Of a stretch of DNA of 64,000 nucleotides, positions 1 to 64,000 are shown piece after piece (positions within the stretch are counted from its first letter, which is position 1; every line of letters begins with the position of its first letter). Under the pieces are notes generated by a model. It saw nothing but the letters and a program-made list of their open reading frames with translations. It was not told where the DNA came from and did not search any database. Origin of the DNA: a bacterium (GTDB lineage Bacteria; Bdellovibrionota_C; UBA2361; RFPC01). Position numbers and translations under genes: made by a program. The stretch lies in the NCBI GenBank assembly GCA_030428205.1, contig JAUIBK010000002.1, forward strand, positions 1 to 64,000, read 5' to 3'.

Positions 1-93
1 TAGTGTAACAGCTGTCCACTTGAATTGATAATTATAAAAGGTGTGTTTGTTCGAAAGGGTCTTCATTTTGCCTCCTAATTACAATTTAGGAGG

Positions 94-118
94 TGTCCAC
101 TTTTTGGGGGGAGGTTCA
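94..118. mobile_element. IS3-like terminal repeat, remnant
   Basis: The 25 bp beginning TGTCCACTTTTTGGGG and ending AGGTTCA resemble the terminal inverted repeat of IS3-family elements. A short 8-bp-arm hairpin (CCTCCTAA / TTAGGAGG, 71-93) lies directly before it. No transposase frame and no second end are visible in the window, so this is at most one end of an element continuing leftward or a decayed relic. The call rests on motif memory only. Confidence 0.3.
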
Positions 119-148
119 TCCCTCTCAGCTTTATTGTTATCTGTCAGT

Positions 149-340
149 CTAAGTCATTTTCGTTCGCATTATCAACAATGTAGCGTAACCAGTCACAAGA
201 GAAGCCGCCAAACCAATGATCATTCCAAGCCATATCCCAATCGGCTCAAACACCAGGTAGCCAACAATTGCATAGGTCACCACATTGAGTGAGATCGGGA
301 CTGCGAACGAAATCAGCGTGCCCCTGGGTCGAGTCAACAA
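149..340 (-). pseudogene. Membrane-protein C-terminal fragment (MATE-like?)
   Basis: A 63-codon frame encodes two hydrophobic helices (about residues 9-30 and 34-56) with the glycine-rich pattern GIWLGMIIGLA followed by a basic tail. This looks like the last two helices of a MATE-type exporter or a similar transporter, without the rest of the protein. It begins with TTG codons, has no ribosome site, and its first codons overlap the cupin-like fragment in another frame. I read it as the surviving 3' end of a deleted gene. The family assignment is weak. Confidence 0.35.
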
Positions 341-443
341 AGTAAACTTCCAGCGCGTTGCACTGTAGTGGAAACTGAAATCCCTTCAGGCTCTTCTGGG
401 TGAAGGTCGGCTCATCAGATATTCTCTTTAAATGTTCACTCAT
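300..443 (-). pseudogene. Truncated cupin-like gene start
   Basis: From the ATG at 443 the frame begins MSEHLKRISDEPTFTQ and continues LKGFQFPLQ and YFVDSTQGHADF. This resembles the N-terminal strands of small single-domain cupins of the type EEPTF...GHxxF. The frame then runs into unrelated residues and stops at 246, well before the cupin core, so the gene is broken. The junction with the membrane fragment lies at about 300-340. Similarity is judged by eye; what remains is too short for function. Confidence 0.35.
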
Positions 444-577
444 GTTGGAATCTTGAGGGGGCATATAACGGTATCGTTGACCGGTTTTCGGCCACTTAGT
501 ACTATGGCTTACCATGGCACATCCGAGGCCGAAAATCCGGTCAACCTTTTTGTTATCTTCCGTTTTGGAAGAGCTGT

Positions 578-853
578 TTAGTCTGAGCTACAACCGCAAG
601 AGTTCGAGGTACATCCGCAGTCATCGCCGTCATTTGAACAATGACAGGTCTCGTTCTCGGACTTCTGACAGTCGCATTTAGCTTCGCAATTGCAGTCACC
701 ATCGCAGTGACAGCCGTTGCATTCACATGTTTGCCCACAGGTACATCTTTGGCCTGCGTGACACCCACAGCTTTCGCCGGTGGCGAAAGCCGGTGGGACA
801 AGAAGGAACAGAGCCGCTACAAGCGACCCCAAGAATAAACGTCGTGTATTCAT
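578..853 (-). CDS. Exported cysteine-rich CxC-repeat protein
   Basis: A 91-residue protein with a clear signal peptide (MNTRRLFLGSLVAALFLLV, likely cleaved after FA near residue 24). The mature part of about 67 residues holds 18 cysteines, arranged as nine CxC pairs separated by polar or acidic residues. This composition suggests dense thiolate metal binding, as in metallothioneins, but the protein would act outside the cytoplasm. The start at 853 is chosen because AGGAG lies 8 nt upstream; a GTG three codons earlier overlaps that site. It follows another exported Cys/His protein (896-1285) by 42 bp on the same strand, probably one transcript. No family recognised; metal binding is inferred. 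Confidence 0.7.
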   Translation of the reverse strand: MNTRRLFLGSLVAALFLLVPPAFATGESCGCHAGQRCTCGQTCECNGCHCDGDCNCEAKCDCQKSENETCHCSNDGDDCGCTSNSCGCSSD

Positions 854-895
854 GAGAAACACTCCTAGTAAAAATAGATTAATAAAAAGGTCTAA

Positions 896-1285
896 CTAGG
901 TAGTGGGAATAGGTGGGCCTCGGACAGGAGCTACGAGTAAGTATAAGTCCTGCGTATAAGGACTGCTGAAGAGTTCCGGAGGCGGTTGTTTGACCGCGAA
1001 AGCGGAATAAACAACCGTAGAAAGCGTGGAGAGGAGAACTGGCGCAAGGTCTTTCTCAAGTGAGTCTGCCGAGCTGGTAGGTGTGACTAAATCAACATCT
1101 GAGGGATTAAGAACACAGAGGTGAATCGAGTCCGGGCACGGATGTTTTGGCGTTTCATTGGCAGGCTCTTCGTGGCAACAACTGTGGTCTTGAGGCGCTG
1201 CTTCGACACACTCACACAGACCCGGTAGCACCGGGAACACAAGAAGTGTGAAGAGTGTTATCAGTTGAAAAGCAAATCGGCTCAA
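896..1285 (-). CDS. Exported Cys/His-rich small protein, unknown function
   Basis: A 129-residue protein with an N-terminal hydrophobic signal (FQLITLFTLLVFPVLPGL), then a short Cys/His cluster (CECVEAA, HSCCHEE, HPCP, IHLC, roughly residues 24-57) and a proline-ending tail. The layout recalls small exported proteins found in heavy-metal resistance clusters, but no efflux pump or regulator is present nearby. The start is TTG, chosen because AGGAGG sits 5 nt upstream and a TATAAT hexamer lies just before that. It is the first gene of the pair with the CxC protein downstream. A metal-related role is inference. Confidence 0.6.
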   Translation of the reverse strand: MSRFAFQLITLFTLLVFPVLPGLCECVEAAPQDHSCCHEEPANETPKHPCPDSIHLCVLNPSDVDLVTPTSSADSLEKDLAPVLLSTLSTVVYSAFAVKQPPPELFSSPYTQDLYLLVAPVRGPPIPTT

Positions 1286-1304
1286 AAGAACCTCCTATCT
1301 TTCC

Positions 1305-1310
1305 ATTATA
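1305..1310 (-). promoter_or_regulatory. Putative -10 box for the Cys-rich gene pair
   Basis: On the minus strand a perfect TATAAT lies about 20 nt upstream of the TTG start at 1285, followed by AGGAGG. No convincing -35 hexamer is seen at 16-18 nt, so this may be an activator-dependent promoter. This would be expected if the pair is metal induced, but no regulator gene is adjacent. Confidence 0.4.
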
Positions 1311-1379
1311 CCATGGGGTGGCAAATCGCAGAAGGAGACCTAAACCAGCGGTTTTTGGGAGGAAGATAACGATTTAAGC

Positions 1380-1408
1380 CAGCGGGCTGAAGGTCCGCTG
1401 AGCTTTTT
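1380..1408. terminator. Possible hairpin terminator
   Basis: CAGCGG (1380-1385) pairs with CCGCTG (1395-1400) around a 9-nt loop, followed on the plus strand by AGCTTTTT. It lies just downstream of the minus-strand gene 1431-1730. The T-run is on the wrong side for that gene, so its role is uncertain. Confidence 0.3.
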
Positions 1409-1430
1409 GGTTAACTGGTAAACTAAAGTG

Positions 1431-1730
1431 CTAGCCTTGTGTCGGAGCAAGAGAGGTAATTTGCTCGAGTGGAATCATCTCTGTACTACCAGATCCACTC
1501 AATGGAGCATCCTTTAGCAGCCCACCAGAATAAAAAAGACGAAAATTTCCTACTCCAAGAGAGCTCCCCTCAACCTGGAGAGGAACGCCTAAAGCATACA
1601 CCCCTTCTAGGGAGTTTGGCCCTAATTCAAATTTTTCGCCTATAAAGTCAATGCGACTCTCAATCCCAAGACAAGCTCGTATGGAGGCTGTTAAAGGATT
1701 TGTTTCGGTTGCTGGCATGTTTTCGGACAT
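1431..1730 (-). CDS. Hypothetical protein, 99 aa
   Basis: A 99-residue protein without signal peptide or membrane segment. It has a Gly/Ser/Leu-rich pattern and a central stretch with ESRIDFIGEKFELGPNSL. I do not recognise a family. ATG at 1730; the only upstream Shine-Dalgarno candidate is GGAA about 10 nt away, and TATA-like sequence occurs about 30 nt upstream. It is isolated between two gaps. Codon use looks ordinary, so it is probably real. Confidence 0.45.
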   Translation of the reverse strand: MSENMPATETNPLTASIRACLGIESRIDFIGEKFELGPNSLEGVYALGVPLQVEGSSLGVGNFRLFYSGGLLKDAPLSGSGSTEMIPLEQITSLAPTQG

Positions 1731-2038
1731 AATCAGTCATTCCAAGAATATTACCGTAAGTATATAATGATACTAGAATCTGCATGTTACTCAACTGGCC
1801 AGTTAACAGTTAAGTAAACAACTTCGGCCAAATACGGTATTGGCTAGGTATCAATACTCCCTTCACTATAACCCTATGTATTAACTCGTCAAATTAAAAA
1901 TCCTGCTTGGTATCAATTTCTCCAGGATGGGTATCAAATACCATGCTGTTGTTTCCCCAAAATGGCAGGAACAATAGAAGTGCGTATTTCTACTGTTCAA
2001 ACCCTTCTGTAGATCTTTTGAAATGGTGGAAAAGCGGC
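1731..2038. other. Intergenic stretch, nothing identified
   Basis: About 300 bp without a supported gene. The motif GGTATCAA recurs three times (around 1854, 1909 and 1928), possibly by chance. No hairpin terminator with a T-run is evident for the CBS gene whose 3' end faces this gap. Confidence 0.5.
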
Positions 2039-2482
2039 TTATGCCACCTCATCATCAGGGTGTGTCCCACCGAGCTCGCGCAAAAGCTTCAGGTATGCTG
2101 CACACGCATCGCTCGTTGTAAAGATCCCAGCAAGGCGACCATTTTTCGTAACGAGCACAGAGCCTATTTTTCGTTTGATCATCTCTTCTAAGACAACTTC
2201 AAGGTTAGTGTTGAGATCTACGACATAAGGATCTTTTCGTAAAATGTCTTCAACCTTAAGACGCTTATCGGCGCCAAAATCAACTACTGGATCGAGTGCC
2301 CACTTAATATCACGATCAGAGACAACGCCAAGCAGCTCTTCGTCTTCTGAAACTGGAAGATGACGGAGATCGTGTTCAGCCATGAGCTCGCGAGCTTCTT
2401 CTAAGGTCTGTGTGATTTCGACCGTGTAGGGAAATGGTGTCATCACAGATTTTACGTGTACTGGGAGGTGAGGTTTTATCAT
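2039..2482 (-). CDS. CBS-domain pair protein
   Basis: A 147-residue cytoplasmic protein made of two CBS domains. The first (about residues 12-68) has VMTPFPYTV, DLRHLPV and VVSDRDI; the second (about 75-130) has LRKDPYVVD, IGSVLV and GIFTTSDA. Paired CBS modules bind adenine nucleotides and often act as stand-alone energy or signal sensors; the ligand cannot be told from sequence. The start at 2482 uses AGGGTG, which overlaps the TAG of ispA upstream. The 12-bp gap makes co-transcription with ispA and folC likely. Confidence 0.85.
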   Translation of the reverse strand: MIKPHLPVHVKSVMTPFPYTVEITQTLEEARELMAEHDLRHLPVSEDEELLGVVSDRDIKWALDPVVDFGADKRLKVEDILRKDPYVVDLNTNLEVVLEEMIKRKIGSVLVTKNGRLAGIFTTSDACAAYLKLLRELGGTHPDDEVA

Positions 2483-2494
2483 CTTGTGTACACC

Positions 2495-3430
2495 CTACTT
2501 TGTTGGTTCGTCCTTGAGAAGACGGTTTCTCACTTCATACACTCTCTGCTTTAACTGCGCCATAAGGAGTGAAAAAAGAGGAGCGTCTGTTGGCGTAGGA
2601 AGAGCTGCAAGAAGATGTGCCAGTGCAATTTGCACCTCATCTTCATGTTGCATGAGGAGCCGTTGGCCCTCTTCCTTATGATCTTGTGAAAAAAGAGTTT
2701 GGCGCTCATTTCGTGCGTCACTACTCTCTGGTCTTCCCCGATCGCATGTCCCACCGTAAACATCAATAAAGTCATCTGCTGCTTGAAAATAAAGCCCTAC
2801 GGCCTTGCCTAGCTCATTTGCAAGTGGGGCTAACTCTTGTTCACTTGGGTGCCCTAAAACGGCAAATGAAAGTGCTGTACGAAAGAGTGATGCTGTTTTT
2901 TTTAGGTGAAGATCTAAAATCTGGTTAATAGATGTGCGCTCTAAAATATCAATCTGCTGGCCTTCACACACATCACAAAAACTCTTTGCCAACATTGCAC
3001 TTGCTCGAGCACCAAAGCGATCCTCGATACCACCACGTGAGGTAGCAACACACTGCTGTGCTAAGCCAATCAAGTAATCTCCAGCAAGTACCGCCGTTGC
3101 TTCACCAAACTTCTTATGGCAAGAAGGTTGGTTCCTACGAAAATCATCATCGTCTAATGCCGGGAGATCATCGTGGACAAGAGTTGAACAGTGCACTAGC
3201 TCTAGGGCAACGCCGCGGTGCAGCACTTCGAGTGGGTCGCGACCAATATCTAAGGCTAATCCGAGTACAAAGAGTGGACGAATTCTCTTTCCACCACCAA
3301 GAACAGCGTAGCGCACCGCCGATCGTAACGGCTCAGAGACTGCTGAGAGCTCAAGGACAGCGCACAACTCTTCCTCAACAAGATCTCTCAGTGAAGGAAG
3401 AGAAGGTAGTTTTTGCTTTTCAGCTAACAT
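2495..3430 (-). CDS. ispA: Polyprenyl diphosphate synthase (geranyl/farnesyl type)
   Basis: A 311-residue class I trans-prenyltransferase. It shows GGGKRIRP near residue 47, the first Asp-rich motif in HDDLPALDDDDFRR, and the second as DDFID. The extended DDxxxxD first motif is typical of bacterial farnesyl or geranylgeranyl synthases. It condenses IPP with allylic diphosphates for quinone, carotenoid or undecaprenyl precursors; chain length is not decidable by eye. It lies 19 bp after folC and 12 bp before the CBS gene on the same strand. ATG at 3430 has only a weak ribosome site. Confidence 0.9.
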   Translation of the reverse strand: MLAEKQKLPSLPSLRDLVEEELCAVLELSAVSEPLRSAVRYAVLGGGKRIRPLFVLGLALDIGRDPLEVLHRGVALELVHCSTLVHDDLPALDDDDFRRNQPSCHKKFGEATAVLAGDYLIGLAQQCVATSRGGIEDRFGARASAMLAKSFCDVCEGQQIDILERTSINQILDLHLKKTASLFRTALSFAVLGHPSEQELAPLANELGKAVGLYFQAADDFIDVYGGTCDRGRPESSDARNERQTLFSQDHKEEGQRLLMQHEDEVQIALAHLLAALPTPTDAPLFSLLMAQLKQRVYEVRNRLLKDEPTK

Positions 3431-3449
3431 ATTGATACAACTAAAGAAT

Positions 3450-4754
3450 TTACCAGACGCTTACTTCCGGTAGCCCGAGCTCTTCTCTTACAGAAGCCAC
3501 CATATACATTGACCCTACTACAACCAGAGGAGTACCTGCGTCGGTGGCATGTAATGCTTCGTTTACTGCTTGAGTATAGTTCATCGAACACTCAATTGCA
3601 CTTATTTGGTTACTCGATAGATAATCGACAAGTGCTGAAGCAGGAAGTGCGCGTTTAGACTTTGGCTCAAGCACAAAGACACGTGCTGCAAACGGGGCTA
3701 ACTCCCCCACCATCTCTTGCCAACGCTTTGTTTGTAGTACACCAAAGAGAAAGTTCACGCTCTCCATGCCACGTGCTTTGAGGTAAGCTGTGAGAGTCTT
3801 TATCCCCTCTACGTTGTGGGCACAGTCTAGAAGAACCTCCCTTCCCTCAATTGTTTGACTTTCAAGGCGTGCTGGCCAATGTACTGTGCTAGCTAAAGGA
3901 AGGAGCGGAGTAAGGCTTTCTCCTGTTTTCTCCATTACTCGGAGTGCTATAGCGGCATTATCTAACTGATGTGCTCCTGCAAGGGACACCTCAAACTCAT
4001 AGTTGTCTTGCTCTGAACTGTATGTAGCTCGCGCTTCACTTTGAGGGATCAGATCAAAGTCTTTTCCTAGCATAGAGACACTTGCTCCTACTTTCTCCGT
4101 TACACGATAGACTTCCTGGAGCTCACCGTTCCTGAGCCGTCCTACGACAACTTGAGCTCCAGGTTTAATAATTTGTGCTTTGTCACGGGCTATGAGAGTC
4201 GTGCTGGAGCCTAAAATATGCTCATGATCACGGCCAATACTGACTATCACGTTTGCTTTTGGAGCCGAGAGAACATTTGTAGCATCTTTCATCCCTCCCA
4301 GTCCTACCTCAATCACGGCTTTATCAACCGCTTCTTCTCGAAAAGACAGGAAGGCAGTGGCAGTTACAAACTCGAAATAGGTAAGTTCCACTCCTATCGA
4401 GTCTGCAGCACCTCGTACCACACCAAGGTATCTATCAAGCTTCTCATCATGAATAGGGAGGCCATCAAGACGAATCCGCTCATTTACGTGACAGAGGTGA
4501 GGAGAGGAAGAAAAACCTACTCGACGTCGATTATTCTTAGCTTGATTATCTGTATAAGAGAGAAAGGAAGCTAGAAACGCACAGGTTGAGCCTTTTCCGT
4601 TTGTACCTGTGACGTGATAGGTGTCGTAGAAGTTTTGAGGGTTATCAAGGAGAGCAAGAACTGACTTGATATTATCGAGTGTGTAGTCAAAGCCCCCCTT
4701 CCACTCTTCTAAGGTTGAGAGGTATTCTATATTGGTGTAGTGCTCACTAGCCAT
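3450..4754 (-). CDS. folC: Folylpolyglutamate / dihydrofolate synthase
   Basis: A 434-residue Mur-ligase-superfamily enzyme. The P-loop VTGTNGKGST lies near residue 48, followed by SSPHLCHVNERI, VIEVGLGGMKDATN and DCAHN in the C-terminal domain. It adds glutamate to (dihydro)folate using ATP, in the cytoplasm. ATG at 4754 follows a purine-rich GAGAGAGGG. First gene of a minus-strand run with ispA and the CBS gene. The parS-like sites lie between it and parB. Confidence 0.9.
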   Translation of the reverse strand: MASEHYTNIEYLSTLEEWKGGFDYTLDNIKSVLALLDNPQNFYDTYHVTGTNGKGSTCAFLASFLSYTDNQAKNNRRRVGFSSSPHLCHVNERIRLDGLPIHDEKLDRYLGVVRGAADSIGVELTYFEFVTATAFLSFREEAVDKAVIEVGLGGMKDATNVLSAPKANVIVSIGRDHEHILGSSTTLIARDKAQIIKPGAQVVVGRLRNGELQEVYRVTEKVGASVSMLGKDFDLIPQSEARATYSSEQDNYEFEVSLAGAHQLDNAAIALRVMEKTGESLTPLLPLASTVHWPARLESQTIEGREVLLDCAHNVEGIKTLTAYLKARGMESVNFLFGVLQTKRWQEMVGELAPFAARVFVLEPKSKRALPASALVDYLSSNQISAIECSMNYTQAVNEALHATDAGTPLVVVGSMYMVASVREELGLPEVSVW

Positions 4755-4969
4755 AGGCCCTCTCTCCTTTCTTCCAGTTGCTCATAGGCCTCTGCCATAA
4801 TTTTGGTCTAGGAGCAAAAACTATTGCTACCTTGTATACCGCAAGTAAGACAAATACCCCCGCAAGAACCCACAAGACCTTTCAGTGAGGATCGCCTTCT
4901 GCTTTCCCACCGATCCTCACAACCGAGCATTCTCATTAGCGGAGAGTATAAAAACTTGGTGACATAAGG

Positions 4970-5098
4970 TGTACCACCGTGGGACACAAAGTTATCCACT
5001 TAGAATATCTTGAATGTAGGTAATGTTAACCAAACTATCGACAGGATGTGAACAGGTGTACCACCGTGGGACAAGCAAGGCTGTACCACCGTGGTACG
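4970..5098. promoter_or_regulatory. parS: Three parS-like palindromic sites
   Basis: A 17-bp motif TGTACCACCGTGGGACA occurs at 4970-4986 and 5057-5073, and a third copy at 5082-5098 reads TGTACCACCGTGGTACG. The third contains a perfect palindrome GTACCAC-C-GTGGTAC (5083-5097). The sites sit immediately downstream of parB, where ParB-binding centromeres are often placed. They differ from the usual chromosomal parS (TGTTTCACGTGAAACA). Binding by this ParB is an inference from position and symmetry. Confidence 0.7.
4992..5000 (+). promoter_or_regulatory. DnaA-box-like nonamer
   Basis: TTATCCACT matches 8 of 9 positions of the DnaA box TTATCCACA, and lies just after the first parS-like site. A single box is weak evidence, but an intergenic position next to a partition locus makes it worth recording. 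Confidence 0.35.
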
Positions 5099-5106
5099 GC
5101 AAAGTG

Positions 5107-5976
5107 TTATTCGCTAATAAGCTTGCGAAAGAGTTCTTGTAGGTCGTCGTTAGAGTAAAAATCTACCGTTAAACGCCCAGCTTCAAGATCTGAGTTGTTA
5201 CGTACCATTTTAACCTTCAGACCAAGTGCGCGTTGAATCTCATCGACAATTCTCCGATCTTCTGGAGAAAGCTCTAAAGGAGTCTTCTTAGACTCCTGCT
5301 CGGCTCCTTTATCGAGGCCTTTCTTGATTTGTTGACGGGTGAGTGTGTCGAGGTCCTTTAAGTAGCTCGCTCGAATCTCTTCATCATCAATTTTAGCAAG
5401 TAGCAATACCTTTGATTCTGCAGCTCCTTGCCTTAGAGCGTTTAAAAGGTCATCTGGAAGCTCTAAAATATCAAGACTTCTCTGCACCATGCTCTTTGAG
5501 ATGCCTAGCCTATCAGCCACCTGCCGAATACTAAGCTCAAATGTTTCTTTTAGAGCACCAATAGCGTGAGCACGTTCAAGAGGGGTAAGATCGGCTCTTT
5601 GTAGGTTTTCAACAAGTTGAACCGCTAAGGTAGCCTCTCCAGTAGTATCATCCTCTTGGCTTATGATAACTGGAACCATATCGAGACCAGCCATTCCTGA
5701 GGCTCGAAGCCTTCGCTCACCAGCGACGAGTTGGTAACGTCCCCTCTCCTTTCCAGGCTTTACAAGAAGTGGACTAAGAACTCCATACGTTCCTATCGAC
5801 TCTGCTAGCTCTTGAAGCTTTTCTTCATCAAAATGAACACGAGGTTGATTTGGGTCTCTATCGATAACAGAGAGTTTTACCTCACGGTAAGGAATAGCTG
5901 GCCGAGAAGCTCTGTCTCCTAGTGCTGGGCCGTTAAATAGTGGGTTATGCGTGAACGCAAGCTTTCGCTTTGCCAT
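5107..5976 (-). CDS. parB: ParB partition protein (CTPase clamp)
   Basis: A 289-residue ParB/Spo0J-family protein. The N-terminal domain has DPNQPRVHFDEEKL, the ENLQRADLTPLE box and the CTP-binding GERRLRAS. The central helix-turn-helix is ADRLGISKSMVQRSL, and the C-terminal part is a dimerisation region. It would load on parS and slide, acting with ParA in DNA segregation. Its start lies within the 3' end of parA (32-bp overlap), so the two are translationally coupled. Three palindromes lie directly downstream. The family is certain; whether it serves a chromosome or a large plasmid is open. Confidence 0.93.
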   Translation of the reverse strand: MAKRKLAFTHNPLFNGPALGDRASRPAIPYREVKLSVIDRDPNQPRVHFDEEKLQELAESIGTYGVLSPLLVKPGKERGRYQLVAGERRLRASGMAGLDMVPVIISQEDDTTGEATLAVQLVENLQRADLTPLERAHAIGALKETFELSIRQVADRLGISKSMVQRSLDILELPDDLLNALRQGAAESKVLLLAKIDDEEIRASYLKDLDTLTRQQIKKGLDKGAEQESKKTPLELSPEDRRIVDEIQRALGLKVKMVRNNSDLEAGRLTVDFYSNDDLQELFRKLISE

Positions 5977-6766
5977 GTAGGACCTCCTCAGCTAATGCAT
6001 TGTAATCTTCAGCACCACTAGATTTTGGTGCATGCTCAAAAATAGTCATTCCTTGTGAAGGAGCTTCAGCAAGGGAGACATTTTGTTTAATAACTGTATC
6101 AAAAACGAGATCACCGAAGTAGTCTCGAATCGTATCGGCCACAGCTCGCGCAAGACGCTTACGGTTATCGTGCATGCAAATAAGCACACCACCAACAAGG
6201 AGCTCTGGATTGTACACGGATCTCACTTGGTCAATTGTATCGAGGAGCTGGCGTACGCCGTGTAGGGCTAAATACTCGCTTTGAACTGGAACGATGACCT
6301 TCTCTACAGCAGCAAGAGCATTAAGAGAAAGCAGTCCAAGAGCTGGAGGGCAATCGATAAGAATAGAGTCATAGTCATTTTTTACATTTGCAAGAGCACG
6401 CTTGAGGATAAGCTCTCGTCCGACCACACCACCGAGTTCGAGATCGGCTGCACTCAGGAGCAAACTTGATGGAACGACATCGAGATTTTCAGAGCGAGGA
6501 AGAACGACCTGCTTGATATCCTTTGTTCCTTTTAGTACGTCATAAATAGTGTGCTCAAAAGCAGCCTCAAGATTACCGAGATCGTCTGCAGCTTCAGGAT
6601 CGGGAGATGGGGTCAGGCCGAGGTGCGTAGAGAGGTTGCTTTGCGCATCGATATCAACAAGGAGTACTTTTTGTCCTCGCTCAGCTAATGCGGCACCTAG
6701 GTTAACAGTAGTCGTGGTTTTACCCACGCCCCCTTTTTGATTCACAACTCCAAAGATTTCAGCCAC
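5945..6766 (-). CDS. parA: ParA partition ATPase
   Basis: A 273-residue ParA/Soj-type ATPase without the N-terminal DNA-binding extension of P1-type plasmid ParAs. The deviant Walker A NQKGGVGKTTTT (residues 9-20, Lys11 and Lys16), Walker A' DIDAQSNLS and Walker B ILIDCPPALG are intact. It drives ParB-parS complexes over the nucleoid. The GTG start at 6766 is supported by AAGGAG 8 nt upstream. First gene of the parAB pair. The upstream 700-bp gap separates it from the divergent repA gene, the usual arrangement of plasmid and chromid replication modules. Confidence 0.93.
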   Translation of the reverse strand: MAEIFGVVNQKGGVGKTTTTVNLGAALAERGQKVLLVDIDAQSNLSTHLGLTPSPDPEAADDLGNLEAAFEHTIYDVLKGTKDIKQVVLPRSENLDVVPSSLLLSAADLELGGVVGRELILKRALANVKNDYDSILIDCPPALGLLSLNALAAVEKVIVPVQSEYLALHGVRQLLDTIDQVRSVYNPELLVGGVLICMHDNRKRLARAVADTIRDYFGDLVFDTVIKQNVSLAEAPSQGMTIFEHAPKSSGAEDYNALAEEVLHGKAKACVHA

Positions 6767-7090
6767 TTTACTTGCTCCTTATACCCTTGTTAGATCGGGG
6801 AAAAATGTCGTGATCTGGTATAATAAATCTACCATATGAATACCAGAACATTGTCATCAGAATCTACAATTCACACATTATAATTAGTGAACATTATTGT
6901 GATGCCGGGTAAGAAAATCGTTCGATTCCTTATGTCGTGTCACGTTATAGAATCAAGACTTGCCTGAGTAAAGATGTGGCAATATTCTCGCGACATAATG
7001 CTCAGGTTTTTAGTGCCTCGATTCTCCACCACTATCTACTTATCAGACACCATCTCTGTTCTCTCTCTCTAATTTAGTTATGTTTAGGAT

Positions 7091-7170
7091 TAAACCGCAA
7101 AGACGCTAAGGCGCTAAGGGGTTGAATTCTCTATTAAAGTTACTTTGCGACTTAGCGTCTTTGCGGTTAA
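7091..7170. repeat. Palindromic repeat, family A
   Basis: Left arm TAAACCGCAAAGACGCTAAGG and right arm ending TTAGCGTCTTTGCGGTTAA form a long hairpin with about 35 nt between them. The arms are built of units of about 9 bp. Related copies lie at 27453-27502 and 43011-43082. It is not next to a gene end here, so it is not simply a terminator. Confidence 0.8.
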
Positions 7171-7235
7171 CCCACTTCAGTGACACCGCCAGACTAAAGC
7201 AATTACGCCCACTCACGGTGAATCAAAAATAGCTC

Positions 7236-7325
7236 TCGTGTATGGAAGAAAGAAATAGTCGTGTATCGGAAAGTAAAGATATCGGTCTTGGGCGTAAGGA
7301 GGTATCGGTTTTGGAAGTAAGTATC
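7236..7325. repeat. Iteron-like direct repeats upstream of repA
   Basis: TCGTGTATGGAAG (7236) and TCGTGTATCGGAAAG (7259) repeat. They are followed by two 19-bp copies beginning TATCGG at 7280 and 7303 (TATCGGTCTTGGGCGTAAG and TATCGGTTTTGGAAGTAAG, 15 of 19 identical, 23-bp period). CGTGCAT also occurs twice in 7328-7378. Iterons are the usual binding sites of plasmid initiators, so these may be RepA sites. The repeats are imperfect and the function is inferred. Confidence 0.5.
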
Positions 7326-7546
7326 AACGTGCATTGAGACCTACTTTATCGTGTTTGAACATAAAAAGTAACGTGCATACAAATAAATTTCTTTAGATAA
7401 ATTATCAAAATCATTGAAATTTAAGGCCGCTTACTTTAAAACATCTAAACTTACTACTCGTTGTGAAACTAACAAAAAGTAAGTACTTTTTTTTTGATTT
7501 CTGTTTTTGTTTTGTTTGCTTTCATTCAACACTAACTTCGCTTCTT

Positions 7547-9103
7547 ATGCTTCCTATTTCAAGAACCTCGGCACCGCAACACTCCACACCTGCTTTGCGG
7601 TACATTTCACGGGACGAGATGAACTTGGCGGAGTTCCCCCTTACGGTACTCTCCACTCGCGTCAATTCAAAACTTAAAACCTTAGAGTTTAGTGATACTA
7701 TCCGGGACAAGAATGGAAAACCCATTCAACGAAAGTGGATCATTACAGCAGCAGATAAATTTGGACTCCCTACTTCTTCTGATGATGAGGTTCTACTTGG
7801 GCTCTTAAAACTGACCGTTGATAATGGGCTCGAAGACCGCAAGGTTTACTTTACCCGCTACGAGCTTCTCAAAGCACTACGTTGGTCAACAGAAGGAAGA
7901 AGCTACAGCCGACTCTCAAATGCACTTGATCGTCTTAGCGGTGTTCGTATTAAAGCAACCAATGCTTTTTATGATAATGAGGCTAAAGCTCACAGTACTC
8001 GCAACTTCGGTATCATTGATGCGTATGAAATTAACAATGGCCGAGATGCCAATGTTAAACCGAGCTTTTTTATTTGGAGTGAAGTTCTCTTTAAGTCTTT
8101 TCAAGCTGGATTTATTAAGAAGCTCGATCTTGACTTCTTTCTGACTCTCCAAAGTGCGGTGTCAAAACGACTCTACCGTTATCTCGATAAACACTTCTGG
8201 TATAAATCTCGGGTAAAGATCAATCTTTTTACTCTCGCACATGAAAAGATTGGCGTATCGAGAAACTACCGCTATCCAAGCTCGCTTAAACAGCAGCTCG
8301 ATCCTGCCATTGATGAGCTCCAAGAGAGTGGTTTCCTGTCCCACTGTGAGTACATTGGAAAAGGAAAAGATACAGAGATCATTTTCTACGCTGCACGTGG
8401 AAAGCCGCGTGTTGTTGATGGCTCAGATATGCCTTCGCCCCGAGAGAACCATGAACGGAAAGTTCAACAGAGCGAGGGCAGGGGACTTGCTGGTGCGCTC
8501 TACTCCCTCTTACTTGATCGTCGTATTGCTGACCCTCAAGCGAAACGTCTTGTATCAGGGCGTACCAAGGAGGAGCTCACGCGAATGCAAGCTATCATTG
8601 AACACTACGATGAGCTTGTCTCGGCACAAAGCCACCTTATCAACCGAAATCCAGTAGGTTTTCTCTACCGTGCTGTGCAGCACCCAGAACGCTATGTCTT
8701 GCCTGGAGAGTCTCGCCAGACATCAATGTTCTCCTCTGGAGTTGAGCCAACACATAACGACGCTTTTGAAGCACGCCGTGCTAAACGCGCTTTGCAAAAA
8801 CTACAAGCCGAGCAAGAGGAAGAAGACTTAGAGTCGCACTACCTGACTGAGCGAAAAAGAATGCTCCAGCAACTTCGTCGTGACGCTGAGCCTGAGGTCA
8901 TTCAAGGTATCGAGCAAGATGTTGAACTTGCTCTTGCCAAACTAAAGACTCTTATATCACCTGATAACTTTGCTAAGGCTGTGACCCACGGTGTTGATGA
9001 AAAACTTGCGAAGCTTTTTGCTGTTCCTGATTTTGATGAGTGGATGGCACAGCGGTCGACTTCTCGTAAGGGGAAGAGAGAGGTAACTCCTTTTTCCCGA
9101 TAG
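7547..9103 (+). CDS. repA: Plasmid-type replication initiator protein A
   Basis: A 518-residue protein. Its first part matches the replication initiator protein A (RPA) family: RDEMNLAEFPL near residues 22-32, then RKWIITAADKFGLPTSSDDEV, YFTRYELLKALRW, YSRLSNALDRLSGV and LYRYLDKHFW (winged-helix-like region to about residue 270). The rest is charged, helical and possibly coiled-coil, with a late Leu/Glu/Arg-rich segment. The ATG at 7547 is preferred because the longer frame from the GTG at 7463 adds an unlikely Phe/Cys-rich stretch; ribosome sites are weak for both. It would open and load helicase at an iteron origin. The parAB pair is divergent upstream. Finding it beside core genes suggests a chromid, an integrated plasmid, or a chromosome using such an origin. 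Confidence 0.8.
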   Translation: MLPISRTSAPQHSTPALRYISRDEMNLAEFPLTVLSTRVNSKLKTLEFSDTIRDKNGKPIQRKWIITAADKFGLPTSSDDEVLLGLLKLTVDNGLEDRKVYFTRYELLKALRWSTEGRSYSRLSNALDRLSGVRIKATNAFYDNEAKAHSTRNFGIIDAYEINNGRDANVKPSFFIWSEVLFKSFQAGFIKKLDLDFFLTLQSAVSKRLYRYLDKHFWYKSRVKINLFTLAHEKIGVSRNYRYPSSLKQQLDPAIDELQESGFLSHCEYIGKGKDTEIIFYAARGKPRVVDGSDMPSPRENHERKVQQSEGRGLAGALYSLLLDRRIADPQAKRLVSGRTKEELTRMQAIIEHYDELVSAQSHLINRNPVGFLYRAVQHPERYVLPGESRQTSMFSSGVEPTHNDAFEARRAKRALQKLQAEQEEEDLESHYLTERKRMLQQLRRDAEPEVIQGIEQDVELALAKLKTLISPDNFAKAVTHGVDEKLAKLFAVPDFDEWMAQRSTSRKGKREVTPFSR

Positions 9104-9142
9104 AACCGCTTTCTTAGCTTCTGTCTCATTTTGACTTCTTTT

Positions 9143-9208
9143 AAACCACCGAGCACGTCGAGAAAGTCGCTCCTAGATTCTTGGTGCTCTCGGTGTGCGC
9201 GGTGGTGT
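9143..9208. repeat. Palindromic repeat, family C
   Basis: ACCACCGAGCAC...CGAGA on the left pairs with TCTCGGTGTGCGCGGTGGT on the right (15 of 19 positions pair) around a loop of about 28 nt. It follows repA and may act as its terminator. The modular ACCACCG/CACCGAG units resemble the other 9-bp-unit palindromes of this window in style but not sequence. Confidence 0.6.
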
Positions 9209-9378
9209 AATGAACTTCACACTAGGTGGAGCCAGCAGAAGAATAAGACCAAAGCCAAGATATAGACCAATACGGAGACAAAGATAAAAATGAATGAAGG
9301 AGGGCAAGGGACTTTGTATCAGGTGTCGGTCTCTCGACGCCTGAGAAATTCAAACCTCCTATTTTCAGCTAGTTAGCC

Positions 9379-9395
9379 TGGCACACTCCCTGCAA
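9379..9395 (+). promoter_or_regulatory. Sigma-54 promoter before the lytic transglycosylase
   Basis: TGGCACACTCCCTGCAA has the -24 GG and -12 GC separated by exactly 10 nt, as required for RpoN promoters. It lies 37 nt before the ATG at 9432. Sigma-54 control is common for flagellar genes in Gram-negative bacteria. Confidence 0.65.
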
Positions 9396-9431
9396 CTTCT
9401 GTGGTGAAACTACAACACCACGGAAGGCGTC

Positions 9432-10382
9432 ATGAAAATCGATTTTGATGGAAGCTTTAAAGAGTTAAGTAAGTTGCTGCGCGCGTCAGCTGAGCCTGTT
9501 GCTGCTCAGCAGCAAGGTGAGACATTCACAAAACTTCTCTCTGACATCTCTCCTGAAGGCTCCCAAGGCCTTAAAAATACTCAAGAAATGGCCGCTCGAA
9601 GCCAACTTGCACCTACTGCTCATACGTTTGAAAGCGGTGGTCTTGAGCACGCTATGGCTAGTCTTAAGCTGCGCATGCCTGACATGCAGCTACCTCAAAA
9701 CATCCGTCAAACTCCAGCAGAGCAGATTGAAACTCCCGCCCTTGAACCAGAAGAGAGCGTCAAAACACCGACACTCCTTTCAGCCACTCGCATAGCGAAT
9801 GAAGTATCGCTCACACAGATGCCACGAGACGAGAGAGCCGAAGTGGTCAAAGATATGTTGGGAGATATCGGTGAGCACCACGGTATTGATCCTCTCTTAG
9901 GTATGGCAGTGGTTCATGCAGAATCATCATTTAATCCAAACGCCGTTAGTAGTGATGGACATTTCAGCAAGGGCCTCTTTCAACTTCTCGACACCACAGC
10001 CAAGAACATTATGGAGCGCGAAGGAGTAGAAGGAGAATACACTCCATTTGATCCAGAACAGAATGCAGACTTAGGAGTTCGCTATCTGCGTTACCTCCAT
10101 GATCTCTTTAATCAAGAGACGGAACTTCCTAACAACATGACTACCTACGCGGCGGCAAATTCCTCCTCTTTGGAAAAACTTGCCGTGGCAGCGTTCAACG
10201 CTGGAGAGGGTCGCGTAGCTTCGGCACAAGACCGTGCAGCAAGGGCCGGATTGGACCCGAGAGAGTTTGAAAACATTGAGGGCTATCTTCCTAAAACAAC
10301 ACAAGAATATGTGCAACGCGTTATGGCGTATAAGCTCGATGAAGAGGGGGCCGCTATCGGCCAATTTGGCAACGAACTTTAG
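9432..10382 (+). CDS. Lytic transglycosylase (SLT fold), flagellar type
   Basis: A 316-residue protein with a disordered N-terminal half (about residues 1-130, Pro/Gln/Glu-rich) and a C-terminal SLT transglycosylase domain. The catalytic glutamate lies in AVVHAESSFNPNAVS, followed by KGLFQLLDTTA, NADLGVRYLRYL, VAAFNAGEGRV and TTQEYVQRVMAYK. It would cleave murein with 1,6-anhydro formation. No classical signal peptide is seen, as for FlgJ-like or rod-associated enzymes exported by the flagellar apparatus. ATG with GGAAGG upstream. Sigma-54 promoter upstream and flagellin gene downstream suggest a role in passing the rod through the wall. Confidence 0.85.
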   Translation: MKIDFDGSFKELSKLLRASAEPVAAQQQGETFTKLLSDISPEGSQGLKNTQEMAARSQLAPTAHTFESGGLEHAMASLKLRMPDMQLPQNIRQTPAEQIETPALEPEESVKTPTLLSATRIANEVSLTQMPRDERAEVVKDMLGDIGEHHGIDPLLGMAVVHAESSFNPNAVSSDGHFSKGLFQLLDTTAKNIMEREGVEGEYTPFDPEQNADLGVRYLRYLHDLFNQETELPNNMTTYAAANSSSLEKLAVAAFNAGEGRVASAQDRAARAGLDPREFENIEGYLPKTTQEYVQRVMAYKLDEEGAAIGQFGNEL

Positions 10383-10395
10383 CACTTTTTCACAG

Positions 10396-10412
10396 TTGGC
10401 AAGGTGCTTGCA
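10396..10412 (+). promoter_or_regulatory. Sigma-54 promoter before flagellin 1
   Basis: TTGGCAAGGTGCTTGCA carries GG and GC separated by exactly 10 nt and a strong TTGCA -12 element. It begins 14 bp after the transglycosylase stop and about 95 nt upstream of the flagellin start, leaving a long leader. Confidence 0.75.
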
Positions 10413-10507
10413 CTGCAAGCGTTTGTGACCACGCGGGTAGGCTGCGTTACACCAGGTAGTACCACATAGGATGAATGTATTTTGACGTTTGCCATGGAGA
10501 ATAGGCA

Positions 10508-11368
10508 ATGACTATTAACATTAGAACAAATATCCCCTCCCTTATTGCGCAGAGGAATCTTCAACTCTCTTCTGGTAGATTGCAGACTGCTTTCGAGCGG
10601 TTGTCTTCTGGTTTGAGGATTAACAGAGCGCGTGATGATGCTGCTGGTCTCGCTATTGCTGAGAGCTTAAAAGCTGATGCGAAAGTTGCCTCCGTTGGTA
10701 TACGAAACGCGAGTGATGGTATCTCTATTATCTCTATTGCTGACCAAGCAATTGGACAAATTTCAAACGTACTTAGCCGTCTTGCAGAGCTAGCTGAGCA
10801 ATCTGCCAACGGTGTTTATGCCAATACGCAACGTTCCGCACTCCAAAACGAATTTACAGCTCTGACAACTGAGATGGAGCGTATTGCTCTTACGACACAG
10901 TTTAACGGGTTAAACCTCCTGAGTAGTTCTGATCAGGTAGTGTTTCAGGTGGGTTTTGATGGAACCTCTCTCTCTCAGGTAACGTATTCAGGTGTACAAG
11001 CAACGCTTCAAGCGCTTGGTCTTGCACAAGCTGGAACGTCAACACCTATTTACTCGATTACCGGTGCAACTTCACTCGAGTCTCAGTCAGCCGCTCGACT
11101 CGCCCTTGATGCGATTACGGCGGCGATTGGATCGCTTACGCGAAACAGAGGAACATTAGGTGCTGCTGAAAGTCGTCTTGAGGTAACAATTGGGAACCTC
11201 CAAGTAGCACGTGAAAACTTTAAAGCCGCAGAGAGCCGTATCCGTGACGTTGATGTAGCCGCGGAATCTGCAGAACTTACACGACTCAACATTCTTCAGC
11301 AGGCAGGGGCGGCGATTCTCGCGCAAGCGAACTCACAGCCACAGCTCGCACTACAGTTGATTCAGTAA
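10508..11368 (+). CDS. fliC: Flagellin 1 (short form)
   Basis: A 286-residue flagellin consisting only of the conserved D0/D1 regions, without the variable D2/D3 insert. The N-terminal part has INIRTNIPSLIAQRNL, FERLSSGLRINRARDDAAGLAI and TTQFNGLNLL. The C-terminal part has NRGTLGAAESRLE, ENFKAAESRIRDVDVAAE and ILAQANSQPQLALQLIQ. It polymerises into the filament after export by the flagellar type III system. ATG with GGAGA 7 nt upstream. It is a close paralogue of the next gene. The Ser/Thr-rich central part could be glycosylated by the enzyme encoded downstream, which is inference. Confidence 0.95.
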   Translation: MTINIRTNIPSLIAQRNLQLSSGRLQTAFERLSSGLRINRARDDAAGLAIAESLKADAKVASVGIRNASDGISIISIADQAIGQISNVLSRLAELAEQSANGVYANTQRSALQNEFTALTTEMERIALTTQFNGLNLLSSSDQVVFQVGFDGTSLSQVTYSGVQATLQALGLAQAGTSTPIYSITGATSLESQSAARLALDAITAAIGSLTRNRGTLGAAESRLEVTIGNLQVARENFKAAESRIRDVDVAAESAELTRLNILQQAGAAILAQANSQPQLALQLIQ

Positions 11369-11460
11369 TAAGGAGTAATACCCAAAGCAACCTGAGGGGG
11401 TAGGGAAGCTCACTCAAGTTCGTAACTTAACAGGGTTGAAGTAGACAAAGGATTGATAGG

Positions 11461-12324
11461 ATGGCGCTTAATATTAGAACAAATGTCGCATCGCTTAATG
11501 CTCAAAGGGCATTGAGCCAGTCAAGCAAAGGCTTGGCGACGGCATTCGAGAGGTTAGCCTCCGGAATGCGCATTAACCGGGCAATGGATGACGCTGCGGG
11601 CCTTGCTATTGCAGAGAGTCTGAAAGCAGATGCTCGTATTGCCTCTGTAGCGATGAGAAACGCAAGTGATGGTATCTCGATTATCGCGATTACTGATGGT
11701 GCTATCTCGTCGATCACCAACGTACTGAGTCGACTCGCCGAACTCGCCGAACAATCTGCCAACGGTGTATTCTCAAACGGTCAACGTTCAGCTCTCCAAC
11801 TTGAGTTCACTGCTCTTATGAGTGAGGTAGAGCGTATTGCGCATACTACGGAATTTAACGGACTACCTCTCTTGAGTGGTGGGAGCCAAGTTACCTTCCA
11901 GGTTGGATTTGATGGAACATCTGCTTCGCAAGTAACGTTCTCGGGTGTACAAGCAACGCTTGCTGCCCTTGGTCTAGCCCAAGCAAACACTTCTACACAC
12001 CTCTACTCAATTTCAGGTGCGACAACACTTGCTTCTCAGTCTGCTGCTCGACTCGCTCTAGACGCTATTTCTTCAGCGATTGTCTCGGTCACTAGAAATC
12101 GGGGTACGCTCGGAGCGGCTGAGAGTCGACTTGATCTCACGATTCGAAACCTTCAAGTTGCTCGAGAGAACTTTATGTCAGCCGAAAGCCGAATCCGGGA
12201 TGCTGACGTTGCTGCCGAAGCGGCGGAACTCACCCGTCTGACGATTCTCCAGCAGGCAGGAACTGCGATTCTTGCTCAGGCGAACCAGCAACCACAGCTC
12301 GCTCTCCAGTTAATTGGGGGATAA
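11461..12324 (+). CDS. fliC: Flagellin 2 (short form)
   Basis: A 287-residue flagellin closely matching flagellin 1 along its length (LNIRTNVASLNAQRAL, FERLASGMRINRAMDDAAGLAI, TTEFNGLPLL, NRGTLGAAESRLD, ILAQANQQPQLALQLI). It too lacks D2/D3. ATG with AAGGA 8 nt upstream. The 92-bp gap after flagellin 1 shows no GG-N10-GC site, so it is probably read from the flagellin 1 promoter. The tandem pair looks like a recent duplication that allows a two-subunit filament. Confidence 0.95.
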   Translation: MALNIRTNVASLNAQRALSQSSKGLATAFERLASGMRINRAMDDAAGLAIAESLKADARIASVAMRNASDGISIIAITDGAISSITNVLSRLAELAEQSANGVFSNGQRSALQLEFTALMSEVERIAHTTEFNGLPLLSGGSQVTFQVGFDGTSASQVTFSGVQATLAALGLAQANTSTHLYSISGATTLASQSAARLALDAISSAIVSVTRNRGTLGAAESRLDLTIRNLQVARENFMSAESRIRDADVAAEAAELTRLTILQQAGTAILAQANQQPQLALQLIGG

Positions 12325-12444
12325 GGGAGGCTCAGGTTTGAATTGATGCTGTGATTTTAGGCGGTTAGAGCTATCATAACTCCTCATATTTTTTAGCTAA
12401 GCTACCGATTTTCTTATTAGAGTTTGAAAAACTCTAAGGAATCT

Positions 12445-15225
12445 ATGGAAGCTCAGTTATTAACGAATAATCCATCAAGGCGGTTTCGCATTCGGTATGT
12501 CACCGCACTTGTGACAGCGGCTGTCGTATCTTTGGGTGCCTCGCTCTATGTTGCTTGGCTAGTGAGTAATCAACGAGCAGACGCTCACTTTATAAATCTC
12601 GCTGGAAGACAGCGGGCGCTTTCTCAGCAGATTGCTCATCATGCTACTCTTGCTGTTTATAGTGAGAGCCTTAGTCAATCTTCCAGGGACCAAGTAGAAA
12701 AGCTCTTGAGTGAATTTACGAGAGTGCATTCTGCGCTTCTTGAGGGCAATAGCGAGATTGGCCTCCCCCAAAACCATTTTCCAGAGACTCTTGAACTCTA
12801 TAAGGAGGTAGATAAACACTTTGTGGCGTTTACCAGAGGAATCCGTCAACTCCTCTCTGTCCAAGATAAAGCTCAGCATGAGCACATGCTTCAGGGAGTT
12901 CTTGATCTTTCACCTCTTTTCCTTTCGAGGATGAATAGTCTGGTTTATGCCTATTCCGAAGCGTCTTCGAAGTATTCGCAAAAACTTTTTATACTGCTTC
13001 TGGGAATGAGTATTATCGCCGTGCTTGGGTTTCTCTATATTGGGTATGGAATTTTTGAGCCGATGGCAAAAGAGCTATCGAGCTATATTGTATCGTGGAA
13101 GACCTCAAATGACGCTCTCCAAGAAAAAAATAGTCAGCTAACAAATCAATCAGTACAACTCATAGATTCTCTTGAATCACAATTTTCACTCAAAAAATTG
13201 CTGGAACTCGGCCTTGAAGACTATCCTCTACAGGACAAACTTCAGCGAGCACTTGAAATTCTTTTTGAGCTCTCATGGCTCTCTATTAAGCCGATGGGTG
13301 CTATTTTTCTTGTGCGAGAGGATGATCCTAACGCAATTCATCTTTCAGCCCATAAAGACTTAGCAAAGCCTCTTCATGTGTTATGTAATCGAGTTCCCTT
13401 TGGACATTGCCTGTGTGGGCGTGCTGCTGAAACGAAAGAAATTCAATTTGCTGATTGTGTAGATTGTCGACATGATACAAAGTTTGAAGAGATGCCCCCC
13501 CACGGCCACTACAATGTGCCAATTTTGTCTGGCGAAAAACTCCTGGGGGTGTACGTGGTATACCTCGAAGAGGGGCATACGTTTGCACAATGGGAGGTCG
13601 ACTTTCTCAGTTCTTTTGCTCAGGTCCTAGCCTCCGTTATTGAAAGAGCGCAGTTAGAAGAAACCCTTTCGAAAGAAAAAGGCAAGTTACGCTTTCTCTT
13701 TGAAGAATCCCCTGTTGGCTTTGCGTTGTGTGATATGGAAGGTGTTCTCGTTGAGGTGAATCAATCATTCCTTGATATCGTGAACTATACGGAAGAAGAA
13801 GCAAAGAAGCTTACCTACTGGGAGCTTACTCCTGAAGAATATGCTCCCCAGGAAGAAGAGCAGCTGAAGAATCTAAGAGAAACAGGCTCGTACGGACCGT
13901 ATGAAAAAGAATATATCTCCAAAGATGGCGCTCGAGTTTCTGTATTGTTGAGCGGAATACTTCTGAGTGAAGGTGATGGAAAAGACTATATTTGGTCGGT
14001 TGTTGAAGATATCACGAAACGAAAAGAACACGAAGAGACGATGCGCCGAGCCCGTAATGAAGCGCTTGCAGCAAGTCGAGCAAAAGGGGACTTTCTTGCT
14101 AATATGAGCCATGAGATTCGTACCCCAATGAACGGCGTATTGGGCATGACAGACCTCTTACTTGAAACGAAACTATCCGAAGAACAGCGTGACTTAGCTC
14201 ATACAGTGCACCAGTCAGCAGAATCTCTTCTGACCATTATTAACGATATTCTTGATTTCTCAAAAATTGAAGCCGGAAAAATAGAACTCAGCCCTATAGA
14301 TTTTTCTCTTCCACAATATTTCCATGAGATTGAAAAACTTCATCAAATCCGTATGGAAAACAAGCAACTTTCCTTTCTGGTGGAAGCTGACAGTGATGTT
14401 CCAAAGAACCTTATCGGCGATACCGGGAGGTTGCAGCAAATTCTCGTCAACCTCATTGGGAACGCTATGAAGTTTACACCAGCAGGTGGTGAGGTCGTAT
14501 TACGGGCGCAAGTAGAAAAACAAGAGGCAGATCGCGTGCAGCTCCTCTTTCATGTTTCAGACACCGGCCTTGGCATACCGTATGAAAAACAAGCAAAGAT
14601 TTTTGAAGCATTTTCTCAGGCTGATTCAAGTGTTACGAGAGAATATGGTGGAACAGGCTTAGGACTCTCTATCTCTTCTCAACTCGTACATCTTATGGGT
14701 GGTGATATTGGTCTGCAAAGTGAACCGGGAAAAGGCTCAACGTTTTATTTTACGGCTTGGTTTGGATTGTCAAAACAACTTAAAGAGCAAGAGCCCAAGG
14801 GAGAGGCTCAATCTCAGGATGTCGTAGTACATGAACACGAGAATATACATGTCCTCGTTGCTGAAGATAACGCCGTCAACCAAAAGTTAGTGAAGCGAAT
14901 CTTAGAAAAAGTCGGCTATGAAGTAACACTTGCAGAAAATGGAAAAGAGGCAGTTGATATCTTTTCGAAAAACTCTTTTGATATCATTTTGATGGATATG
15001 CAAATGCCTCTTATGAGTGGAGAGGAAGCTACTCAGTGTATCCGAGAAATGGAGAATGGAGATAAGGTTCCTATTGTTGCCCTCACCGCACACGCTATGA
15101 GTGGTGACAGAGAGAAATACCTAGCAGCAGGCTTGGATGGATATGTTTCAAAGCCCATTAACAAGAAGGAGCTCTTCTCTCTCATTTCCTCTCTAGTGCG
15201 GCGACAAAAAAGTTTTGTCACCTAA
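12445..15225 (+). CDS. Hybrid sensor histidine kinase (PilJ-GAF-PAS-HK-REC)
   Basis: A 926-residue inner-membrane kinase. TM1 is about residues 18-40. A periplasmic type-IV-pilus/nitrate-sensor-like four-helix domain carries the signature [15 protein letters not shown] (about 50-65). TM2 is about 181-205. Next come a GAF domain with several cysteines (about 265-405), a PAS domain (about 422-538), HisKA with phospho-accepting His556 in NMSHEIRTP, an HATPase with DTGLGIP, and a receiver with Asp851 in LMDMQMP. No HPt domain, so an external phosphotransfer partner is needed. The ATG at 12445 is chosen because AAGGA lies 5 nt upstream; a TTG seven codons earlier is the alternative. It directly follows the flagellins. 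Its last codons come from a dispersed repeat (15193-15418). Confidence 0.9.
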
Positions 15226-15418
15226 AACGGGAGCCGCACTTTTTCGCCGAAGGGCGAAAACCCCCGCCCGTCTTCGCTAAAGCTACGACGTGGTCCTACG
15301 AGTTCAGGTCACGACGAAGCTCGAAGAGCGTAGTCGGAGAGGGGCAATACGGCAGGGCTAGTGCCATGGAGAAAAAGAGCTGACACGAAGTGACAGAACT
15401 TTTTTGAAATGACACTAG
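15193..15418. repeat. CTAG-bounded palindromic element, copy 1 (226 bp)
   Basis: Begins CTAGTGCGGCGACAAAAAAG, contains the shared core TTTTTCGCCGAAGGGCGAAAACCC and GCAATACGGC, and ends GACACTAG. Compared with the copies at 19260 and 59735 it carries an extra inner segment of about 75 bp (about 15271-15345), itself partly palindromic. The left 33 bp encode the last ten residues and the TAA of the upstream histidine kinase. Confidence 0.8.
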
Positions 15419-15557
15419 TATGCCAGAGCGGAAAGTAGAGGCTCTTATCCTGTTGATATTACTATTTTTATTCATAAGATCTTCCTCGAATCCTCTTGCG
15501 CCCCTAGTTCTATCTAAATAACAACAACTCTTCTTTCTATTGGTAAGGACTCTCGCG

Positions 15558-18083
15558 GTGAAGACCGGTTGCGTATCTATAATTATTACCTGTTACAACT
15601 ACGGCCACTTCCTTCAGGAGTGTGTCGAGAGTGTCTTGAATCAGACCTACTCGAATTGGGAAGCTATCATCGTTGATGATGGAAGTACGGATAATACTCC
15701 GCTTGTAGCAGAAGAACTTGTCACGAGAGCACCTGAGAAGATTAGCTACCTCCGTCTTGAAAACGGAGGGGTATCTCGTGCTCGAAATATTGGCCTCGAG
15801 AAAACTTCTGGTGAATACATCTTGCCACTTGATGCTGATGATATGCTCTTTCCTTGGGCACTTGATGAGCTGGTGCGTTGCATCAAAATGGATCCTGCTT
15901 ATGGGTTTGCCTACGGTGCTCTTGAGGTGCTCGATGGCTTGCCTGGTGAAGCTTCACACTGGTTTCCTGGCCCCTATTCCCGGGACCTCTTTCAAGTAGA
16001 AAATTTAGCCAGCGTAACAAATCTCTGGAAGCGAGAGCTCTACGATCAAGGAGTTCACTTTAGAGATGGGTTCTTTTTTGAAGATTGGGATATTTGGTTG
16101 CAAATCATCGAACGTGGAGGAGTTGGTGGGTATACTCCTAAGCCAATCTTTCAATGTCGCACGCATCTTGATGGACGAACAAGTTTCGCTCGTTACTTTT
16201 ACTTTCAAGGACTAGCCCAGCAGGCTCAGGCAAATTCTAAAGTCTTTTACCAAGAGGAGTACCGAGATTTTACGGAAACCCTCCTCTACAATGCTCCACA
16301 AAGCTTTGATAAAACGACTGCTATTTTTCTTGTCCCCTACACGGGGAAGGAAGGGCAAGAGGGTAATATTAATGAAGAAGAGCTCAATGCTGCCCTCTTC
16401 CCCCTTCTTGAAGCGTATGTTGAAAGTGGTCATCTCGCTTGTATCTTTGGGAATTACGTCAAAGACGAGGATGTTCCCAAAGGTGTGTATGTTCTTGATT
16501 TTGCCGATATGTGGGATTTTGAAAAAGTAGATCCCTTCTTTGGAACTTTTGGTGCGAATCTCACGTTGTTTAACTATGGCTGGGATGCAAAGCTCTTAAA
16601 ACATATATTACGCAAGCCGACGGTCAATCTCCTTGTAGAGATGAAAGAAAATGGGGGAATGCCTGCTGATTATTACTATTCTCACAAGCCGGGTGCACTC
16701 TGCCTAGAGAAGAAAAGAGAAGGCTCGAATCATAAAGAATATCTCTTTTCTGATTCTGAGCAGTTAGTCTCGTTTTTAAGTAAAGCAGCTGATACGGAAT
16801 ATCAGGGAAGAAGAGAATCGCTTACTGTTGAGAGAAAGCGAAAGCTGGTCCTTTCAAAACAAAAAACTTATTCCAATACATACCGCTGTCCATCGGAAGA
16901 AAACGACATAAGTATCATTATCCCAAGTAGGAATATTGACTCAGCTAGGCTCCGTCGTTGTCTTTCTTCTATTCGCCTCAACACATTTAATCCAGAAGTA
17001 CCAGTCATCGTCAGTGATTTTGGCTCTCATCCAACGTATCTCGAAGGAATAAAGGAAGTGTGCCAAGAGTACGGTGCGCATCTTGAGATCTCCAATACTC
17101 GAGCACCATGGTCTCGTTCTCGTGTGCTCAATATCGGTGCGAGAAAAGCTGATACGCACTGGCTGCTGTTCACAGACGCAGACATGATCTTCTCTGAAGA
17201 TCTCCTTAGTATTTGGGATGAATACAGGCGAACATTTGGAGACGACTCTCTCTTTCTTGCACAATGCAAAAAATTACAACCACTTGCCAATCTTCCTGAC
17301 ATTTGGTCAGCAAGTCTCTACGAACAGTATGAACAGCATGGCCGCCTCTTTGAGAGCTTCGGTCACGGGGGGTTTCAAGCTATCCGAAGAGATCGATTCG
17401 AAGCACTAAGAGGATTTAATGAGCAATACTCCATATGGGGAGGTGAAGACAACGATCTGTCGTGTCGCGCTGAGCAGATGGACATGAGGTTGTGTTGGTT
17501 ACACCCTGGAAAACTTCTTCATCAGTGGCATATCAAAGATATTGACGAAAATGCCGTAAGGAAAAACCGTGAAGATTTTCAAAAAATTCAAGGGAACCTC
17601 AACTATGAGACGAATGATCCATTAACCTGGGGAAGGTTAACGGAAAAAGAGCAAGCTGAGTTTTCTCAGTGTGGGACTCTTGCTCCTCCAGAACGAACTG
17701 GAGCGAGTGCTCGTATTACAGAGGAGCTGCTCCGACCAGAGAGAACAGAAGCAGAAAAAATTCACCTGCTTCTGACTTGGGGGGATATCTGTCTTCAACA
17801 GGAAAAGTATGAATCTGCTTTAGAAACATTTGAAGATATCTATTCTCTTGATCCAGAGAATATCAATGCTGATATGGGTCTTGCGTGCTGTTACTTTTTT
17901 CGTGGTGCCCCACAAAGAGCTGCACATAACGCCTATAAAGTGCTTGGGAAGAATCCCAATCATGAGCAGGCAAAAGAGTTGCTGAGAAAGATCCAAGAGG
18001 GTCTCAATGGATATTATGCCTATATTCAAGAGGACAAGGCGCCAGAGCCATTTCTGAATACGCCCTTGAGCATATCGAATTAG
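15558..18083 (+). CDS. Dual GT2 glycosyltransferase with C-terminal TPRs
   Basis: An 841-residue cytoplasmic protein. The first GT-A family 2 domain (about residues 1-230) has SIIITCYNYGHFLQE, VDDGSTDNT and LPLDADDM. A middle region of unknown fold follows (about 250-440). The second GT2 domain (about 450-670) has SIIIPSRN, WSRSRVLNIGARKA, the metal-binding FTDADM and a galactosyltransferase-like WGGEDNDLSCR. TPR-like repeats occupy about 730-820 (YESALETFEDIYSLDPENINADMGL). It probably assembles a disaccharide or alternating glycan. The GTG at 15558 is preferred because AAGGA precedes it; TTG at 15540 is the alternative. Position after two flagellins suggests flagellin glycosylation, which is inference. 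Confidence 0.8.
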   Translation: MKTGCVSIIITCYNYGHFLQECVESVLNQTYSNWEAIIVDDGSTDNTPLVAEELVTRAPEKISYLRLENGGVSRARNIGLEKTSGEYILPLDADDMLFPWALDELVRCIKMDPAYGFAYGALEVLDGLPGEASHWFPGPYSRDLFQVENLASVTNLWKRELYDQGVHFRDGFFFEDWDIWLQIIERGGVGGYTPKPIFQCRTHLDGRTSFARYFYFQGLAQQAQANSKVFYQEEYRDFTETLLYNAPQSFDKTTAIFLVPYTGKEGQEGNINEEELNAALFPLLEAYVESGHLACIFGNYVKDEDVPKGVYVLDFADMWDFEKVDPFFGTFGANLTLFNYGWDAKLLKHILRKPTVNLLVEMKENGGMPADYYYSHKPGALCLEKKREGSNHKEYLFSDSEQLVSFLSKAADTEYQGRRESLTVERKRKLVLSKQKTYSNTYRCPSEENDISIIIPSRNIDSARLRRCLSSIRLNTFNPEVPVIVSDFGSHPTYLEGIKEVCQEYGAHLEISNTRAPWSRSRVLNIGARKADTHWLLFTDADMIFSEDLLSIWDEYRRTFGDDSLFLAQCKKLQPLANLPDIWSASLYEQYEQHGRLFESFGHGGFQAIRRDRFEALRGFNEQYSIWGGEDNDLSCRAEQMDMRLCWLHPGKLLHQWHIKDIDENAVRKNREDFQKIQGNLNYETNDPLTWGRLTEKEQAEFSQCGTLAPPERTGASARITEELLRPERTEAEKIHLLLTWGDICLQQEKYESALETFEDIYSLDPENINADMGLACCYFFRGAPQRAAHNAYKVLGKNPNHEQAKELLRKIQEGLNGYYAYIQEDKAPEPFLNTPLSISN

Positions 18084-18117
18084 TGTGTGAGTTATAAAGA
18101 AACCTGCTTTTCGTTAC

Positions 18118-18203
18118 CATTTCCTTGAACTTTTTTCTCCGTGGCAAAGGTTCGGGTATAACAGCAAGGACCTTTGCCACGGAGAAAAAAGTTCAAGGAA
18201 ATG
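18118..18203. terminator. 33-bp perfect inverted repeat between gene ends
   Basis: Arms 18118-18150 and 18171-18203 are exact reverse complements around a 20-nt loop. The arms contain CTTTTTT / AAAAAAG tracts and CCGTGGCAAAGG. The element lies between the convergent glycosyltransferase and trpS genes, so it may stop transcription from both sides. Such perfect, long arms also fit a recently inserted palindromic element. Confidence 0.7.
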
Positions 18204-18223
18204 ACTGTATGAAATCAGAGGCT

Positions 18224-19192
18224 CTACAGAAACCCCTGCGCCTTCCGTACGGCAGATAAAATAGGTGCTGCAATAGCCCAAGCTTTTTCCTTTCCTTCGA
18301 AAAGAATCGAGTTGAGTTTGTTTTCATCTTCACGCAGCTCAAAGTATCTTTCTCGTGCCTCTTTAAGATGTTCGTTCATTGCCTCAAAGAGATCTTGCTT
18401 GGCGTGTCCCCAGCCGTAGCCGCCAGCAGCGAGTTTGTCTGAGAGTGTTTGCACATCGGAAGGTGAGGCAAAGTGAGGATAGAGATCCCCGATTAAGGAG
18501 CCCTTAAGCTCTTTTGGTGCCTCCATATCAGTAGAATCGGTCGTGATGGACATAATTTTTTTTCTGAGGTGTTTTTCAGTAGAAAACAGTGGAATGACAT
18601 TGTTGTATGATTTGGACATCTTCTGACCATCAAGGCCGGGAATCACCATCACATCCTCATTAATAAGAGGAGCGGGAAGTTTGAGCAGATCTTCTCCGTA
18701 AACTGTATTGAAGGAGCCTGCCATATTGCGCGCCATCTCAACGTGTTGCTTTTGGTCCTTTCCCACGGGAACAACATCGGGCTCGTACATAAGTATGTCA
18801 GCTGCCATGAGCACGGGATAGGCAAACACCCCGTGATTGACCTCCTTACTTTTGGCTACTGCGTCTTTATAAGAGTGAGCTTTTTGCAAATAGCCCATGC
18901 CAGTGACGCAACTTAAGTACCAGGCGAATTCGGTAACCATGGGGAGATCGCTTTGGCGGTAAAGGAGATGCTTAGAAGTATCAAGTCCAAGCGCAATCCA
19001 GCTTGCTACGATATCAAGAGATTGTTTCTTGAGAGCCTCGGGATCTTTATTTGTTGTCAGTGAGTGCATATCTGCAATGAAATAGAGGCACTCATATTCT
19101 TCTTGGAGTTTTAATCCTTCACGGATGGTTCCTAAGTAGTTGCCGATGTGAAGCTCGCCAGAGGCGCGTATGCCGGTAAGTGATCGTTTCAT
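18224..19192 (-). CDS. trpS: Tryptophanyl-tRNA synthetase
   Basis: A 322-residue class I synthetase. The HIGH-type signature is SGELHIGNY near residue 10, the KMSKS loop is GQKMSKSYNN, and YPVLMAADILMYEPDVVPVGKDQKQH forms the tryptophan/ATP pocket region. It charges tRNA-Trp. The start at 19192 (MKRSLTGIRASG) is chosen because the family begins here; a GTG 12 codons upstream would add unrelated residues. Single copy in the window, an essential gene on this replicon. Confidence 0.95.
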   Translation of the reverse strand: MKRSLTGIRASGELHIGNYLGTIREGLKLQEEYECLYFIADMHSLTTNKDPEALKKQSLDIVASWIALGLDTSKHLLYRQSDLPMVTEFAWYLSCVTGMGYLQKAHSYKDAVAKSKEVNHGVFAYPVLMAADILMYEPDVVPVGKDQKQHVEMARNMAGSFNTVYGEDLLKLPAPLINEDVMVIPGLDGQKMSKSYNNVIPLFSTEKHLRKKIMSITTDSTDMEAPKELKGSLIGDLYPHFASPSDVQTLSDKLAAGGYGWGHAKQDLFEAMNEHLKEARERYFELREDENKLNSILFEGKEKAWAIAAPILSAVRKAQGFL

Positions 19193-19224
19193 GTGCTTTA
19201 GAATAACCTCTATATGTATGGGGA

Positions 19225-19251
19225 CCACCTGAATTTATTTCATTCAGGTGG
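19225..19251. terminator. Short hairpin upstream of trpS
   Basis: CCACCTGAA (19225-19233) pairs perfectly with TTCAGGTGG (19243-19251). It sits about 33 nt before the trpS start and after the 604-residue gene, both on the minus strand. There is no T-run, so it could be a leader hairpin or part of a repeat rather than a classical terminator. Confidence 0.4.
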
Positions 19252-19259
19252 AATGTCAA

Positions 19260-19362
19260 CTAGTGCTCCGACAAAAAAGTTTTTTCACCTAACGAGGAGG
19301 AGCACTTTTTCGCCGGATGGCGAAAACCCCCGGAGGGACAATACAGCTGGCCATAGAACTAG
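19260..19362. repeat. CTAG-bounded palindromic element, copy 2 (103 bp)
   Basis: Begins CTAGTGCTCCGACAAAAAAG and contains CACCTAACGAGGAGGAGCAC, TTTTTCGCC, GGCGAAAACCCCCGGAGGGA and CAATACAGCTGG, ending in AACTAG. It is close to the reverse complement of the right part of 59735-59885. Its right boundary CTAG supplies the TAG stop of the minus-strand gene ending at 19359. Confidence 0.8.
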
Positions 19363-21173
19363 AGAGTCATGAGATCTTGAGGTTGAGGCAGACCTCCGTA
19401 ATCTCTCACGATGACGCTCTGAATATGCTCTTCAAGCACGGAGAGTTTGACAGCGTAAATCCCACGACGAGGATCAACGACTCGCATTTCTAGAGAGCCG
19501 TTCTCGCTAGGGATGACCTCATGTTCTGCTCTTGTTGTTTTTCCCCAAGTTCGAAAATGGACCTCATTGTGGAGAGGATCAATCCCGAGAAATGAGACGA
19601 TGTGGGCAGTTCGAACCTCAGTTCGTCCCGCGCGCTCTCTTTCACTAAGATCGGTCAATTCTTCCTCTGAGAGGTAGCGATCGAGATAGGAAAACTTATC
19701 GCCAGGGGTTAATTTTTTGAGAAGCAGACACAGTGTACTTGGTTGTATCGAATCGTATGACGAGTAACATACATGATCATCACCAGTGAGCTCGCTGAGC
19801 AGCTGAGCTGTTTGACTCGAGAAGAGACCGCAGCTAACACGTTCTTGAGTTGTTTCATCCATATTACAATCTTTTTCTGGATTGTAATCGAGGGGGCCAT
19901 TGGCGGCTTCCATAAACGTAGCCTGTCTGCGTGATTCAGTTGGAGAAATGTATGCTGTGGAGAGATAGACATCATCTCTTTCAACTTCGTGCTCACCAAG
20001 TGTTGCACACCGGACATCAAAGACTTGAGTGGTAACAAAGGCGGCTAGTGCTGGATACCTCAGGTGGAGATCGAAGTCGATAACATCAGCGCCGCAACGG
20101 TTCCAGCTTCCTTGGTTGATGTTGAAGGGGTCGAGTTCAGCCAGCGCACCTTCGATAATTTTTTCGCGACGTGTATCGTCGCTTTCATTCATTGGAAGAG
20201 TGAGGAGGCGGCATAAAGAGTTGAGTACCGATCTCTCGCCATCCTCATGCTGCATGGTTTCAAAGAGAGTGAGGTTGGCCGTCTCTGGTGAGCGGCGGTG
20301 GCAAAGGTTGATCAGGTGTCCTCGACCTTCAAGAGTTGTTCCAACTAAAAGCGTATGAAGCGCCGATTGTTGTTCGGGTGTGGCCAAGAGGTAAGCAGGT
20401 GAGCTTGTGAGTTCATCGTAGAAGAGGGCGGTGTGCTGAGTGCTCAGTGATAAAGCGAGCGAAGGATCATCAGGACGCTCCTTCTTTTGTGACCAGTCGA
20501 TCAGTGCCACAGCCATTGACACTGTTATGTCGAGATCTTTTACGTCTTGTGGAAGTGCAAGTTTAAAGGGAATAGGGCGTAAGCTATTTACTTCTTGCAG
20601 TGCAGTATAAAAGGCTGCTGCCGTTTTAGGTCCAAAGAGGCCATCGGCATCTTCGAGGTTCATGGTCAGTTTTTGTAGGGTAGCAACTGTAGGGTTTGAT
20701 ATATAATTTCCTGTTGGATCTGTATCTTTTTTATAGTCTCCTTGGGCCGCAATGACTTCTGTGTCTTTGCCTTGAGAAGTCATGATGCTGAGATAAGAGC
20801 TGAGCTCTTGTGGAGTCAGTGCTGTGCTATTTGCAGACCGTAGAGGAATTACTTCGTGTAGACCGAAAGCTTCGACTGATTGTACTGGGCTTTTGGGGGC
20901 AGAGCGCAAAAGTTCAAAGAGCGCCTTCTGGTATCTTTCTTGTTGTTGTGGAGACCATGTATCGATAGTTCCTTCAGAGTGAGATTCTGATGGTGATGCG
21001 CTCTTTGTGTACATGGAGTAAGCCGTCATACTGGCTAGCGAAAGGACAAGCCCCCATGCGGCAGTACGTTGCTTATTTAAAAAGGGAGGTCGCTCAAGAG
21101 CTTTGAGTGAGTCACCATCGACCACGGAACTCTTAGCGATTTCAGCTATTTGCGCATCTGAATACTTCGTCAA
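19359..21173 (-). CDS. Membrane-anchored protein with peptidoglycan-binding-like motif, unknown
   Basis: A 604-residue protein. A single N-terminal transmembrane helix (about residues 38-58, AAWGLVLSLASMTAYSMY) follows a basic or amphipathic start, so most of the protein should lie in the periplasm. Around residues 160-195 the pattern LQKLTMNLEDADGLFGPKTAAAF resembles the peptidoglycan-binding PGB_1 repeat. The remainder, with several cysteines between about 300 and 480, matches nothing I know. It follows rsmB by 19 bp on the same strand. The stop codon is formed by the edge of a dispersed repeat, so the original C-terminus may have been altered. Confidence 0.6.
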   Translation of the reverse strand: MTKYSDAQIAEIAKSSVVDGDSLKALERPPFLNKQRTAAWGLVLSLASMTAYSMYTKSASPSESHSEGTIDTWSPQQQERYQKALFELLRSAPKSPVQSVEAFGLHEVIPLRSANSTALTPQELSSYLSIMTSQGKDTEVIAAQGDYKKDTDPTGNYISNPTVATLQKLTMNLEDADGLFGPKTAAAFYTALQEVNSLRPIPFKLALPQDVKDLDITVSMAVALIDWSQKKERPDDPSLALSLSTQHTALFYDELTSSPAYLLATPEQQSALHTLLVGTTLEGRGHLINLCHRRSPETANLTLFETMQHEDGERSVLNSLCRLLTLPMNESDDTRREKIIEGALAELDPFNINQGSWNRCGADVIDFDLHLRYPALAAFVTTQVFDVRCATLGEHEVERDDVYLSTAYISPTESRRQATFMEAANGPLDYNPEKDCNMDETTQERVSCGLFSSQTAQLLSELTGDDHVCYSSYDSIQPSTLCLLLKKLTPGDKFSYLDRYLSEEELTDLSERERAGRTEVRTAHIVSFLGIDPLHNEVHFRTWGKTTRAEHEVIPSENGSLEMRVVDPRRGIYAVKLSVLEEHIQSVIVRDYGGLPQPQDLMTL

Positions 21174-21192
21174 AACAACACCTCAACTCTTG

Positions 21193-22551
21193 TTATGGCG
21201 AAGATAACGCAGCACTTGCTGTTAGCCTTGCAGCAAAACCGCCGCTCATGTGGTGTCGGTGAGGCCATGAGCGAAGCTCTCCGCGATCATTGAGAAGAGT
21301 CGTTGGGAGCTCCGTAAGAGGAGAAAGAGAAAAATTGTCGTGGTGGTCGAGAAATGAATCGACGACTTCTTCATTTTCAGACGAGTCTATTGAGCACGTG
21401 CTGTATACGATGATTCCAGAGGGTTTGAGAAGTGTCGCAGCGTGAGAAAGGAGTTGTTGCTGGAGGGATACGAGTTCCTCAATGTCTGTTTCGTTTCGAT
21501 TCCAACGGAGGTCTTTTTTTCTGCCGAGGGTTCCAAGTCCTGTGCAAGGCGCATCAATTAAGATGCGGTCAAAGCGACGATTGGAATCGAGTGTTGTGGC
21601 ATCACAACAGAGCGTAGTGGTGTTTGCTACCCCCAGCCGGTTACAGTTCTCTTCTACTTGAGCAAGTCTTGTTTGGCTCACATCAACAGCGAGGATACTT
21701 CCTGTATTTTGCATCATTGCCGCGAGAAGAGTTGTTTTTCCTCCTGGGGCAGAGCAGAGATCGAGAATATCTTCACCTGGATTTGCACCAAGTGCTTTAG
21801 CCATAAGAACGGAACTCACGTCTTGGAAGAGAAAAAGTCCATCTTGAAAGGAGGTCAGTGTATCGATGGAGCTGGGTAGGTTTTGAATCTTAAGACAGTC
21901 TTCGTCAAACGAGCAGGGCAGGCTTGAGATTCCCTCAAGCGTTAGCCGTTTGATCAGCTCCTCACGGTGGCATCGTAGCGTATTGACTCTGGCGTAGAGT
22001 GGCCACTGAGTGTTGTTGAATCGACAAAGAGCGATGGTCTCTTCTTTTCCGATTTGCGCTATCCACCGTTGAATGATCCATATTGGATGACTGAGGGCTT
22101 CAGCTATGTCCTCTGGGCTGTCTAGGCGTTGTTGCTCTGGTTTTCGATCTTTGGACGCTAAGGAACGAAGAACGGCATTGACCAAGTTTGCTTGTCTCCG
22201 ATCAGTGACCTGTTTGGCAAGATTCACCGACTCGTTAACGGCCACTTCATTGGGCACTCTCTCAAGGCATAGGATTTGGTAAGCACCAATGCGCAAAATG
22301 GTTTGGACTCGCTTTGAAAGTTTTTTGAGCTTCCCAGTAAGACAAGTTGTTAGTTCTTTTTCTAAGTAGCTGCGCTCTTCGAGTACACCTTTAACGATTT
22401 TTTCAGCAAGATTCTGATCACGTAAATCAAGGCCACTCGCTTGGAGAGTTTTTGTAAGTGAGAGCTCGAGCAGAGACGTTCCAGCTTCAACTGCTGAGAG
22501 GATTTCCCATGCAAGCTTTCGTGCTGATTGTCGGGGTTTGCTTCGTTTCAT
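21193..22551 (-). CDS. rsmB: 16S rRNA m5C967 methyltransferase
   Basis: A 452-residue protein with an N-terminal NusB-like RNA-binding domain (ARKLAWEILSAVEAG, RIGAYQILCLERVPNEVAVNESVNLAK) and a C-terminal SAM methyltransferase. The SAM motif is LDLCSAPGGKTTLLA, the PC motif is DAPCTGLGTLGR, and the catalytic TC motif is YSTCSIDSSENE. It methylates C967 of 16S rRNA. The start at 22551 (MKRSKPRQSARK) matches the family; the frame extends 19 codons further up. It overlaps the 3' end of ctaA by about 65 bp, suggesting coupling. Confidence 0.92.
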   Translation of the reverse strand: MKRSKPRQSARKLAWEILSAVEAGTSLLELSLTKTLQASGLDLRDQNLAEKIVKGVLEERSYLEKELTTCLTGKLKKLSKRVQTILRIGAYQILCLERVPNEVAVNESVNLAKQVTDRRQANLVNAVLRSLASKDRKPEQQRLDSPEDIAEALSHPIWIIQRWIAQIGKEETIALCRFNNTQWPLYARVNTLRCHREELIKRLTLEGISSLPCSFDEDCLKIQNLPSSIDTLTSFQDGLFLFQDVSSVLMAKALGANPGEDILDLCSAPGGKTTLLAAMMQNTGSILAVDVSQTRLAQVEENCNRLGVANTTTLCCDATTLDSNRRFDRILIDAPCTGLGTLGRKKDLRWNRNETDIEELVSLQQQLLSHAATLLKPSGIIVYSTCSIDSSENEEVVDSFLDHHDNFSLSPLTELPTTLLNDRGELRSWPHRHHMSGGFAARLTASAALSSP

Positions 22552-23584
22552 TTGTGAGTATTGGGGGGCTAAAAAGAGTTTGAGAATGTGTGAGAGAGAC
22601 AAGGGCAAAGACCATCAGCACGCCCCCGAGTTGGTGAAGTACAGCGAGTGGCAGTGGTACGATATAGATAAGTGTGGCAATACCCAATAGGCACTGAAGA
22701 GAGGTTGCTAGGAGGAGCAAAACAAGCGCTTTGCGTAGTGGAGTGCCTGCAGAACGCTTCCAGTGAATAGAGCTGAAGAAAAACACCCCAAGCGCAATAG
22801 CTATCGCTAGCCAGCGGTGTACAAATTGTAACGTTACGTTGTTTTCAAGAAAGTTCATCCAGGATGGTGTGAGTGCAAAAAGTGCAGAGGGAATCCATTC
22901 ACCGTTCATAGTAGGAAAGGTATTGATGCCGAGACCTGCTTTTTTCCCCGCAATAAATGCGCCATATATGATTTGGACGACGACAATGACACAAAGTATC
23001 ACGGCCCCAGGTGTTACCTTTCCTCGCTTATTCTCCTGGGACTGAGCGTTGAGAGAAAGGATGAGCCACGAGAGGTAAGCAAAAATAAGAAGTGCGAGAC
23101 TAAGATGTGCCGCAAGTCGGTAGTGACTGACGTCTGGCTTATCGACGAGTCCACTTTGTACCATGAACCAACCAAGTAATCCTTGAGAGCCACCTAAGAG
23201 CAGTCCAACAAAGAGTTGCCAGAAGAGTTTCCGAGTAAAGTACCCCCGTATCCAAAAGAAAAGAAACGGCACAAAGAATACCACTCCGATAAGTCGGCCG
23301 AGAATTCGGTGACTATACTCCCACAGAAAAATACCCTGAAACTCACTGAGGCTCATACTGTGGTTGTGGATTTGGTACTCTGGGTACTGTTGGTATTTTG
23401 AAAAAACGACTTGCCACTCTTCAAGGCTCAGTGGGGGAATCACTCCCATCAGTGGCTTCCACTCAACCATGGAGAGGCCAGAATCAGTCAGGCGAGTGAT
23501 CCCTCCGACAGCAACGATAAGGACTACGAGGAGTGCAACGAGAGAGAGCCAGAGAGATATGTGGAGAGTTCTTTTGCTTTCCAT
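22487..23584 (-). CDS. ctaA: Heme A synthase (CtaA/COX15)
   Basis: A 365-residue, eight-helix membrane protein. Family signatures are GGITRLTDSGLSMVEWKP, the histidine-bearing WEYSHRILGR, HLSLALLIFAYL, GLGINTFPTMNGEWIP and QFVHRWLAIAIALG. It oxidises heme O to heme A for aa3-type cytochrome oxidase, so the cell respires oxygen. The start at 23584 (MESKRTLHISLW) is chosen by comparison with the family; an upstream TTG start is possible. It overlaps rsmB. No ctaB or oxidase subunits are in the window. Confidence 0.93.
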   Translation of the reverse strand: MESKRTLHISLWLSLVALLVVLIVAVGGITRLTDSGLSMVEWKPLMGVIPPLSLEEWQVVFSKYQQYPEYQIHNHSMSLSEFQGIFLWEYSHRILGRLIGVVFFVPFLFFWIRGYFTRKLFWQLFVGLLLGGSQGLLGWFMVQSGLVDKPDVSHYRLAAHLSLALLIFAYLSWLILSLNAQSQENKRGKVTPGAVILCVIVVVQIIYGAFIAGKKAGLGINTFPTMNGEWIPSALFALTPSWMNFLENNVTLQFVHRWLAIAIALGVFFFSSIHWKRSAGTPLRKALVLLLLATSLQCLLGIATLIYIVPLPLAVLHQLGGVLMVFALVSLTHSQTLFSPPILTNETKQTPTISTKACMGNPLSS

Positions 23585-23842
23585 GTGAGAAGATACGGTG
23601 CTTTGTCCTGCAAACGGTATCGTAGAATTATCGGAGAAGAAAGAGTGGAGCAAACGGCGTTATGCGAATTGCGGCGATATTCAGAAAAAATCCTTTCATG
23701 AAAGGGGCTTAGTCCGCTAGTCTGTCCGAAAGTCGACCCTTTTCTGTTCTTAGCTGCATCGTACTAAGGGTTTTAAGCAGTATTCCATTCTAGTGCTATG
23801 ACCAGAAGCAGTGCACCAATTCTATTTCGGAGTTCATACGGC

Positions 23843-25885
23843 ATGAAGTCTCGTTGGATTTATCTCGCCTTAATCTCGTTCCTCTATATATTGGTTCCCT
23901 TTCACGTTGGAAGTGATCCTCTGCTAGCAGAAGAAGGAGAGGACTTTCTCGATCTCGATCTTGAAACACTGATGCAGATGGAGGTGTCTATAGCCTCTCG
24001 TAATCCCCAGACGGTGCAATCAACACCTGCGGCTGTCTTTGTGATTACAAATGAGGATCTTCGTCGTTCTGGCGCAGAGTCAATTCCCGATGCTTTACGG
24101 CTTGTCCCGGGATTTACTGTCGCTCAGATTGATACCAATCGTTTTGCTATTACCGCGCGCGGCTCAAACGGAGAGTTTGCAACGAAGCTTCTTGTGTTAG
24201 TTGATGGCCGAAGTGTGTACACCCCTCTCTTTGCTGGTGTGTATTGGGATGTACAAGACCTCATGCTCGAAGATGTTGCTCGAATCGAGATTATTCGTGG
24301 GCCTGGTGCTGCCGTATGGGGAGCAAATGCAGTAAATGGCGTAATTAACATTATCACCAAAGACGCAGAAGATACTCAGGGCTTTCTTGCTTCGGCTGGA
24401 GGCGGAAGTGAGGAGCTTACAACAGCTGCGGTACGTTATGGTGGCACTGTTGGAGAAAATGGCCACTACCGTGTCTACTCGAAGCTCCACTACAAAGACG
24501 CCTCGGAGCTTTCCTCTGGAATTGATGGTCAAGATGAATCAGAGATGTTTAAGGGTGGTTTTCGGATGGATCTCAATCCGGAAGATGGTGAAACGTTTAC
24601 CCTTCAAGGTGATATCTACGCAGGTGAAGGGGAAAGACAAGCAACGATACCATCGCTAACCTCTCCAACGTTTAGCTCACGTACGACGACAGACTCAGAA
24701 TTGGCTGGTGGAAATCTTATCGCTCGCTGGTCAAAAGAGTTGAGCGAAACATCGAACTATACCGTTCAGTTTTTCTATGACCGAACCATGAGAGATGAGA
24801 TCTTTGCTGATCAAAGCATTGATGTGTATGATCTCGATTTTGATCACACCTTTGCGCCAGCCGAGAACCATTCATTTACCTGGGGCTTGGGATATCGTGC
24901 TGTGAGCGATGACCTGAAACGAACAGAGAGCAGTTTTTTTGAAGATGAGTCGCGTACGCTTCACCTCTTTAGCTCATTTGCTCAAGATGAAATTGAGATT
25001 GTCGATCAAACGCTCTCTCTTATTGTAGGAGCAAAGTTAGAACATAATGACTATACGGGTGTCGAGGTGCAGCCAACAGCTCGTTTAGTCTATACACCAA
25101 ATACATCACATACTCTTTGGGGATCGTTTTCTAGAGCCGTTCGCACACCCTCTCGTGCAGATGCTGATATTCGTCTTCCTGTTGTAGCATTTCCCACGGA
25201 TCAGGGCCTTCCTGGCCTTGCCTCTATTTATGGTAGTGATAACAATGAGTCGGAGAAGCTTCTAGCCTATGAGGTCGGATATCGTGCTCAAGTCACAGAA
25301 TCCTTTCTCGTTGATGTGAGCACCTTCTACTTTGATTATCATGATCAACGTTCGGTGCTCCCGGGTATGCCAGTACCAAATTTTACGCCACCTGTGCCTC
25401 ACATTGATGTTATCTCCGGTGTGGCAAGTGAAGACACTCTGTATTCTTATGGTGGAGAGATTCTTTTTGACTGGCGTGCAACGGATTCGATTCGACTCCA
25501 AGCGAGTTACTCGTACATTAACTATAATCCGACGGTAGCCACATCGCTTGCTGATGCAGGAATCGATTATGTATTTGAGGGCGGAGTTCCCGAGAATCAA
25601 GCAACCTTTCGTGGGCAGTTTGACCTCACGGAGAAGATTGAACTTGATGCCGCAGTTCGCTACGTCGATACTCTTTCTGACTTGACGATTCCGGTCGATT
25701 CTTATGTTGAGCTTGATCTCCGTCTCGGATGGCACATCACTGATGATCTTGAGTTGTCTATTATTGGTAGGAACTTACTTGATGACAAGCATCCAGAGTA
25801 CTCTGGCCTTGGTCTCGGTGTTCCTTCCTCAGAAATTGAAAGGAGCGTTTACGGAAAGATTACATATCGTCTTCCCAACTCGTGA
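23843..25885 (+). CDS. TonB-dependent outer-membrane receptor
   Basis: A 680-residue receptor with signal peptide (MKSRWIYLALISFLYILV). A Plug domain (about residues 45-160) has TPAAVFVITNEDLRRSGAESIPDALRL and RIEIIRGPGAAVWGANAVNGVINIIT. A 22-strand-type barrel follows, with SFSRAVRTPSRAD and NLLDDKHPEY. It ends YRLPNS instead of a terminal aromatic. The ATG at 23843 has GGAG upstream and a cleaner signal peptide; ATG at 23798 is the alternative. Ligand unknown. YfiR follows 29 bp downstream, a pairing seen in several proteobacteria, so it may act in signalling. Confidence 0.9.
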   Translation: MKSRWIYLALISFLYILVPFHVGSDPLLAEEGEDFLDLDLETLMQMEVSIASRNPQTVQSTPAAVFVITNEDLRRSGAESIPDALRLVPGFTVAQIDTNRFAITARGSNGEFATKLLVLVDGRSVYTPLFAGVYWDVQDLMLEDVARIEIIRGPGAAVWGANAVNGVINIITKDAEDTQGFLASAGGGSEELTTAAVRYGGTVGENGHYRVYSKLHYKDASELSSGIDGQDESEMFKGGFRMDLNPEDGETFTLQGDIYAGEGERQATIPSLTSPTFSSRTTTDSELAGGNLIARWSKELSETSNYTVQFFYDRTMRDEIFADQSIDVYDLDFDHTFAPAENHSFTWGLGYRAVSDDLKRTESSFFEDESRTLHLFSSFAQDEIEIVDQTLSLIVGAKLEHNDYTGVEVQPTARLVYTPNTSHTLWGSFSRAVRTPSRADADIRLPVVAFPTDQGLPGLASIYGSDNNESEKLLAYEVGYRAQVTESFLVDVSTFYFDYHDQRSVLPGMPVPNFTPPVPHIDVISGVASEDTLYSYGGEILFDWRATDSIRLQASYSYINYNPTVATSLADAGIDYVFEGGVPENQATFRGQFDLTEKIELDAAVRYVDTLSDLTIPVDSYVELDLRLGWHITDDLELSIIGRNLLDDKHPEYSGLGLGVPSSEIERSVYGKITYRLPNS

Positions 25886-25914
25886 TTGAATAAGACTGAA
25901 TCGAGGAGTCTTTT

Positions 25915-26451
25915 GTGTTAAACGTTCGTAGCTTCTTCATATTTCTTCTGCTGAGCTTTGTGGCTCTACAAGCAGGGGTTGTGTATGCAGAAGATGCAAC
26001 TCAAGCTCGGGTTCACAAGATTAAAGCTGGTTTTCTCTTTAACTTTGCGAAATTTGCTACTTGGCCTCCTGAAGTTACACCATCGAACAGTTTGCTGATG
26101 TGTATGTGGGGCGAGAGTGAGTTTAAGAAGTACTTTCAGGCTTTCTCTAAGCGTGTCATTAAGAAAAAGAAGGTAGAAGTGCGGTATGTAGCCACGACGA
26201 AGGAAGTGAATGGTTGTCACGTACTCTTTGTTGAACATACCTTGGGTGAATCTAAAATTCGTCGCATCTATCAAGAACTGCGCGAACATCCAACCTTGCT
26301 TGTCACGGATATTGTCTCTGGTGGAGTCATTAATATTATTCCTGGTGGAAAGCTTTTACGCTTTGAAATCTATCCCGATCGTGCATCTCGTGCGAGAATA
26401 AAGCTCAGCTCTCAACTCCTAAAGCTTGCTCAGATTGTTGATGGCGAGTAA
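25915..26451 (+). CDS. YfiR/DUF4154 family periplasmic protein
   Basis: A 178-residue protein with a signal peptide ending ...GVVYA near residue 25. The mature domain has the DUF4154 features KAGFLFNFAKFATWP, CMWGES, NGCHVLFVEHT, LLVTDIVSGGVINII and LRFEIYPDRASRARIKLSSQLLKLA. Pseudomonas YfiR is a periplasmic repressor of the diguanylate cyclase YfiN; no such partner is adjacent here. GTG start with GAGGAG 6 nt upstream. Probably one operon with the TonB receptor and possibly the HDOD-like gene. Confidence 0.88.
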   Translation: MLNVRSFFIFLLLSFVALQAGVVYAEDATQARVHKIKAGFLFNFAKFATWPPEVTPSNSLLMCMWGESEFKKYFQAFSKRVIKKKKVEVRYVATTKEVNGCHVLFVEHTLGESKIRRIYQELREHPTLLVTDIVSGGVINIIPGGKLLRFEIYPDRASRARIKLSSQLLKLAQIVDGE

Positions 26452-26503
26452 GCTTAGGTACGCTTTGTAAGCAATCTAACTTTTTCAGGAGCACACGTAC
26501 TCA

Positions 26504-27418
26504 ATGTCAGAGGACGTTACTATTGATATGAATGATCCAGGTAGTTGGGAAATAGCCAAACGCTATGCTGGATTGCTCGGACCTGTCCCCTCTAATGTTT
26601 CGCAATCAATAAAAATTCTGTGGGAAGATCACCTCCTCTCTCAGAAAAAAGAAGAGGTATGCATCTCCAGTCGCTCGTTTTCTGCCGTCAAAAGAATAGA
26701 GAAAAGTAGTGTCCTAAAAATGCCGCTTTTTTTTGCTGCGCAAGCGCTCTATAAAGAACGGCTCACTGAAATTACCGAAGACGATATGTCTCGAGCACTC
26801 GTACGTGTACTTCATCCAGGTTTGTTTGCTTCTCTTTTAGGTCTTATCTACATGCATCGCAGGTACAATAAAATCTGTGCAGGAGAAGCATGGGATGAGC
26901 TCTCAAAGGAGTATATCCTCAACATGGAAGTAGGCTTTCTTATCGGTAAAGCAGCTCCAAGTATTGGCGATGCGGTAGGAGTGATGATGGGTGGAGTCCG
27001 TGCAGCCGCTCTTGCAACACTTCTCAAACGTGATGAGCAGTCATTTACTGGTTACAGGAATCTAAAGAAGAAAAAGCTCGACATCTTTTTTGAGCATGAA
27101 CGGTGGCAGTGTGATCATGGCCAAATTGCAGCGTTCTTACTCCGCAACCTCGGGTTCAACTTTGATTTTATGAAGATTGCCTATGCACTCCGAGGGCATG
27201 AAGTAGGGGAGCTTCCTGCGGAGCTTCAATCCTGGCGAGCAGCAATGTTACTGATTGATGGAGTAAAAAATGGGATGGATCTCAGAGAAGTAAGCACCGC
27301 TTCCGCTGGCATTACACTTCTTCCTTCTGAGAAAGAACAGATGCAAAAAGATGTCACCAACCTTTTTGAGAAAGGGTCTACGTTTGGGTGGATGTTTAAG
27401 GGGTCGAAAGACGCTTAA
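26504..27418 (+). CDS. HDOD-like domain protein
   Basis: A 304-residue cytoplasmic protein. The region from about residue 75 to 240 resembles the HDOD fold: PLFFAAQALY, a helical core, and FEHERWQCDHGQIAAFLLRNLGF, which matches the HDOD E-x(3-6)-DHxxxxxxLL pattern. HDOD proteins usually lack nuclease metal ligands and act as signalling scaffolds. Weak AGGAG lies 12 nt before the ATG. It follows YfiR by 52 bp, so this may be a sensory output gene of the receptor/YfiR group. Assignment is moderate. Confidence 0.55.
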   Translation: MSEDVTIDMNDPGSWEIAKRYAGLLGPVPSNVSQSIKILWEDHLLSQKKEEVCISSRSFSAVKRIEKSSVLKMPLFFAAQALYKERLTEITEDDMSRALVRVLHPGLFASLLGLIYMHRRYNKICAGEAWDELSKEYILNMEVGFLIGKAAPSIGDAVGVMMGGVRAAALATLLKRDEQSFTGYRNLKKKKLDIFFEHERWQCDHGQIAAFLLRNLGFNFDFMKIAYALRGHEVGELPAELQSWRAAMLLIDGVKNGMDLREVSTASAGITLLPSEKEQMQKDVTNLFEKGSTFGWMFKGSKDA

Positions 27419-27452
27419 GTCTTTCCTGTCTGCCAGATTCTTTTTTTTGTTC

Positions 27453-27502
27453 TTACCGCAAAGACGCTAAGGCGCAAAGGACCTTAGCGTCTCTGCGGTT
27501 AA
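27453..27502. repeat. Palindromic repeat, family A
   Basis: TTACCGCAAAGACGCTAAGG pairs with CCTTAGCGTCTCTGCGGTTA (one mismatch) around a 9-nt loop GCGCAAAGG. It lies 34 bp after the HDOD-like gene and 80 bp before the chorismate mutase start. Confidence 0.8.
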
Positions 27503-27582
27503 ACCTTCTCAGCATCGGTATGGGGAGAAGCTCTAGAATCCTGTTATATATTATGGTACAGTCCCTCCTCCAGGAGTTAGCA

Positions 27583-27894
27583 ATGAGCACAGCAATAATT
27601 TCAAATCTAGCGCACGACGACTTCGAGAGCCAGTTAGGTGAGCTTCGCGGTGAGATTGATCGCGTTGATGAGGCATTGCTCCAGCTTCTCGCAAAACGCA
27701 GAGAAATTAGTCTTCAAATGGCTCGACTCAAAAACGCTCACAGTATTCCTCTTCGTGATATTCCCCGTGAAAAAGAGCTCTTTGAAAGTCGTGTGGCTGT
27801 TGGTGAAGAGCAGGGACTTGATCGTTCGTATGTTGAAGAGGTGTTCTTTGCAGTTCTTAATGATTCGCGACGGTATCAGAAGCAGAAGGCGTAG
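27583..27894 (+). CDS. aroQ: Chorismate mutase, AroQ type
   Basis: A 103-residue all-helical mutase: LRGEIDRVDEALLQLLAKR, then MARLKNAHSIPLRDIPREKEL and VEEVFFAVLNDSRRYQ. The arginine and lysine positions of the AroQ active site appear kept (Arg in the first helix, Lys of ARLK, Arg of RDIPRE). It converts chorismate to prephenate for Phe/Tyr synthesis. The start at 27583 has AGGAG 6 nt upstream; the longer frame lacks a site. Monofunctional: no prephenate dehydratase or dehydrogenase is fused. Convergent with the DHH gene. Confidence 0.88.
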   Translation: MSTAIISNLAHDDFESQLGELRGEIDRVDEALLQLLAKRREISLQMARLKNAHSIPLRDIPREKELFESRVAVGEEQGLDRSYVEEVFFAVLNDSRRYQKQKA

Positions 27895-27930
27895 TGTTAC
27901 GAAGCTCCTCAATGAAAGAGGGAGCCTGCA

Positions 27931-29133
27931 TTATACCAAGCTTTCGATCTCTTCCTCGAGGCAACAAAGAAACTCTTCATACCTCGCTTTCTTAATCGTA
28001 GTCGCCGCCGCATGCGGATGACAGGCATCCACAAAGCCATCCACCTTACGAGTAGCCGCAGGAAGCACCTCAGCAAGCGATGGTGCTTTACCTTCATGTA
28101 TAAGCTTGAGAATTTTCTCAGGCACTCGCATTGAGATCTTATACGAATCAAATGAGAACGTTCCAAGACCAGGAATGCGATCGGGAATTTCTTGAAAACC
28201 GACGATATATTTTTCTTGCGATATGAGAGAGGAGTCTCTGAGAGCTTCGCATAACAACCCGACAGTCTTTACCCCCATCTCAGAGAAATCAGAAGGAGTA
28301 ATGAACGATTGAATGTGCTTTCTGGTATGAAGAGAGAGGGACTGTAAAAAAGCATCTTTTGCAGAAGAGAATGATGATGTGAGCTTATCAGCTGCTGCAA
28401 TATGGGCCTCATCAAACCCGTCACGGAGTCCTTTAAGTGCAATATCAACTCCCCCAGAGAGGTATCCGATGCTGCCGAGGTGATCGAGCCACTGCTTCAG
28501 GGATGAAGCGAGGTAGGAATTGCCAACGGTGATCCGTAGTGTGTCATCGAATGAAACCGAGCCAGCAGAGAGTGTTTGTTGAAAGAGCGAGGCGTTGAGC
28601 CCCTCAAATGAACCGTCTATATTGTATTGTGAATCTCCGTAGGCACCGAGCAAACCAAGTGAGAGAAGATCTTCATTAAATGGACCAAGTGATTGAGCAA
28701 AGAGTGCGCAGATAGTTGCAGCGCTACACTCGCTACTTCCACAGATATCAAAAGATCGGCAATTGACTAAGGTAAGATCGGGAGAAGTTGATGGTTCGAT
28801 AGAGTGGTGATCGAGAATAAAAATGGGTAGTTGCGTTGTATTGAGCTCTGTGATGGTAGGAAGCATCCCAGAGCCAAAGTCTGCAAAGATCACAAGAGTG
28901 TCTGGTGTTAAGGTTGGATCTTGCAAGATATGTTGAAGAACAGGAGGGTACGGCTTTTCTAAGCTATAGGATCGAGCAGGGAGGCCACGCCTTTCAAAAG
29001 CGGAAAGGAGAATAGCGCCAGAGGTCAAGCCGTCGGTATCGTTGTGGTGCAGTACGAGAACTTGTCTGGGGGAGCGTTCAAGGAGTGCTTGAGCAGAGTT
29101 TTTGATGTGAGTAAGAAAAGCTTCGGTTGTCAT
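27931..29133 (-). CDS. DHH-family phosphoesterase (RecJ-like)
   Basis: A 400-residue protein with the DHH signature set: VLVLHHNDTDGLTSGAILL near residue 25, VIFADFGSG and the name-giving FILDHHSIEP. A later DHHA1-like portion is present but its GGGH motif is not clear. Such enzymes use two Mn ions to cleave single-stranded DNA, oligoribonucleotides or small phosphoesters; the substrate cannot be assigned. It overlaps the FGGY kinase by ATGA, so they are coupled. Last gene of a three-gene operon. Confidence 0.8.
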   Translation of the reverse strand: MTTEAFLTHIKNSAQALLERSPRQVLVLHHNDTDGLTSGAILLSAFERRGLPARSYSLEKPYPPVLQHILQDPTLTPDTLVIFADFGSGMLPTITELNTTQLPIFILDHHSIEPSTSPDLTLVNCRSFDICGSSECSAATICALFAQSLGPFNEDLLSLGLLGAYGDSQYNIDGSFEGLNASLFQQTLSAGSVSFDDTLRITVGNSYLASSLKQWLDHLGSIGYLSGGVDIALKGLRDGFDEAHIAAADKLTSSFSSAKDAFLQSLSLHTRKHIQSFITPSDFSEMGVKTVGLLCEALRDSSLISQEKYIVGFQEIPDRIPGLGTFSFDSYKISMRVPEKILKLIHEGKAPSLAEVLPAATRKVDGFVDACHPHAAATTIKKARYEEFLCCLEEEIESLV

Positions 29134-30587
29134 GAGAGAGATTGTACCACTTCATCAAGGGGTCGGTAAGTTGAGGTTTTGCCACTAAAGAGGTCGTCTC
29201 GCATCGAACACCATGCTTGATACCGCCTTTGTCTCTTGGGGTTTTTGGGAAGAAATGACGTGACTGTAGGATGAGCGAGTGTTGTTTGATTGGAAACATG
29301 AGAGAGTGCAGCTCCGAGTGCACCTGCATGAGGAAAATCTGCGCGCATAACTTCTCGGTTTGTGCAGTCGGCGAGGTACTGTAGGAGATAGTCACTCTGT
29401 GAGATGCCGCCCGTTACAAGAAGTGGTTTTGATACCTCAAGCAGCGAGTGAGAGGAGAACGTACTAAGATCCTCGAGGAGAAAGTTTGCCACGTTTTCGA
29501 TGAGGGCAGCGCTCAGATGTGCTTTTGTCGTGTCTTGAGTGAGCTCTGCCATGTTATCGATATCGTCTCTCCAGTGTGGTGTAGATATATTTCCAAATGG
29601 ACAAAAACAGAGAGGAAGTTCCTCTCCAGGAGAGAGGGAATCTAAGGCCTTATTGAGTTGCTCGGGAGTAGAAAAGAGAGAGTTGGTAAGAAAGTCCAAC
29701 ACCCGACCAGAAGCGTTGGAAGTTCCCTCAATCACATATTGGCTTGCATGAGAGTCTGAGTAGGCAATGCTCGTAATATACCCCTGAATACGTTGAGGAG
29801 TATCATTTGTTGAGGTCATGACCGAGCTGATGCTACCGAGGTTTACAATAGTTTCGTGTCCCAGCAGCCTTAGGTAGGCGAGAGCTGCTTGTTGATCGCC
29901 GAGCGAAGAGACTAGGGGAGTTCCACCTTGTACAAGGTGGCAGAGACCAAACGGAGAGTGGCTAGGAACAATCTGTGGCAGCCGCTCTTTTGAGACCTTA
30001 AATGCTTTACACAGCTCAGAGCTCCAGGTGCCACGGTGAAGATCGTAGAGCATCGTGCGGTGAGCCATGGTGTCTTCAGTGCAGACTCTCTGAGTATCAG
30101 TGAGATGAAAGAGGAGATAGGAATCAAGGGTGGTTACCTGTACTTCTTTGGAAGGAAACTCCTCTTGAAGGAGAGATATTTTTCCCCCTGCGTAGTGTGC
30201 TGAAAGCGGAATGGACGCAAGCTCAAACAAGCGATTGGCATCAACGGTTCTTATTCGTTCTTGTGTACGAAGGTCTCTCCAACTTTGTAGTGGAGAAAGT
30301 GGCTTTCGAGAGCTTAACTCCCAGGCACAGACGCCAGAGCGTTGAAGAGCCAGGCCTATGCTTCTACAGGAGAGAGAGTCTTTTGGGAGAAAGCTATCAG
30401 CTTTCCTTAGGAGCTCTTCAATGGAGCAGAGGAGCTCTTCAGAGTCTTGTTCGACTTCTATTGGTGATCGGTGAGATGTTGAAACATGTATTTGCTCACT
30501 CCAAAGGACTTCGCCGTCAGAACGGACAAGCACCGCTTTGGTGTGAGAACTCCCCTGGTCAACTCCAAGAAAGCAAGTCTCAGCCAT
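29130..30587 (-). CDS. FGGY-family carbohydrate kinase
   Basis: A 485-residue sugar kinase of the actin-like ATPase fold. The N-terminal phosphate loop is FLGVDQGSSHTKAVLV, a mid motif is SLGDQQAALAYLR, and the C-terminal nucleotide site includes LLVTGGISQSDYLLQYLADCTNREV. It phosphorylates a sugar or polyol; the substrate is not evident. The start codon directly follows the FMN reductase stop (no gap) and its stop overlaps the DHH gene start. The partnership of an FGGY kinase with a DHH phosphoesterase is unusual and not explained by a known pathway. Confidence 0.82.
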   Translation of the reverse strand: MAETCFLGVDQGSSHTKAVLVRSDGEVLWSEQIHVSTSHRSPIEVEQDSEELLCSIEELLRKADSFLPKDSLSCRSIGLALQRSGVCAWELSSRKPLSPLQSWRDLRTQERIRTVDANRLFELASIPLSAHYAGGKISLLQEEFPSKEVQVTTLDSYLLFHLTDTQRVCTEDTMAHRTMLYDLHRGTWSSELCKAFKVSKERLPQIVPSHSPFGLCHLVQGGTPLVSSLGDQQAALAYLRLLGHETIVNLGSISSVMTSTNDTPQRIQGYITSIAYSDSHASQYVIEGTSNASGRVLDFLTNSLFSTPEQLNKALDSLSPGEELPLCFCPFGNISTPHWRDDIDNMAELTQDTTKAHLSAALIENVANFLLEDLSTFSSHSLLEVSKPLLVTGGISQSDYLLQYLADCTNREVMRADFPHAGALGAALSHVSNQTTLAHPTVTSFLPKNPKRQRRYQAWCSMRDDLFSGKTSTYRPLDEVVQSLS

Positions 30588-31121
30588 CTAGAGAGCGGCC
30601 TCAAAGGACGATACGGCTTCTTTGAGCTTAGCATCTTCTTGTTCAGAGAGTGTATTAGCTTCTTCGTTGTAATGTTCTTGAAACTTACCGAGTGAGTACG
30701 TTGTGATAAGTTTTCCTCCCCACCACGGCATGAGGTTAGAGAGTGTCTCAAGGTTCGTACTTGCTCCCCGCTCGCCAGGAGATGTGCTCATGAGTAAGAT
30801 CGGCTTATCAAGCAAGATGGGTTTTTGCATGCGTGAGATCCAATCGATGGCGTTTTTCAGCGCAGCAGGAATCGAGCCGTTGTGTTCCGGTGATGACAAG
30901 ATAATCCCATCAACACTCTCCATAAGAGATTTGAGTTTTTGTGCCCCCTGAGGATATCCAGCATCTTCTTCGAGGTCGAGACTATAGAGAGGCAAATTGA
31001 GTTCAGGTAATGATACAGAGACAGCCTCTACCGCTTGTAAGTGGTGTACTGCGAGATTGACGAGAGTTCTATTGATAGACTGCTTATTGTTGCTTCCAGA
31101 TAGCGTGAGGACTTTTTTCAT
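30588..31121 (-). CDS. NADPH-dependent FMN reductase family protein
   Basis: A 177-residue flavodoxin-like reductase: LTLSGSNNKQSINRTLVNLA binds FMN phosphate near the N-terminus, with the loop SSPEHNGSIPAALKNAIDW typical of the family. It reduces FMN, quinones or azo compounds with NAD(P)H. The start at 31121 is supported by AGGGA 6 nt upstream; an upstream ATG would add unrelated residues. First gene of the operon with the FGGY kinase and DHH protein; divergent from the DCC gene. Confidence 0.9.
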   Translation of the reverse strand: MKKVLTLSGSNNKQSINRTLVNLAVHHLQAVEAVSVSLPELNLPLYSLDLEEDAGYPQGAQKLKSLMESVDGIILSSPEHNGSIPAALKNAIDWISRMQKPILLDKPILLMSTSPGERGASTNLETLSNLMPWWGGKLITTYSLGKFQEHYNEEANTLSEQEDAKLKEAVSSFEAAL

Positions 31122-31229
31122 GACGTTCCCTGTATATTGAGTATCCTTCTTTCGATATAGCACGGGACTTCAGTATTGAAAAGGTGACCACAGGGAGGTA
31201 ACCCTGTACAATAGAGTCAGGAAAGAATC

Positions 31230-31637
31230 ATGGCAGAGAAAACTCATATAGTGTACTACGACGGAGAGTGTGGCTTGTGCCATGCGTGGGTTCAATTCGT
31301 TCTTGCCTTTGATCGCAAGGAGCTTTTCTCGTTTAAACCTCTTCAGTCACTTCCGCTTGATGCTCCAGCGAGAAGGCTACAGCCAGGTGAGTTACGAACC
31401 ATTGTTGTCGAAACCAAGAGTGGAGAGATGTTGGTTCGTTCTGATGCTGCGTTGTATATCCTGCGAGGTTGTGGTGGCGTCTGGCGGGTGTGTGCTTTTC
31501 TTAGTTCACTTGCTCCAAAGATGATACGAGATGGTATCTATAGTATTGTAGCATCTCTCCGAAAGCATTTGGTGAAGGAGCCTTCTGATCTTTGCCCTGT
31601 TGTTCCCGAAGAGCAGCGAAAGAGATTTCTTTCTTAG
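31230..31637 (+). CDS. DCC-family thiol-disulfide oxidoreductase (DUF393)
   Basis: A 135-residue thioredoxin-like protein with the defining YYDGECGLCHAWVQF (DxxCxxC) near residue 9, then FSFKPLQS and SDAALYILRGCGGVW. The family is predicted to do thiol-disulfide chemistry in the cytoplasm; substrates are unknown. ATG with AGGAAAG upstream. Transcribed divergently from the FMN reductase with 108 bp between, so both may share a redox-responsive control region, which is inference. Confidence 0.88.
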   Translation: MAEKTHIVYYDGECGLCHAWVQFVLAFDRKELFSFKPLQSLPLDAPARRLQPGELRTIVVETKSGEMLVRSDAALYILRGCGGVWRVCAFLSSLAPKMIRDGIYSIVASLRKHLVKEPSDLCPVVPEEQRKRFLS

Positions 31638-31645
31638 CCAAGCTG

Positions 31646-34333
31646 CTATCTACCAAATCCCTCTCTCATATAAGAATTGATTGATTCAGCTGTATATTCT
31701 TTTTTCCAGTTATATTTCGATTGCTCTCGAATCTTCCCATAAACAGCTTCGACCGTTGGGGTGCGGCCAAGAGATTGGTGGTAGGTATCAAGACTGCGAT
31801 TCGGATCGGGATAAGCAACTTGCTCTTGTAAAGCACTTGATTCCCCTAAGTGACTTGTCCATTCTTCAAACGAAAGTTCAGAGAGACCGAGATTCTGCCC
31901 AATACGAAACCATTTCGTTTGATTGGCGTTGCTCCAGTAAGTATTTCCAGAGAACTCAAAATGACTGGTGTAATCATCATTGTGCTTGACGTGTATTACT
32001 TTATGAGAGTTATCCGCTCCGAAGCTCTGGATATCATTATTATAGAGGCGTACCGTAGTCGGAAATGAGTTATAATCAGCTGTTTCACAGCAGGTGATAA
32101 TTGGCCAGTCCCAGTCGTAGATGATGTTATTTGAGAGCGTCAGATCCTTTATCCCTTCGTGCGATCCCCCAAGCTGTATGCCATTTCCTCCTGTGTTGGG
32201 GTAGTGAGTACGTGCAACAATATTTCCATCGACGAGAAAATTTTTAATATGCGCGAACTCAAACCCTTTGGTGTCGAATCTATCTGGGCTAATAATGTCT
32301 GCTTCAAGAATGACATTATTTAAGAAAGTTCCTTCAACTCCTCCGGGAACAGGAGTTGAACTTGTTCTGCCAACGTGCCCACCGCCTGGATTTCGAAAGA
32401 AGAAATTATTGTTGAGGTTGCCTCCAGGGCGTGACTGGATAGCGCTCGCCGAGGCTCTTAAGAAAATATTGCCAACTGCTGAGATACCTCGACTTCCAGA
32501 AGCAATATAGACGTTGTGGTTAAATTGAGTAGGATCGGGGCTCGTATTATGGCTACAAACCTGAGTACTTCTTGAATAGTGGCCAGGACAATTATCCTCA
32601 TCTGGCTCATCATAAGGGCCCATCAGCCAGTGTTGTCCGTTGATATCGGTCCCAGCGACTGGCCCTTGGTAGGGTTGAAACATACTCAGGTCAATACTTC
32701 GTTCCTGAGTTCCCACATTGGCAGTGAGTTTGAAGACTCGGTGGTGCCAGCTAACATCGACGGGGTTTGAACCAATAATCGCTGTGTTTATCGCAGTTTG
32801 CAGTATAACTGCTGTCTCATCCATGGTTGTGACGCTAGAGAAGTCGACATTTGCGATGTCGTAAGGTGTGCCATCAACTTCAATTCGGAATCGTCCGTTG
32901 TTAATTGTGGCCCACTGGGTTGCATCGGTTGACCCAGCAAAAGCAAGGAGATCAAACTCGGAGCTCCAACCGTTATGATCGAAGACATTTTCCTCGAGGA
33001 GTGCCCCTTGAACATTTGAAAGATACATACCCTGGGCGTGTCCACCGCTTGCGCTATAATTATGATGGATAATGGAGCGACGAAGAGTAAAATCATGAAC
33101 TGCTCCGCTACTTATTTGAATTCCCGTGTATTCAAAGTGGCAGTCTTCAATATGAAAGAAATCTCCTGGGGTAAGTCTATCAACAGCTAACACGCCTGTG
33201 CCGTTGAAATCAGGTGAGTTTGGATCGAGAAGAGAGCCATAAAAGTGAAGTCCAACGAGAGCAACATTGTTGACGATTTCGGACGTATTTCGAATCCGAA
33301 ATGGAGCTCTCTCAAAACCTTGGATGATAGGTCGCTGAGAGCTCTTACCGTATGTGGCGATTACGAGAGGCTCTAAGGCGCTCCTTCCAGAAGACCGAGG
33401 AGGGGTTGGTTGGCTTGTTCTTTCAAAGATCTCTCCATCCCAAGTGTCTCCACGCTTGAGGAGAAGCCAATCTGGGTATCCTTCCCGCAACTCGGTATAA
33501 CCGGCGCTGAGAGTTTTCTTAGGCCCGTCTATACCATTCCACTCTGGGGCACGGCCGCTCCATGAGTCATCACCAGCCGAGGAGCTTACGTAGATAACTT
33601 GTGTGTCTTCACTCGGTTCAAAGACTGTCCACCCGTTATCAAGGTTTCCAGTAGTAATTCCACCTTCTGTGGTATCAGCTTCTCCGGTACAGCCGAGGTC
33701 GTATTCCCAATCAATGAGGCCGTCTCCGTCATTATCAATTCCATCAGAGCACTCACTTGGAATATTTGGATCTTGATTGCCTCCCTGTGAATCGTCTTTG
33801 TCATCTGACGGAGGAGCCGTTGGAGATGGTGTTGGCCGTGGATCGTCATCATCGGAATCGCCAGGAGGCTGAGAATCATTATCACAGTAACTCGGGCAAT
33901 TGGGGGTGGCACAGAGCTGACAACTTATCGGATCAAAAGTCGCGCACCAAGAAAAATATGTAGCTAAATTGCTTTTCTGCTCTCGAAAAAATCGTCTTTT
34001 TTGCCGTAGTTGCTGTTGTTTTGCTCTTCTGTTTCTTTTGCTTCGAGCAAGAGTACGTAGTCGTTTGCGAAGCTTTGTTATCTTACGTTTGAGTCGCGTC
34101 CGCTCCCCACGTTGTGAGACACTTTTCCATCTATTGTTTCTCAACAATCGACCGAAAGAAGATTGTTCGGTTTGTGGATTGTATATGCATGCATATCGAG
34201 CACCATCAAATTCATGCACATACCCAATTGCATATGAGTCAGTGAGATCGATCCGCTCGGCGCTTACTAATTGAGCGCTAGAGAGAAGAAGAATGAAAAT
34301 AAAATAAGAGAAATAAGAGCGATTTCTACCCAT
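31646..34333 (-). CDS. Secreted right-handed beta-helix protein
   Basis: An 895-residue exported protein. Signal peptide about residues 1-25. A small domain follows, then a very basic helical stretch (about 78-118, repeated KRK/KLRKRL/RRAKQQQ), a Cys-rich patch, and a Pro/Asp/Ser linker. Next is an Asp-rich calcium-type motif (SDGIDNDGDGLIDW, about 198-215). Then comes a long beta-helix region (about 245-850) with many Asn/Gly turns (FLNNVIL, NNIIYDW, LYNNDIQS). Such folds often belong to polysaccharide lyases or adhesins; no catalytic triad is recognised. GGAG precedes the ATG. No neighbours suggest a partner secretion system. Confidence 0.75.
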   Translation of the reverse strand: MGRNRSYFSYFIFILLLSSAQLVSAERIDLTDSYAIGYVHEFDGARYACIYNPQTEQSSFGRLLRNNRWKSVSQRGERTRLKRKITKLRKRLRTLARSKRNRRAKQQQLRQKRRFFREQKSNLATYFSWCATFDPISCQLCATPNCPSYCDNDSQPPGDSDDDDPRPTPSPTAPPSDDKDDSQGGNQDPNIPSECSDGIDNDGDGLIDWEYDLGCTGEADTTEGGITTGNLDNGWTVFEPSEDTQVIYVSSSAGDDSWSGRAPEWNGIDGPKKTLSAGYTELREGYPDWLLLKRGDTWDGEIFERTSQPTPPRSSGRSALEPLVIATYGKSSQRPIIQGFERAPFRIRNTSEIVNNVALVGLHFYGSLLDPNSPDFNGTGVLAVDRLTPGDFFHIEDCHFEYTGIQISSGAVHDFTLRRSIIHHNYSASGGHAQGMYLSNVQGALLEENVFDHNGWSSEFDLLAFAGSTDATQWATINNGRFRIEVDGTPYDIANVDFSSVTTMDETAVILQTAINTAIIGSNPVDVSWHHRVFKLTANVGTQERSIDLSMFQPYQGPVAGTDINGQHWLMGPYDEPDEDNCPGHYSRSTQVCSHNTSPDPTQFNHNVYIASGSRGISAVGNIFLRASASAIQSRPGGNLNNNFFFRNPGGGHVGRTSSTPVPGGVEGTFLNNVILEADIISPDRFDTKGFEFAHIKNFLVDGNIVARTHYPNTGGNGIQLGGSHEGIKDLTLSNNIIYDWDWPIITCCETADYNSFPTTVRLYNNDIQSFGADNSHKVIHVKHNDDYTSHFEFSGNTYWSNANQTKWFRIGQNLGLSELSFEEWTSHLGESSALQEQVAYPDPNRSLDTYHQSLGRTPTVEAVYGKIREQSKYNWKKEYTAESINSYMREGFGR

Positions 34334-34530
34334 ACTATGCTCCGCATTCCCAGCAACGTATACCCGCTGTAGTACAAAGCAATATGTGTGCCTTGAATGT
34401 TAATCTCCTATTTCTACGAGGTTAGAGACTGGTTTGGTTGTTTGTCCGGAATAACATTTCACCAACAGGCCGCAGATAGGTCAATTTTATGTAGGGGAAC
34501 CACTTCTTGAATTTACGAATATTTCGTAGG

Positions 34531-35988
34531 TTATGCTTTGTGAAGAGATTCGAACGAGAAAGGCTCACTCTTATTAAGGGTAGAAGAGAGAACGCATGTC
34601 AGAAGACCAACAGCGATACTCGTAACTGCTGCTGTAACGATAAGATAGGGATCTTCAGTAATGTTGGCGTAAATTGAGAGAGGTGTGCCAATTAAGAGAG
34701 ATAAACATACTGCCCAGAAAGCACCGTTTGCGGTAACTCTCTTAGACGAGATGGCGAACATCACAGGAAAGAGCCCCGCAGATGCCATCGCTCCATAAAT
34801 GAGGAAGAGCCAGAGAAGTTTAGGTTGTAAGAGCGCAAGACAAGTCCCAACAACAGCCATGAAGATCATAAACCACCTTGAAAACGTCAGTATTTGTTTA
34901 TCAGACGCAGTGGGATGAATGTATTGTTTGTAAATATCAATGGCACCGAGAGAGCTGCCAGCGCAATAGCCAGAATCCATTGTCGAACAGAGACCAGCGA
35001 AAGCCATGAGACAGAAAAGGTAGAGTGCGGGCTTTGGAAGAAGTTCACCGATAACTAAGGGACCTACCATCTGGGGATCTCCAACAACAAGGACTCCTTC
35101 TTGAACGAGAGTTGCCCCTATAAAACCAAGAAGAGATAAGGCGATCGGCACTATGCCAAAGAGGAGCCCACCAAAAACAAAAGTGCGAACAACAAACTCC
35201 TTTTTTACTGCCCATGCGCGTTGAAAAAACATCTGATCCGAGAATGGACCAGCGATGAGACCAAAGGTCATGGGGATTCCCATAGTAAAGGCAATCCAAG
35301 GATCAAAGAGGTTGCCATGCTTTCCGTCGACTCCAGCGAGGCCGGTGGAAACTGTTTGAATCCCTTGTGTTTCGAATAAGCACCAGGGAACAAGCACGAA
35401 GGCAATCAAGAGAATCATCACCATCTGAATAACATCAGTATACACAGATGCTTTCAGGCCACTCATCAGAGAATAGGTCAGTGCGATGAGAGACATTAGA
35501 ATGATGGCAATGTGTACATCTATTCCGCTGACGATATGTAGGAGTGTGCCTCCTGCAAGTGAGTTGATGATAACGGCACCAAATTGATAGCCAAAGAAGA
35601 CAGCAAGAAAGATGAGGTGAGTTTTTGTATCGTTTGGAAATCTTCGTTGAATGAATTCAGCAATAGTGTATCCCGAAGGAAGGAGTTTGCGGAGTCTTAT
35701 TGCAAAAGGGGCAAAGATGAAAAAGCACACGATATTTGGAGCAGTAAACCAAAAGATACCTGGTAGCCCTTTTGTAAACGCTTGAAGTGAACAGATAAAA
35801 ATAGCAGGTGCCCATATCCAGCTTACAGCGATACTAAACGCACCTCGCCAAAGGGGCAGTTCTCTATCAGCAACAAGGAAGCCGTCTTTATGGCTTTGAC
35901 CATGCGATCGTCTCCAGACAAGAAAGATCATCGTGAGCCCAAAGAGAGCAAGAAGTGTGATACCTTCGTTTTGTGTGAGTAGAGTCAT
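34531..35988 (-). CDS. Sodium:solute symporter (SSS family)
   Basis: A 485-residue membrane protein with about 13 hydrophobic helices. Family traits include FLVADRELPLWRGAFSIAVSWIWAPAIF near the N-terminus, the LLPSGYTIAEFIQRRF loop, GLKASVYTDVIQMVMIL, and DSGYCAGSSLGAIDIYKQY in the region of the sodium site. It imports a solute with Na+; the substrate is undetermined. ATG at 35988 with a poor ribosome site. It lies between the beta-helix and acetyltransferase genes, with a 47-bp gap to the latter. Confidence 0.9.
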   Translation of the reverse strand: MTLLTQNEGITLLALFGLTMIFLVWRRSHGQSHKDGFLVADRELPLWRGAFSIAVSWIWAPAIFICSLQAFTKGLPGIFWFTAPNIVCFFIFAPFAIRLRKLLPSGYTIAEFIQRRFPNDTKTHLIFLAVFFGYQFGAVIINSLAGGTLLHIVSGIDVHIAIILMSLIALTYSLMSGLKASVYTDVIQMVMILLIAFVLVPWCLFETQGIQTVSTGLAGVDGKHGNLFDPWIAFTMGIPMTFGLIAGPFSDQMFFQRAWAVKKEFVVRTFVFGGLLFGIVPIALSLLGFIGATLVQEGVLVVGDPQMVGPLVIGELLPKPALYLFCLMAFAGLCSTMDSGYCAGSSLGAIDIYKQYIHPTASDKQILTFSRWFMIFMAVVGTCLALLQPKLLWLFLIYGAMASAGLFPVMFAISSKRVTANGAFWAVCLSLLIGTPLSIYANITEDPYLIVTAAVTSIAVGLLTCVLSSTLNKSEPFSFESLHKA

Positions 35989-36035
35989 ACGTAGGACAGA
36001 TCAGAGGTCTATTGAGTGCAAGTGTAAGGTGAGCT

Positions 36036-36830
36036 TTATCCTGAAACAAGATAAATATCAGTTGCCCCGTACTCCTCAAAACCTACTTTACGGTAGAGCT
36101 CTTCTGCTTCAGGAGAAGAAAAGAGTGTAATCCATTCGTAGCCCAGTTCCTCAGATAAATTCTCTAAGTGTGACAGGAGGGCAGTGCCGTATCCCTTGCC
36201 TTGTTGAGATGGAATAAGCGAGATATTGGCGATGCTCGATGCGCGAGGGCCACAAAAAAGAGAACCGGTGCCAATAGCTTTTTTTCCTTCACGCACAAGG
36301 AAGTGTCGCCAAGGAGTCTCGGGTCCATAGCCAATATGTTGGTGCATCTGAAACCACGGCTTTTGAAGCTCATCGTCAAAGCCATAGGTTGTAAGCAAAA
36401 GCTTTGCCCACTCACGTAAATCTTTTGAGCCAGTGACCTCGGCAATTGAACCTTGAGAGAGAGGAGCCTCTTCTCTTTGTTGTTCCTTAAGGCAAAGTGC
36501 CATGGCGGTGGTTGAGTTCATCTTTTGAAACTGAAAGGTATCACTGTAGGAAGCGAGCGTTTGCTCGCTATCAAGCCGTGGAGTGATCCAAGCAAAAGGG
36601 ATCCCGTGTTCAGATTGTAGTGCATGTATATGAGCAAAGAGCTCGGCCGTGGGTGTTACCTCTGGATCGCTCTGTAAGAGAGAGTGAAACAGTGGGGAGT
36701 TTATTGGTGAGAAGAAGTAAGAAAAGCTCTCAAAAGTTTCGCAGTGCAATTTTTCCCAAGAACTCCAGGAAAGACACCCTTGAACGGCATTTTCATAGAT
36801 TACGCTGAGGATGTCGTCGCGTGAGGTCAC
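36036..36830 (-). CDS. GNAT-family N-acetyltransferase
   Basis: A 264-residue protein with an N-terminal helper domain of unknown family (about 1-120) and a C-terminal GNAT fold. Motif A is ISLIPSQQGKGYGTALLSHLE, which binds the acetyl-CoA pyrophosphate, followed by ITLFSSPEAEELYRKVGFEEYG. Acceptor unknown. GTG start supported by AAGGA 6 nt upstream. It is divergent from the carbamoyltransferase, with a palindromic repeat in the gap. Confidence 0.85.
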   Translation of the reverse strand: MTSRDDILSVIYENAVQGCLSWSSWEKLHCETFESFSYFFSPINSPLFHSLLQSDPEVTPTAELFAHIHALQSEHGIPFAWITPRLDSEQTLASYSDTFQFQKMNSTTAMALCLKEQQREEAPLSQGSIAEVTGSKDLREWAKLLLTTYGFDDELQKPWFQMHQHIGYGPETPWRHFLVREGKKAIGTGSLFCGPRASSIANISLIPSQQGKGYGTALLSHLENLSEELGYEWITLFSSPEAEELYRKVGFEEYGATDIYLVSG

Positions 36831-36870
36831 TTCAATTCCTTATTGAACACTGTACCTTTTGTTTTTTGTT

Positions 36871-36939
36871 TATAACGCGAAGTACGCGAGGTACGCGAAG
36901 GGATATTTTCTTCGCGTACCTCGCGTACTTCGCGTTATA
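36871..36939. repeat. Palindromic repeat, family B (30-bp perfect arms)
   Basis: Arms 36871-36900 and 36910-36939 are exact reverse complements around a 9-nt loop. Each arm is built of 9-bp units of the form ACGCGAAGT / ACGCGAGGT / ACGCGAAG. Other copies lie at 39540-39599 and 60743-60804. This copy lies between the starts of two divergent genes, so it cannot be a shared terminator. Confidence 0.9.
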
Positions 36940-37158
36940 TTTTTTTTCATAGCATGTCCTCCCACTCTTGGTTGTGAGTGGGGGCTAGATGACGCTATCC
37001 TCCCGAAATAACAGAGGATATCTAGAGATTTAGCTCAAGAAAATACCGCCCATTCCTCGACAATCGAGCTCAAAACATTGTATACCTAGGGTTCTCTTGC
37101 GCGCCCAAGTGAGCCATGATGCCCAAGAGAAAACTCCTTACTCTAAGGTAGGAAGATT

Positions 37159-38976
37159 ATGAATATTTTAGGAATCTCAGCATTCTATCACGATAGTGCC
37201 GCTTGCCTCGTGCAAGATGGGAACATTCTCGCAGCTGCTCAAGAAGAGCGCTTTACGAGAAAGAAGCACGATTTTAATTTCCCCAAAAATGCTTCTGACT
37301 ATTGTCTTCGCCAAGCTGGCCTTTCGATAAGTGATATTGATTACGTTGTCTTCTATGACAAGCCGGTACTTAAATTTGAGCGGCTCCTAGAGACCTACTT
37401 AACCACGGCGCCAAAAGGTTTTACCTCATACGCAAAAGCGTTGCCATTATGGCTCAAGCACAAGCTTTGGATCCCAGATACGATTAAAACAGAGCTGGGG
37501 TATGAAGGTGAGATTCTCTTTACCGAACACCACCAGAGTCATGCCGGAAGTGCGTTTTATCCTTCTCCTTATCAAGAAGCAGCGATTCTTACGATCGATG
37601 GTGTTGGGGAATGGACAACAAACAGCTTAGGTATTGGAAAGGGCAACACCTTTACGATTGAAAAGGATATTAAGTTCCCTCACTCGCTTGGACTTCTCTA
37701 TTCAGCCTTTACCTATTTTACAGGGTTTAAAGTTAACTCTGGTGAGTACAAAGTGATGGGGCTTGCTCCGTATGGTGAGCCGAAATACGTTCAGCAGATC
37801 TATGACAACCTCATCGATCTCAAAGAAGATGGATCGTTTCACCTCAATCTCAAATACTTCAACTACATGTCTGGTCTCACCATGACGAACGACGATTTTG
37901 CGAGCCTCTTTGATGGGCCACGTCGTAAGCCAGAGACTCCTATCTCTCAACGTGAAATGGACCTGGCACGCTCTATTCAAGAAGTTGTTGAAGAGGTGAT
38001 GCTGCGTCAAGCACGTTACCTCCACAAAGAAACAGGGCTTGATAGCCTCTGCCTTGCTGGTGGTGTTGCGCTCAACTGTGTTGGCAACGGTCGTGTGCTC
38101 CGTGAAGGCCCGTTTAAGAATCTCTGGATTCAGCCTGCTGCTGGTGATGCTGGTGGGGCACTTGGAGCAGCGCTGTGTGTTTGGTACGGCTACCTTGATA
38201 ATCCACGCGAAGCGACAGATAAACAAGATTTTCAACAAGGCAGCTATCTTGGGCCGTCTTTTAGTAACGATGAAATCAAAGCCGAACTCGACTCTCTCGG
38301 TGCAAAATACAAAGTGCTCTCCGATGATCAGCTCTATCCTGAAGTAGCTTCCTTACTCGGTAACGAGAAAGTGATTGGTTGGTTCCAGGGGCGCATGGAG
38401 TTTGGCCCACGTGCACTTGGTGGTCGTAGTATTATCGGTGACCCACGCTCTTCTGAGATGCAGACCAAGATGAATCTCAAGATTAAGTATCGAGAGTCGT
38501 TTCGTCCGTTTGCACCAGCCGTGTTGCGAGAAGATGTTTCAGAGTATTTTGAGCTCGATGCTGATTCGCCGTACATGCTGCTCGTTGCCCCTGTAAAAGA
38601 GGGCCGGCGTCTTCCGATGACTGATGAGCAAAAAGAGCTCTTTGGAATTGCAAAGCTTAAAATTCCACGCTCTGATCTGCCTGCAATCACGCACGTTGAC
38701 TACTCAGCGCGTGTGCAGACAGTTACCGAAGAGACCAACCCACGGTTTACGGAGCTCCTGCGAGCGTTCAAAGCTCAGACTGGGTGCTCTGTGTTGGTCA
38801 ATACAAGTTTCAACGTTCGAGGCGAACCGATTGTCTGTACTCCAAAGGATGCCTACACGTGCTTCATGCGTACAGAGATGGATTATCTTGTTGTTGAGAA
38901 TTATCTGTTGTGTAAAGAGGAGCAGCCAAAGTGGCAGGAGAAGGACAACTGGCGCGAGACGTTCGAGCTGGATTAG
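37159..38976 (+). CDS. Carbamoyltransferase (NodU/CmcH/TobZ family)
   Basis: A 605-residue two-domain enzyme. The N-terminal Kae1-like domain (about 1-360) has MNILGISAFYHDSAACLV, EHHQSHAGSAFYPSPY and the nucleotide motif LAGGVALNCVGNGR. The C-terminal domain (about 390-590) has RMEFGPRALGGRSIIGDPR and CSVLVNTSFNVRGEPIVC. It forms carbamoyl-adenylate from carbamoyl phosphate and ATP and transfers carbamoyl to a hydroxyl of a sugar or metabolite. ATG with AGGAAG 3 nt upstream. SxtJ follows at once; in glycan clusters this pair usually decorates surface polysaccharide. Confidence 0.93.
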   Translation: MNILGISAFYHDSAACLVQDGNILAAAQEERFTRKKHDFNFPKNASDYCLRQAGLSISDIDYVVFYDKPVLKFERLLETYLTTAPKGFTSYAKALPLWLKHKLWIPDTIKTELGYEGEILFTEHHQSHAGSAFYPSPYQEAAILTIDGVGEWTTNSLGIGKGNTFTIEKDIKFPHSLGLLYSAFTYFTGFKVNSGEYKVMGLAPYGEPKYVQQIYDNLIDLKEDGSFHLNLKYFNYMSGLTMTNDDFASLFDGPRRKPETPISQREMDLARSIQEVVEEVMLRQARYLHKETGLDSLCLAGGVALNCVGNGRVLREGPFKNLWIQPAAGDAGGALGAALCVWYGYLDNPREATDKQDFQQGSYLGPSFSNDEIKAELDSLGAKYKVLSDDQLYPEVASLLGNEKVIGWFQGRMEFGPRALGGRSIIGDPRSSEMQTKMNLKIKYRESFRPFAPAVLREDVSEYFELDADSPYMLLVAPVKEGRRLPMTDEQKELFGIAKLKIPRSDLPAITHVDYSARVQTVTEETNPRFTELLRAFKAQTGCSVLVNTSFNVRGEPIVCTPKDAYTCFMRTEMDYLVVENYLLCKEEQPKWQEKDNWRETFELD

Positions 38977-38996
38977 AAAACGAGGAGAAGGTGACA

Positions 38997-39464
38997 GTGG
39001 CGGTATCGCTTGTTAAGCCTACGATGGCAACACAGAAGCAAGATGTGCTCGATGAGCTCTATTTTGGTCGCCCCAAGCGCGTGCATGTCAAAGAATTTGC
39101 CTGTTTAATCAGTGCTATTCTCTTAGCAATTGGTGCTTATCAAATTTACCACCATAGCTGGAATACGTTAGCTGCTTCGTGTGTTGGAATAAGTGTCGCC
39201 CTTTTAGTATCAGGCTATTTAGCCCCACGAGCACTTCTTCCGGTATGGAGTGGTTGGATGGCGTTTGCTACTAAGCTTGGCCATGTCATGACCTTTCTTA
39301 TTGTGAGTATCCTCTGGTTTCTTGTGGCTATTCCCATTGGTCTTCTTCTTAAAGTTATTGGAAAGAAAGTAATGGATCTCTCCTATGATCCGTCTGTCGA
39401 ATCCTACTGGGAAGAGCGGGCTGAGAAGTATCACGACTTTAAGTTGCTTGAGCGACAGTTCTAG
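38997..39464 (+). CDS. SxtJ-family membrane protein
   Basis: A 155-residue protein with three or four hydrophobic helices (about 30-50, 55-75, 95-125), then the conserved tail DPSVESYWEERAEKYHDF. SxtJ proteins regularly follow NodU-type carbamoyltransferases; their role is unknown. The GTG at 38997 is preferred because GAGGAG lies 9 nt upstream; the frame is open further into the preceding gene. The TAG stop is formed by the CTAG edge of the repeat at 39461. Confidence 0.8.
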   Translation: MAVSLVKPTMATQKQDVLDELYFGRPKRVHVKEFACLISAILLAIGAYQIYHHSWNTLAASCVGISVALLVSGYLAPRALLPVWSGWMAFATKLGHVMTFLIVSILWFLVAIPIGLLLKVIGKKVMDLSYDPSVESYWEERAEKYHDFKLLERQF

Positions 39465-39499
39465 TGTTCCGACAAAAAACTTTTTTGAAGTGACACTAG
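39461..39499. repeat. CTAG-bounded palindromic element, copy 3 (39-bp short form)
   Basis: CTAGTGTTCCGACAAAAAAC ... TTTTTTGAAGTGACACTAG. The two ends match the outer ends of the 226-bp copy at 15193, with the whole interior missing, so it looks like an internal deletion product. Its first bases give the stop of the SxtJ gene. Confidence 0.75.
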
Positions 39500-39539
39500 C
39501 CCGCTAAGACAAAGTTAGAGTTAGTTTTTAAGATTTGTT

Positions 39540-39599
39540 TTTAACGCGAAGTACGCGAGGTACGCGAAGAAAGTAGAGCCTCGCGTACTTCGCGTTAAA
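39540..39599. repeat. Palindromic repeat, family B
   Basis: TTTAACGCGAAGTACGCGAGG (39540-39560) and its exact reverse complement (39579-39599) flank TACGCGAAGAAAGTAGAG. It lies between the convergent SxtJ and aat genes and could end transcription from both. Confidence 0.9.
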
Positions 39600-39647
39600 A
39601 ATATTCTTTCATATGTTTCAAAACATCTAAAGTACACCTGCAAACCA

Positions 39648-40343
39648 TCAAGGTGAAGAAGGGATCCATACACCGATATCTTCACTTTTCTTGAAAAGAT
39701 CTACCTTCCGAGAGAGCTGCTCTTTGAGAAGCTCCATAAATGCATCACGCGCTACTTCGCGCGCACCAAAAGACTTCAAATTGTCTGTCATGACCTGGCA
39801 GTCAAGCCAAGGGATAGAGAGTTGTTTCATCCGTTCAACTAGAAAAGCAAGACACACCTTTGAAGCGTTTGGTTTGCGGTAAAACATGGATTCACCCGCG
39901 AGCATACCGTGTATGTGTACACCATAGAGACCTCCTACGAGATCGTCGTTGAGATACGCTTCGATGGAGTAGGCATGTCCTGCTTCAAATAGAGCAGTGT
40001 ATCCTTGAACGATCTCGTCCGTGATCCAGGTGCCGTCCTGTGCTCCTCTATTGACCACCTCTTGGCATTTTGTGATGACTCCTGCAAAGTTGGTGTTGAT
40101 TCGAATGTGGTATGGCTGCGTTTTAAGAAACTTCTTAAAAGACTTTGAAAAATGTACATCTTCGAGGAAAAGCAGAGCGCGCTCTGGCGGAGCAAACCAC
40201 GTCAACATATCGCTGTATGTTGACCAGGGAAATATTCCCTGCCGGTAGGCAAGGAGTAGCGAGGGCACTTCTACGTCCCCACCTACAGCAAGCAGGCCAT
40301 AATCATCAGCGGTATCTACAGGGGGAAATGCTTCAATAGCCAA
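39648..40343 (-). CDS. aat: Leucyl/phenylalanyl-tRNA-protein transferase
   Basis: A 231-residue Aat enzyme: GLLAVGGDVEVPSLLLAYRQGIFPW, WFAPPERALL, GTWITDEIVQGY, GLYGVHIHGMLAGESMFYRKPNASKVCLAFLV-type core and WLDCQVMTDNLKSFGA. It attaches Leu or Phe to N-terminal Arg or Lys and so creates N-degrons. A TTG start is likely, with no strong ribosome site. It is divergent from clpS-clpA, which bind and destroy the same N-degron proteins, so the whole bacterial N-degron route sits in one 3.3-kb block. Confidence 0.93.
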   Translation of the reverse strand: MAIEAFPPVDTADDYGLLAVGGDVEVPSLLLAYRQGIFPWSTYSDMLTWFAPPERALLFLEDVHFSKSFKKFLKTQPYHIRINTNFAGVITKCQEVVNRGAQDGTWITDEIVQGYTALFEAGHAYSIEAYLNDDLVGGLYGVHIHGMLAGESMFYRKPNASKVCLAFLVERMKQLSIPWLDCQVMTDNLKSFGAREVARDAFMELLKEQLSRKVDLFKKSEDIGVWIPSSP

Positions 40344-40395
40344 AAGTTCGTCTTTGTCCTCTACTCAATATCGCAATCTATAGTATGATACCATT

Positions 40396-40710
40396 ATGGC
40401 TGAAGAAGACCACGAATCAGGTACCCAGACAATCGAAAGAAGTGAGACAGACTTAGAGGAGCCCAAGCTCTTCAAGGTCATCCTCCTCAACGATGATTAT
40501 ACCACAATGGATTTTGTGGTTGCGGTGCTAGAAGGGATTTTTGGAAAAACTCCAGCCGAAGCAACCCAAATCATGCTGCAAGTGCATCATAAAGGTGCAG
40601 GTGTGTGTGGTATGTACCCCAAGCAGATTGCAGAGGCCAAGATTGTGCTTGTTGAGCAAAAAGCGCAAGCTGAAGGACACCCATTGCGGTGTTCAATGGA
40701 AGAAGCCTGA
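40396..40710 (+). CDS. clpS: ClpS N-degron adaptor
   Basis: A 104-residue adaptor: LFKVILLNDDYTTMDFVV (the NDD/T motif and hydrophobic pocket), then VLEGIFGKTPAEATQIMLQVHHKGAGVCG with the MxVHxxG-type core. It delivers proteins with N-terminal Leu/Phe/Tyr/Trp to ClpAP. A TATAGT-like box lies about 20 nt before the ATG and there is little leader, so initiation may be leaderless or weak. The stop is 1 bp from the clpA start. Confidence 0.95.
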   Translation: MAEEDHESGTQTIERSETDLEEPKLFKVILLNDDYTTMDFVVAVLEGIFGKTPAEATQIMLQVHHKGAGVCGMYPKQIAEAKIVLVEQKAQAEGHPLRCSMEEA

Positions 40711-40711
40711 T

Positions 40712-42964
40712 ATGTTTAGTACAGAATTAAGTTATACCTTAGAGGCAGCATTTCGTGAGGCATCCACTCGCCACCACCAATTTTTTTGTCTCGAACACCT
40801 CCTGTATGCCTTGCTCTTTGATGGTGAAATTCAAGACGTGGTTGTTCACTGCGGGGGAGATGTTGAAGCGCTGCGTGGGGAGCTTGAAGCGTTCTTTCGT
40901 GACCATCTTGATGCTCCAACCAAGAATGAATCACACGGTGAGCCCATTCAAACTCCTGCCGTCCAGCGTGTGCTCCAACGAGCCATTATTCATATGCATT
41001 CGTCTGGAAAAGAGTTTATTACTGGAAAAGATGTCTTTATCGCGCTCTTTGGCGAAGAAGAGTCTCATGCTGTTTATTTTCTTCTTCAACAAGATATCAC
41101 CCGTCTAGATGCCATTAACTACATCTCTCACGGCGTAAGCCAGGTTGATGAGGACTCACTTGAAGGTGATGACGAAGAACTCCTCGATGAGGACGAAGAA
41201 GCTCCTAGAAAAAAAGGCAAGAAGAAAGGGCTGCACAGCTTTACTGAAGACCTTACAAAGCGAGCAGCAGAGGGAAGGCTTGATCCCATCATCGGTCGTG
41301 AGAAAGAGATTGAGCGAGCCATTAAGATTTTGAGCCGAAGACAGAAGAATAACCCTCTCTTTCTTGGTGATCCAGGAGTAGGAAAAACAGCGATGGCACA
41401 CGCTATTGCCCAGCGCATTGTCTCGGGTGATGTTCCAGAGTCTCTCAAAGACGCAAAACTCTTCTCACTTGAAATGGGCTCGTTGATTGCTGGAACGAAG
41501 TTTCGTGGGGAATTTGAAGAGAGATTAAAATCAATTATCCAAGGACTCAAAAAGCAGCAAAATGCGATTCTTTTTATCGATGAGATTCATACCCTTGTAG
41601 GAGCTGGAGCAACTGGAACAGGATCGATGGATGCGGCAAATCTCTTAAAGCCGATGCTCGGCTCTGGAGAGATGCGTTGCATTGGAAGCACTACGTACGA
41701 AGATTACAAGAAGCACTTTGAAAAAGATCGAGCGCTCAATCGTCGTTTTTCAACGATAGACCTTGATGAGCCCACTATTGAAGAAACGGTGAAGATCTTA
41801 CAAGGACTCAAAAAAGCCTTTGAAGACCACCATAGTGTCAAATTCTCAAAGTCTGCGCTCCGTGCCGCTGCCGAGCTCTCTGCCAAACATATCTCTGATC
41901 GTTTCCTGCCAGATAAGGCCATTGATGTGATTGATGAAGCAGGAGCTGCGAACAATCTCTTAAGTGACACGAAAAGAAAGAAAACTATCACGGACAAAGA
42001 TATTGAACGTGTTGTTTCTGATATCGCAAAAGTTCCTATGCGTTCCGTGAGTAGCACGGACGAGGAGCGACTCCGCACATTGGAGCTGAGACTCAAGGCC
42101 CAAGTATTTGGGCAAGATGATGCTGCCGAAGCTCTTGCCTCAGCCATTAAACGCTCGCGCGCAAATCTTAACGTTGATGATAAACCACTTGGGAGTTTTC
42201 TCTTTGCTGGCCCAACGGGTGTTGGAAAAACCGAGCTCGCACGAGTGCTTGCCCAGGAGTTGGGAGTGCATTTTCACCGTTTTGATATGAGTGAATACAT
42301 GGAGAAGCACGCTGTCGCTCGCCTCATTGGCGCGCCTCCTGGATATGTAGGATACGAGGAAGGAGGCCTCTTAACAGACTTAGTACGAAAGCACCCTTAT
42401 GCAGTACTTCTACTCGATGAAATTGAAAAAGCGCATGAGGACATTTACAATATCTTACTTCAGGTGATGGATGAGGCAGCACTCACGGATTCACACGGCA
42501 AGAAAGCTGATTTTCGAAATGTTGTTGTCATCCTTACCACGAATGCAGGCTCAACCGTGTCTGCCTCAATTGGTTTTGGTCAAAGCGGCTCGACAGATAA
42601 CCAAGAACGCGCGATCAATAAGAAGTTTAAGCCAGAGTTCCGTAACCGCCTCGATGACATCATTTACTTCCAATCGCTCCCACACGAAGTTATCCGACGT
42701 ATCGTTGATAAGTTTCTCGCTGAGCTTGAGGGGCAACTTACACCACGCAAAGTGAGCCTAGAACTTTCAGATGAAGTCAAAGACTGGCTTGCCACTGAGG
42801 GCTTCGATGAGCGGCTCGGCGCACGTCCGATGAAACGCTTGATTCAAAAAGAGATAAAGGACCCACTCTCTGATGAGTTGCTATTTGGTAAGCTCAAGCA
42901 GGGTGGGAGAGTTGTTGGTGTGCTTCTTGAGGGAGCTCTGAAGCTTGAGTTTTCCTCGAACTAG
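40712..42964 (+). CDS. clpA: ClpA unfoldase (AAA+)
   Basis: A 750-residue Hsp100. The N-terminal Clp_N repeats (about 1-145) bind ClpS. A charged linker follows (DDEELLDEDEE, RKKGKKKG, about 152-172). The first AAA+ domain has GDPGVGKTAMA and FIDEIHTLVGAG; the second has GPTGVGKTELA, LLLDEIEKAH and an arginine finger region near FRNRLDDIIYF. It feeds substrates to ClpP, which is not in the window. The ATG at 40712, just after the clpS stop, is chosen over the upstream open frame that overlaps clpS. Confidence 0.95.
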   Translation: MFSTELSYTLEAAFREASTRHHQFFCLEHLLYALLFDGEIQDVVVHCGGDVEALRGELEAFFRDHLDAPTKNESHGEPIQTPAVQRVLQRAIIHMHSSGKEFITGKDVFIALFGEEESHAVYFLLQQDITRLDAINYISHGVSQVDEDSLEGDDEELLDEDEEAPRKKGKKKGLHSFTEDLTKRAAEGRLDPIIGREKEIERAIKILSRRQKNNPLFLGDPGVGKTAMAHAIAQRIVSGDVPESLKDAKLFSLEMGSLIAGTKFRGEFEERLKSIIQGLKKQQNAILFIDEIHTLVGAGATGTGSMDAANLLKPMLGSGEMRCIGSTTYEDYKKHFEKDRALNRRFSTIDLDEPTIEETVKILQGLKKAFEDHHSVKFSKSALRAAAELSAKHISDRFLPDKAIDVIDEAGAANNLLSDTKRKKTITDKDIERVVSDIAKVPMRSVSSTDEERLRTLELRLKAQVFGQDDAAEALASAIKRSRANLNVDDKPLGSFLFAGPTGVGKTELARVLAQELGVHFHRFDMSEYMEKHAVARLIGAPPGYVGYEEGGLLTDLVRKHPYAVLLLDEIEKAHEDIYNILLQVMDEAALTDSHGKKADFRNVVVILTTNAGSTVSASIGFGQSGSTDNQERAINKKFKPEFRNRLDDIIYFQSLPHEVIRRIVDKFLAELEGQLTPRKVSLELSDEVKDWLATEGFDERLGARPMKRLIQKEIKDPLSDELLFGKLKQGGRVVGVLLEGALKLEFSSN

Positions 42965-43010
42965 ACTGCATTGACCTGTCTTGGAGCACGTCACGAATTG
43001 TTTTCATGTT

Positions 43011-43082
43011 TTAACCGCTAAGACGCAAAGTCGCAAAGGCCTTTGTCTACTTTTCTTAGCGACTTTGCGTCTTAGCGGTTAA
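43011..43082. repeat. Palindromic repeat, family A
   Basis: TTAACCGCTAAGACGCAAAG (from 43011) is mirrored at the right end by CTTTGCGTCTTAGCGGTTAA; the arms are 28 bp and nearly perfect. It lies between the convergent clpA and alcohol dehydrogenase genes. A-family units occur here in a different order from the copies at 7091 and 27453. Confidence 0.9.
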
Positions 43083-43106
43083 CTCTTATCTGAAATGAGA
43101 GCTCCC

Positions 43107-44144
43107 CTAGAGCTTCGAGCAATCAATTACAAAGCGATACTTGATGTCACTCTTCAGAACCCGTGTATACGCATCGTTGATATACGAAGGTTCAATCAGC
43201 TCGATATCGCTCGTAATATCATGCTTTCCACAGTGATCAAGCATCTCTTGTGTCTCAGGCAGTCCACCGATAAGTGAGCCCATGATGCACCGTCGTGCAA
43301 GAATAAGTGGAAAAGGTTCAAGATCAAGCGGCGTATCAGAAGCACCGACAAGGATGAGTTTTCCTTCTCGCTTGATCATACTCAAGGCTTGGCCGAGATC
43401 GTGCGGGGCAGAAACGGTATCGAGAATAAAATCAAAGTAATTTGCATGCTTTGCAACGGCTTCTTCATCGGTGGTAAGAAGAAATTTGCTTGCGCCAAGT
43501 CGCTTGGCGTCAGCTTGTTTGTGAGGAGAACGAGAGAGAACTGTTACCTCTGCACCAAATGAGTTTGCTAGTTTTACCCCCATATGTCCGAGGCCACCTA
43601 GCCCAAGGATGGCAACTTTGTGTCCTTCTCGAACTCCAACATGCTTCAATGGTGAGTAGGTAGTAATTCCGGCGCAAAGAAGTGGCGCTGCAGCTGCTGG
43701 ATCGAGATTTTCAGGGATGCGCAGAACAAAATCTTCATCAACAACAATGAAATTTGAGTATCCTCCCTTCGTATAATCTCCATTTGATAGGGCGGCATTG
43801 TACGTAGGAACCTTTTCATTTTCGCAATACTGCTCAAGTCCCTCTTTGCATGATGGGCATGTTCGGCACGAATCAACGAGGCACCCTACGCCAACTGTTT
43901 GGCCCACTGAGAACTTTGATACATTCTCACCAACAGAGTGCACTGTGCCAACGATCTCGTGGCCAGGAACGCACGGATAAAATGCATCACCCCATTCGCT
44001 CTTTGCGGTGTGAATATCAGAGTGGCAGATTCCACAGTGAGTAATGGTGATTGCGACATCCTTTGGCCCAGGTGCTCGTCTGACAAAAGAGTAAGGAACA
44101 AATGGTTTATCTGCGCCATGGTTGGCGTATGCTTTCGTATCCAT
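43107..44144 (-). CDS. Zinc-dependent NAD(P) alcohol dehydrogenase
   Basis: A 345-residue medium-chain dehydrogenase of the cinnamyl alcohol/YahK type. Catalytic zinc ligands lie in GICHSDIH and GHEIVG; the structural zinc cysteines are in DSCRTCPSCKEGLEQYC; the Rossmann motif is LGLGGLGHMGVKLA. It reduces aldehydes or oxidises primary alcohols, probably with NADP. ATG with AGGAAA upstream. It ends convergent with clpA and lies 11 bp downstream of ung on the same strand. Confidence 0.92.
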   Translation of the reverse strand: MDTKAYANHGADKPFVPYSFVRRAPGPKDVAITITHCGICHSDIHTAKSEWGDAFYPCVPGHEIVGTVHSVGENVSKFSVGQTVGVGCLVDSCRTCPSCKEGLEQYCENEKVPTYNAALSNGDYTKGGYSNFIVVDEDFVLRIPENLDPAAAAPLLCAGITTYSPLKHVGVREGHKVAILGLGGLGHMGVKLANSFGAEVTVLSRSPHKQADAKRLGASKFLLTTDEEAVAKHANYFDFILDTVSAPHDLGQALSMIKREGKLILVGASDTPLDLEPFPLILARRCIMGSLIGGLPETQEMLDHCGKHDITSDIELIEPSYINDAYTRVLKSDIKYRFVIDCSKL

Positions 44145-44155
44145 AGTGTTGTTTC

Positions 44156-44863
44156 CTATAATTCAAGGGGCAATTGCCACTCAATTGGATCTTGGCCCTG
44201 TGAGATAAGAATATTGTTCGCCTGTGAGAAGTGCTTACAACCAAAAAAACCGCGGTGTGCAGAAAGAGGAGAAGGATGAGGCGCTTTGAGCACGGTATGC
44301 TTACTCTGATCTATAAACTGCCCTTTCTTTTGAGCGTAGGACCCCCAGAGGAGAAAGACTATTCCTGAGCGGTGGGAGTTGAGCTGGGTAATAATGGAAT
44401 CAGTAAATCGCTCCCAACCTCGGTTTGCATGAGAGCCGGCGTTGTGTGCTTGGACGGTGAGCACAGCGTTGAGCAGCAGAACGCCCTGTTTGGCCCAGTG
44501 TTCGAGGTTGCCATGAGATGGAATAGTGAATCCAAGATCGTCTTCGAGTTCACGGTAAATGTTTTTGAGTGAGGGTGGAACAGCGATTCCCTCTTGTACT
44601 GAAAAGCAAAGTCCGTGAGCTTGGTTGGGGCCGTGGTAGGGATCTTGGCCGATGATCACAACACGCACATCTTCAAACGGTGTCAGGCTCAGGGCATGAA
44701 AAATTTCACTATTTTTCGGGTAGATAACTTTGCCGCTTGCCCGCTCATGTTCAACAAAGGCTAGGAGGTCTTTGAAATAGGAAGAGCTTTTTTCTTCTTT
44801 CAGTACTGTTTTCCACGTAGGTACTTGAGCGGGGGGAGTGAGAAAATCAATTTGAGATTCCAT
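44156..44863 (-). CDS. ung: Uracil-DNA glycosylase, family 1
   Basis: A 235-residue UNG. The catalytic-water motif is [18 protein letters not shown], the uracil-stacking and Asn region is [11 protein letters not shown], and the leucine intercalation loop is [13 protein letters not shown]. It removes uracil from DNA. The start at 44863 ([11 protein letters not shown]) follows the rsgA stop by 4 bp; an upstream codon inside rsgA is possible. Intact catalytic residues. Confidence 0.95.
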
Positions 44864-44867
44864 AGTG

Positions 44868-45797
44868 CTAATAGTCTCTATGTCTTTCCTGTTCCTCAAG
44901 CATGCTCAGGTATGATTCATACCGTGAGCTGCTTAAGTGACCTTCTTCGAGCGCCGTTTTAATTCCACACGATTCTTCTGCAATGTGGCGACAGTCTGCA
45001 TACTCGCACTGCTGGGCAAATTGAGCAAACTCGGTCAGCCCGTGGTGGATCTCTTCACGAGAAAGGTGTGTGATTCCAAAATTTTGAACCCCAGGGAGAT
45101 CAACAATAAAAAGCGGTGGGTGCCCCTGTGTGAGGTAGGGATAGGCAAATGCTTGAGAAGTGGTTTGTCTTCCCTGGCCGGTTTTTTCACTTACTTGACT
45201 GGTTTCTCGATCTGCTTCAGGAACAAGAATATTGAGAATCGAACTTTTTCCTACACCAGAGACTCCAGCAAGGCAGATGATTTTTTGATCGTTCATCCTC
45301 AGAGACTCATAGAGTGCAGTGAGTCCATTTGGTTGTTTGGTAGACGTGAGAAGCACTTCAAGTTCAAGTGCGGTATATGTCTCGATGAGTTTTTTTGAGG
45401 TGTCGTCTTGTTCAAGGTCGCACTTATTGACAATCAATGAGCAAGGAATGTCTTGTGCATGTGCAGTGCACATAATGCGATCTATGAAATGAGTGTTAAA
45501 AAGGGCTCCCAGTGCGGTGACGACATAGAGGTGATCAATATTTGAAGCGAGTCTTCGAACCTTTTTGCCCATCTGGCGTGTAAGAATATTTTTTCGCTCA
45601 AAGATCTCTGTGATCAGATATCCTTTTTGAGTTTCTTCTGTAAATGCAATCGTATCGCCTACAGTTATATCGAGTGCTTTTGTAGCCGCTGTGCCTCGAA
45701 GGAGAGTGCCGTCTGATATGTGAAAGTCTGTCCACCGTCGTGTGGTGCTAACGACAAGACCGAGATCGGGTGTGAGCCAAGGGAGAGGTTGAGTCAC
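44868..45797 (-). CDS. rsgA: RsgA ribosome-assembly GTPase
   Basis: A 309-residue circularly permuted GTPase: an N-terminal OB fold, then VNKCDL (G4) before the P-loop [12 protein letters not shown] (G1) and DLPG (G3). The C-terminal zinc motif is [16 protein letters not shown]. It tests 30S maturation near the decoding centre. GTG start. It is followed by ung at 4 bp. The holin-like gene lies upstream on the same strand with a 27-bp gap. Confidence 0.93.
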
Positions 45798-45824
45798 ACG
45801 CTTGTTCCTAAAATGAAGTTCATC

Positions 45825-46340
45825 TTACGACCAAGTATGAGAAAAAGAGAGAAACGCTTGAGTTTCAGGGGTTGGAGTTGGCACAGGTTGTCCGGTGGCG
45901 GGTACGGTGTCTTGTGTAGAGAGCAAGCTGTCTCGAAGCTCAGAGACAGTATCGATAACCATCTGAAGTAGGGTCATCCAATCAATGTTTGCTCCATACT
46001 TCGTTGTTAAAATACTACAGCCGGTGAAAATAATTGGAGCAAGCAGAGCCGTGCCTATACCTGAAACTTCAATTCCTGGAACAAGTTTAATCACGAGCCA
46101 GAAGATCACACCGTTGGCGAGCAGAAGGATAAGCCCTTCAGAACTCCAATCGAGAGGGATATTAAAAAAGAGGGCTGCACTCCAGAGATGGGTATTGATA
46201 AAGGCTAGTGTAAAAACAGCGAAAATAGGCCCAGACAAGCTCGTTACTTTAAGGCCAGGGAGGATAATGGCGGTAATAACCATGGCCACTGTTTGTAGGA
46301 GCCAAGCTTCAAATGAGAGGGATTCAAGGAGCGCCAGCAT
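45825..46340 (-). CDS. Phage-holin-like four-helix membrane protein (YvlD type)
   Basis: A 171-residue protein with four hydrophobic helices (about 10-30, 35-60, 70-90, 100-120), matching the bacterial 4-TM phage holin family by VMVI...ILPGLKV, FTLAFINT and LLLANGVIFWLVIKLVPGIEVSG. In bacteria these are not lytic genes but poorly known inner-membrane proteins, in Bacillus linked to envelope stress. A Pro/Thr-rich cytoplasmic tail ends the protein. Not evidence of a prophage. Confidence 0.75.
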   Translation of the reverse strand: MLALLESLSFEAWLLQTVAMVITAIILPGLKVTSLSGPIFAVFTLAFINTHLWSAALFFNIPLDWSSEGLILLLANGVIFWLVIKLVPGIEVSGIGTALLAPIIFTGCSILTTKYGANIDWMTLLQMVIDTVSELRDSLLSTQDTVPATGQPVPTPTPETQAFLSFSHTWS

Positions 46341-46498
46341 AAAATCAATAATAACAGTTCGTTAAGAGGCAACTGCGAAGCGTAGTGTACCGCTCTCTTC
46401 GGTGAGAAGCAATGGTTTGTCTTTTTTGGTGGCAGGGTGGACAATGTGCAGATGAGTGATTACCTATACGTATGTCACCCATCTTGTGAAGGATATGT

Positions 46499-46888
46499 AT
46501 GCTCAATACCAAAATGGATTTTACCCGATTAGGCAAACAAAATATACGCGGCTTTCAGCGTAATGGGTACCTCTTTATCCCTGGCCTCTTTTTCATTCTG
46601 ATTGGCCTGGTTGCCGTATTTGCACCGATGTTACTGCTTGGTGTGATTGCAGCATTTTGTATCTCACTTGGCCTTATCTTCTGTGTACTTACTTGGAAAT
46701 TTCTCCGTTTGAAGCGAAATCTCGATAAGGTTGCCAAAGACTTCTCACAGCAGTTTCAGGGGAGCGTCCAAATCCGTGGTATGCGTGTGGATGGCAGAAG
46801 CCCTTTTGCTGAGGAAGAAGAGTCTGACGACTATCTCGCAGAGTACGAGATCAAAGAGGTCGATCCGAAGAAAATCATATTTCACTAG
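46499..46888 (+). CDS. Small two-helix membrane protein
   Basis: A 129-residue protein with two adjacent transmembrane helices (about 22-45 and 47-68, FIPGLFFILIGLVAVFAPM and LLLGVIAAFCISLGLIF), a basic stop-transfer KFLRLKRN, and an acidic C-terminal tail. No family recognised. ATG with AAGGA 5 nt upstream. Its stop overlaps that of the convergent zinc-ribbon gene in the sequence CTAG (46885-46888). Confidence 0.7.
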   Translation: MLNTKMDFTRLGKQNIRGFQRNGYLFIPGLFFILIGLVAVFAPMLLLGVIAAFCISLGLIFCVLTWKFLRLKRNLDKVAKDFSQQFQGSVQIRGMRVDGRSPFAEEEESDDYLAEYEIKEVDPKKIIFH

Positions 46889-47346
46889 CGAAACAGCTTC
46901 GTGACAAACGCTTTAACCTTATGAGCTGACTCAGGATCTGAGAGCTTGTCCGCTACTTGCTTTTCAAAGTCTGCAATCCGAGCGCTCATCTCCGCTTCTT
47001 CTTTTTCTTTGGCACGAAGGTGTTCAAGTTCACCTACGTCAAGCCAGTGTCCTTTGCACGTGGGACACTGATCGATCTCAAAATTCGTTTCAGCATCCAA
47101 TGTAATGCGTGTCATTTCTTGATCTTCACATGATGGACAGAGTCGAGTCTTGCTCCTATCAATCACAACATCTAGCGATTTTTTGACTCGCAGGAGCTCT
47201 TGAGGAAAGGGATCGGTATGTTCGTTGCATTTCTCAAGTTCACCTTTATCTAACCAAATGCCAGCGCATCCATCTTTGCAGATATCAACAGTAAAAGAGC
47301 CAGCATCAAAAGCAGAAAGAGAGTTTGAGCAAACAGGACATTTCAT
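46885..47346 (-). CDS. Zinc-ribbon (zf-TFIIB type) protein
   Basis: A 153-residue cytoplasmic protein with two zf-TFIIB-like ribbons. The first is MKCPVCSNSL with CKDGCAGIWLDKGELE; the second is RLCPSCEDQEM with IDQCPTCKGHWLDVGELEHL. The two CPxC plus WLD-GELE units are characteristic. A charged helical tail follows. Function of the family is unknown. The start at 47346 is chosen because the first ribbon begins there; the frame extends 30 codons upstream, into the RNB gene's 3' end. Confidence 0.85.
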   Translation of the reverse strand: MKCPVCSNSLSAFDAGSFTVDICKDGCAGIWLDKGELEKCNEHTDPFPQELLRVKKSLDVVIDRSKTRLCPSCEDQEMTRITLDAETNFEIDQCPTCKGHWLDVGELEHLRAKEKEEAEMSARIADFEKQVADKLSDPESAHKVKAFVTKLFR

Positions 47347-47386
47347 GGCTTCTATTCTATTGAGAAAGGCTACTTCCTCCAAGAGT

Positions 47387-49750
47387 TTATTGATAGGTGA
47401 AGAGAAATCTTTGGATTTCAGGGAGAAAGCCATCAAGTTTCACACGTAGAGAGTCTCCTACTACCGGGGGAGAATCCTCAAAAGCGTGTAGCGAAATTAT
47501 TCCTCGGTGACCCGCTTCTGGAACGGAAAGTGTTGCCACAGAACTATTCGTATCAGTAACGGTCACTTCCATGAACTCTCCTTGATTGTCGAGAATATGT
47601 GCAATTCTGTGAAACATGGCGAGTCGCTCAGTAAGAAGCTGGTGTACGCGCTCTTTTCGGTTGATATGACGGCGCTCTTTTTGAGCATTCTCTTTGGTGA
47701 AGTGTGGATGATCATGAAAAAAGTTGTCGACGAGCTTCGTTGGAAAACTGTTTGAGATGACGTCACTTGGAGTTGAGTGAATTCCATCGGGATGAAATTT
47801 CAGCGCCCTGTCGAGAAGCCATTGGTGATAGAGACCGACATATGTTCGCAGCGATTTGATCTCTGCATACGTATCAACTCCAAGTGCGAAGTGGCCACGG
47901 TTGAGTGTCGCAACTCTTGCCCTACCTCGGATAGCCGTATCGAGAAGTTCACGACATAAGTCTCCTTGCCCGCTTTGTTGTAGGCGTTCAATGAGAAAAG
48001 GTAAGCGGTGAGGATCGTGAAAGTCATCCGCATCAACATCAATGCCAGCGTGAGAGATACGAGTAAGAAACGACTCGACGGTCGCTTGGTTAAATGGCGC
48101 ATGAATGCGGTAGAGCATAGGAAGGTGAAGTGCGTTCATGACATCAGCAAAGTGAGATTTGCTTGCAATCATGAGTGCTTCAATCATGCGGTGTCCTGAG
48201 GTAGCAGGAACTCCTTCGTAAATAGTTCTGGTGTGCTCTGGAGATTTGAGGAGTCGGTGTTTTGCTTCGTTGAGAAACAGTGCGTCGACGTGGTGGGGAT
48301 GAGTTCGATCTGCAAGGAGTGATGCAAACTGACTCATCGGAATTGAAGCTCGATTGCGAATTTTTGCACGAACGAGGTGCGAGGAACGGATGGTGCCATC
48401 AGGGAGGATTACTCGATCGAGTACAAAGGCAGCTCGATCTTTTTCTGGGAGCAAGCTCAATTCGTAGCACGAGAGTTTCTCACCTAAGAGGTAAAGAGAG
48501 TTTTCGTTTGCATAAAGAGTATTGCCAAGGCGGCGAGCTTGTTCGGCGTGATCGGAGTCAGGGGGAACCCTCCAAGCAGCATTCGCAAATCCAGTGATGA
48601 CTCGTATCGGCTCTTCTTCCAGAATACGGAGAGTTTCAGTGAGGCTTCGAGCTTTACTGTCATGAGAAGTAGCGTAGACGACATCGTCAACATCACGAGT
48701 AGTTTCATAGTCGAATGAGAGAAAAGGAATGTCTCTGAGATCGATAAGATCACTTGGAAGTGGGCGAGCCCTTTCGGGTGAACTTGGTGGGAAGCGACCA
48801 GAAATCTTTCTCGCTTGGCGCCTCAGCGCATCAACATCTCTTAAAATACCGTCATCATCGGTGAGGTCTGTGAGCTGTCTCGTTGTACCTTCATACACCG
48901 AGACAGGCTCGATGATAATAAATGCTCGTAGCCGTTCACTGAGTTCTTCTTTCCACGGCTCAATTTTACTCTCTGCTGTGTCAGGGATATGAGCCCGAAT
49001 ATCGACAACGTGAAGATTGCGTCCTGAAGGAAGCGGAACACGTAAAAGAGAAGTTGAGCGCACATCGACACCGAGTGGAGCAGAGTGGGCGACCTGACGC
49101 TTGACATCTCCAGGTCGTATTTTTCCAAAGCGTTCCCCGTTGGTTGATTGCTCAATGCGAGCTTGGCGTGCCCGACATTTGATAAGGTGACTTGTGGCAC
49201 GAAGAGCACCTCGAAAATCTCCTTGCGAGATAGCCTCCTCAATCTCAGTTCTTGCCTCTTCTGGGTATACAAGGGCAACTCTACGGCCAAGCTCTTGATG
49301 AAGCTCCTCTCGAACAGTGTGAATATCTTCAAAATGAGCGTCATCTCTCAGAATGATAAAAACAGGATCTTGTCGTTCATGTTCGAACAAGACGTAATCG
49401 AGTTTATCTCCAAGTTTGTGTTCAACTACGTCATAAACCTCTTCTTTTGGCGTGCAGATTTTGGTTGTGAGCGATACGTCTGAGTGAAAAACCTTCTTAA
49501 GCGAGGCGAGAAATTCGTTGCACTCTTGGGCCGAGGGCTTTCTCCTTGCATGAGCGAGTATTGTGATGGATTCACTGTGGTGCACGGGAGGAAAGAGGGT
49601 GTGAACCCAAGGAGGAGAGAGTTGTTCGAGTTGGTTATAGAGGGTCTGTTGAGCAATTGAGGACAGTTCGCCAAAAACTTCTTCGCGACGTAGAACTCCG
49701 CCGGGATCTACAGAAGTTGGGTCTGTTGATGTTTCTTCTCGCTTATACAC
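47387..49750 (-). CDS. RNB-domain (RNase II-like) exoribonuclease, divergent
   Basis: A 787-residue protein. The catalytic RNB core lies at about residues 345-670: SFDYETTRDVDDVVYA keeps the four aspartates spaced as D-x5-D-x-DD, followed by YANENSLYLLGEKLSCYELSLLPEKDRAAFVLD. A 300-residue N-terminal region matches no cold-shock domains I recognise, and the C-terminal S1 domain is short or weak. It should degrade RNA 3' to 5'. GTG start with a weak site. This is a divergent member, not an obvious RNase R or RNase II. Confidence 0.75.
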   Translation of the reverse strand: MYKREETSTDPTSVDPGGVLRREEVFGELSSIAQQTLYNQLEQLSPPWVHTLFPPVHHSESITILAHARRKPSAQECNEFLASLKKVFHSDVSLTTKICTPKEEVYDVVEHKLGDKLDYVLFEHERQDPVFIILRDDAHFEDIHTVREELHQELGRRVALVYPEEARTEIEEAISQGDFRGALRATSHLIKCRARQARIEQSTNGERFGKIRPGDVKRQVAHSAPLGVDVRSTSLLRVPLPSGRNLHVVDIRAHIPDTAESKIEPWKEELSERLRAFIIIEPVSVYEGTTRQLTDLTDDDGILRDVDALRRQARKISGRFPPSSPERARPLPSDLIDLRDIPFLSFDYETTRDVDDVVYATSHDSKARSLTETLRILEEEPIRVITGFANAAWRVPPDSDHAEQARRLGNTLYANENSLYLLGEKLSCYELSLLPEKDRAAFVLDRVILPDGTIRSSHLVRAKIRNRASIPMSQFASLLADRTHPHHVDALFLNEAKHRLLKSPEHTRTIYEGVPATSGHRMIEALMIASKSHFADVMNALHLPMLYRIHAPFNQATVESFLTRISHAGIDVDADDFHDPHRLPFLIERLQQSGQGDLCRELLDTAIRGRARVATLNRGHFALGVDTYAEIKSLRTYVGLYHQWLLDRALKFHPDGIHSTPSDVISNSFPTKLVDNFFHDHPHFTKENAQKERRHINRKERVHQLLTERLAMFHRIAHILDNQGEFMEVTVTDTNSSVATLSVPEAGHRGIISLHAFEDSPPVVGDSLRVKLDGFLPEIQRFLFTYQ

Positions 49751-49885
49751 AGGAAAATACCACTCTCTTTTTCTATTATACCCTATAACAGGGTTTTTAG
49801 AGAGTTATTTCTCTGTGAGCCTTCTCACGAGTGCTAGGCCAGAAAAACAATTTACCTCAATTGCAATGGGACACTGGCGACGAGA

Positions 49886-50575
49886 TTAAGGTTGCATCAT
49901 AGCTGGAAGGTTGAAATTTTCCATGATCTGTTGCTGTATCTGGCTTGCATCAGTGGTAGCTGGGAGAACAAGTGAAGTGATGAGACCCAAGGCAAAAAAG
50001 AACAAAATGAGACACGCAATACTCGCAAAGAAAAAGCCTGTTTTTCTTGACGCTGGAAGAGTGACCATTTTATCGCACCCTTTAAAGTACACGTAAAAAC
50101 CATACAGAGAGATAAGCATGGCAACAAAGGTGATAAGCCCCATAGGTACGAGGGTAAAAATACCAGCGAAAAGCGATGGGTAGAGAGTAAATGTTAAAAG
50201 CTTTGCAGCATGATGCTCTGTAGTTTGTCCTTCAAATTTTGGAGCAAGAAAGCAGAGTAACTTTGCGCCTGCAAAAACCCAGAGGCAGGTAATAGCTACA
50301 CGTACGATTTGTTCAAGGAGCGTTGGAAAAAAGAAAGTCTTCGTATGGATGCCCATAATCGAGATACCAACAAACGCTGATCCGATCAGAACACAGATAG
50401 CTGAAAGAGTAGCAAGGGGAAGAAGGAGAGTCGTGATGATTCCTTGGACGTTCGTTGGTTCGTCATCTTTAACCTCTGACCAGAAAGTGCCAGTTTCAAA
50501 GAACACGCTTTTTATGCGGTTCATGAGTTGTGAGAAATCAAAACCTGTTGAAGGGTGAGTTGTTTGTCCAGTCAT
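49886..50575 (-). CDS. Yip1-domain membrane protein
   Basis: A 229-residue protein with five hydrophobic helices after a soluble N-terminal 45 residues (FFETGTFWSEVKDDE), the pattern of bacterial Yip1/YIF1 family proteins. Function unknown. The start at 50575 has AGGGGA 5 nt upstream. Downstream is the RNB gene, 135 bp away; upstream lies a block of hairpins (50711-50945). Confidence 0.8.
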   Translation of the reverse strand: MTGQTTHPSTGFDFSQLMNRIKSVFFETGTFWSEVKDDEPTNVQGIITTLLLPLATLSAICVLIGSAFVGISIMGIHTKTFFFPTLLEQIVRVAITCLWVFAGAKLLCFLAPKFEGQTTEHHAAKLLTFTLYPSLFAGIFTLVPMGLITFVAMLISLYGFYVYFKGCDKMVTLPASRKTGFFFASIACLILFFFALGLITSLVLPATTDASQIQQQIMENFNLPAMMQP

Positions 50576-50710
50576 GAGAATCCCCTGCAGAGTAGTAATT
50601 CTAAATTCTATGGCTGGTAAGGGTAGCATATTGGGCGAACGGATCCAGGTCTTTTTCCCTTATAAACGGGATATGCCAAAGAAGAAGCCTGTTTGGTTGT
50701 TCCGATTCTT

Positions 50711-50945
50711 CGGCCTCCTCGAAACGAACCGAAAATCGAACAAGATATACCCCGTGAACGTAGGTTTGTCGTACTTCTTGGTCAAAATCTGATCGATTTT
50801 GGCGCTTCTTTTCACGGGGTATATTTGTATCCCCCAGGCCCATAAATGGGCCGTGCGGCCTCCCCGAGGAGACCTCGAAAATGCTTCGCATTTTATACTC
50901 AATCAGTTTTGTCTGCGACAAACCTGCGTTCATTGAGTATATCTC
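50711..50945. repeat. Dense array of inverted repeats
   Basis: Five nested or adjacent hairpins in 235 bp. 13-bp arms ATATACCCCGTGA / TCACGGGGTATAT (50745-50757, 50812-50824) enclose TCAAAATC / GATTTTGG. Next come GGCCCA / TGGGCC, CGAGGAGACCTCG, AAAATGC / GCATTTT, and TACTCAAT / ATTGAGTA enclosing TTGTC / GACAA. No coding frame is supported. It could be a structured leader or terminator region or a composite of small repeats. Confidence 0.6.
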
Positions 50946-50964
50946 TCAAAGAGAGGGTGTGAGC

Positions 50965-51711
50965 TTATGTATGAACAAGCTCAATATCACGATGAATACG
51001 AAGATCGCTTGGTTCATCCACCTCCATCCATCCTCCCTGTACATATATTGGGTGAACAGGCATGAGGTGATCGATGATGGACTGGATAAACGATGTCATG
51101 TACATGTTTCGAAAATCTTTTCCATCGTAGAGAGCATTTCGGTCAAGAGAGTGGTAATAGGTGCGAACTTTATCCAAAGCCTCTTTGGAGATCTTTATCA
51201 GGCCAATATACTGTCCTTCTATCTCGTCGTAAGAGGTTGGCTTTTTTCCTAGCTCTTTGAGTGTGCCATCTTGAGCGATGCGGAGAGTCTCAGCGTCGGC
51301 AAGGGGATCTGACATTCGCTCTTTCCAAAGCTCAAGCCAATCTTGATCGACAACGACAGAAAAGCTGTGTGGACTATCAATAAGTTTTTGAAGCACTTCA
51401 GGTGTGTAAATGATATCAGCATAAGAAATAATAAGATCGTCAGTCATCTCTTGCTCGGCGCAAAAGAGAGTTTCGACCATATTCGTGCTTGCGAAATGGT
51501 TATTTCGAAGTATCGGAAGTCCGTAGGGTTCTAAGCACTCATGTTTATACCCACCGATAAGAGTGATATCGGTAAGGTCACAGGCACGAAAGGTTGATAA
51601 GAGATATTCAAGGAGTGGTCGGCCCTTGTACTCAACTAAACACTTTGGTCGATCGTCAGTCAGGGGTGCCAATCTTGTTCCTTGGCCAGCGGCAAGTATA
51701 AGAGCCTTCAT
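50965..51711 (-). CDS. CTP:phosphoglutamine cytidylyltransferase (Cj1416-like)
   Basis: A 248-residue LicC-like nucleotidyltransferase: MKALILAAGQGTRLAPLT binds the nucleotide, then DDRPKCLVEYKGRPLLEY with the catalytic lysine, SYADIIY with a metal-binding Asp, and WMEVDEPSDLRI near the end. Alone it could be a phosphocholine or sugar-phosphate cytidylyltransferase. Its 4-bp overlap (ATGA) with a class I amidase and linkage to a glutamine-kinase-like gene match the Campylobacter Cj1416-1418 set, in which this enzyme makes CDP-L-glutamine from CTP and phospho-glutamine. Third gene of the operon. Confidence 0.75.
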   Translation of the reverse strand: MKALILAAGQGTRLAPLTDDRPKCLVEYKGRPLLEYLLSTFRACDLTDITLIGGYKHECLEPYGLPILRNNHFASTNMVETLFCAEQEMTDDLIISYADIIYTPEVLQKLIDSPHSFSVVVDQDWLELWKERMSDPLADAETLRIAQDGTLKELGKKPTSYDEIEGQYIGLIKISKEALDKVRTYYHSLDRNALYDGKDFRNMYMTSFIQSIIDHLMPVHPIYVQGGWMEVDEPSDLRIHRDIELVHT

Positions 51712-52349
51712 AAAGTGTATCCCTCAATATCGAAAAACTTTCGTAATAAAGTAAGGTTGCCCTCGCGATCAAGTTCATCTCTCTCAGGATGCCAGGCAAT
51801 TCCGAGAATTGGTAGAGATTCGTGTTCTATGGCTTCAGGCGAATGATCGGGTGCATAGGCAATCGATCGAAGCGAAGGGCCAAGCTGATCTATGCCATAG
51901 TTGTGATACGAATTGACAGTGTGTATCTCAGAGAGCAGTTCAGAGTATCTTCCGTCTGCAAGGCTCAACGTATGATTACAACGAACATGACCTGGTCGTT
52001 CACAGAGTGTGCTTTGAAAGTAGTGAGCTATCAACTGCATCCCTCTACAGATCCCAAGCACAGGAAGTTTTCGGACTAGAGCAAGTTCTACAATCTTTCG
52101 TTCAAACGCATCTCGTTTGTGAGATAGAGGGCAATCGTTTACGACTCCGAGATCGTTTCCGCCAGTCAATAGTATCCCATCAAGTACGTGCTCTCTAAAA
52201 TAGACCTGTGGATCTATGTGGCTCGAAGCAAGAATAGGCAGCGCGGGCAGGAGCGAGAAGAGGTTGGCAAATGATACATCAAGGGTGTCACGAATCTCAT
52301 GATATGCGTCGTGTAGAATGAGTCGTTGAGTGACAAGGATGTTCTTCAA
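51708..52349 (-). CDS. Class I amidotransferase (Cj1417-like CDP-glutamine hydrolase)
   Basis: A 213-residue glutamine-amidotransferase-fold (peptidase C26) enzyme. Catalytic Cys101 lies in LGICRGMQL, His187 and Glu189 in AWHPERDE, and the oxyanion strand is GILLTGGNDLG. In Campylobacter the homologous Cj1417 cleaves CDP-L-glutamine to cytidine diphosphoramidate and glutamate. TTG start, overlapping the stop of the kinase gene (TTGA), and its own stop overlaps the next start (ATGA). The specific role rests on operon context. Confidence 0.78.
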   Translation of the reverse strand: MKNILVTQRLILHDAYHEIRDTLDVSFANLFSLLPALPILASSHIDPQVYFREHVLDGILLTGGNDLGVVNDCPLSHKRDAFERKIVELALVRKLPVLGICRGMQLIAHYFQSTLCERPGHVRCNHTLSLADGRYSELLSEIHTVNSYHNYGIDQLGPSLRSIAYAPDHSPEAIEHESLPILGIAWHPERDELDREGNLTLLRKFFDIEGYTL

Positions 52350-54712
52350 TGAATTGTTTTCACCTGCTTATTCGAACAATCGATCTCAAGCATCTTCGCT
52401 GTTGACCATTGAGCATAGTTTTGTTCTCCACACCCTATCACAGCTGGTATTTGGAGTTCAGCACATCGAATGGTCATATGAGAGTTTGCGCCTCCAAACA
52501 TCGTTATGAGTCCTGCTATGTTGCGAGAGAAGATCCAGTCGTATCCAGGATCGGCGCTTGGAATAAGCACGATTTTGTTGGTCAAATCTGTCGTATCAAA
52601 CTCGTGCTCACACACAATGGGTGTGGTCACTTTTTCGTGAGTGACAAAATTAGGTTCAACATTGCCGAGTGAAAACTCATACACGTCATCTTCAGATAAG
52701 ATGAGTTGAGGAAGCTTGAGGGCCTTTGTGAGCTCATAGTCTGCGCGATTCTTCGCGATATCACCTTCGAAGATATCTTTCACGTCTCGATGACAAAGAG
52801 ATGAGTACAGATCGAGCACCGTGCGTATATTAAGATGTGAGAGGCCTTCTCTTGTGATCTCATATTTTTGGCCTAGCTGCCCTAAGTAGGAGAGTATTTG
52901 GCTTAGGCTTTTTGTAAAAACATACTTTCCGTATTCTCTTCCTTCGATCGTTTCTTTGATGAAGAGGAGTAGCTCGTCGGCTGTGGCAGTAATTCCGTTT
53001 GCAATGAGATGTTCTTCGATTTGCTTCTTTTGTTGTCGTGAGACGTTGAACGAACCCTCTCTTTCATCTCCCAGGGGGGAGCTTGTATGTTCAAAATATT
53101 TCTCAAAAGCCTCATCGTATCTTAGTGATGTGATGTCGTATGAACCAGGACGGAGATGACCATAGCGTTGAAGAAAGTCTTCTCGAGAGAGCTTTCCAGT
53201 GGAATACGAGCGAGTATCATCTGAAAGTTGTCTGGCAATGGTATTGAGCGAATTCATATAACGATTCATTTCACCCTCGGTGAAGATCCCAAGATCGACA
53301 AATGAGCGGAGAAATTGCACAGCTATAAAACCAGCACGTGCGAGCCCAGCAAAGGGGAGAGTTCCATATCGCTTACAATCTTCAATGAGCCAGTATGTCT
53401 TTTCGAGTAATGGCAGGTCGCTTTCGGTAATTTCCTTCAAGCGCTCTTCAAGATATGAGAAAGAACGTAAATCTTTTTTATAGAGTCCGGATATTGGAGA
53501 AATGACATTATTTGTTAACCGCAGGAGTGAAAATTTAATTCGATCGAGTTCAAGTTCCGAAAACCCATGTTCGAGAAGGACTTTGCTTTTTTCAACAAAA
53601 TTAAGGTAGTAACAAGAAAAGAGAATAGTAAATTCCACTTTATCGTGTTCCGTTGGTGCGTTCGTGAGTCGGTCTATGTAGTAGTCAACGAGTTTTCCTG
53701 CGATGCTTGAATCGAGATCGCTAGGAATAAACGAATTAAAACTACACCTCACGTCGATATACGGGTTGCCGAGGAAAGAGACGAGAAGTGGATAGCTCCG
53801 TAGGTTGAGATATCCATAGTTATTCCGCTGATAAGCCCAAATAGCATCAGTAATAAGCTCTTTATAGAGACTCAGTGCAAGTCGGCGTGGTTTTGTCCCG
53901 ATCATTTCGGCTGGATTCCAGTCGGTCATGATACTATAAATATTTCGTTTTCCGTGTAGGCCTGGATGCGGGGCGTTGAGTTTTTTTATTTTTCTATAGA
54001 TTTTATCGAGACTAATACCTAAGTGGTGGTGCTCGAAGAGGTTCGCTTTCTTTTGAGAGACAAGTGGGCGTACTTGAAACAGATACAAGGTATCGTCGTG
54101 TCCCAGAGCAAATTCGATGTCTAAATGATCACAATCAAAGAGATGTTCGAGTTCTTGAGCCAATTGGATGACTCTCTCTAGGGGAGCGTTCTTGATTGAG
54201 TGAGGAGCGTGTTTATACCGTATCCAAGTATGTAATGTGTTCGAGGATCCAGACGTGACTGATTCTGTGCTTCCTGAGTGATCATCGTAGTTGCAGATAT
54301 AGTACGGAGCAAATGAGTCGAGATCACGTGTGAAAAGCACACCACTTATCTTTGGAGAGACAACTTGTTCTTGTACAAAAAATTGATTGTCCTCGTGGTG
54401 GTGTTCGTGAAATGACGTAACGACGCGATCTATTGCTGCTCGAAGTTGCTCATCTTCTGAAGCGTTTATATGCAAAACAGAACAAAAAGCCCCAGCCATT
54501 GAGCAAGAGGTAGAATCTTCAATAGTGGCAGAGCTTCGAATGACTACGGTCTTGCTTCCAAAATGGCTCTGAATCTCTTCGATAATTTCTTGTGATTGTG
54601 TTTTCCACCTTAAGGCAGTAAACCATTTGAGGTCTGGGATAACTGCGCTCTGCAGGTACTCTTGAAGTTGGCAAAGTGTTGTTGCCTTTGACTGAAAGCA
54701 GACGGTGGCCAT
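52346..54712 (-). CDS. L-glutamine kinase-like, PEP-synthase-type (Cj1418-like)
   Basis: A 788-residue enzyme with an N-terminal ATP-grasp domain (VVIRSSATIEDSTSCSMAGAF, about residues 54-74; LDIEFALG ... LFQVRPL about 195-215). A long middle region carries DWNPAEMIGTKPRRLALSLYKE and YIDVRCSFNSFIPSDL. The C-terminal swivelling PEP-utiliser domain has catalytic His745 in GGANSHMTIRCAEL. It is not a true PEP synthase: the PEP/pyruvate barrel is absent. The middle motifs recall glutamine kinase Cj1418, which makes L-glutamine phosphate (amide N-P) plus AMP. First gene of the operon; divergent from the methyltransferase. Confidence 0.82.
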   Translation of the reverse strand: MATVCFQSKATTLCQLQEYLQSAVIPDLKWFTALRWKTQSQEIIEEIQSHFGSKTVVIRSSATIEDSTSCSMAGAFCSVLHINASEDEQLRAAIDRVVTSFHEHHHEDNQFFVQEQVVSPKISGVLFTRDLDSFAPYYICNYDDHSGSTESVTSGSSNTLHTWIRYKHAPHSIKNAPLERVIQLAQELEHLFDCDHLDIEFALGHDDTLYLFQVRPLVSQKKANLFEHHHLGISLDKIYRKIKKLNAPHPGLHGKRNIYSIMTDWNPAEMIGTKPRRLALSLYKELITDAIWAYQRNNYGYLNLRSYPLLVSFLGNPYIDVRCSFNSFIPSDLDSSIAGKLVDYYIDRLTNAPTEHDKVEFTILFSCYYLNFVEKSKVLLEHGFSELELDRIKFSLLRLTNNVISPISGLYKKDLRSFSYLEERLKEITESDLPLLEKTYWLIEDCKRYGTLPFAGLARAGFIAVQFLRSFVDLGIFTEGEMNRYMNSLNTIARQLSDDTRSYSTGKLSREDFLQRYGHLRPGSYDITSLRYDEAFEKYFEHTSSPLGDEREGSFNVSRQQKKQIEEHLIANGITATADELLLFIKETIEGREYGKYVFTKSLSQILSYLGQLGQKYEITREGLSHLNIRTVLDLYSSLCHRDVKDIFEGDIAKNRADYELTKALKLPQLILSEDDVYEFSLGNVEPNFVTHEKVTTPIVCEHEFDTTDLTNKIVLIPSADPGYDWIFSRNIAGLITMFGGANSHMTIRCAELQIPAVIGCGEQNYAQWSTAKMLEIDCSNKQVKTIH

Positions 54713-54872
54713 AGAGAGCTACGTTCTCAAAGTAAACATACAGACGAGGGGCTGAAAATATTCTCGCTTGAACAAGATCCCTAGGTTAAGATGCTCGAGG
54801 ACAGAGAAAAGATTCGATGTCTGGCTAGCTAAGCTGTTGATATTTATTGATTTCTATAGAAAGAGGCCACTT

Positions 54873-55634
54873 ATGAAGCAAGGCGATTTCACTCAGCTCG
54901 CAAAAGATTATATCAATCGCCCTGGCTACTCTGAGACCGTCCTCTCTGTCTTGACCAAGTACGTTGGAGCAATGCCGAAGGGGGACTTTTCGATTGCTGA
55001 TGTGGGAGCAGGGACAGGCAAACTTACTGAACTACTCCTCAAGCGAGAGTTGCACGTTACCGCTATTGAGCCAAATGATGCTATGAGACAGGAAGGAGAA
55101 TCTCATGCTCGAGGTGCCGCTTGGAAAAATGGAAGCGGGGAAGAAACTGGTCTCGAAAATAATTGTGTGAACTGGATCACTTCAGCTTCAGCCTTTCACT
55201 GGATTGATCTTGAGAAAGGGCTCACCGAATTTCACCGTATTCTCAAACCAGGAGGCTTCTTTACCTGCATGTGGAATCCACGTGACCTTCAACGAAGTGA
55301 GCTTCATATGCAGATTGAAGCACGTATCTATGAAATCGTCCCCGAGCTGAATCGTGTTTCTTCCGGTTCTGCAAAGCATATGCAGGATCTTTCTTCGAAG
55401 TTACTTTCGACTGGACATTTCACGGATTGCGTTTTCATCGAAGCTGAGCATGAAGTTGACATGACCAAAGAGCGCTATCTCGGTGCTTGGAGATCGGTCA
55501 ATGATATTCAAGCCCAGGCAGGGCCTGAGAGATTTGAGGCTATTATTGAAGCTATTGCACAAGAGATTGAGCCTCTTGATTCTGTTATTGTGCCGTATAA
55601 AACACGCTCCTGGACAGTTCAGCGGGTTGATTGA
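54873..55634 (+). CDS. SAM-dependent methyltransferase, class I
   Basis: A 253-residue methyltransferase of the UbiE/trans-aconitate type: SIADVGAGTGKLTELLL (motif I), VTAIEPNDAM (acidic residue for the ribose), ITSASAFHWID, and HRILKPGGFFTCMW (post-motif). Substrate unknown. The start at 54873 has AGAGG 6 nt upstream; a TTG 35 codons earlier is unlikely. It is divergent from the glutamine-kinase-like gene and shares its 160-bp control region. In Campylobacter, methyltransferases Cj1419/Cj1420 sit beside the same pathway and methylate the phosphoramidate; a parallel role here is inference. Confidence 0.82.
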   Translation: MKQGDFTQLAKDYINRPGYSETVLSVLTKYVGAMPKGDFSIADVGAGTGKLTELLLKRELHVTAIEPNDAMRQEGESHARGAAWKNGSGEETGLENNCVNWITSASAFHWIDLEKGLTEFHRILKPGGFFTCMWNPRDLQRSELHMQIEARIYEIVPELNRVSSGSAKHMQDLSSKLLSTGHFTDCVFIEAEHEVDMTKERYLGAWRSVNDIQAQAGPERFEAIIEAIAQEIEPLDSVIVPYKTRSWTVQRVD

Positions 55635-55648
55635 GGTACATTCGTCTG

Positions 55649-57010
55649 CTACCAATCAAATGAGGATTCATAGCCGAGTTCTATAAGACCTTGACCTACT
55701 CGGGACTTAAAGCACTCTTTTACTTTAGGAGTAAAGTGATTGATCCAGTCCCCGGGAACTCCTTTTCGTACCCAGCCCTTCTTTGAGAATTCATTCGCAT
55801 CCTCACCTGCTTTGACTTCACGTTTATACACTCCTCGCCCTGCTGCTTCTTCGTAATCTTCATAACGAATGGGTTGAAGAATGCTTGGATCGAGGTCAAG
55901 CCAGTGGAAGACTTTCTGAAACTCTTCTCGGTGTGCAGCATGTACGTTCTCAAAGCGAACGAGATACGCATCATTACTCTTTTGAGAGTAGCACATATTT
56001 TCAACAAGGAGATCTACTGGTGGTATGTAGTATCCACGGTTTGGAATGTCTTTTCGATATTTTCCTTCAATGCAAGCGATAAGTCCTTCTTCTTTTTTCG
56101 AGTCATCCAAAAACAGATCAGCGTTTGGGCAGGCACGCTCAGGAGCAGAGAGCATGAGTCCAGCAGTAGAGCGTCGAAGAAAATAGTACATGCTGATTAA
56201 ATGATCTCTTGGATCTCGACCAAGAAAGAGGACTCGAATGCCGCCATTTTCACAGAGCTTTTGAACTGAAGCTGGCCAGTGTATGTCCGCCCATTCGAAG
56301 TAGGAAAGAGAATCCGCAACAGACTGAGCTGCGTTAAACAGCACAGGGTAGTAATCAAGTTCTCCTGTATGTTTTTTTCGGAAGTTTTGAACAAAGCGAG
56401 CATTTCCGGCGAGCGGATGAGAGCGACCATGATGATCATATTTTTTACACCCGGTGAGGCTCATAAGTTTTTTAAAGCCAGGCATGAAGCGTCCTGAGCC
56501 GCACACAAAGCCAGTGAGGGTAATAAATGGATCCACTCTTTTTTCTAAGGAGGCAATAGGAATGAGTGGAATTGAGGCAAAGGGATATACTATCAATCCT
56601 CGAAATCCATATGAATGAACAAGACGACGTACTAGCTGAGTTAAAGGAAGTTTTGCATCAGTAACGAAGAGAATCTTTACTTCTGGAAAGCAGTTCACAT
56701 ATGCTGCACGTCGGTGAATATCGGTATCTTCAAGGGTAAAAACGTCTCGAAAGATACAACTCAATTTATCAATAGTAGGTGTTCCTTGAAAAGCGTTGCG
56801 GAGAGATTCTCCTATTCCGTCCTCTATTTCAAAAAAAGCAAATGATTCATGTTCGCTCAAGAGAGAGTTGCTGAAGTGCTCGATTGTTTGAATGAGATGG
56901 GTGGCGTATTCATTTGGATTTGTAGTATTTGCACCAATCCCGTAGAGGTGAGGCTCATTTTTCCATTCATCAGGAAATGGCTGTGAGGATGAAAATGGAG
57001 CCGTGCTCAT
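55649..57010 (-). CDS. Sulfotransferase-family protein
   Basis: A 453-residue protein whose second half is a PAPS-dependent sulfotransferase. The 3'-phosphate motif is VLFLGRDPRDHLISMYYF, and the C-terminal PAPS signature region is WVRKGVPGDWINHFTPKVKE, ending LIELGYES. The first half is long and unfamiliar; the usual N-terminal PSB loop is not obvious. It would sulfate a glycan or lipid hydroxyl. It follows fliG by 14 bp on the same strand and ends 14 bp from the convergent methyltransferase. Expected partners making PAPS are not in the window. Confidence 0.78.
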   Translation of the reverse strand: MSTAPFSSSQPFPDEWKNEPHLYGIGANTTNPNEYATHLIQTIEHFSNSLLSEHESFAFFEIEDGIGESLRNAFQGTPTIDKLSCIFRDVFTLEDTDIHRRAAYVNCFPEVKILFVTDAKLPLTQLVRRLVHSYGFRGLIVYPFASIPLIPIASLEKRVDPFITLTGFVCGSGRFMPGFKKLMSLTGCKKYDHHGRSHPLAGNARFVQNFRKKHTGELDYYPVLFNAAQSVADSLSYFEWADIHWPASVQKLCENGGIRVLFLGRDPRDHLISMYYFLRRSTAGLMLSAPERACPNADLFLDDSKKEEGLIACIEGKYRKDIPNRGYYIPPVDLLVENMCYSQKSNDAYLVRFENVHAAHREEFQKVFHWLDLDPSILQPIRYEDYEEAAGRGVYKREVKAGEDANEFSKKGWVRKGVPGDWINHFTPKVKECFKSRVGQGLIELGYESSFDW

Positions 57011-57024
57011 TATGGTGGCCTTTC

Positions 57025-58065
57025 TTAGACGTATTGATCTTCTTCACCACCACCACCAATAGCAATTTTGCCTTCGGCCTCTAGGCGGCGAACGATGTCG
57101 ACGATACCTTGCTGTGCTTTCTCGACGTCTTTGAGTTTGACTGGGCCAAGTGATTCGAGGTCATCTTGAATCATCTCAGCAGCACGCTTAGATACGTTGC
57201 GGAAGAGAAGGTCTCTGAGATCTTCACTGGCAGTCTTAATCGAGAGTACGAGTTGATCTCGAGGAACTTCTTTCAGGACCTGTTGAATGCCTTTATCGTC
57301 GATATTTTTACAATCTTCGAAAGTAAACATGAGGTTCCTGATCTGTTCTGCCATGTCAGGATACATCTCTTCAATTTCAGTGATGATTCGTTCTTCATTA
57401 TTACGGTCAACAAAGTTGAGGATATCAGCGGCAGATTTTGGACCACTGACTTCTTCTTCGTTGATTCCACCAGAGCGGAGGGTCGAACGAAGGACTTCTC
57501 TCACTTCATCAACAACATCACCTTTTACCATGTTGAGATTAGCGATACGTATGAGCAGATCGGTTTGGGCTTCTTCATTCATCGTTTGGAGAACCTGTGC
57601 GCCTTGGTCAGGGTTCATCTTGGTGAGAAGAAATGAGATAGTCTGAGGGTGCTCAGCTGCAATGAATGAGTTTAGGATCTTTTCAGGAATATCAGCGATA
57701 ATTTGGCTAATTGGTTCTTTACGTGAGCCAGTAATGTACTCAAGGAGGCCTTCTCCAGCTTCGTCACCAAAAGCATCAGCAATAACGTCTTTCGCAAATT
57801 CACGTCCATCAACGAGCAGAGTCTCCCCTGCTTTAATCATGGAATGAAATTCACGGGTAATCTTAAATTGATCTTCTCGCGGAACTTCCGATACGAGCAT
57901 GAAGGCACGGCTGATCCTTTTGACCTCGTTTTCTTCGAGGTTTCTCAGGATCTCGGACGCAATTTCCTTTCCCATAGAAAGGAGTACCATTGCGGCCTTC
58001 TCTGTATTACTGTAGCGGCGTGTAGTGTCTTTACTTCCACGACCGCCTCGTCCTGCTAGTGCCAT
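57025..58065 (-). CDS. fliG: Flagellar motor switch protein FliG
   Basis: A 346-residue FliG with all three domains. N-terminal: YSNTEKAAMVLLSMGKEIASEILRNL. Middle: EHPQTISFLL with the EHPQ motif. C-terminal: MFTFEDCKNIDDKGIQQVLKEV and NVSKRAAEMIQDDL, the torque helix, with charged residues intact. It links the MS ring to the C ring and takes torque from the stator. The start at 58065 (MALAGRG) is chosen over a GTG 8 codons up. It lies apart from any other motor gene (fliF, fliH, fliN are absent) and is followed by a sulfotransferase. The upstream divergent gap holds a small ACGCC/GGCGT hairpin (58174-58189). Confidence 0.95.
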   Translation of the reverse strand: MALAGRGGRGSKDTTRRYSNTEKAAMVLLSMGKEIASEILRNLEENEVKRISRAFMLVSEVPREDQFKITREFHSMIKAGETLLVDGREFAKDVIADAFGDEAGEGLLEYITGSRKEPISQIIADIPEKILNSFIAAEHPQTISFLLTKMNPDQGAQVLQTMNEEAQTDLLIRIANLNMVKGDVVDEVREVLRSTLRSGGINEEEVSGPKSAADILNFVDRNNEERIITEIEEMYPDMAEQIRNLMFTFEDCKNIDDKGIQQVLKEVPRDQLVLSIKTASEDLRDLLFRNVSKRAAEMIQDDLESLGPVKLKDVEKAQQGIVDIVRRLEAEGKIAIGGGGEEDQYV

Positions 58066-58231
58066 ATCGAGTCTTTCTCTGTGGGGCACGTATTCATTAC
58101 GCGCTATGCACAGTATAGGTATCGATATTTAAGATGATTGATTCGAGGTCTTGGATGAAAAAAAAGTAGCTTAACGCCCAAACAGGCGTAATATGCTGAA
58201 AATACATAGTAAATTTTCGTAGATAATCGCT

Positions 58232-58954
58232 ATGAAAGCCATGATTTTTGCTGCTGGCCTTGGTACCCGTCTTGGGGCAGTTACCACAGCCCAACCAAAG
58301 TGTCTCGTTGAAGTCGGTGGGCGACCGATTCTTGCCTATGTGATTGAGAGCATTCAGTCTGCTGGAATTGAAGAGATAGTGATTAATGTTCACCATTTCC
58401 CAGAGATGGTGCGTACGTTTGTTGAGTCCAATGACTCATTTGGTCTGACTATCCATTTCTCCCAAGAAGAAGACCTCCTCGAAACTGGCGGTGGACTTCT
58501 TGCTGCAAAAAAATTTTTCTCCAGCAACGATCCTATCCTTGTTCACAATGCCGATATTTTCTGTGAAATGCCTCTTGAAGAGATTGTGGCAGCACACAAT
58601 GCATCAAACGATCTCGGTACCCTTCTCACTTTTACCTCTGGTCACGATAGAGTGCTGCTCTTTGATGGCGGACACCAGCTTATTGGCTGGGAGAACAAAG
58701 CAACCGGGGACAAAGAGCAAGTAGCCTTGTGCGAACAACCAGAACACCTTTCCTTTGGAGGAATATACGTTCTCTCCCCACGGATTTTTGAATTTTTAGC
58801 GAAAGAATCAGAGGCAAAGTTTTCTATTATTCGGACATTTTTGGCTGCGGCTAAAGAGGGGGAAGCGCTTCGCGCTTTTACTCCCAAGGAGCTTGTCTGG
58901 AGTGATATCGGTACTCCCGAAGAGCTTGATGCTTTACGAACGAGATTGGCGTAA
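58232..58954 (+). CDS. Sugar-1-phosphate nucleotidyltransferase
   Basis: A 240-residue nucleotidyltransferase of the MurU/HddC/ManC-like type: MKAMIFAAGLGTRLGAVT, QPKCLVEVGGRPILAYVIE, LLETGGGLLAAKKFF and VHNADIFCEM with the metal-binding Asp, and SDIGTPEEL at the end. It activates a sugar phosphate with UTP, GTP or CTP. Which sugar is unknown. Divergent from fliG; its last 21 bp overlap the convergent HAD gene. Glycan context with the operon at 51-55 kb. Confidence 0.88.
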   Translation: MKAMIFAAGLGTRLGAVTTAQPKCLVEVGGRPILAYVIESIQSAGIEEIVINVHHFPEMVRTFVESNDSFGLTIHFSQEEDLLETGGGLLAAKKFFSSNDPILVHNADIFCEMPLEEIVAAHNASNDLGTLLTFTSGHDRVLLFDGGHQLIGWENKATGDKEQVALCEQPEHLSFGGIYVLSPRIFEFLAKESEAKFSIIRTFLAAAKEGEALRAFTPKELVWSDIGTPEELDALRTRLA

Positions 58955-59668
58955 CCAATCGATCATCTCTGAAAAGCAGTATACGTGAAGCACGTCTTCG
59001 TGGAGTTCTTTCTTTTTCCTATTATACCACACAGCTTGCCATCCGGCGTTTCGTGCCCCATGGTAGTCGGCGTCAAGACTATCTCCTATATAGAGAATTT
59101 TCTCAGGTGAAACGCGAATGCGTTTAGCGATCTCCTTGAACACCTCCTGTGATGGTTTTCGGCAGCCGAGATCTCCTGCACAGAAAACATAATCAAGGTG
59201 CTCTGAGATTCCGAGATCAGGAATGAGTTTATGGATGCGGCGATCGTTATTGGTGAGAACCCCCGTGGTAAATGAGAGCTGGTTGAGCTCATAGAGAAAA
59301 TCGACGACAAAATCGTGAAGCTCGCGAGAGTCTTCTGTTGCAAAGTGGCTGTGAATATCACTGTAAAGAGCCTCAAAATCACTTTGGCTTGGGTATACAT
59401 CGAGTCCAAAGAGAACCTGTTCGAGATAGTTCCTCCAAATGGCTGAATCGCGCTCGTGAGAAGTATGGTAGTGCTCTTTGACGTTGTAGTAGTCTTCCTC
59501 AATTGCTTTCCACGCTTGCGGGGTGACAGCATCAATCTCTGATTGGGTAAAGTGGAGCCCGTGGTTGGCAAGGATAGGTGCGTAGTGATGGCCGACACTT
59601 TCTCTTACGCGATAGAGAGTGTCGTCGGCATCAAAAAAAACAGCGGTAAGAGACTGAAAGTCAATCAT
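58934..59668 (-). CDS. HAD-superfamily hydrolase
   Basis: A 244-residue HAD phosphatase. Motif I is VFFDADDTLYRVRE, motif II is TGVLTNND, and motif III/IV is CRKPSQEVFKEI with ILYIGDSLDADYHGARNAGW. A helical cap lies between motifs I and II. It resembles the HAD-IA group with phosphoglycolate phosphatase and sugar-phosphatases; substrate undetermined. The start at 59668 is chosen over an upstream TTG-type start. Convergent overlap with the nucleotidyltransferase suggests they belong to one glycan-precursor set, though not one transcript. Confidence 0.88.
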   Translation of the reverse strand: MIDFQSLTAVFFDADDTLYRVRESVGHHYAPILANHGLHFTQSEIDAVTPQAWKAIEEDYYNVKEHYHTSHERDSAIWRNYLEQVLFGLDVYPSQSDFEALYSDIHSHFATEDSRELHDFVVDFLYELNQLSFTTGVLTNNDRRIHKLIPDLGISEHLDYVFCAGDLGCRKPSQEVFKEIAKRIRVSPEKILYIGDSLDADYHGARNAGWQAVWYNRKKKELHEDVLHVYCFSEMIDWLRQSRS

Positions 59669-59734
59669 GTGTATTGTCTCTGATAGAGTCTTGCTTTTAT
59701 GCAAGGATCTTTGTCAATCTAGGAACAGTATATA

Positions 59735-59885
59735 CTAGTGCTATGCCCAAAAAGTTTTTTCACTTCGTTCAAACTCTTTCTGGGCATAGCACTAGCCAGC
59801 CGTATTGTCCCTCCGGGGGTTTTCGCCATTCGGCGAAAAAGTGTTCCTCCCCGTTAGGTGAAAAACTTTTTTGTCGGAACACTAG
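59735..59885. repeat. CTAG-bounded palindromic element, copy 4 (151 bp)
   Basis: Begins CTAGTGCTATGCCCAAAAAG and ends GTCGGAACACTAG. Its left third is a hairpin (CTATGCCCA ... TGGGCATAG). Its right part is the reverse complement of copy 2 (CGTATTGTCCCTCCGGGGG, TTTTCGCCATTCGGCGAAAA). It lies alone between the HAD and enoyl-CoA hydratase genes. This is the most complete-looking copy, with a hairpin at each end of a shared core. Confidence 0.85.
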
Positions 59886-59949
59886 GCGCAAATCAAAATC
59901 TCAGATTTTCATTTAAGAGCCGATCTAATTTTATACTGGGAATCCGCAT

Positions 59950-60732
59950 ATGTCATTGGTCCTCTTTGAAACAGACGATACCGCAATAGCTACCATTACT
60001 CTCAACGATCCAGATAGGCTCAATGCTATGGGAGAAGAGATGGCAAAAGAGTTTTCTGCGCTTGTTGATTCTTTAAAGAACGAAAGTAGCAAGCCTCGAG
60101 TCATTATACTTACAGGAGCCGGGCGGGCGTTTTCAGCTGGTGGCAACCTTGAAATGCTGGAGAAAAAGCGAGAACTTTCCGGTGAGGAAAATAAGCGACG
60201 TATGCTCGAGTTTTATAACTCCTTCTTGTGTTTGCGAGAGCTTGGCGTTCCACTGATCGCCGCTATTAATGGACATGCCATAGGCGCAGGTCTGTGTGTG
60301 GCGTGTGCTTGTGATATTCGTATTTGTGCAGAGAAGGCAAAGCTTGGGTTCACCTTTACACGGCTCGGTCTTCATCCGGGTATGGGAGCGACCTGGTTTC
60401 TCCCGCAAGTCATTGGTCAAGCAGCTGCGATGGAGCTGATGCTTACAGGCCGTATTGTTGTTGGTGATGATGTCTTGCGCAGAGGGCTTGCATCAGAGCT
60501 TTTACCTACCGAAGAGGTTCTCCCAGCAGCCAAGCGCGTGGCTCACGAGATTTGTTCGTGTGGACCAGAGGCGACGACGCAGCTTCTCAACACGCTGCGT
60601 TGTGGTTCAGCCGATATGACAAGCGCGTTAGAGCGGGAAGCTGATTGCCAGGCAATCAACTATGCCAGTGATGAGTTCGCCGAAGGGGTTCGAGCTGGGA
60701 TTGAGAAGCGTAAAGCTTCCTTTGTAGTATAG
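59950..60732 (+). CDS. Enoyl-CoA hydratase/isomerase family protein
   Basis: A 260-residue crotonase-fold enzyme. The oxyanion-hole motif is GRAFSAGGNLEML; INGHAIGAGLCVACACDIRIC and FTRLGLHPGMGATWFLPQVIG span the active-site region. At the usual catalytic positions it has H and G in LGLHPGMG rather than a clear pair of glutamates, so it may be an isomerase or hydrolase rather than a classical hydratase. ATG with GGGAA 7 nt upstream. Probably a single-gene transcript, ending at a palindrome. Confidence 0.88.
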   Translation: MSLVLFETDDTAIATITLNDPDRLNAMGEEMAKEFSALVDSLKNESSKPRVIILTGAGRAFSAGGNLEMLEKKRELSGEENKRRMLEFYNSFLCLRELGVPLIAAINGHAIGAGLCVACACDIRICAEKAKLGFTFTRLGLHPGMGATWFLPQVIGQAAAMELMLTGRIVVGDDVLRRGLASELLPTEEVLPAAKRVAHEICSCGPEATTQLLNTLRCGSADMTSALEREADCQAINYASDEFAEGVRAGIEKRKASFVV

Positions 60733-60742
60733 TTTATCAATT

Positions 60743-60804
60743 TTATAACGCGAAGTACGCGAGGTACGCGAAGAAAGTAGAGCTTCGCGTACCTCGCGTT
60801 ATAA
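60743..60804. repeat. Palindromic repeat, family B
   Basis: TTATAACGCGAAGTACGCGA... pairs with CTTCGCGTACCTCGCGTTATAA, but the right arm has lost one 9-bp unit, so the arms are unequal (31 versus 22 bp). It lies between the convergent enoyl-CoA hydratase and rpsR genes. Confidence 0.9.
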
Positions 60805-60910
60805 ATAATAAGTTTGAATCTCAAACCATTAGGAAATGAGGTGCAATCATCCTTCTATGGACAACTCCACAAAAGAGAGCAAATGATGTAGTGAGACAGT
60901 AATAAGAAGT

Positions 60911-61453
60911 CTAGTTGCGGTACGGCAAAAGACCAAGGCTCTGTGCGCGCTTAATAGCCTTTGCTACCTGACGTTGGTTGTAAGCTGTAAGCCCAGTGAG
61001 ACGACGCGAGAGAATTTTTCCGCGCTCGCTCATGAAGCGACCAAGAAGAGCAGTATCTCGAAAATCAATTACCTTTGATGGGTCTTCGATAAATGGATCA
61101 ACTTTTTGGCGACGACGAAAGAGTTGCATGCGTTGGATTGGTGGAAGGTGCTCGCGTTGACGTCTTTCGCCAGGCTCACTTCCTTTTCCTCCACCGGAAT
61201 CACCACCTTTACCGCGATCTTCGCTTACGCGAATAGGGCGACCGTTTACTGTCTTCTCGTGAAGCTCTTCAATGGCGTTCTTTGCAAGTTCTTCGCTCTC
61301 CATTTCAACAAAGGCAAAGCCTTTTGATCTCTTTGACTCGCGCTCTACGGCGAGTACAACACTTACTGTTTGTCCAACTCCTTCAAACATCTCTTTGAGT
61401 TGGTCTTCGGTGATATCAAAATCAAGGTTGCTTACAAAAAGCTTCTTTTTCAT
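60911..61453 (-). CDS. rpsR: Ribosomal protein S18 with N-terminal RRM domain
   Basis: A 180-residue protein joining two domains. Residues 1-79 form an RRM: RNP2 is KLFVSNL (4-10) and RNP1 is KGFAFVEM (44-51), ending [10 protein letters not shown] Gly/Ser-rich linker covers 81-95. Residues about 112-180 are a complete S18: [35 protein letters not shown] and [19 protein letters not shown]. Ordinary S18 has about 70-80 residues. One uninterrupted frame, so it is a real fusion rather than two genes. S18 binds S6 on the 30S platform. The usual rpsF, ssb and rplI neighbours are absent. Confidence 0.92.
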
Positions 61454-61602
61454 CTCTTACTGCTCTCTGGTCGGTATAGAAATATAAATAAAATTGCAGT
61501 GTTAAAAAGCCGCCATAAGGGCGAACTAGACGAGGTAACCTATAGAAAAGAAGGAAGAATGTCAAACAAGTAGGATTGATCTTGGGAGAATACAAAAAAG
61601 GA

Positions 61603-61656
61603 CTCCCTTAACAAACCCTACTAAAATCAGTTCTTTAGCGGAGTTTGATAAGGGAG
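61603..61656. repeat. Hairpin upstream of rpsR
   Basis: CTCCCTTAACAAAC (61603-61616) pairs with GTTTGATAAGGGAG (61643-61656), 13 of 14 positions, around a 26-nt loop. It lies about 150 nt upstream of the RRM-S18 start and could be in its leader, for instance as an autoregulatory site. That is a guess from position only. Confidence 0.4.
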
Positions 61657-62180
61657 AAAAGGAGGGCGGTTTTCAAAACCTGAAAAAACCTTTAACCTAT
61701 TGAGCAACAGTTTTGTGATAACCAGGAAAAAATACCTGAAACCTCAAAAAACGTGAGACCGCCCACAAATATGTTTTCGGCGCTTTCGCGCCTATTCTTT
61801 ATGGATGAGTGCGGAAGATTGAAGGTCTCAGGAATCCCTCTTTTGTCCCCTTTTTCTTCCTCTAAGGCTTGAGCACCCTTTGAGGAGGCGCTGAGGGCCC
61901 CTTTTTCTTTCTGCCTGTCTTTACGATTCACCGATTCGCTATACGGTTCGGGCTGGGATCGAATGTTTTCGTAGCTGTAGGGTGCGCCTTCCTCGACGAA
62001 AAGCATACGTAATCGTGCCTGTTTTGCGCCGAGCTTAATCAAACCACCGTTCTGACTCTTAAAACAAGCCTAGTGTTTTAGACTACTTATCAGTCAAAAA
62101 ATCACGATTATTTATTTTATTCTCTAACCTTTGACTAATTCTCTTGACGCTACAGGCCTTTGCAGATAAAAGCTTTAGGT

Positions 62181-62196
62181 GTGTTAAAGTTAACAC
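62181..62196. promoter_or_regulatory. Operator-like palindrome
   Basis: GTGTTAA-AG-TTAACAC is a 7-bp-arm inverted repeat about 150 nt before the small gene at 62343, within AT-rich sequence with TTGAC hexamers at about 62131 and 62144. It could be the binding site of a dimeric repressor; no partner is identified. Confidence 0.35.
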
Positions 62197-62342
62197 GGTT
62201 TTTTTTGAATATTATTGGTGGTTTGCCTGACTAGTTTTTGACCACTTTGTATATCTCATCTGAGTGGCCTTAAAGCCGGCATTGTCTGGGCCGTCAAGGA
62301 GTCAGCACACACCAATCTCTTCCTCCAGGAGCTTTCTCAATT

Positions 62343-62669
62343 ATGAGCAATTCCTCATCTGCACTCAGCAGGTTCTCACCCGAAGAAGATGACAATGAAG
62401 CACAATCCCCGGTAAAGCCAGAGAGAAATCTGCTTGCCGCTGTGCTTGCGAGAGCTATCTGTGATGCTTTTGGAACTGCTCACTGCGAGCGGCACGTAGT
62501 GCGTAGTGCTCGACAGTGGCTCTTTGGAAAGCTCACACCAAAGCAAGCATTTAGCTTTGCTTGGGTAGCGCTTCATCTCGACCTTGACCCGGTTTCTCTA
62601 CAGCAAAGCTTACGAACCTACGAGGACAACCCGGAAGAGATTCAAGAGCGCTTAACACTCCTTCGCTAA
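62343..62669 (+). CDS. Hypothetical protein, 108 aa
   Basis: A 108-residue soluble protein with a disordered acidic N-terminal 30 residues, then a helical domain (LLAAVLARAICDAFGT, VRSARQWLFG, FAWVALHLDLDP, LQQSLRTYEDNPEEIQERL). No family recognised. GGAG lies 11 nt before the ATG. It is followed 203 bp later by the unknown gene at 62873 on the same strand; both may belong to one accessory unit extending beyond the window. Confidence 0.55.
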   Translation: MSNSSSALSRFSPEEDDNEAQSPVKPERNLLAAVLARAICDAFGTAHCERHVVRSARQWLFGKLTPKQAFSFAWVALHLDLDPVSLQQSLRTYEDNPEEIQERLTLLR

Positions 62670-62872
62670 GCAGTTCTTGTACTTGCACAAGCTCGATTTC
62701 ATGCCTTTTCTCTAGGCCAGCTGCCTTGCACTTGTTCGTGCAACGTTCCAAGCAGATAACTTTTGATTGAGCAGGTAGAATAAAGTTTTACATTTGAACT
62801 GGGAGCCTTTAGAGTTATTGCTCTCTGTTCATTTCAATACTCTACCTTCATCATAAGAATCGCTTTAGCTGT

Positions 62873-64000
62873 ATGAGCGCAGTACACGCATCTAGTCCCC
62901 ACCTGGCAGAGTGCCATTTTCCTGACGAAGTAATCTCCGTTGATCCGATCCTCCAAGACCTTGTTGAGGATCTCTTAGAAGAGTTACGTTCTAATGACCT
63001 TCGGAAAGATAGATTATCTGTCATATGTGATGATTATCTCCCACTGGTTCTCGATGCTCTTGATGAGAATGTCTTTTCACCGATAGCAGACCTGCATGTT
63101 CAAGGTTTCCCAGGACGACAAGCTTCAACCGTTCGTCAACATATTCGCTTTGGTGTCGGTAAGGCTATTGAGTCTTGGGATCTTCACAGGAGTGTGCCTG
63201 CTGGAGTAGGTCGAGAAGGGGAGTCGTCGTTTGATCGACTTGTGCGCTTGTCCTCTCACATCTCTGCTTTTGGAACTGGTCCTCTTACAGATCGTGCCTT
63301 TCATGTTTCAGTCCATCCTCACGGTAGTCGTCAAACAACTCAAATCGTGAACTTGTTATTGAAGAAAGATCATGAACAAGCACTATCATTTTTTCGATTT
63401 TATCTTGAAGGAAAAAATCTTCGTGAGATTGCGAAAGAAGACTCAAAGCCTTCTTCTCAAGTAGAGCAGGAGCTGGCGGCAGCAAGAAAGATAGTTCTTC
63501 GCGCGATTCCTCATGTGCTTTTTGAATATCGAGATCAAGGCGATGACTTGAGTCAGCTCGCTCTACCTTCAATAGGTTCTCCTCTTGCTACCGAAGTAAG
63601 TGGAAGTTTTGAAACAATCGGAAACCATGAGCTACTCTCTCATCAGCCGCCAAGAGCTGGCAGTAAAACTGAAAAAGCTTTACAGCTACTTTTAGAGATC
63701 ATTGGAGGTAGTGTAGACAAAAGTGCACCAAGACAGACTATCGCGCAGTTAGCAACGCAAGCGAATGTCAGTCGTGGTACCATGAGAAATGCTTTGGATT
63801 ATCTGACACCTACAGCGAGGTCTTTTTTTGTTTCTCAGAGAAAACAAGACGAGGTGAGGGAGACGCCTACTCAACGAAGGAGAACAGAGCGCATGCGAGC
63901 GCTTGGGGATGTCGGGCAATTTCTCGAGGAGGTTGGGAAAGCTCATCCAGCAATGGGCTTTAATGAAGCTTGCCCTATTTTGCAGGAGTTAAGGGCCTTG
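62873..64000 (+). CDS. Hypothetical protein, 3' end outside window (partial)
   Basis: An open frame from the ATG at 62873 that reaches the window end without a stop (376 codons read). It starts MSAVHASSPHLAECHF. Two helix-turn-helix-like stretches are visible: LEGKNLREIAKEDSKPSSQVEQEL (about 181-204) and TIAQLATQANVSRGTMRNALDYL (about 291-313). The ends between are helical and charged. This suggests a DNA-binding regulator or replication-type protein, but no family is recognised. Weak ribosome site. Probably real: codon use is even and no other frame is supported. Confidence 0.6.
   Translation, partial: MSAVHASSPHLAECHFPDEVISVDPILQDLVEDLLEELRSNDLRKDRLSVICDDYLPLVLDALDENVFSPIADLHVQGFPGRQASTVRQHIRFGVGKAIESWDLHRSVPAGVGREGESSFDRLVRLSSHISAFGTGPLTDRAFHVSVHPHGSRQTTQIVNLLLKKDHEQALSFFRFYLEGKNLREIAKEDSKPSSQVEQELAAARKIVLRAIPHVLFEYRDQGDDLSQLALPSIGSPLATEVSGSFETIGNHELLSHQPPRAGSKTEKALQLLLEIIGGSVDKSAPRQTIAQLATQANVSRGTMRNALDYLTPTARSFFVSQRKQDEVRETPTQRRRTERMRALGDVGQFLEEVGKAHPAMGFNEACPILQELRAL

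What the first reader, a model, noticed from the sequence alone, without database searches (positions are those of the whole stretch)
50965..54712. Three-gene cytidine diphosphoramidate pathway for phosphoramidate glycan decoration
A PEP-synthase-like enzyme lacking the PEP barrel (His745 in GGANSHM), a class I amidase (Cys101/His187/Glu189) and a LicC-type cytidylyltransferase overlap by 4 bp each. The same set in Campylobacter jejuni (Cj1418, Cj1417, Cj1416) turns glutamine, ATP and CTP into cytidine diphosphoramidate for O-methyl phosphoramidate capsule groups. Order and overlaps are seen; family roles are established in Campylobacter; function in this organism is inferred. The kinase Cj1415 and a phosphoramidate transferase are not visible here, so the pathway is either completed elsewhere or uses different final steps.
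Basis: partly seen in the sequence, partly recalled or inferred. Interest (0 to 1): 0.85.

Follow-up and report, generated by a model that had tools for sequence, protein, structure and literature searches.

The report
Phosphoramidate donor genes beside a sulfotransferase
This bacterial genome carries relatives of the enzymes with which Campylobacter makes a rare phosphorus-nitrogen decoration of its sugar coat, predicted to make the same activated donor here, next to a related methyltransferase and a sulfotransferase-family protein that would likely attach the group, and relatives of this gene set occur in many bacterial phyla.

Summary
In detail: three intact ORFs overlap by 4 bp, and the named catalytic residues are invariant in 84-94 aligned rows. 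The kinase is far above the curated model of the Campylobacter glutamine-kinase family; the amidase's best model is gamma-glutamyl-CDP-amidate hydrolase, below its cut-off.

A divergent methyltransferase (54873-55634 +) groups with the one beside the same trio in Campylobacterales and Bacillota loci. A sulfotransferase-family protein (55649-57010 -) keeps both 3'-phosphate-binding motifs.

In 94 loci gathered by the kinase, the trio recurs with the methyltransferase (75) and an APS-kinase-like kinase (68). With full flanks, a sulfotransferase-like gene lies within 3 kb in 36 of 51 kinase-bearing loci and in none of 8 kinase-free loci other than this one. A Bacillota representative models as a PAPS-sulfotransferase fold. 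This suggests that phosphoramidate transfer reuses the sulfation toolkit.

Against it: the window's assembled genome lacks the cluster kinase. Its only APS kinase falls outside the cluster clade, beside ATP sulfurylase, so the final steps here are unproven. Cytidine diphosphoramidate synthesis is very likely; transfer by the neighbouring sulfotransferase is bold but testable, and ordinary sulfation is its main rival.

The parts
52346..54712 (-). Glutamine-kinase-family protein (K18, 788 aa): ATP-binding domain, middle domain, C-terminal phosphohistidine domain, no PEP barrel
   Evidence: NF004508 987 bits, cut-off 501; PPDK_N and PEP-utilizers only; His745 in all 92 rows that have a residue there, of 94
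52478..52480 (-). Codon of His745, the predicted phospho-carrier residue
   Evidence: Position; conservation; role recalled from PEP-utilising enzymes
51708..52349 (-). Class I amidotransferase-type hydrolase (AM17, 213 aa), predicted gamma-glutamyl-CDP-amidate hydrolase
   Evidence: NF045546 162 bits, below the cut-off of 250; Cys101, His187 and Glu189 in 88 of 88 rows
50965..51711 (-). LicC-like nucleotidyltransferase (NT16, 248 aa), predicted phosphoglutamine cytidylyltransferase
   Evidence: Best solved relative LicC 1jyk, E 5.8e-16; G9, G11, R13, P22, K23 and D99 in 84 of 84 rows
54713..54872 (.). Divergent intergenic region between the kinase gene and the methyltransferase start
   Evidence: Coordinates and the conserved MKQGDF start; no promoter-like site found in it
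54873..55634 (+). SAM methyltransferase (253 aa from the conserved MKQGDF start; the longest ORF starts at 54768) of the clade found inside methyl-phosphoramidate clusters
   Evidence: Up to 56% identity to cluster methyltransferases; in a tree of 72 it lies on the side of 39 that includes the first methyltransferase of Campylobacterales locus L153
55649..57010 (-). Sulfotransferase-family protein (453 aa), candidate phosphoramidate transferase or ordinary PAPS sulfotransferase
   Evidence: PF00685 41.1 bits, cut-off 22; one of two PF00685 places in the genome
56192..56218 (-). RDPRDHLIS (residues 265-273), 3'-phosphate-binding motif
   Evidence: Aligned with SULT1C3 RNPKDCLVS; R265 and S273 invariant in alignment A4; role recalled from sulfotransferases
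55730..55768 (-). RKGVPGDWINHFT (residues 415-427), 3'-phosphate-binding motif
   Evidence: Aligned with SULT1C3 RKGMPGDWKNYFT; R415, G417 and W422 invariant in A4; role recalled from sulfotransferases

Best explanation
The window encodes relatives of the Campylobacter methyl-phosphoramidate enzymes, three overlapping genes predicted to make cytidine diphosphoramidate and a divergent methyltransferase that would likely methylate the group, next to a sulfotransferase-family protein that would likely transfer it to an acceptor. Inferred steps: the 788-aa kinase would phosphorylate the amide nitrogen of glutamine with ATP through His745. The LicC-like enzyme would join phospho-glutamine to CMP from CTP. 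The amidase would cut the glutamyl bond with Cys101 and leave glutamate and cytidine diphosphoramidate. The methyltransferase would add the O-methyl group before or after transfer. The last step is the least certain: the 453-aa protein keeps the motifs that hold a 3'-phosphate, so it should use a 3'-phosphorylated nucleotide donor. In most related clusters that 3'-phosphate would come from a linked APS-kinase-like kinase. Here that kinase was not found in the assembly, so it is in the missing part, replaced by the genome's divergent APS kinase, or not needed. Shown: gene content, order, homology, residues and recurrence. Not shown: any reaction, and the acceptor.
For: NF004508 987 bits. Invariant catalytic residues in 94, 88 and 84 rows. 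In 94 loci: amidase in 89, cytidylyltransferase in 84, methyltransferase in 75 and APS-kinase-like kinase in 68 within 8 kb. The window methyltransferase is on the cluster side of the tree with 39 others. Sulfotransferase-like gene within 3 kb in 36 of 51 full-flank loci with kinase, 0 of 8 without when the window is left out. PF00685 over the cut-off in six of six members of one cluster-linked family. A Bacillota member models as a PAPS-sulfotransferase fold. The genome has only two PF00685 places, so one lying beside this block by chance is about 0.004 under random placement. In 56 relatives the window sulfotransferase matches only G012 and, weakly, G040, and both carry the glutamine kinase.
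Against: No cluster-clade kinase in the assembled genome. In G012 the sulfotransferase relative (29%) lies in an unrelated context. The genome also has APS kinase with ATP sulfurylase, so PAPS is probably made. The window sulfotransferase matches the cluster-linked PF00685 profile weakly, 17.8 bits, less than the genome's other one, 54.9. Its structure model is unusable. The amidase is below its curated cut-off. In C. jejuni, knockouts of the two methyltransferase genes Cj1419 and Cj1420 are reported to give no apparent change of the capsule (PMC11800397, passage). No reaction was tested.
Confidence: 0.7

Rival explanations
1. The trio and methyltransferase make a methyl-phosphoramidate donor, but the 453-aa neighbour is an ordinary PAPS sulfotransferase unrelated to the pathway, and the phosphoramidate transferase is another, unlinked gene, for instance the 392-aa sulfotransferase-family protein near the flagellin gene on C54.
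For: APS kinase and ATP sulfurylase are on C4. In G002, same family and without the glutamine kinase, the counterpart of that APS kinase lies beside a sulfotransferase-like gene. The C54 protein is closer to the cluster-linked profile (54.9 against 17.8 bits) and was found in no other of 57 genomes searched. The G012 relative of the window sulfotransferase is not near its kinase gene.
Against: The window sulfotransferase lies 14 bp from the end of the methyltransferase gene, and one of two PF00685 places beside this block has a chance of about 0.004. Sulfotransferase-like genes recur beside such clusters in several phyla.
Confidence: 0.45
2. The window's set is a decaying or truncated acquisition: donor precursor enzymes remain, but without the 3'-kinase no methyl-phosphoramidate is made.
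For: Patchy presence: strong kinase matches in 4 of 56 other genomes, in none of the 4 of the same family. No cluster-clade APS-kinase-like kinase in the assembly. In same-order G012 that kinase gene lies divergently beside the glutamine-kinase gene.
Against: All ORFs are intact with the tested catalytic residues. The genome is 92.3% complete, so the kinase may be in a gap; in two other loci without a linked kinase it was found elsewhere in the genome or just past the stretch.
Confidence: 0.12
3. The trio handles another amide or a phosphocholine-type substrate, because the third protein resembles LicC.
For: The closest solved structure is CTP:phosphocholine cytidylyltransferase LicC. The amidase is below the curated cut-off.
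Against: The kinase is well inside NF004508, and the blocks special to it are invariant together with the Campylobacterales members. The three-gene linkage recurs.
Confidence: 0.08

Closest known systems
Campylobacter jejuni methyl-phosphoramidate capsule pathway (Cj1415-Cj1418, Cj1421, Cj1422)
   Same: Kinase, amidase and cytidylyltransferase in the same order; 44.9, 37.8 and 45.6% identity to Campylobacterales locus L153; a methyltransferase of the type at the Cj1420 position.
   Different: The methyltransferase is divergent; no cluster-clade kinase; no DUF2972 transferase found (where no control rang); a PF00685 sulfotransferase beside it; no capsule genes around; the amidase is below the curated cut-off.
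Clusters of Patescibacteria, Nitrospirota and Magnetospirillum (L006, L008, L009, L010, L013, L039)
   Same: Trio, methyltransferase and an adjacent PF00685 sulfotransferase.
   Different: They have the linked APS-kinase-like kinase, one strand, and a sulfotransferase of another subfamily (18-24% identity).
PAPS sulfotransferases with APS kinase and ATP sulfurylase
   Same: The 453-aa protein is PF00685 with both 3'-phosphate-binding motifs; the genome has APS kinase and ATP sulfurylase elsewhere.
   Different: In the window it stands beside cytidine diphosphoramidate genes, not beside sulfate-activation genes.

Membership tests
Glutamine kinase (Cj1418 family, NF004508) | Score above the curated cut-off over the full length | tested here: met
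   987 bits against 501, residues 2-787; L153 protein 1096
Glutamine kinase (Cj1418 family, NF004508) | Phosphohistidine domain without PEP barrel, catalytic His | tested here: met
   His745 in all 92 rows that have a residue there, of 94
Glutamine kinase (Cj1418 family, NF004508) | ATP-dependent phosphorylation of glutamine amide nitrogen | not testable with these tools
   Needs an assay
gamma-Glutamyl-CDP-amidate hydrolase (Cj1417, NF045546) | Score above the curated cut-off | tested here: not met
   162 bits against 250. L003 (183) and L006 (170) also fall below, while L153 (325) and L154 (333) pass. I therefore call it a relative of this family, not a member as curated
gamma-Glutamyl-CDP-amidate hydrolase (Cj1417, NF045546) | Cys-His-Glu triad and linkage to the kinase gene | tested here: met
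   Triad in 88 of 88 rows; linkage in 89 of 94 loci
Phosphoglutamine cytidylyltransferase (Cj1416) | Nucleotidyltransferase signature and linkage to the kinase gene | tested here: met
   84 of 84 rows; 84 of 94 loci. No NCBIfam model specific to it came up
Cytidine diphosphoramidate kinase (Cj1415 clade) | A member of the cluster clade in window or genome | tested here: not met
   Not in the window. The best genome hit, on C4, lies outside the 31-member clade, 100/98. The assembly is 92.3% complete
Methyl-phosphoramidate transferase (DUF2972 / NF058596) | DUF2972 domain in the genome | tested here: inconclusive
   0 of 1, but no control genome rang
Cluster methyltransferase (Cj1420-position clade) | Falls within the clade on a tree | tested here: met
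   Side of 40 rows (39 + window), SH-aLRT 100 (quick method)
Sulfotransferase superfamily (PF00685) | Score above cut-off and both 3'-phosphate-binding motifs | tested here: met
   41.1 against 22 bits; motifs aligned
Sulfotransferase superfamily (PF00685) | Predicted fold of the window protein | tested here: inconclusive
   Model pLDDT 37.6, not used
Sulfotransferase superfamily (PF00685) | Donor is PAPS rather than a cytidine nucleotide | not testable with these tools
   Needs an assay

The most novel reading that the evidence does not exclude
Phosphoramidate transfer is a repurposed sulfation system. An APS-kinase descendant makes 3'-phospho-cytidine diphosphoramidate, a PAPS look-alike, and sulfotransferase-fold enzymes, among them the 453-aa protein of this window and perhaps the DUF2972 methyl-phosphoramidate transferases of Campylobacter, move a P-N group instead of sulfate, in bacteria of many phyla.
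Probability: 0.4. Interest if true: 0.82.

Novelty: new variant of a known kind. Interest (0 to 1): 0.62.

Why it matters
In the passages I read, methyl-phosphoramidate is described only from Campylobacter (PMC6429109), and a 2022 review calls the glutamine kinase C. jejuni-specific (PMC9561416). Homologues of Cj1419-Cj1422 have been reported in enterohepatic Helicobacter (PMC6247508). The enzyme set in many phyla means that biological P-N chemistry is probably much more widespread. The repeated pairing with an APS-kinase-like kinase and a sulfotransferase-like gene gives a concrete, testable answer to how the group is transferred and why the donor carries a 3'-phosphate. It also ties the unassigned methyltransferases to the pathway by gene linkage.

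Tried and rejected
LicC/phosphocholine reading: LicC is the closest solved structure, but the kinase and amidase partners and their recurrent linkage speak against it.

The second NTP transferase at 58232-58954: MurU-like (134 bits, below the cut-off of 250). It joined the cytidylyltransferase group in my clustering by generic similarity; rejected as part of the set.

The C4 APS kinase as the missing kinase: rejected as a member of the cluster clade by tree. It remains possible as a substitute.

Profile comparison of DUF2972 with the sulfotransferase sets: no match with shallow alignments (probability 0.0 on both tries); the window-G012 pair against the Bacillota set gave probability 31. For DUF2972 only motif resemblance by eye remains, so I do not claim that fold.

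Structure of the window sulfotransferase: pLDDT 37.6, not used. Homologue search with it: 2 proteins at E 0.001 among 4767 candidates, itself and a partial match.

Promoter scan: 4 promoter-like sites, fewer than in shuffles (mean 10.4), none in the divergent gap; 13 terminator-like sites against 5.0 in shuffles, not followed up. Rfam: 0 matches in 49000-59000.

Papers: PMC2674064 holds the phosphoramidate term only in its reference list. PMC5938747, the kinase paper, is not held. 'MeOPN transferase', 'sulfotransferase' and 'DUF2972', at least two of three, gave 2 papers: PMC5808241 (passages) names DUF2972 as the C-terminal part of a transferase; PMC9769813 was seen as listing only.

Caveats on counts: the 80 loci are the best 80 of 274 by similarity to the window's kinase and are rich in Bacillota. 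The sulfotransferase-like profiles were seeded from genes of these same clusters, and the window's own profile by itself, so the window is left out of 36 of 51 versus 0 of 8. The DUF2972 profile counts among the 'sulfotransferase-like' ones, although its fold is unproven; five full-flank loci (L152, L153, L155, L158, L161) depend on it alone. L037 is counted as kinase-bearing because its kinase lies just beyond the fetched stretch. Loci with short flanks: 10 of 18 with kinase and 4 of 16 without kinase have a sulfotransferase-like gene; in the latter a kinase may be cut off. Fisher values ignore relatedness. The kinase (A1) tree used 26 of 48 length-filtered cluster kinases plus 5 from other genomes.
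Full report
OBSERVATION. The window is C22:1-64000 of an unnamed 3.76 Mb genome in 81 contigs, 92.3% complete. A genome of the same class, G033, holds the contig deposited as Bdellovibrionales bacterium HKST-UBA19, so the organism is probably Bdellovibrionota-like (inference).

IDENTITY OF THE TRIO. The 788-aa protein scores 987 bits on NF004508 (cut-off 501); the other models listed score below 60. It has the ATP-binding and phosphohistidine domains and no PEP barrel. In 94 aligned rows including the window, R59, S60, E65, E200, the stretch D264-E269 and T451-F454 are in every row, and His745 is in all 92 rows that have a residue there. The amidase's best NCBIfam model is gamma-glutamyl-CDP-amidate hydrolase at 162 bits, below the cut-off of 250; its triad is in 88 of 88 rows. 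The cytidylyltransferase resembles LicC, and its signature residues are in 84 of 84 rows. Identities to Campylobacterales locus L153 are 44.9, 37.8 and 45.6%.

CALIBRATION AGAINST CAMPYLOBACTER. Of 248 Campylobacterales genomes, 13 carry a protein above the NF004508 cut-off; 150 match at E 0.001, the other 137 below the cut-off. Twelve of the 13 loci were read; the thirteenth, L117, is in the genome of L045. L153 holds ORFs of 610 and 612 aa, two methyltransferases, kinase, amidase, cytidylyltransferase, a 434-aa DUF2972 protein and the APS-kinase-like kinase, in that order. Its 612-aa protein scores 750 bits on NF058596, O-methyl phosphoramidate transferase, and its amidase passes the cut-off at 325. 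Published work assigns Cj1415-Cj1418 to CDP-phosphoramidate 3'-phosphate and Cj1421/Cj1422 to transfer, and reports no capsule change on knockout of Cj1419/Cj1420 (PMC11800397, passages); [quoted passage not shown] In strain NCTC12662 the MeOPN transferase ends in a DUF2972 domain (PMC5808241, passages).

The ORF 54768-55634 (+) is a methyltransferase whose homology begins at MKQGDF, 54873. Its best matches, 54-56% identical, lie inside the same clusters of Bacillota and of a Patescibacteria genome. In a tree of 72 it falls on the side of 39 that includes the first methyltransferase of L153, apart from a second type of 29; 3 rows were unlabelled. Other hits in its own genome reach about 22 bits. 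Next to it, 55649-57010 (-) is a 453-aa PF00685 protein at 41.1 bits, cut-off 22, with RDPRDHLIS and RKGVPGDWINHFT aligned to solved sulfotransferases. That these motifs bind the 3'-phosphate of PAPS is recalled.

READING. The donor in Campylobacter carries a 3'-phosphate, as PAPS does, and its kinase belongs to the APS-kinase family. A sulfotransferase-type enzyme beside it would be the matching transferase. This links two steps and is the most novel outcome. For Campylobacter's own DUF2972 I have only motif resemblance by eye; the profile comparison failed.

WHAT DOES NOT FIT. The window's assembled genome lacks the cluster kinase. Its only clear APS kinase (C4) forms with its G002 counterpart a pair outside the 31-member cluster clade (100/98), on the side of the 23 ordinary ones. 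It sits beside ATP sulfurylase and a pyruvate-kinase-like gene. In G002, of the same family and without a glutamine-kinase match, the counterpart lies beside a sulfotransferase-like gene (20.6 bits, cut-off 22). So sulfation proper is probably present in this lineage, and the window sulfotransferase may belong to it. The genome's other PF00685 protein (C54, 392 aa), about 4 kb from a flagellin gene and among glycan genes, is closer to the cluster-linked profile (54.9 against 17.8 bits) and was found in no other of 57 genomes. It is the second candidate and would point to flagellin glycan as acceptor. The G012 relative of the window sulfotransferase stands in an unrelated context. I hold donor synthesis at about 0.85, the role of the methyltransferase at about 0.75 and the window sulfotransferase as transferase at about 0.35-0.4.

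DISTRIBUTION. Of 57 genomes including its own, 7 match the kinase at E 0.001; besides its own, 4 are strong (G012, G033, G040, G045) and 2 weak and PEP-synthase-like (G007, G046). In G012, same order, the kinase gene lies in two frames at a contig end and is divergent from an APS-kinase-like kinase and a methyltransferase that I take for the second type from its WDY start. The divergent layout is rare: 3 of 75 loci with a methyltransferase (L068, window, G012). Plasmids: 17 of 72,556 records match, 14 over at least 80% of the query.

NOVELTY. A 2019 review says the group was identified only in Campylobacter (PMC6429109, passages); a 2022 review calls the kinase C. jejuni-specific (PMC9561416, passages); a 2018 paper reports homologues of Cj1419-Cj1422 in enterohepatic Helicobacter (PMC6247508, one passage). 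In the listings of searches I recognised no paper on such clusters in other phyla or on a sulfotransferase link, but most listed papers were not opened and most subscription papers are not held. The trio here is a new member of a known kind; the linkage with sulfotransferases and the kinase-less, divergent layout make it a new variant.

Noticed in passing
G000:C54 (L205:8107-10401 and 13545-15491): Two sulfotransferase-family genes (PF00685 26 bits; PF03567/PF06990) stand side by side about 3-4 kb from a flagellin gene in a glycan-gene region, which suggests sulfated or phosphoramidated flagellin glycan.
   Followed up: partly
G000:C4 (L113:10685-13322): A divergent APS kinase, an ATP sulfurylase and a pyruvate-kinase-like gene overlap by 4 bp each; in G002 the kinase counterpart lies beside a sulfotransferase-like gene.
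   Followed up: partly
L033:3189-6110: One 973-aa ORF starts with an APS-kinase-like kinase and continues as the glutamine kinase: an apparent fusion of first and fourth step.
   Followed up: no
L159:10200-11747: One 515-aa ORF matches both methyltransferase types in tandem, an apparent fusion; a PF13469 and a DUF2972 gene stand next to it.
   Followed up: no
L007, L015, L016, L028, L053, L078, L162: Seven full-flank loci with the glutamine kinase but neither the APS-kinase-like kinase nor the methyltransferase nearby; a possible minimal, unmethylated pathway.
   Followed up: no
G037:C5 (L112:1834-3911): Both methyltransferase types (one with a stop inside) and the APS-kinase-like kinase in a same-class genome in which no glutamine kinase was found; the contig is 6.6 kb.
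   Followed up: no
Plasmid records H1-H14: Full-length glutamine-kinase relatives on plasmids of Azospirillum, Vibrio alfacsensis, Cupriavidus taiwanensis and others, 30-44% identical.
   Followed up: no
L082:7518-8963: A CDP-glycerol glycerophosphotransferase-like protein (PF04464) just before the methyltransferase of the cluster; another possible transferase type.
   Followed up: no
window 58232-58954 and 58934-59704: MurU-like nucleotidyltransferase (134 bits, below the cut-off) convergent with a HAD hydrolase, possibly cell-wall recycling; not part of this pathway.
   Followed up: no
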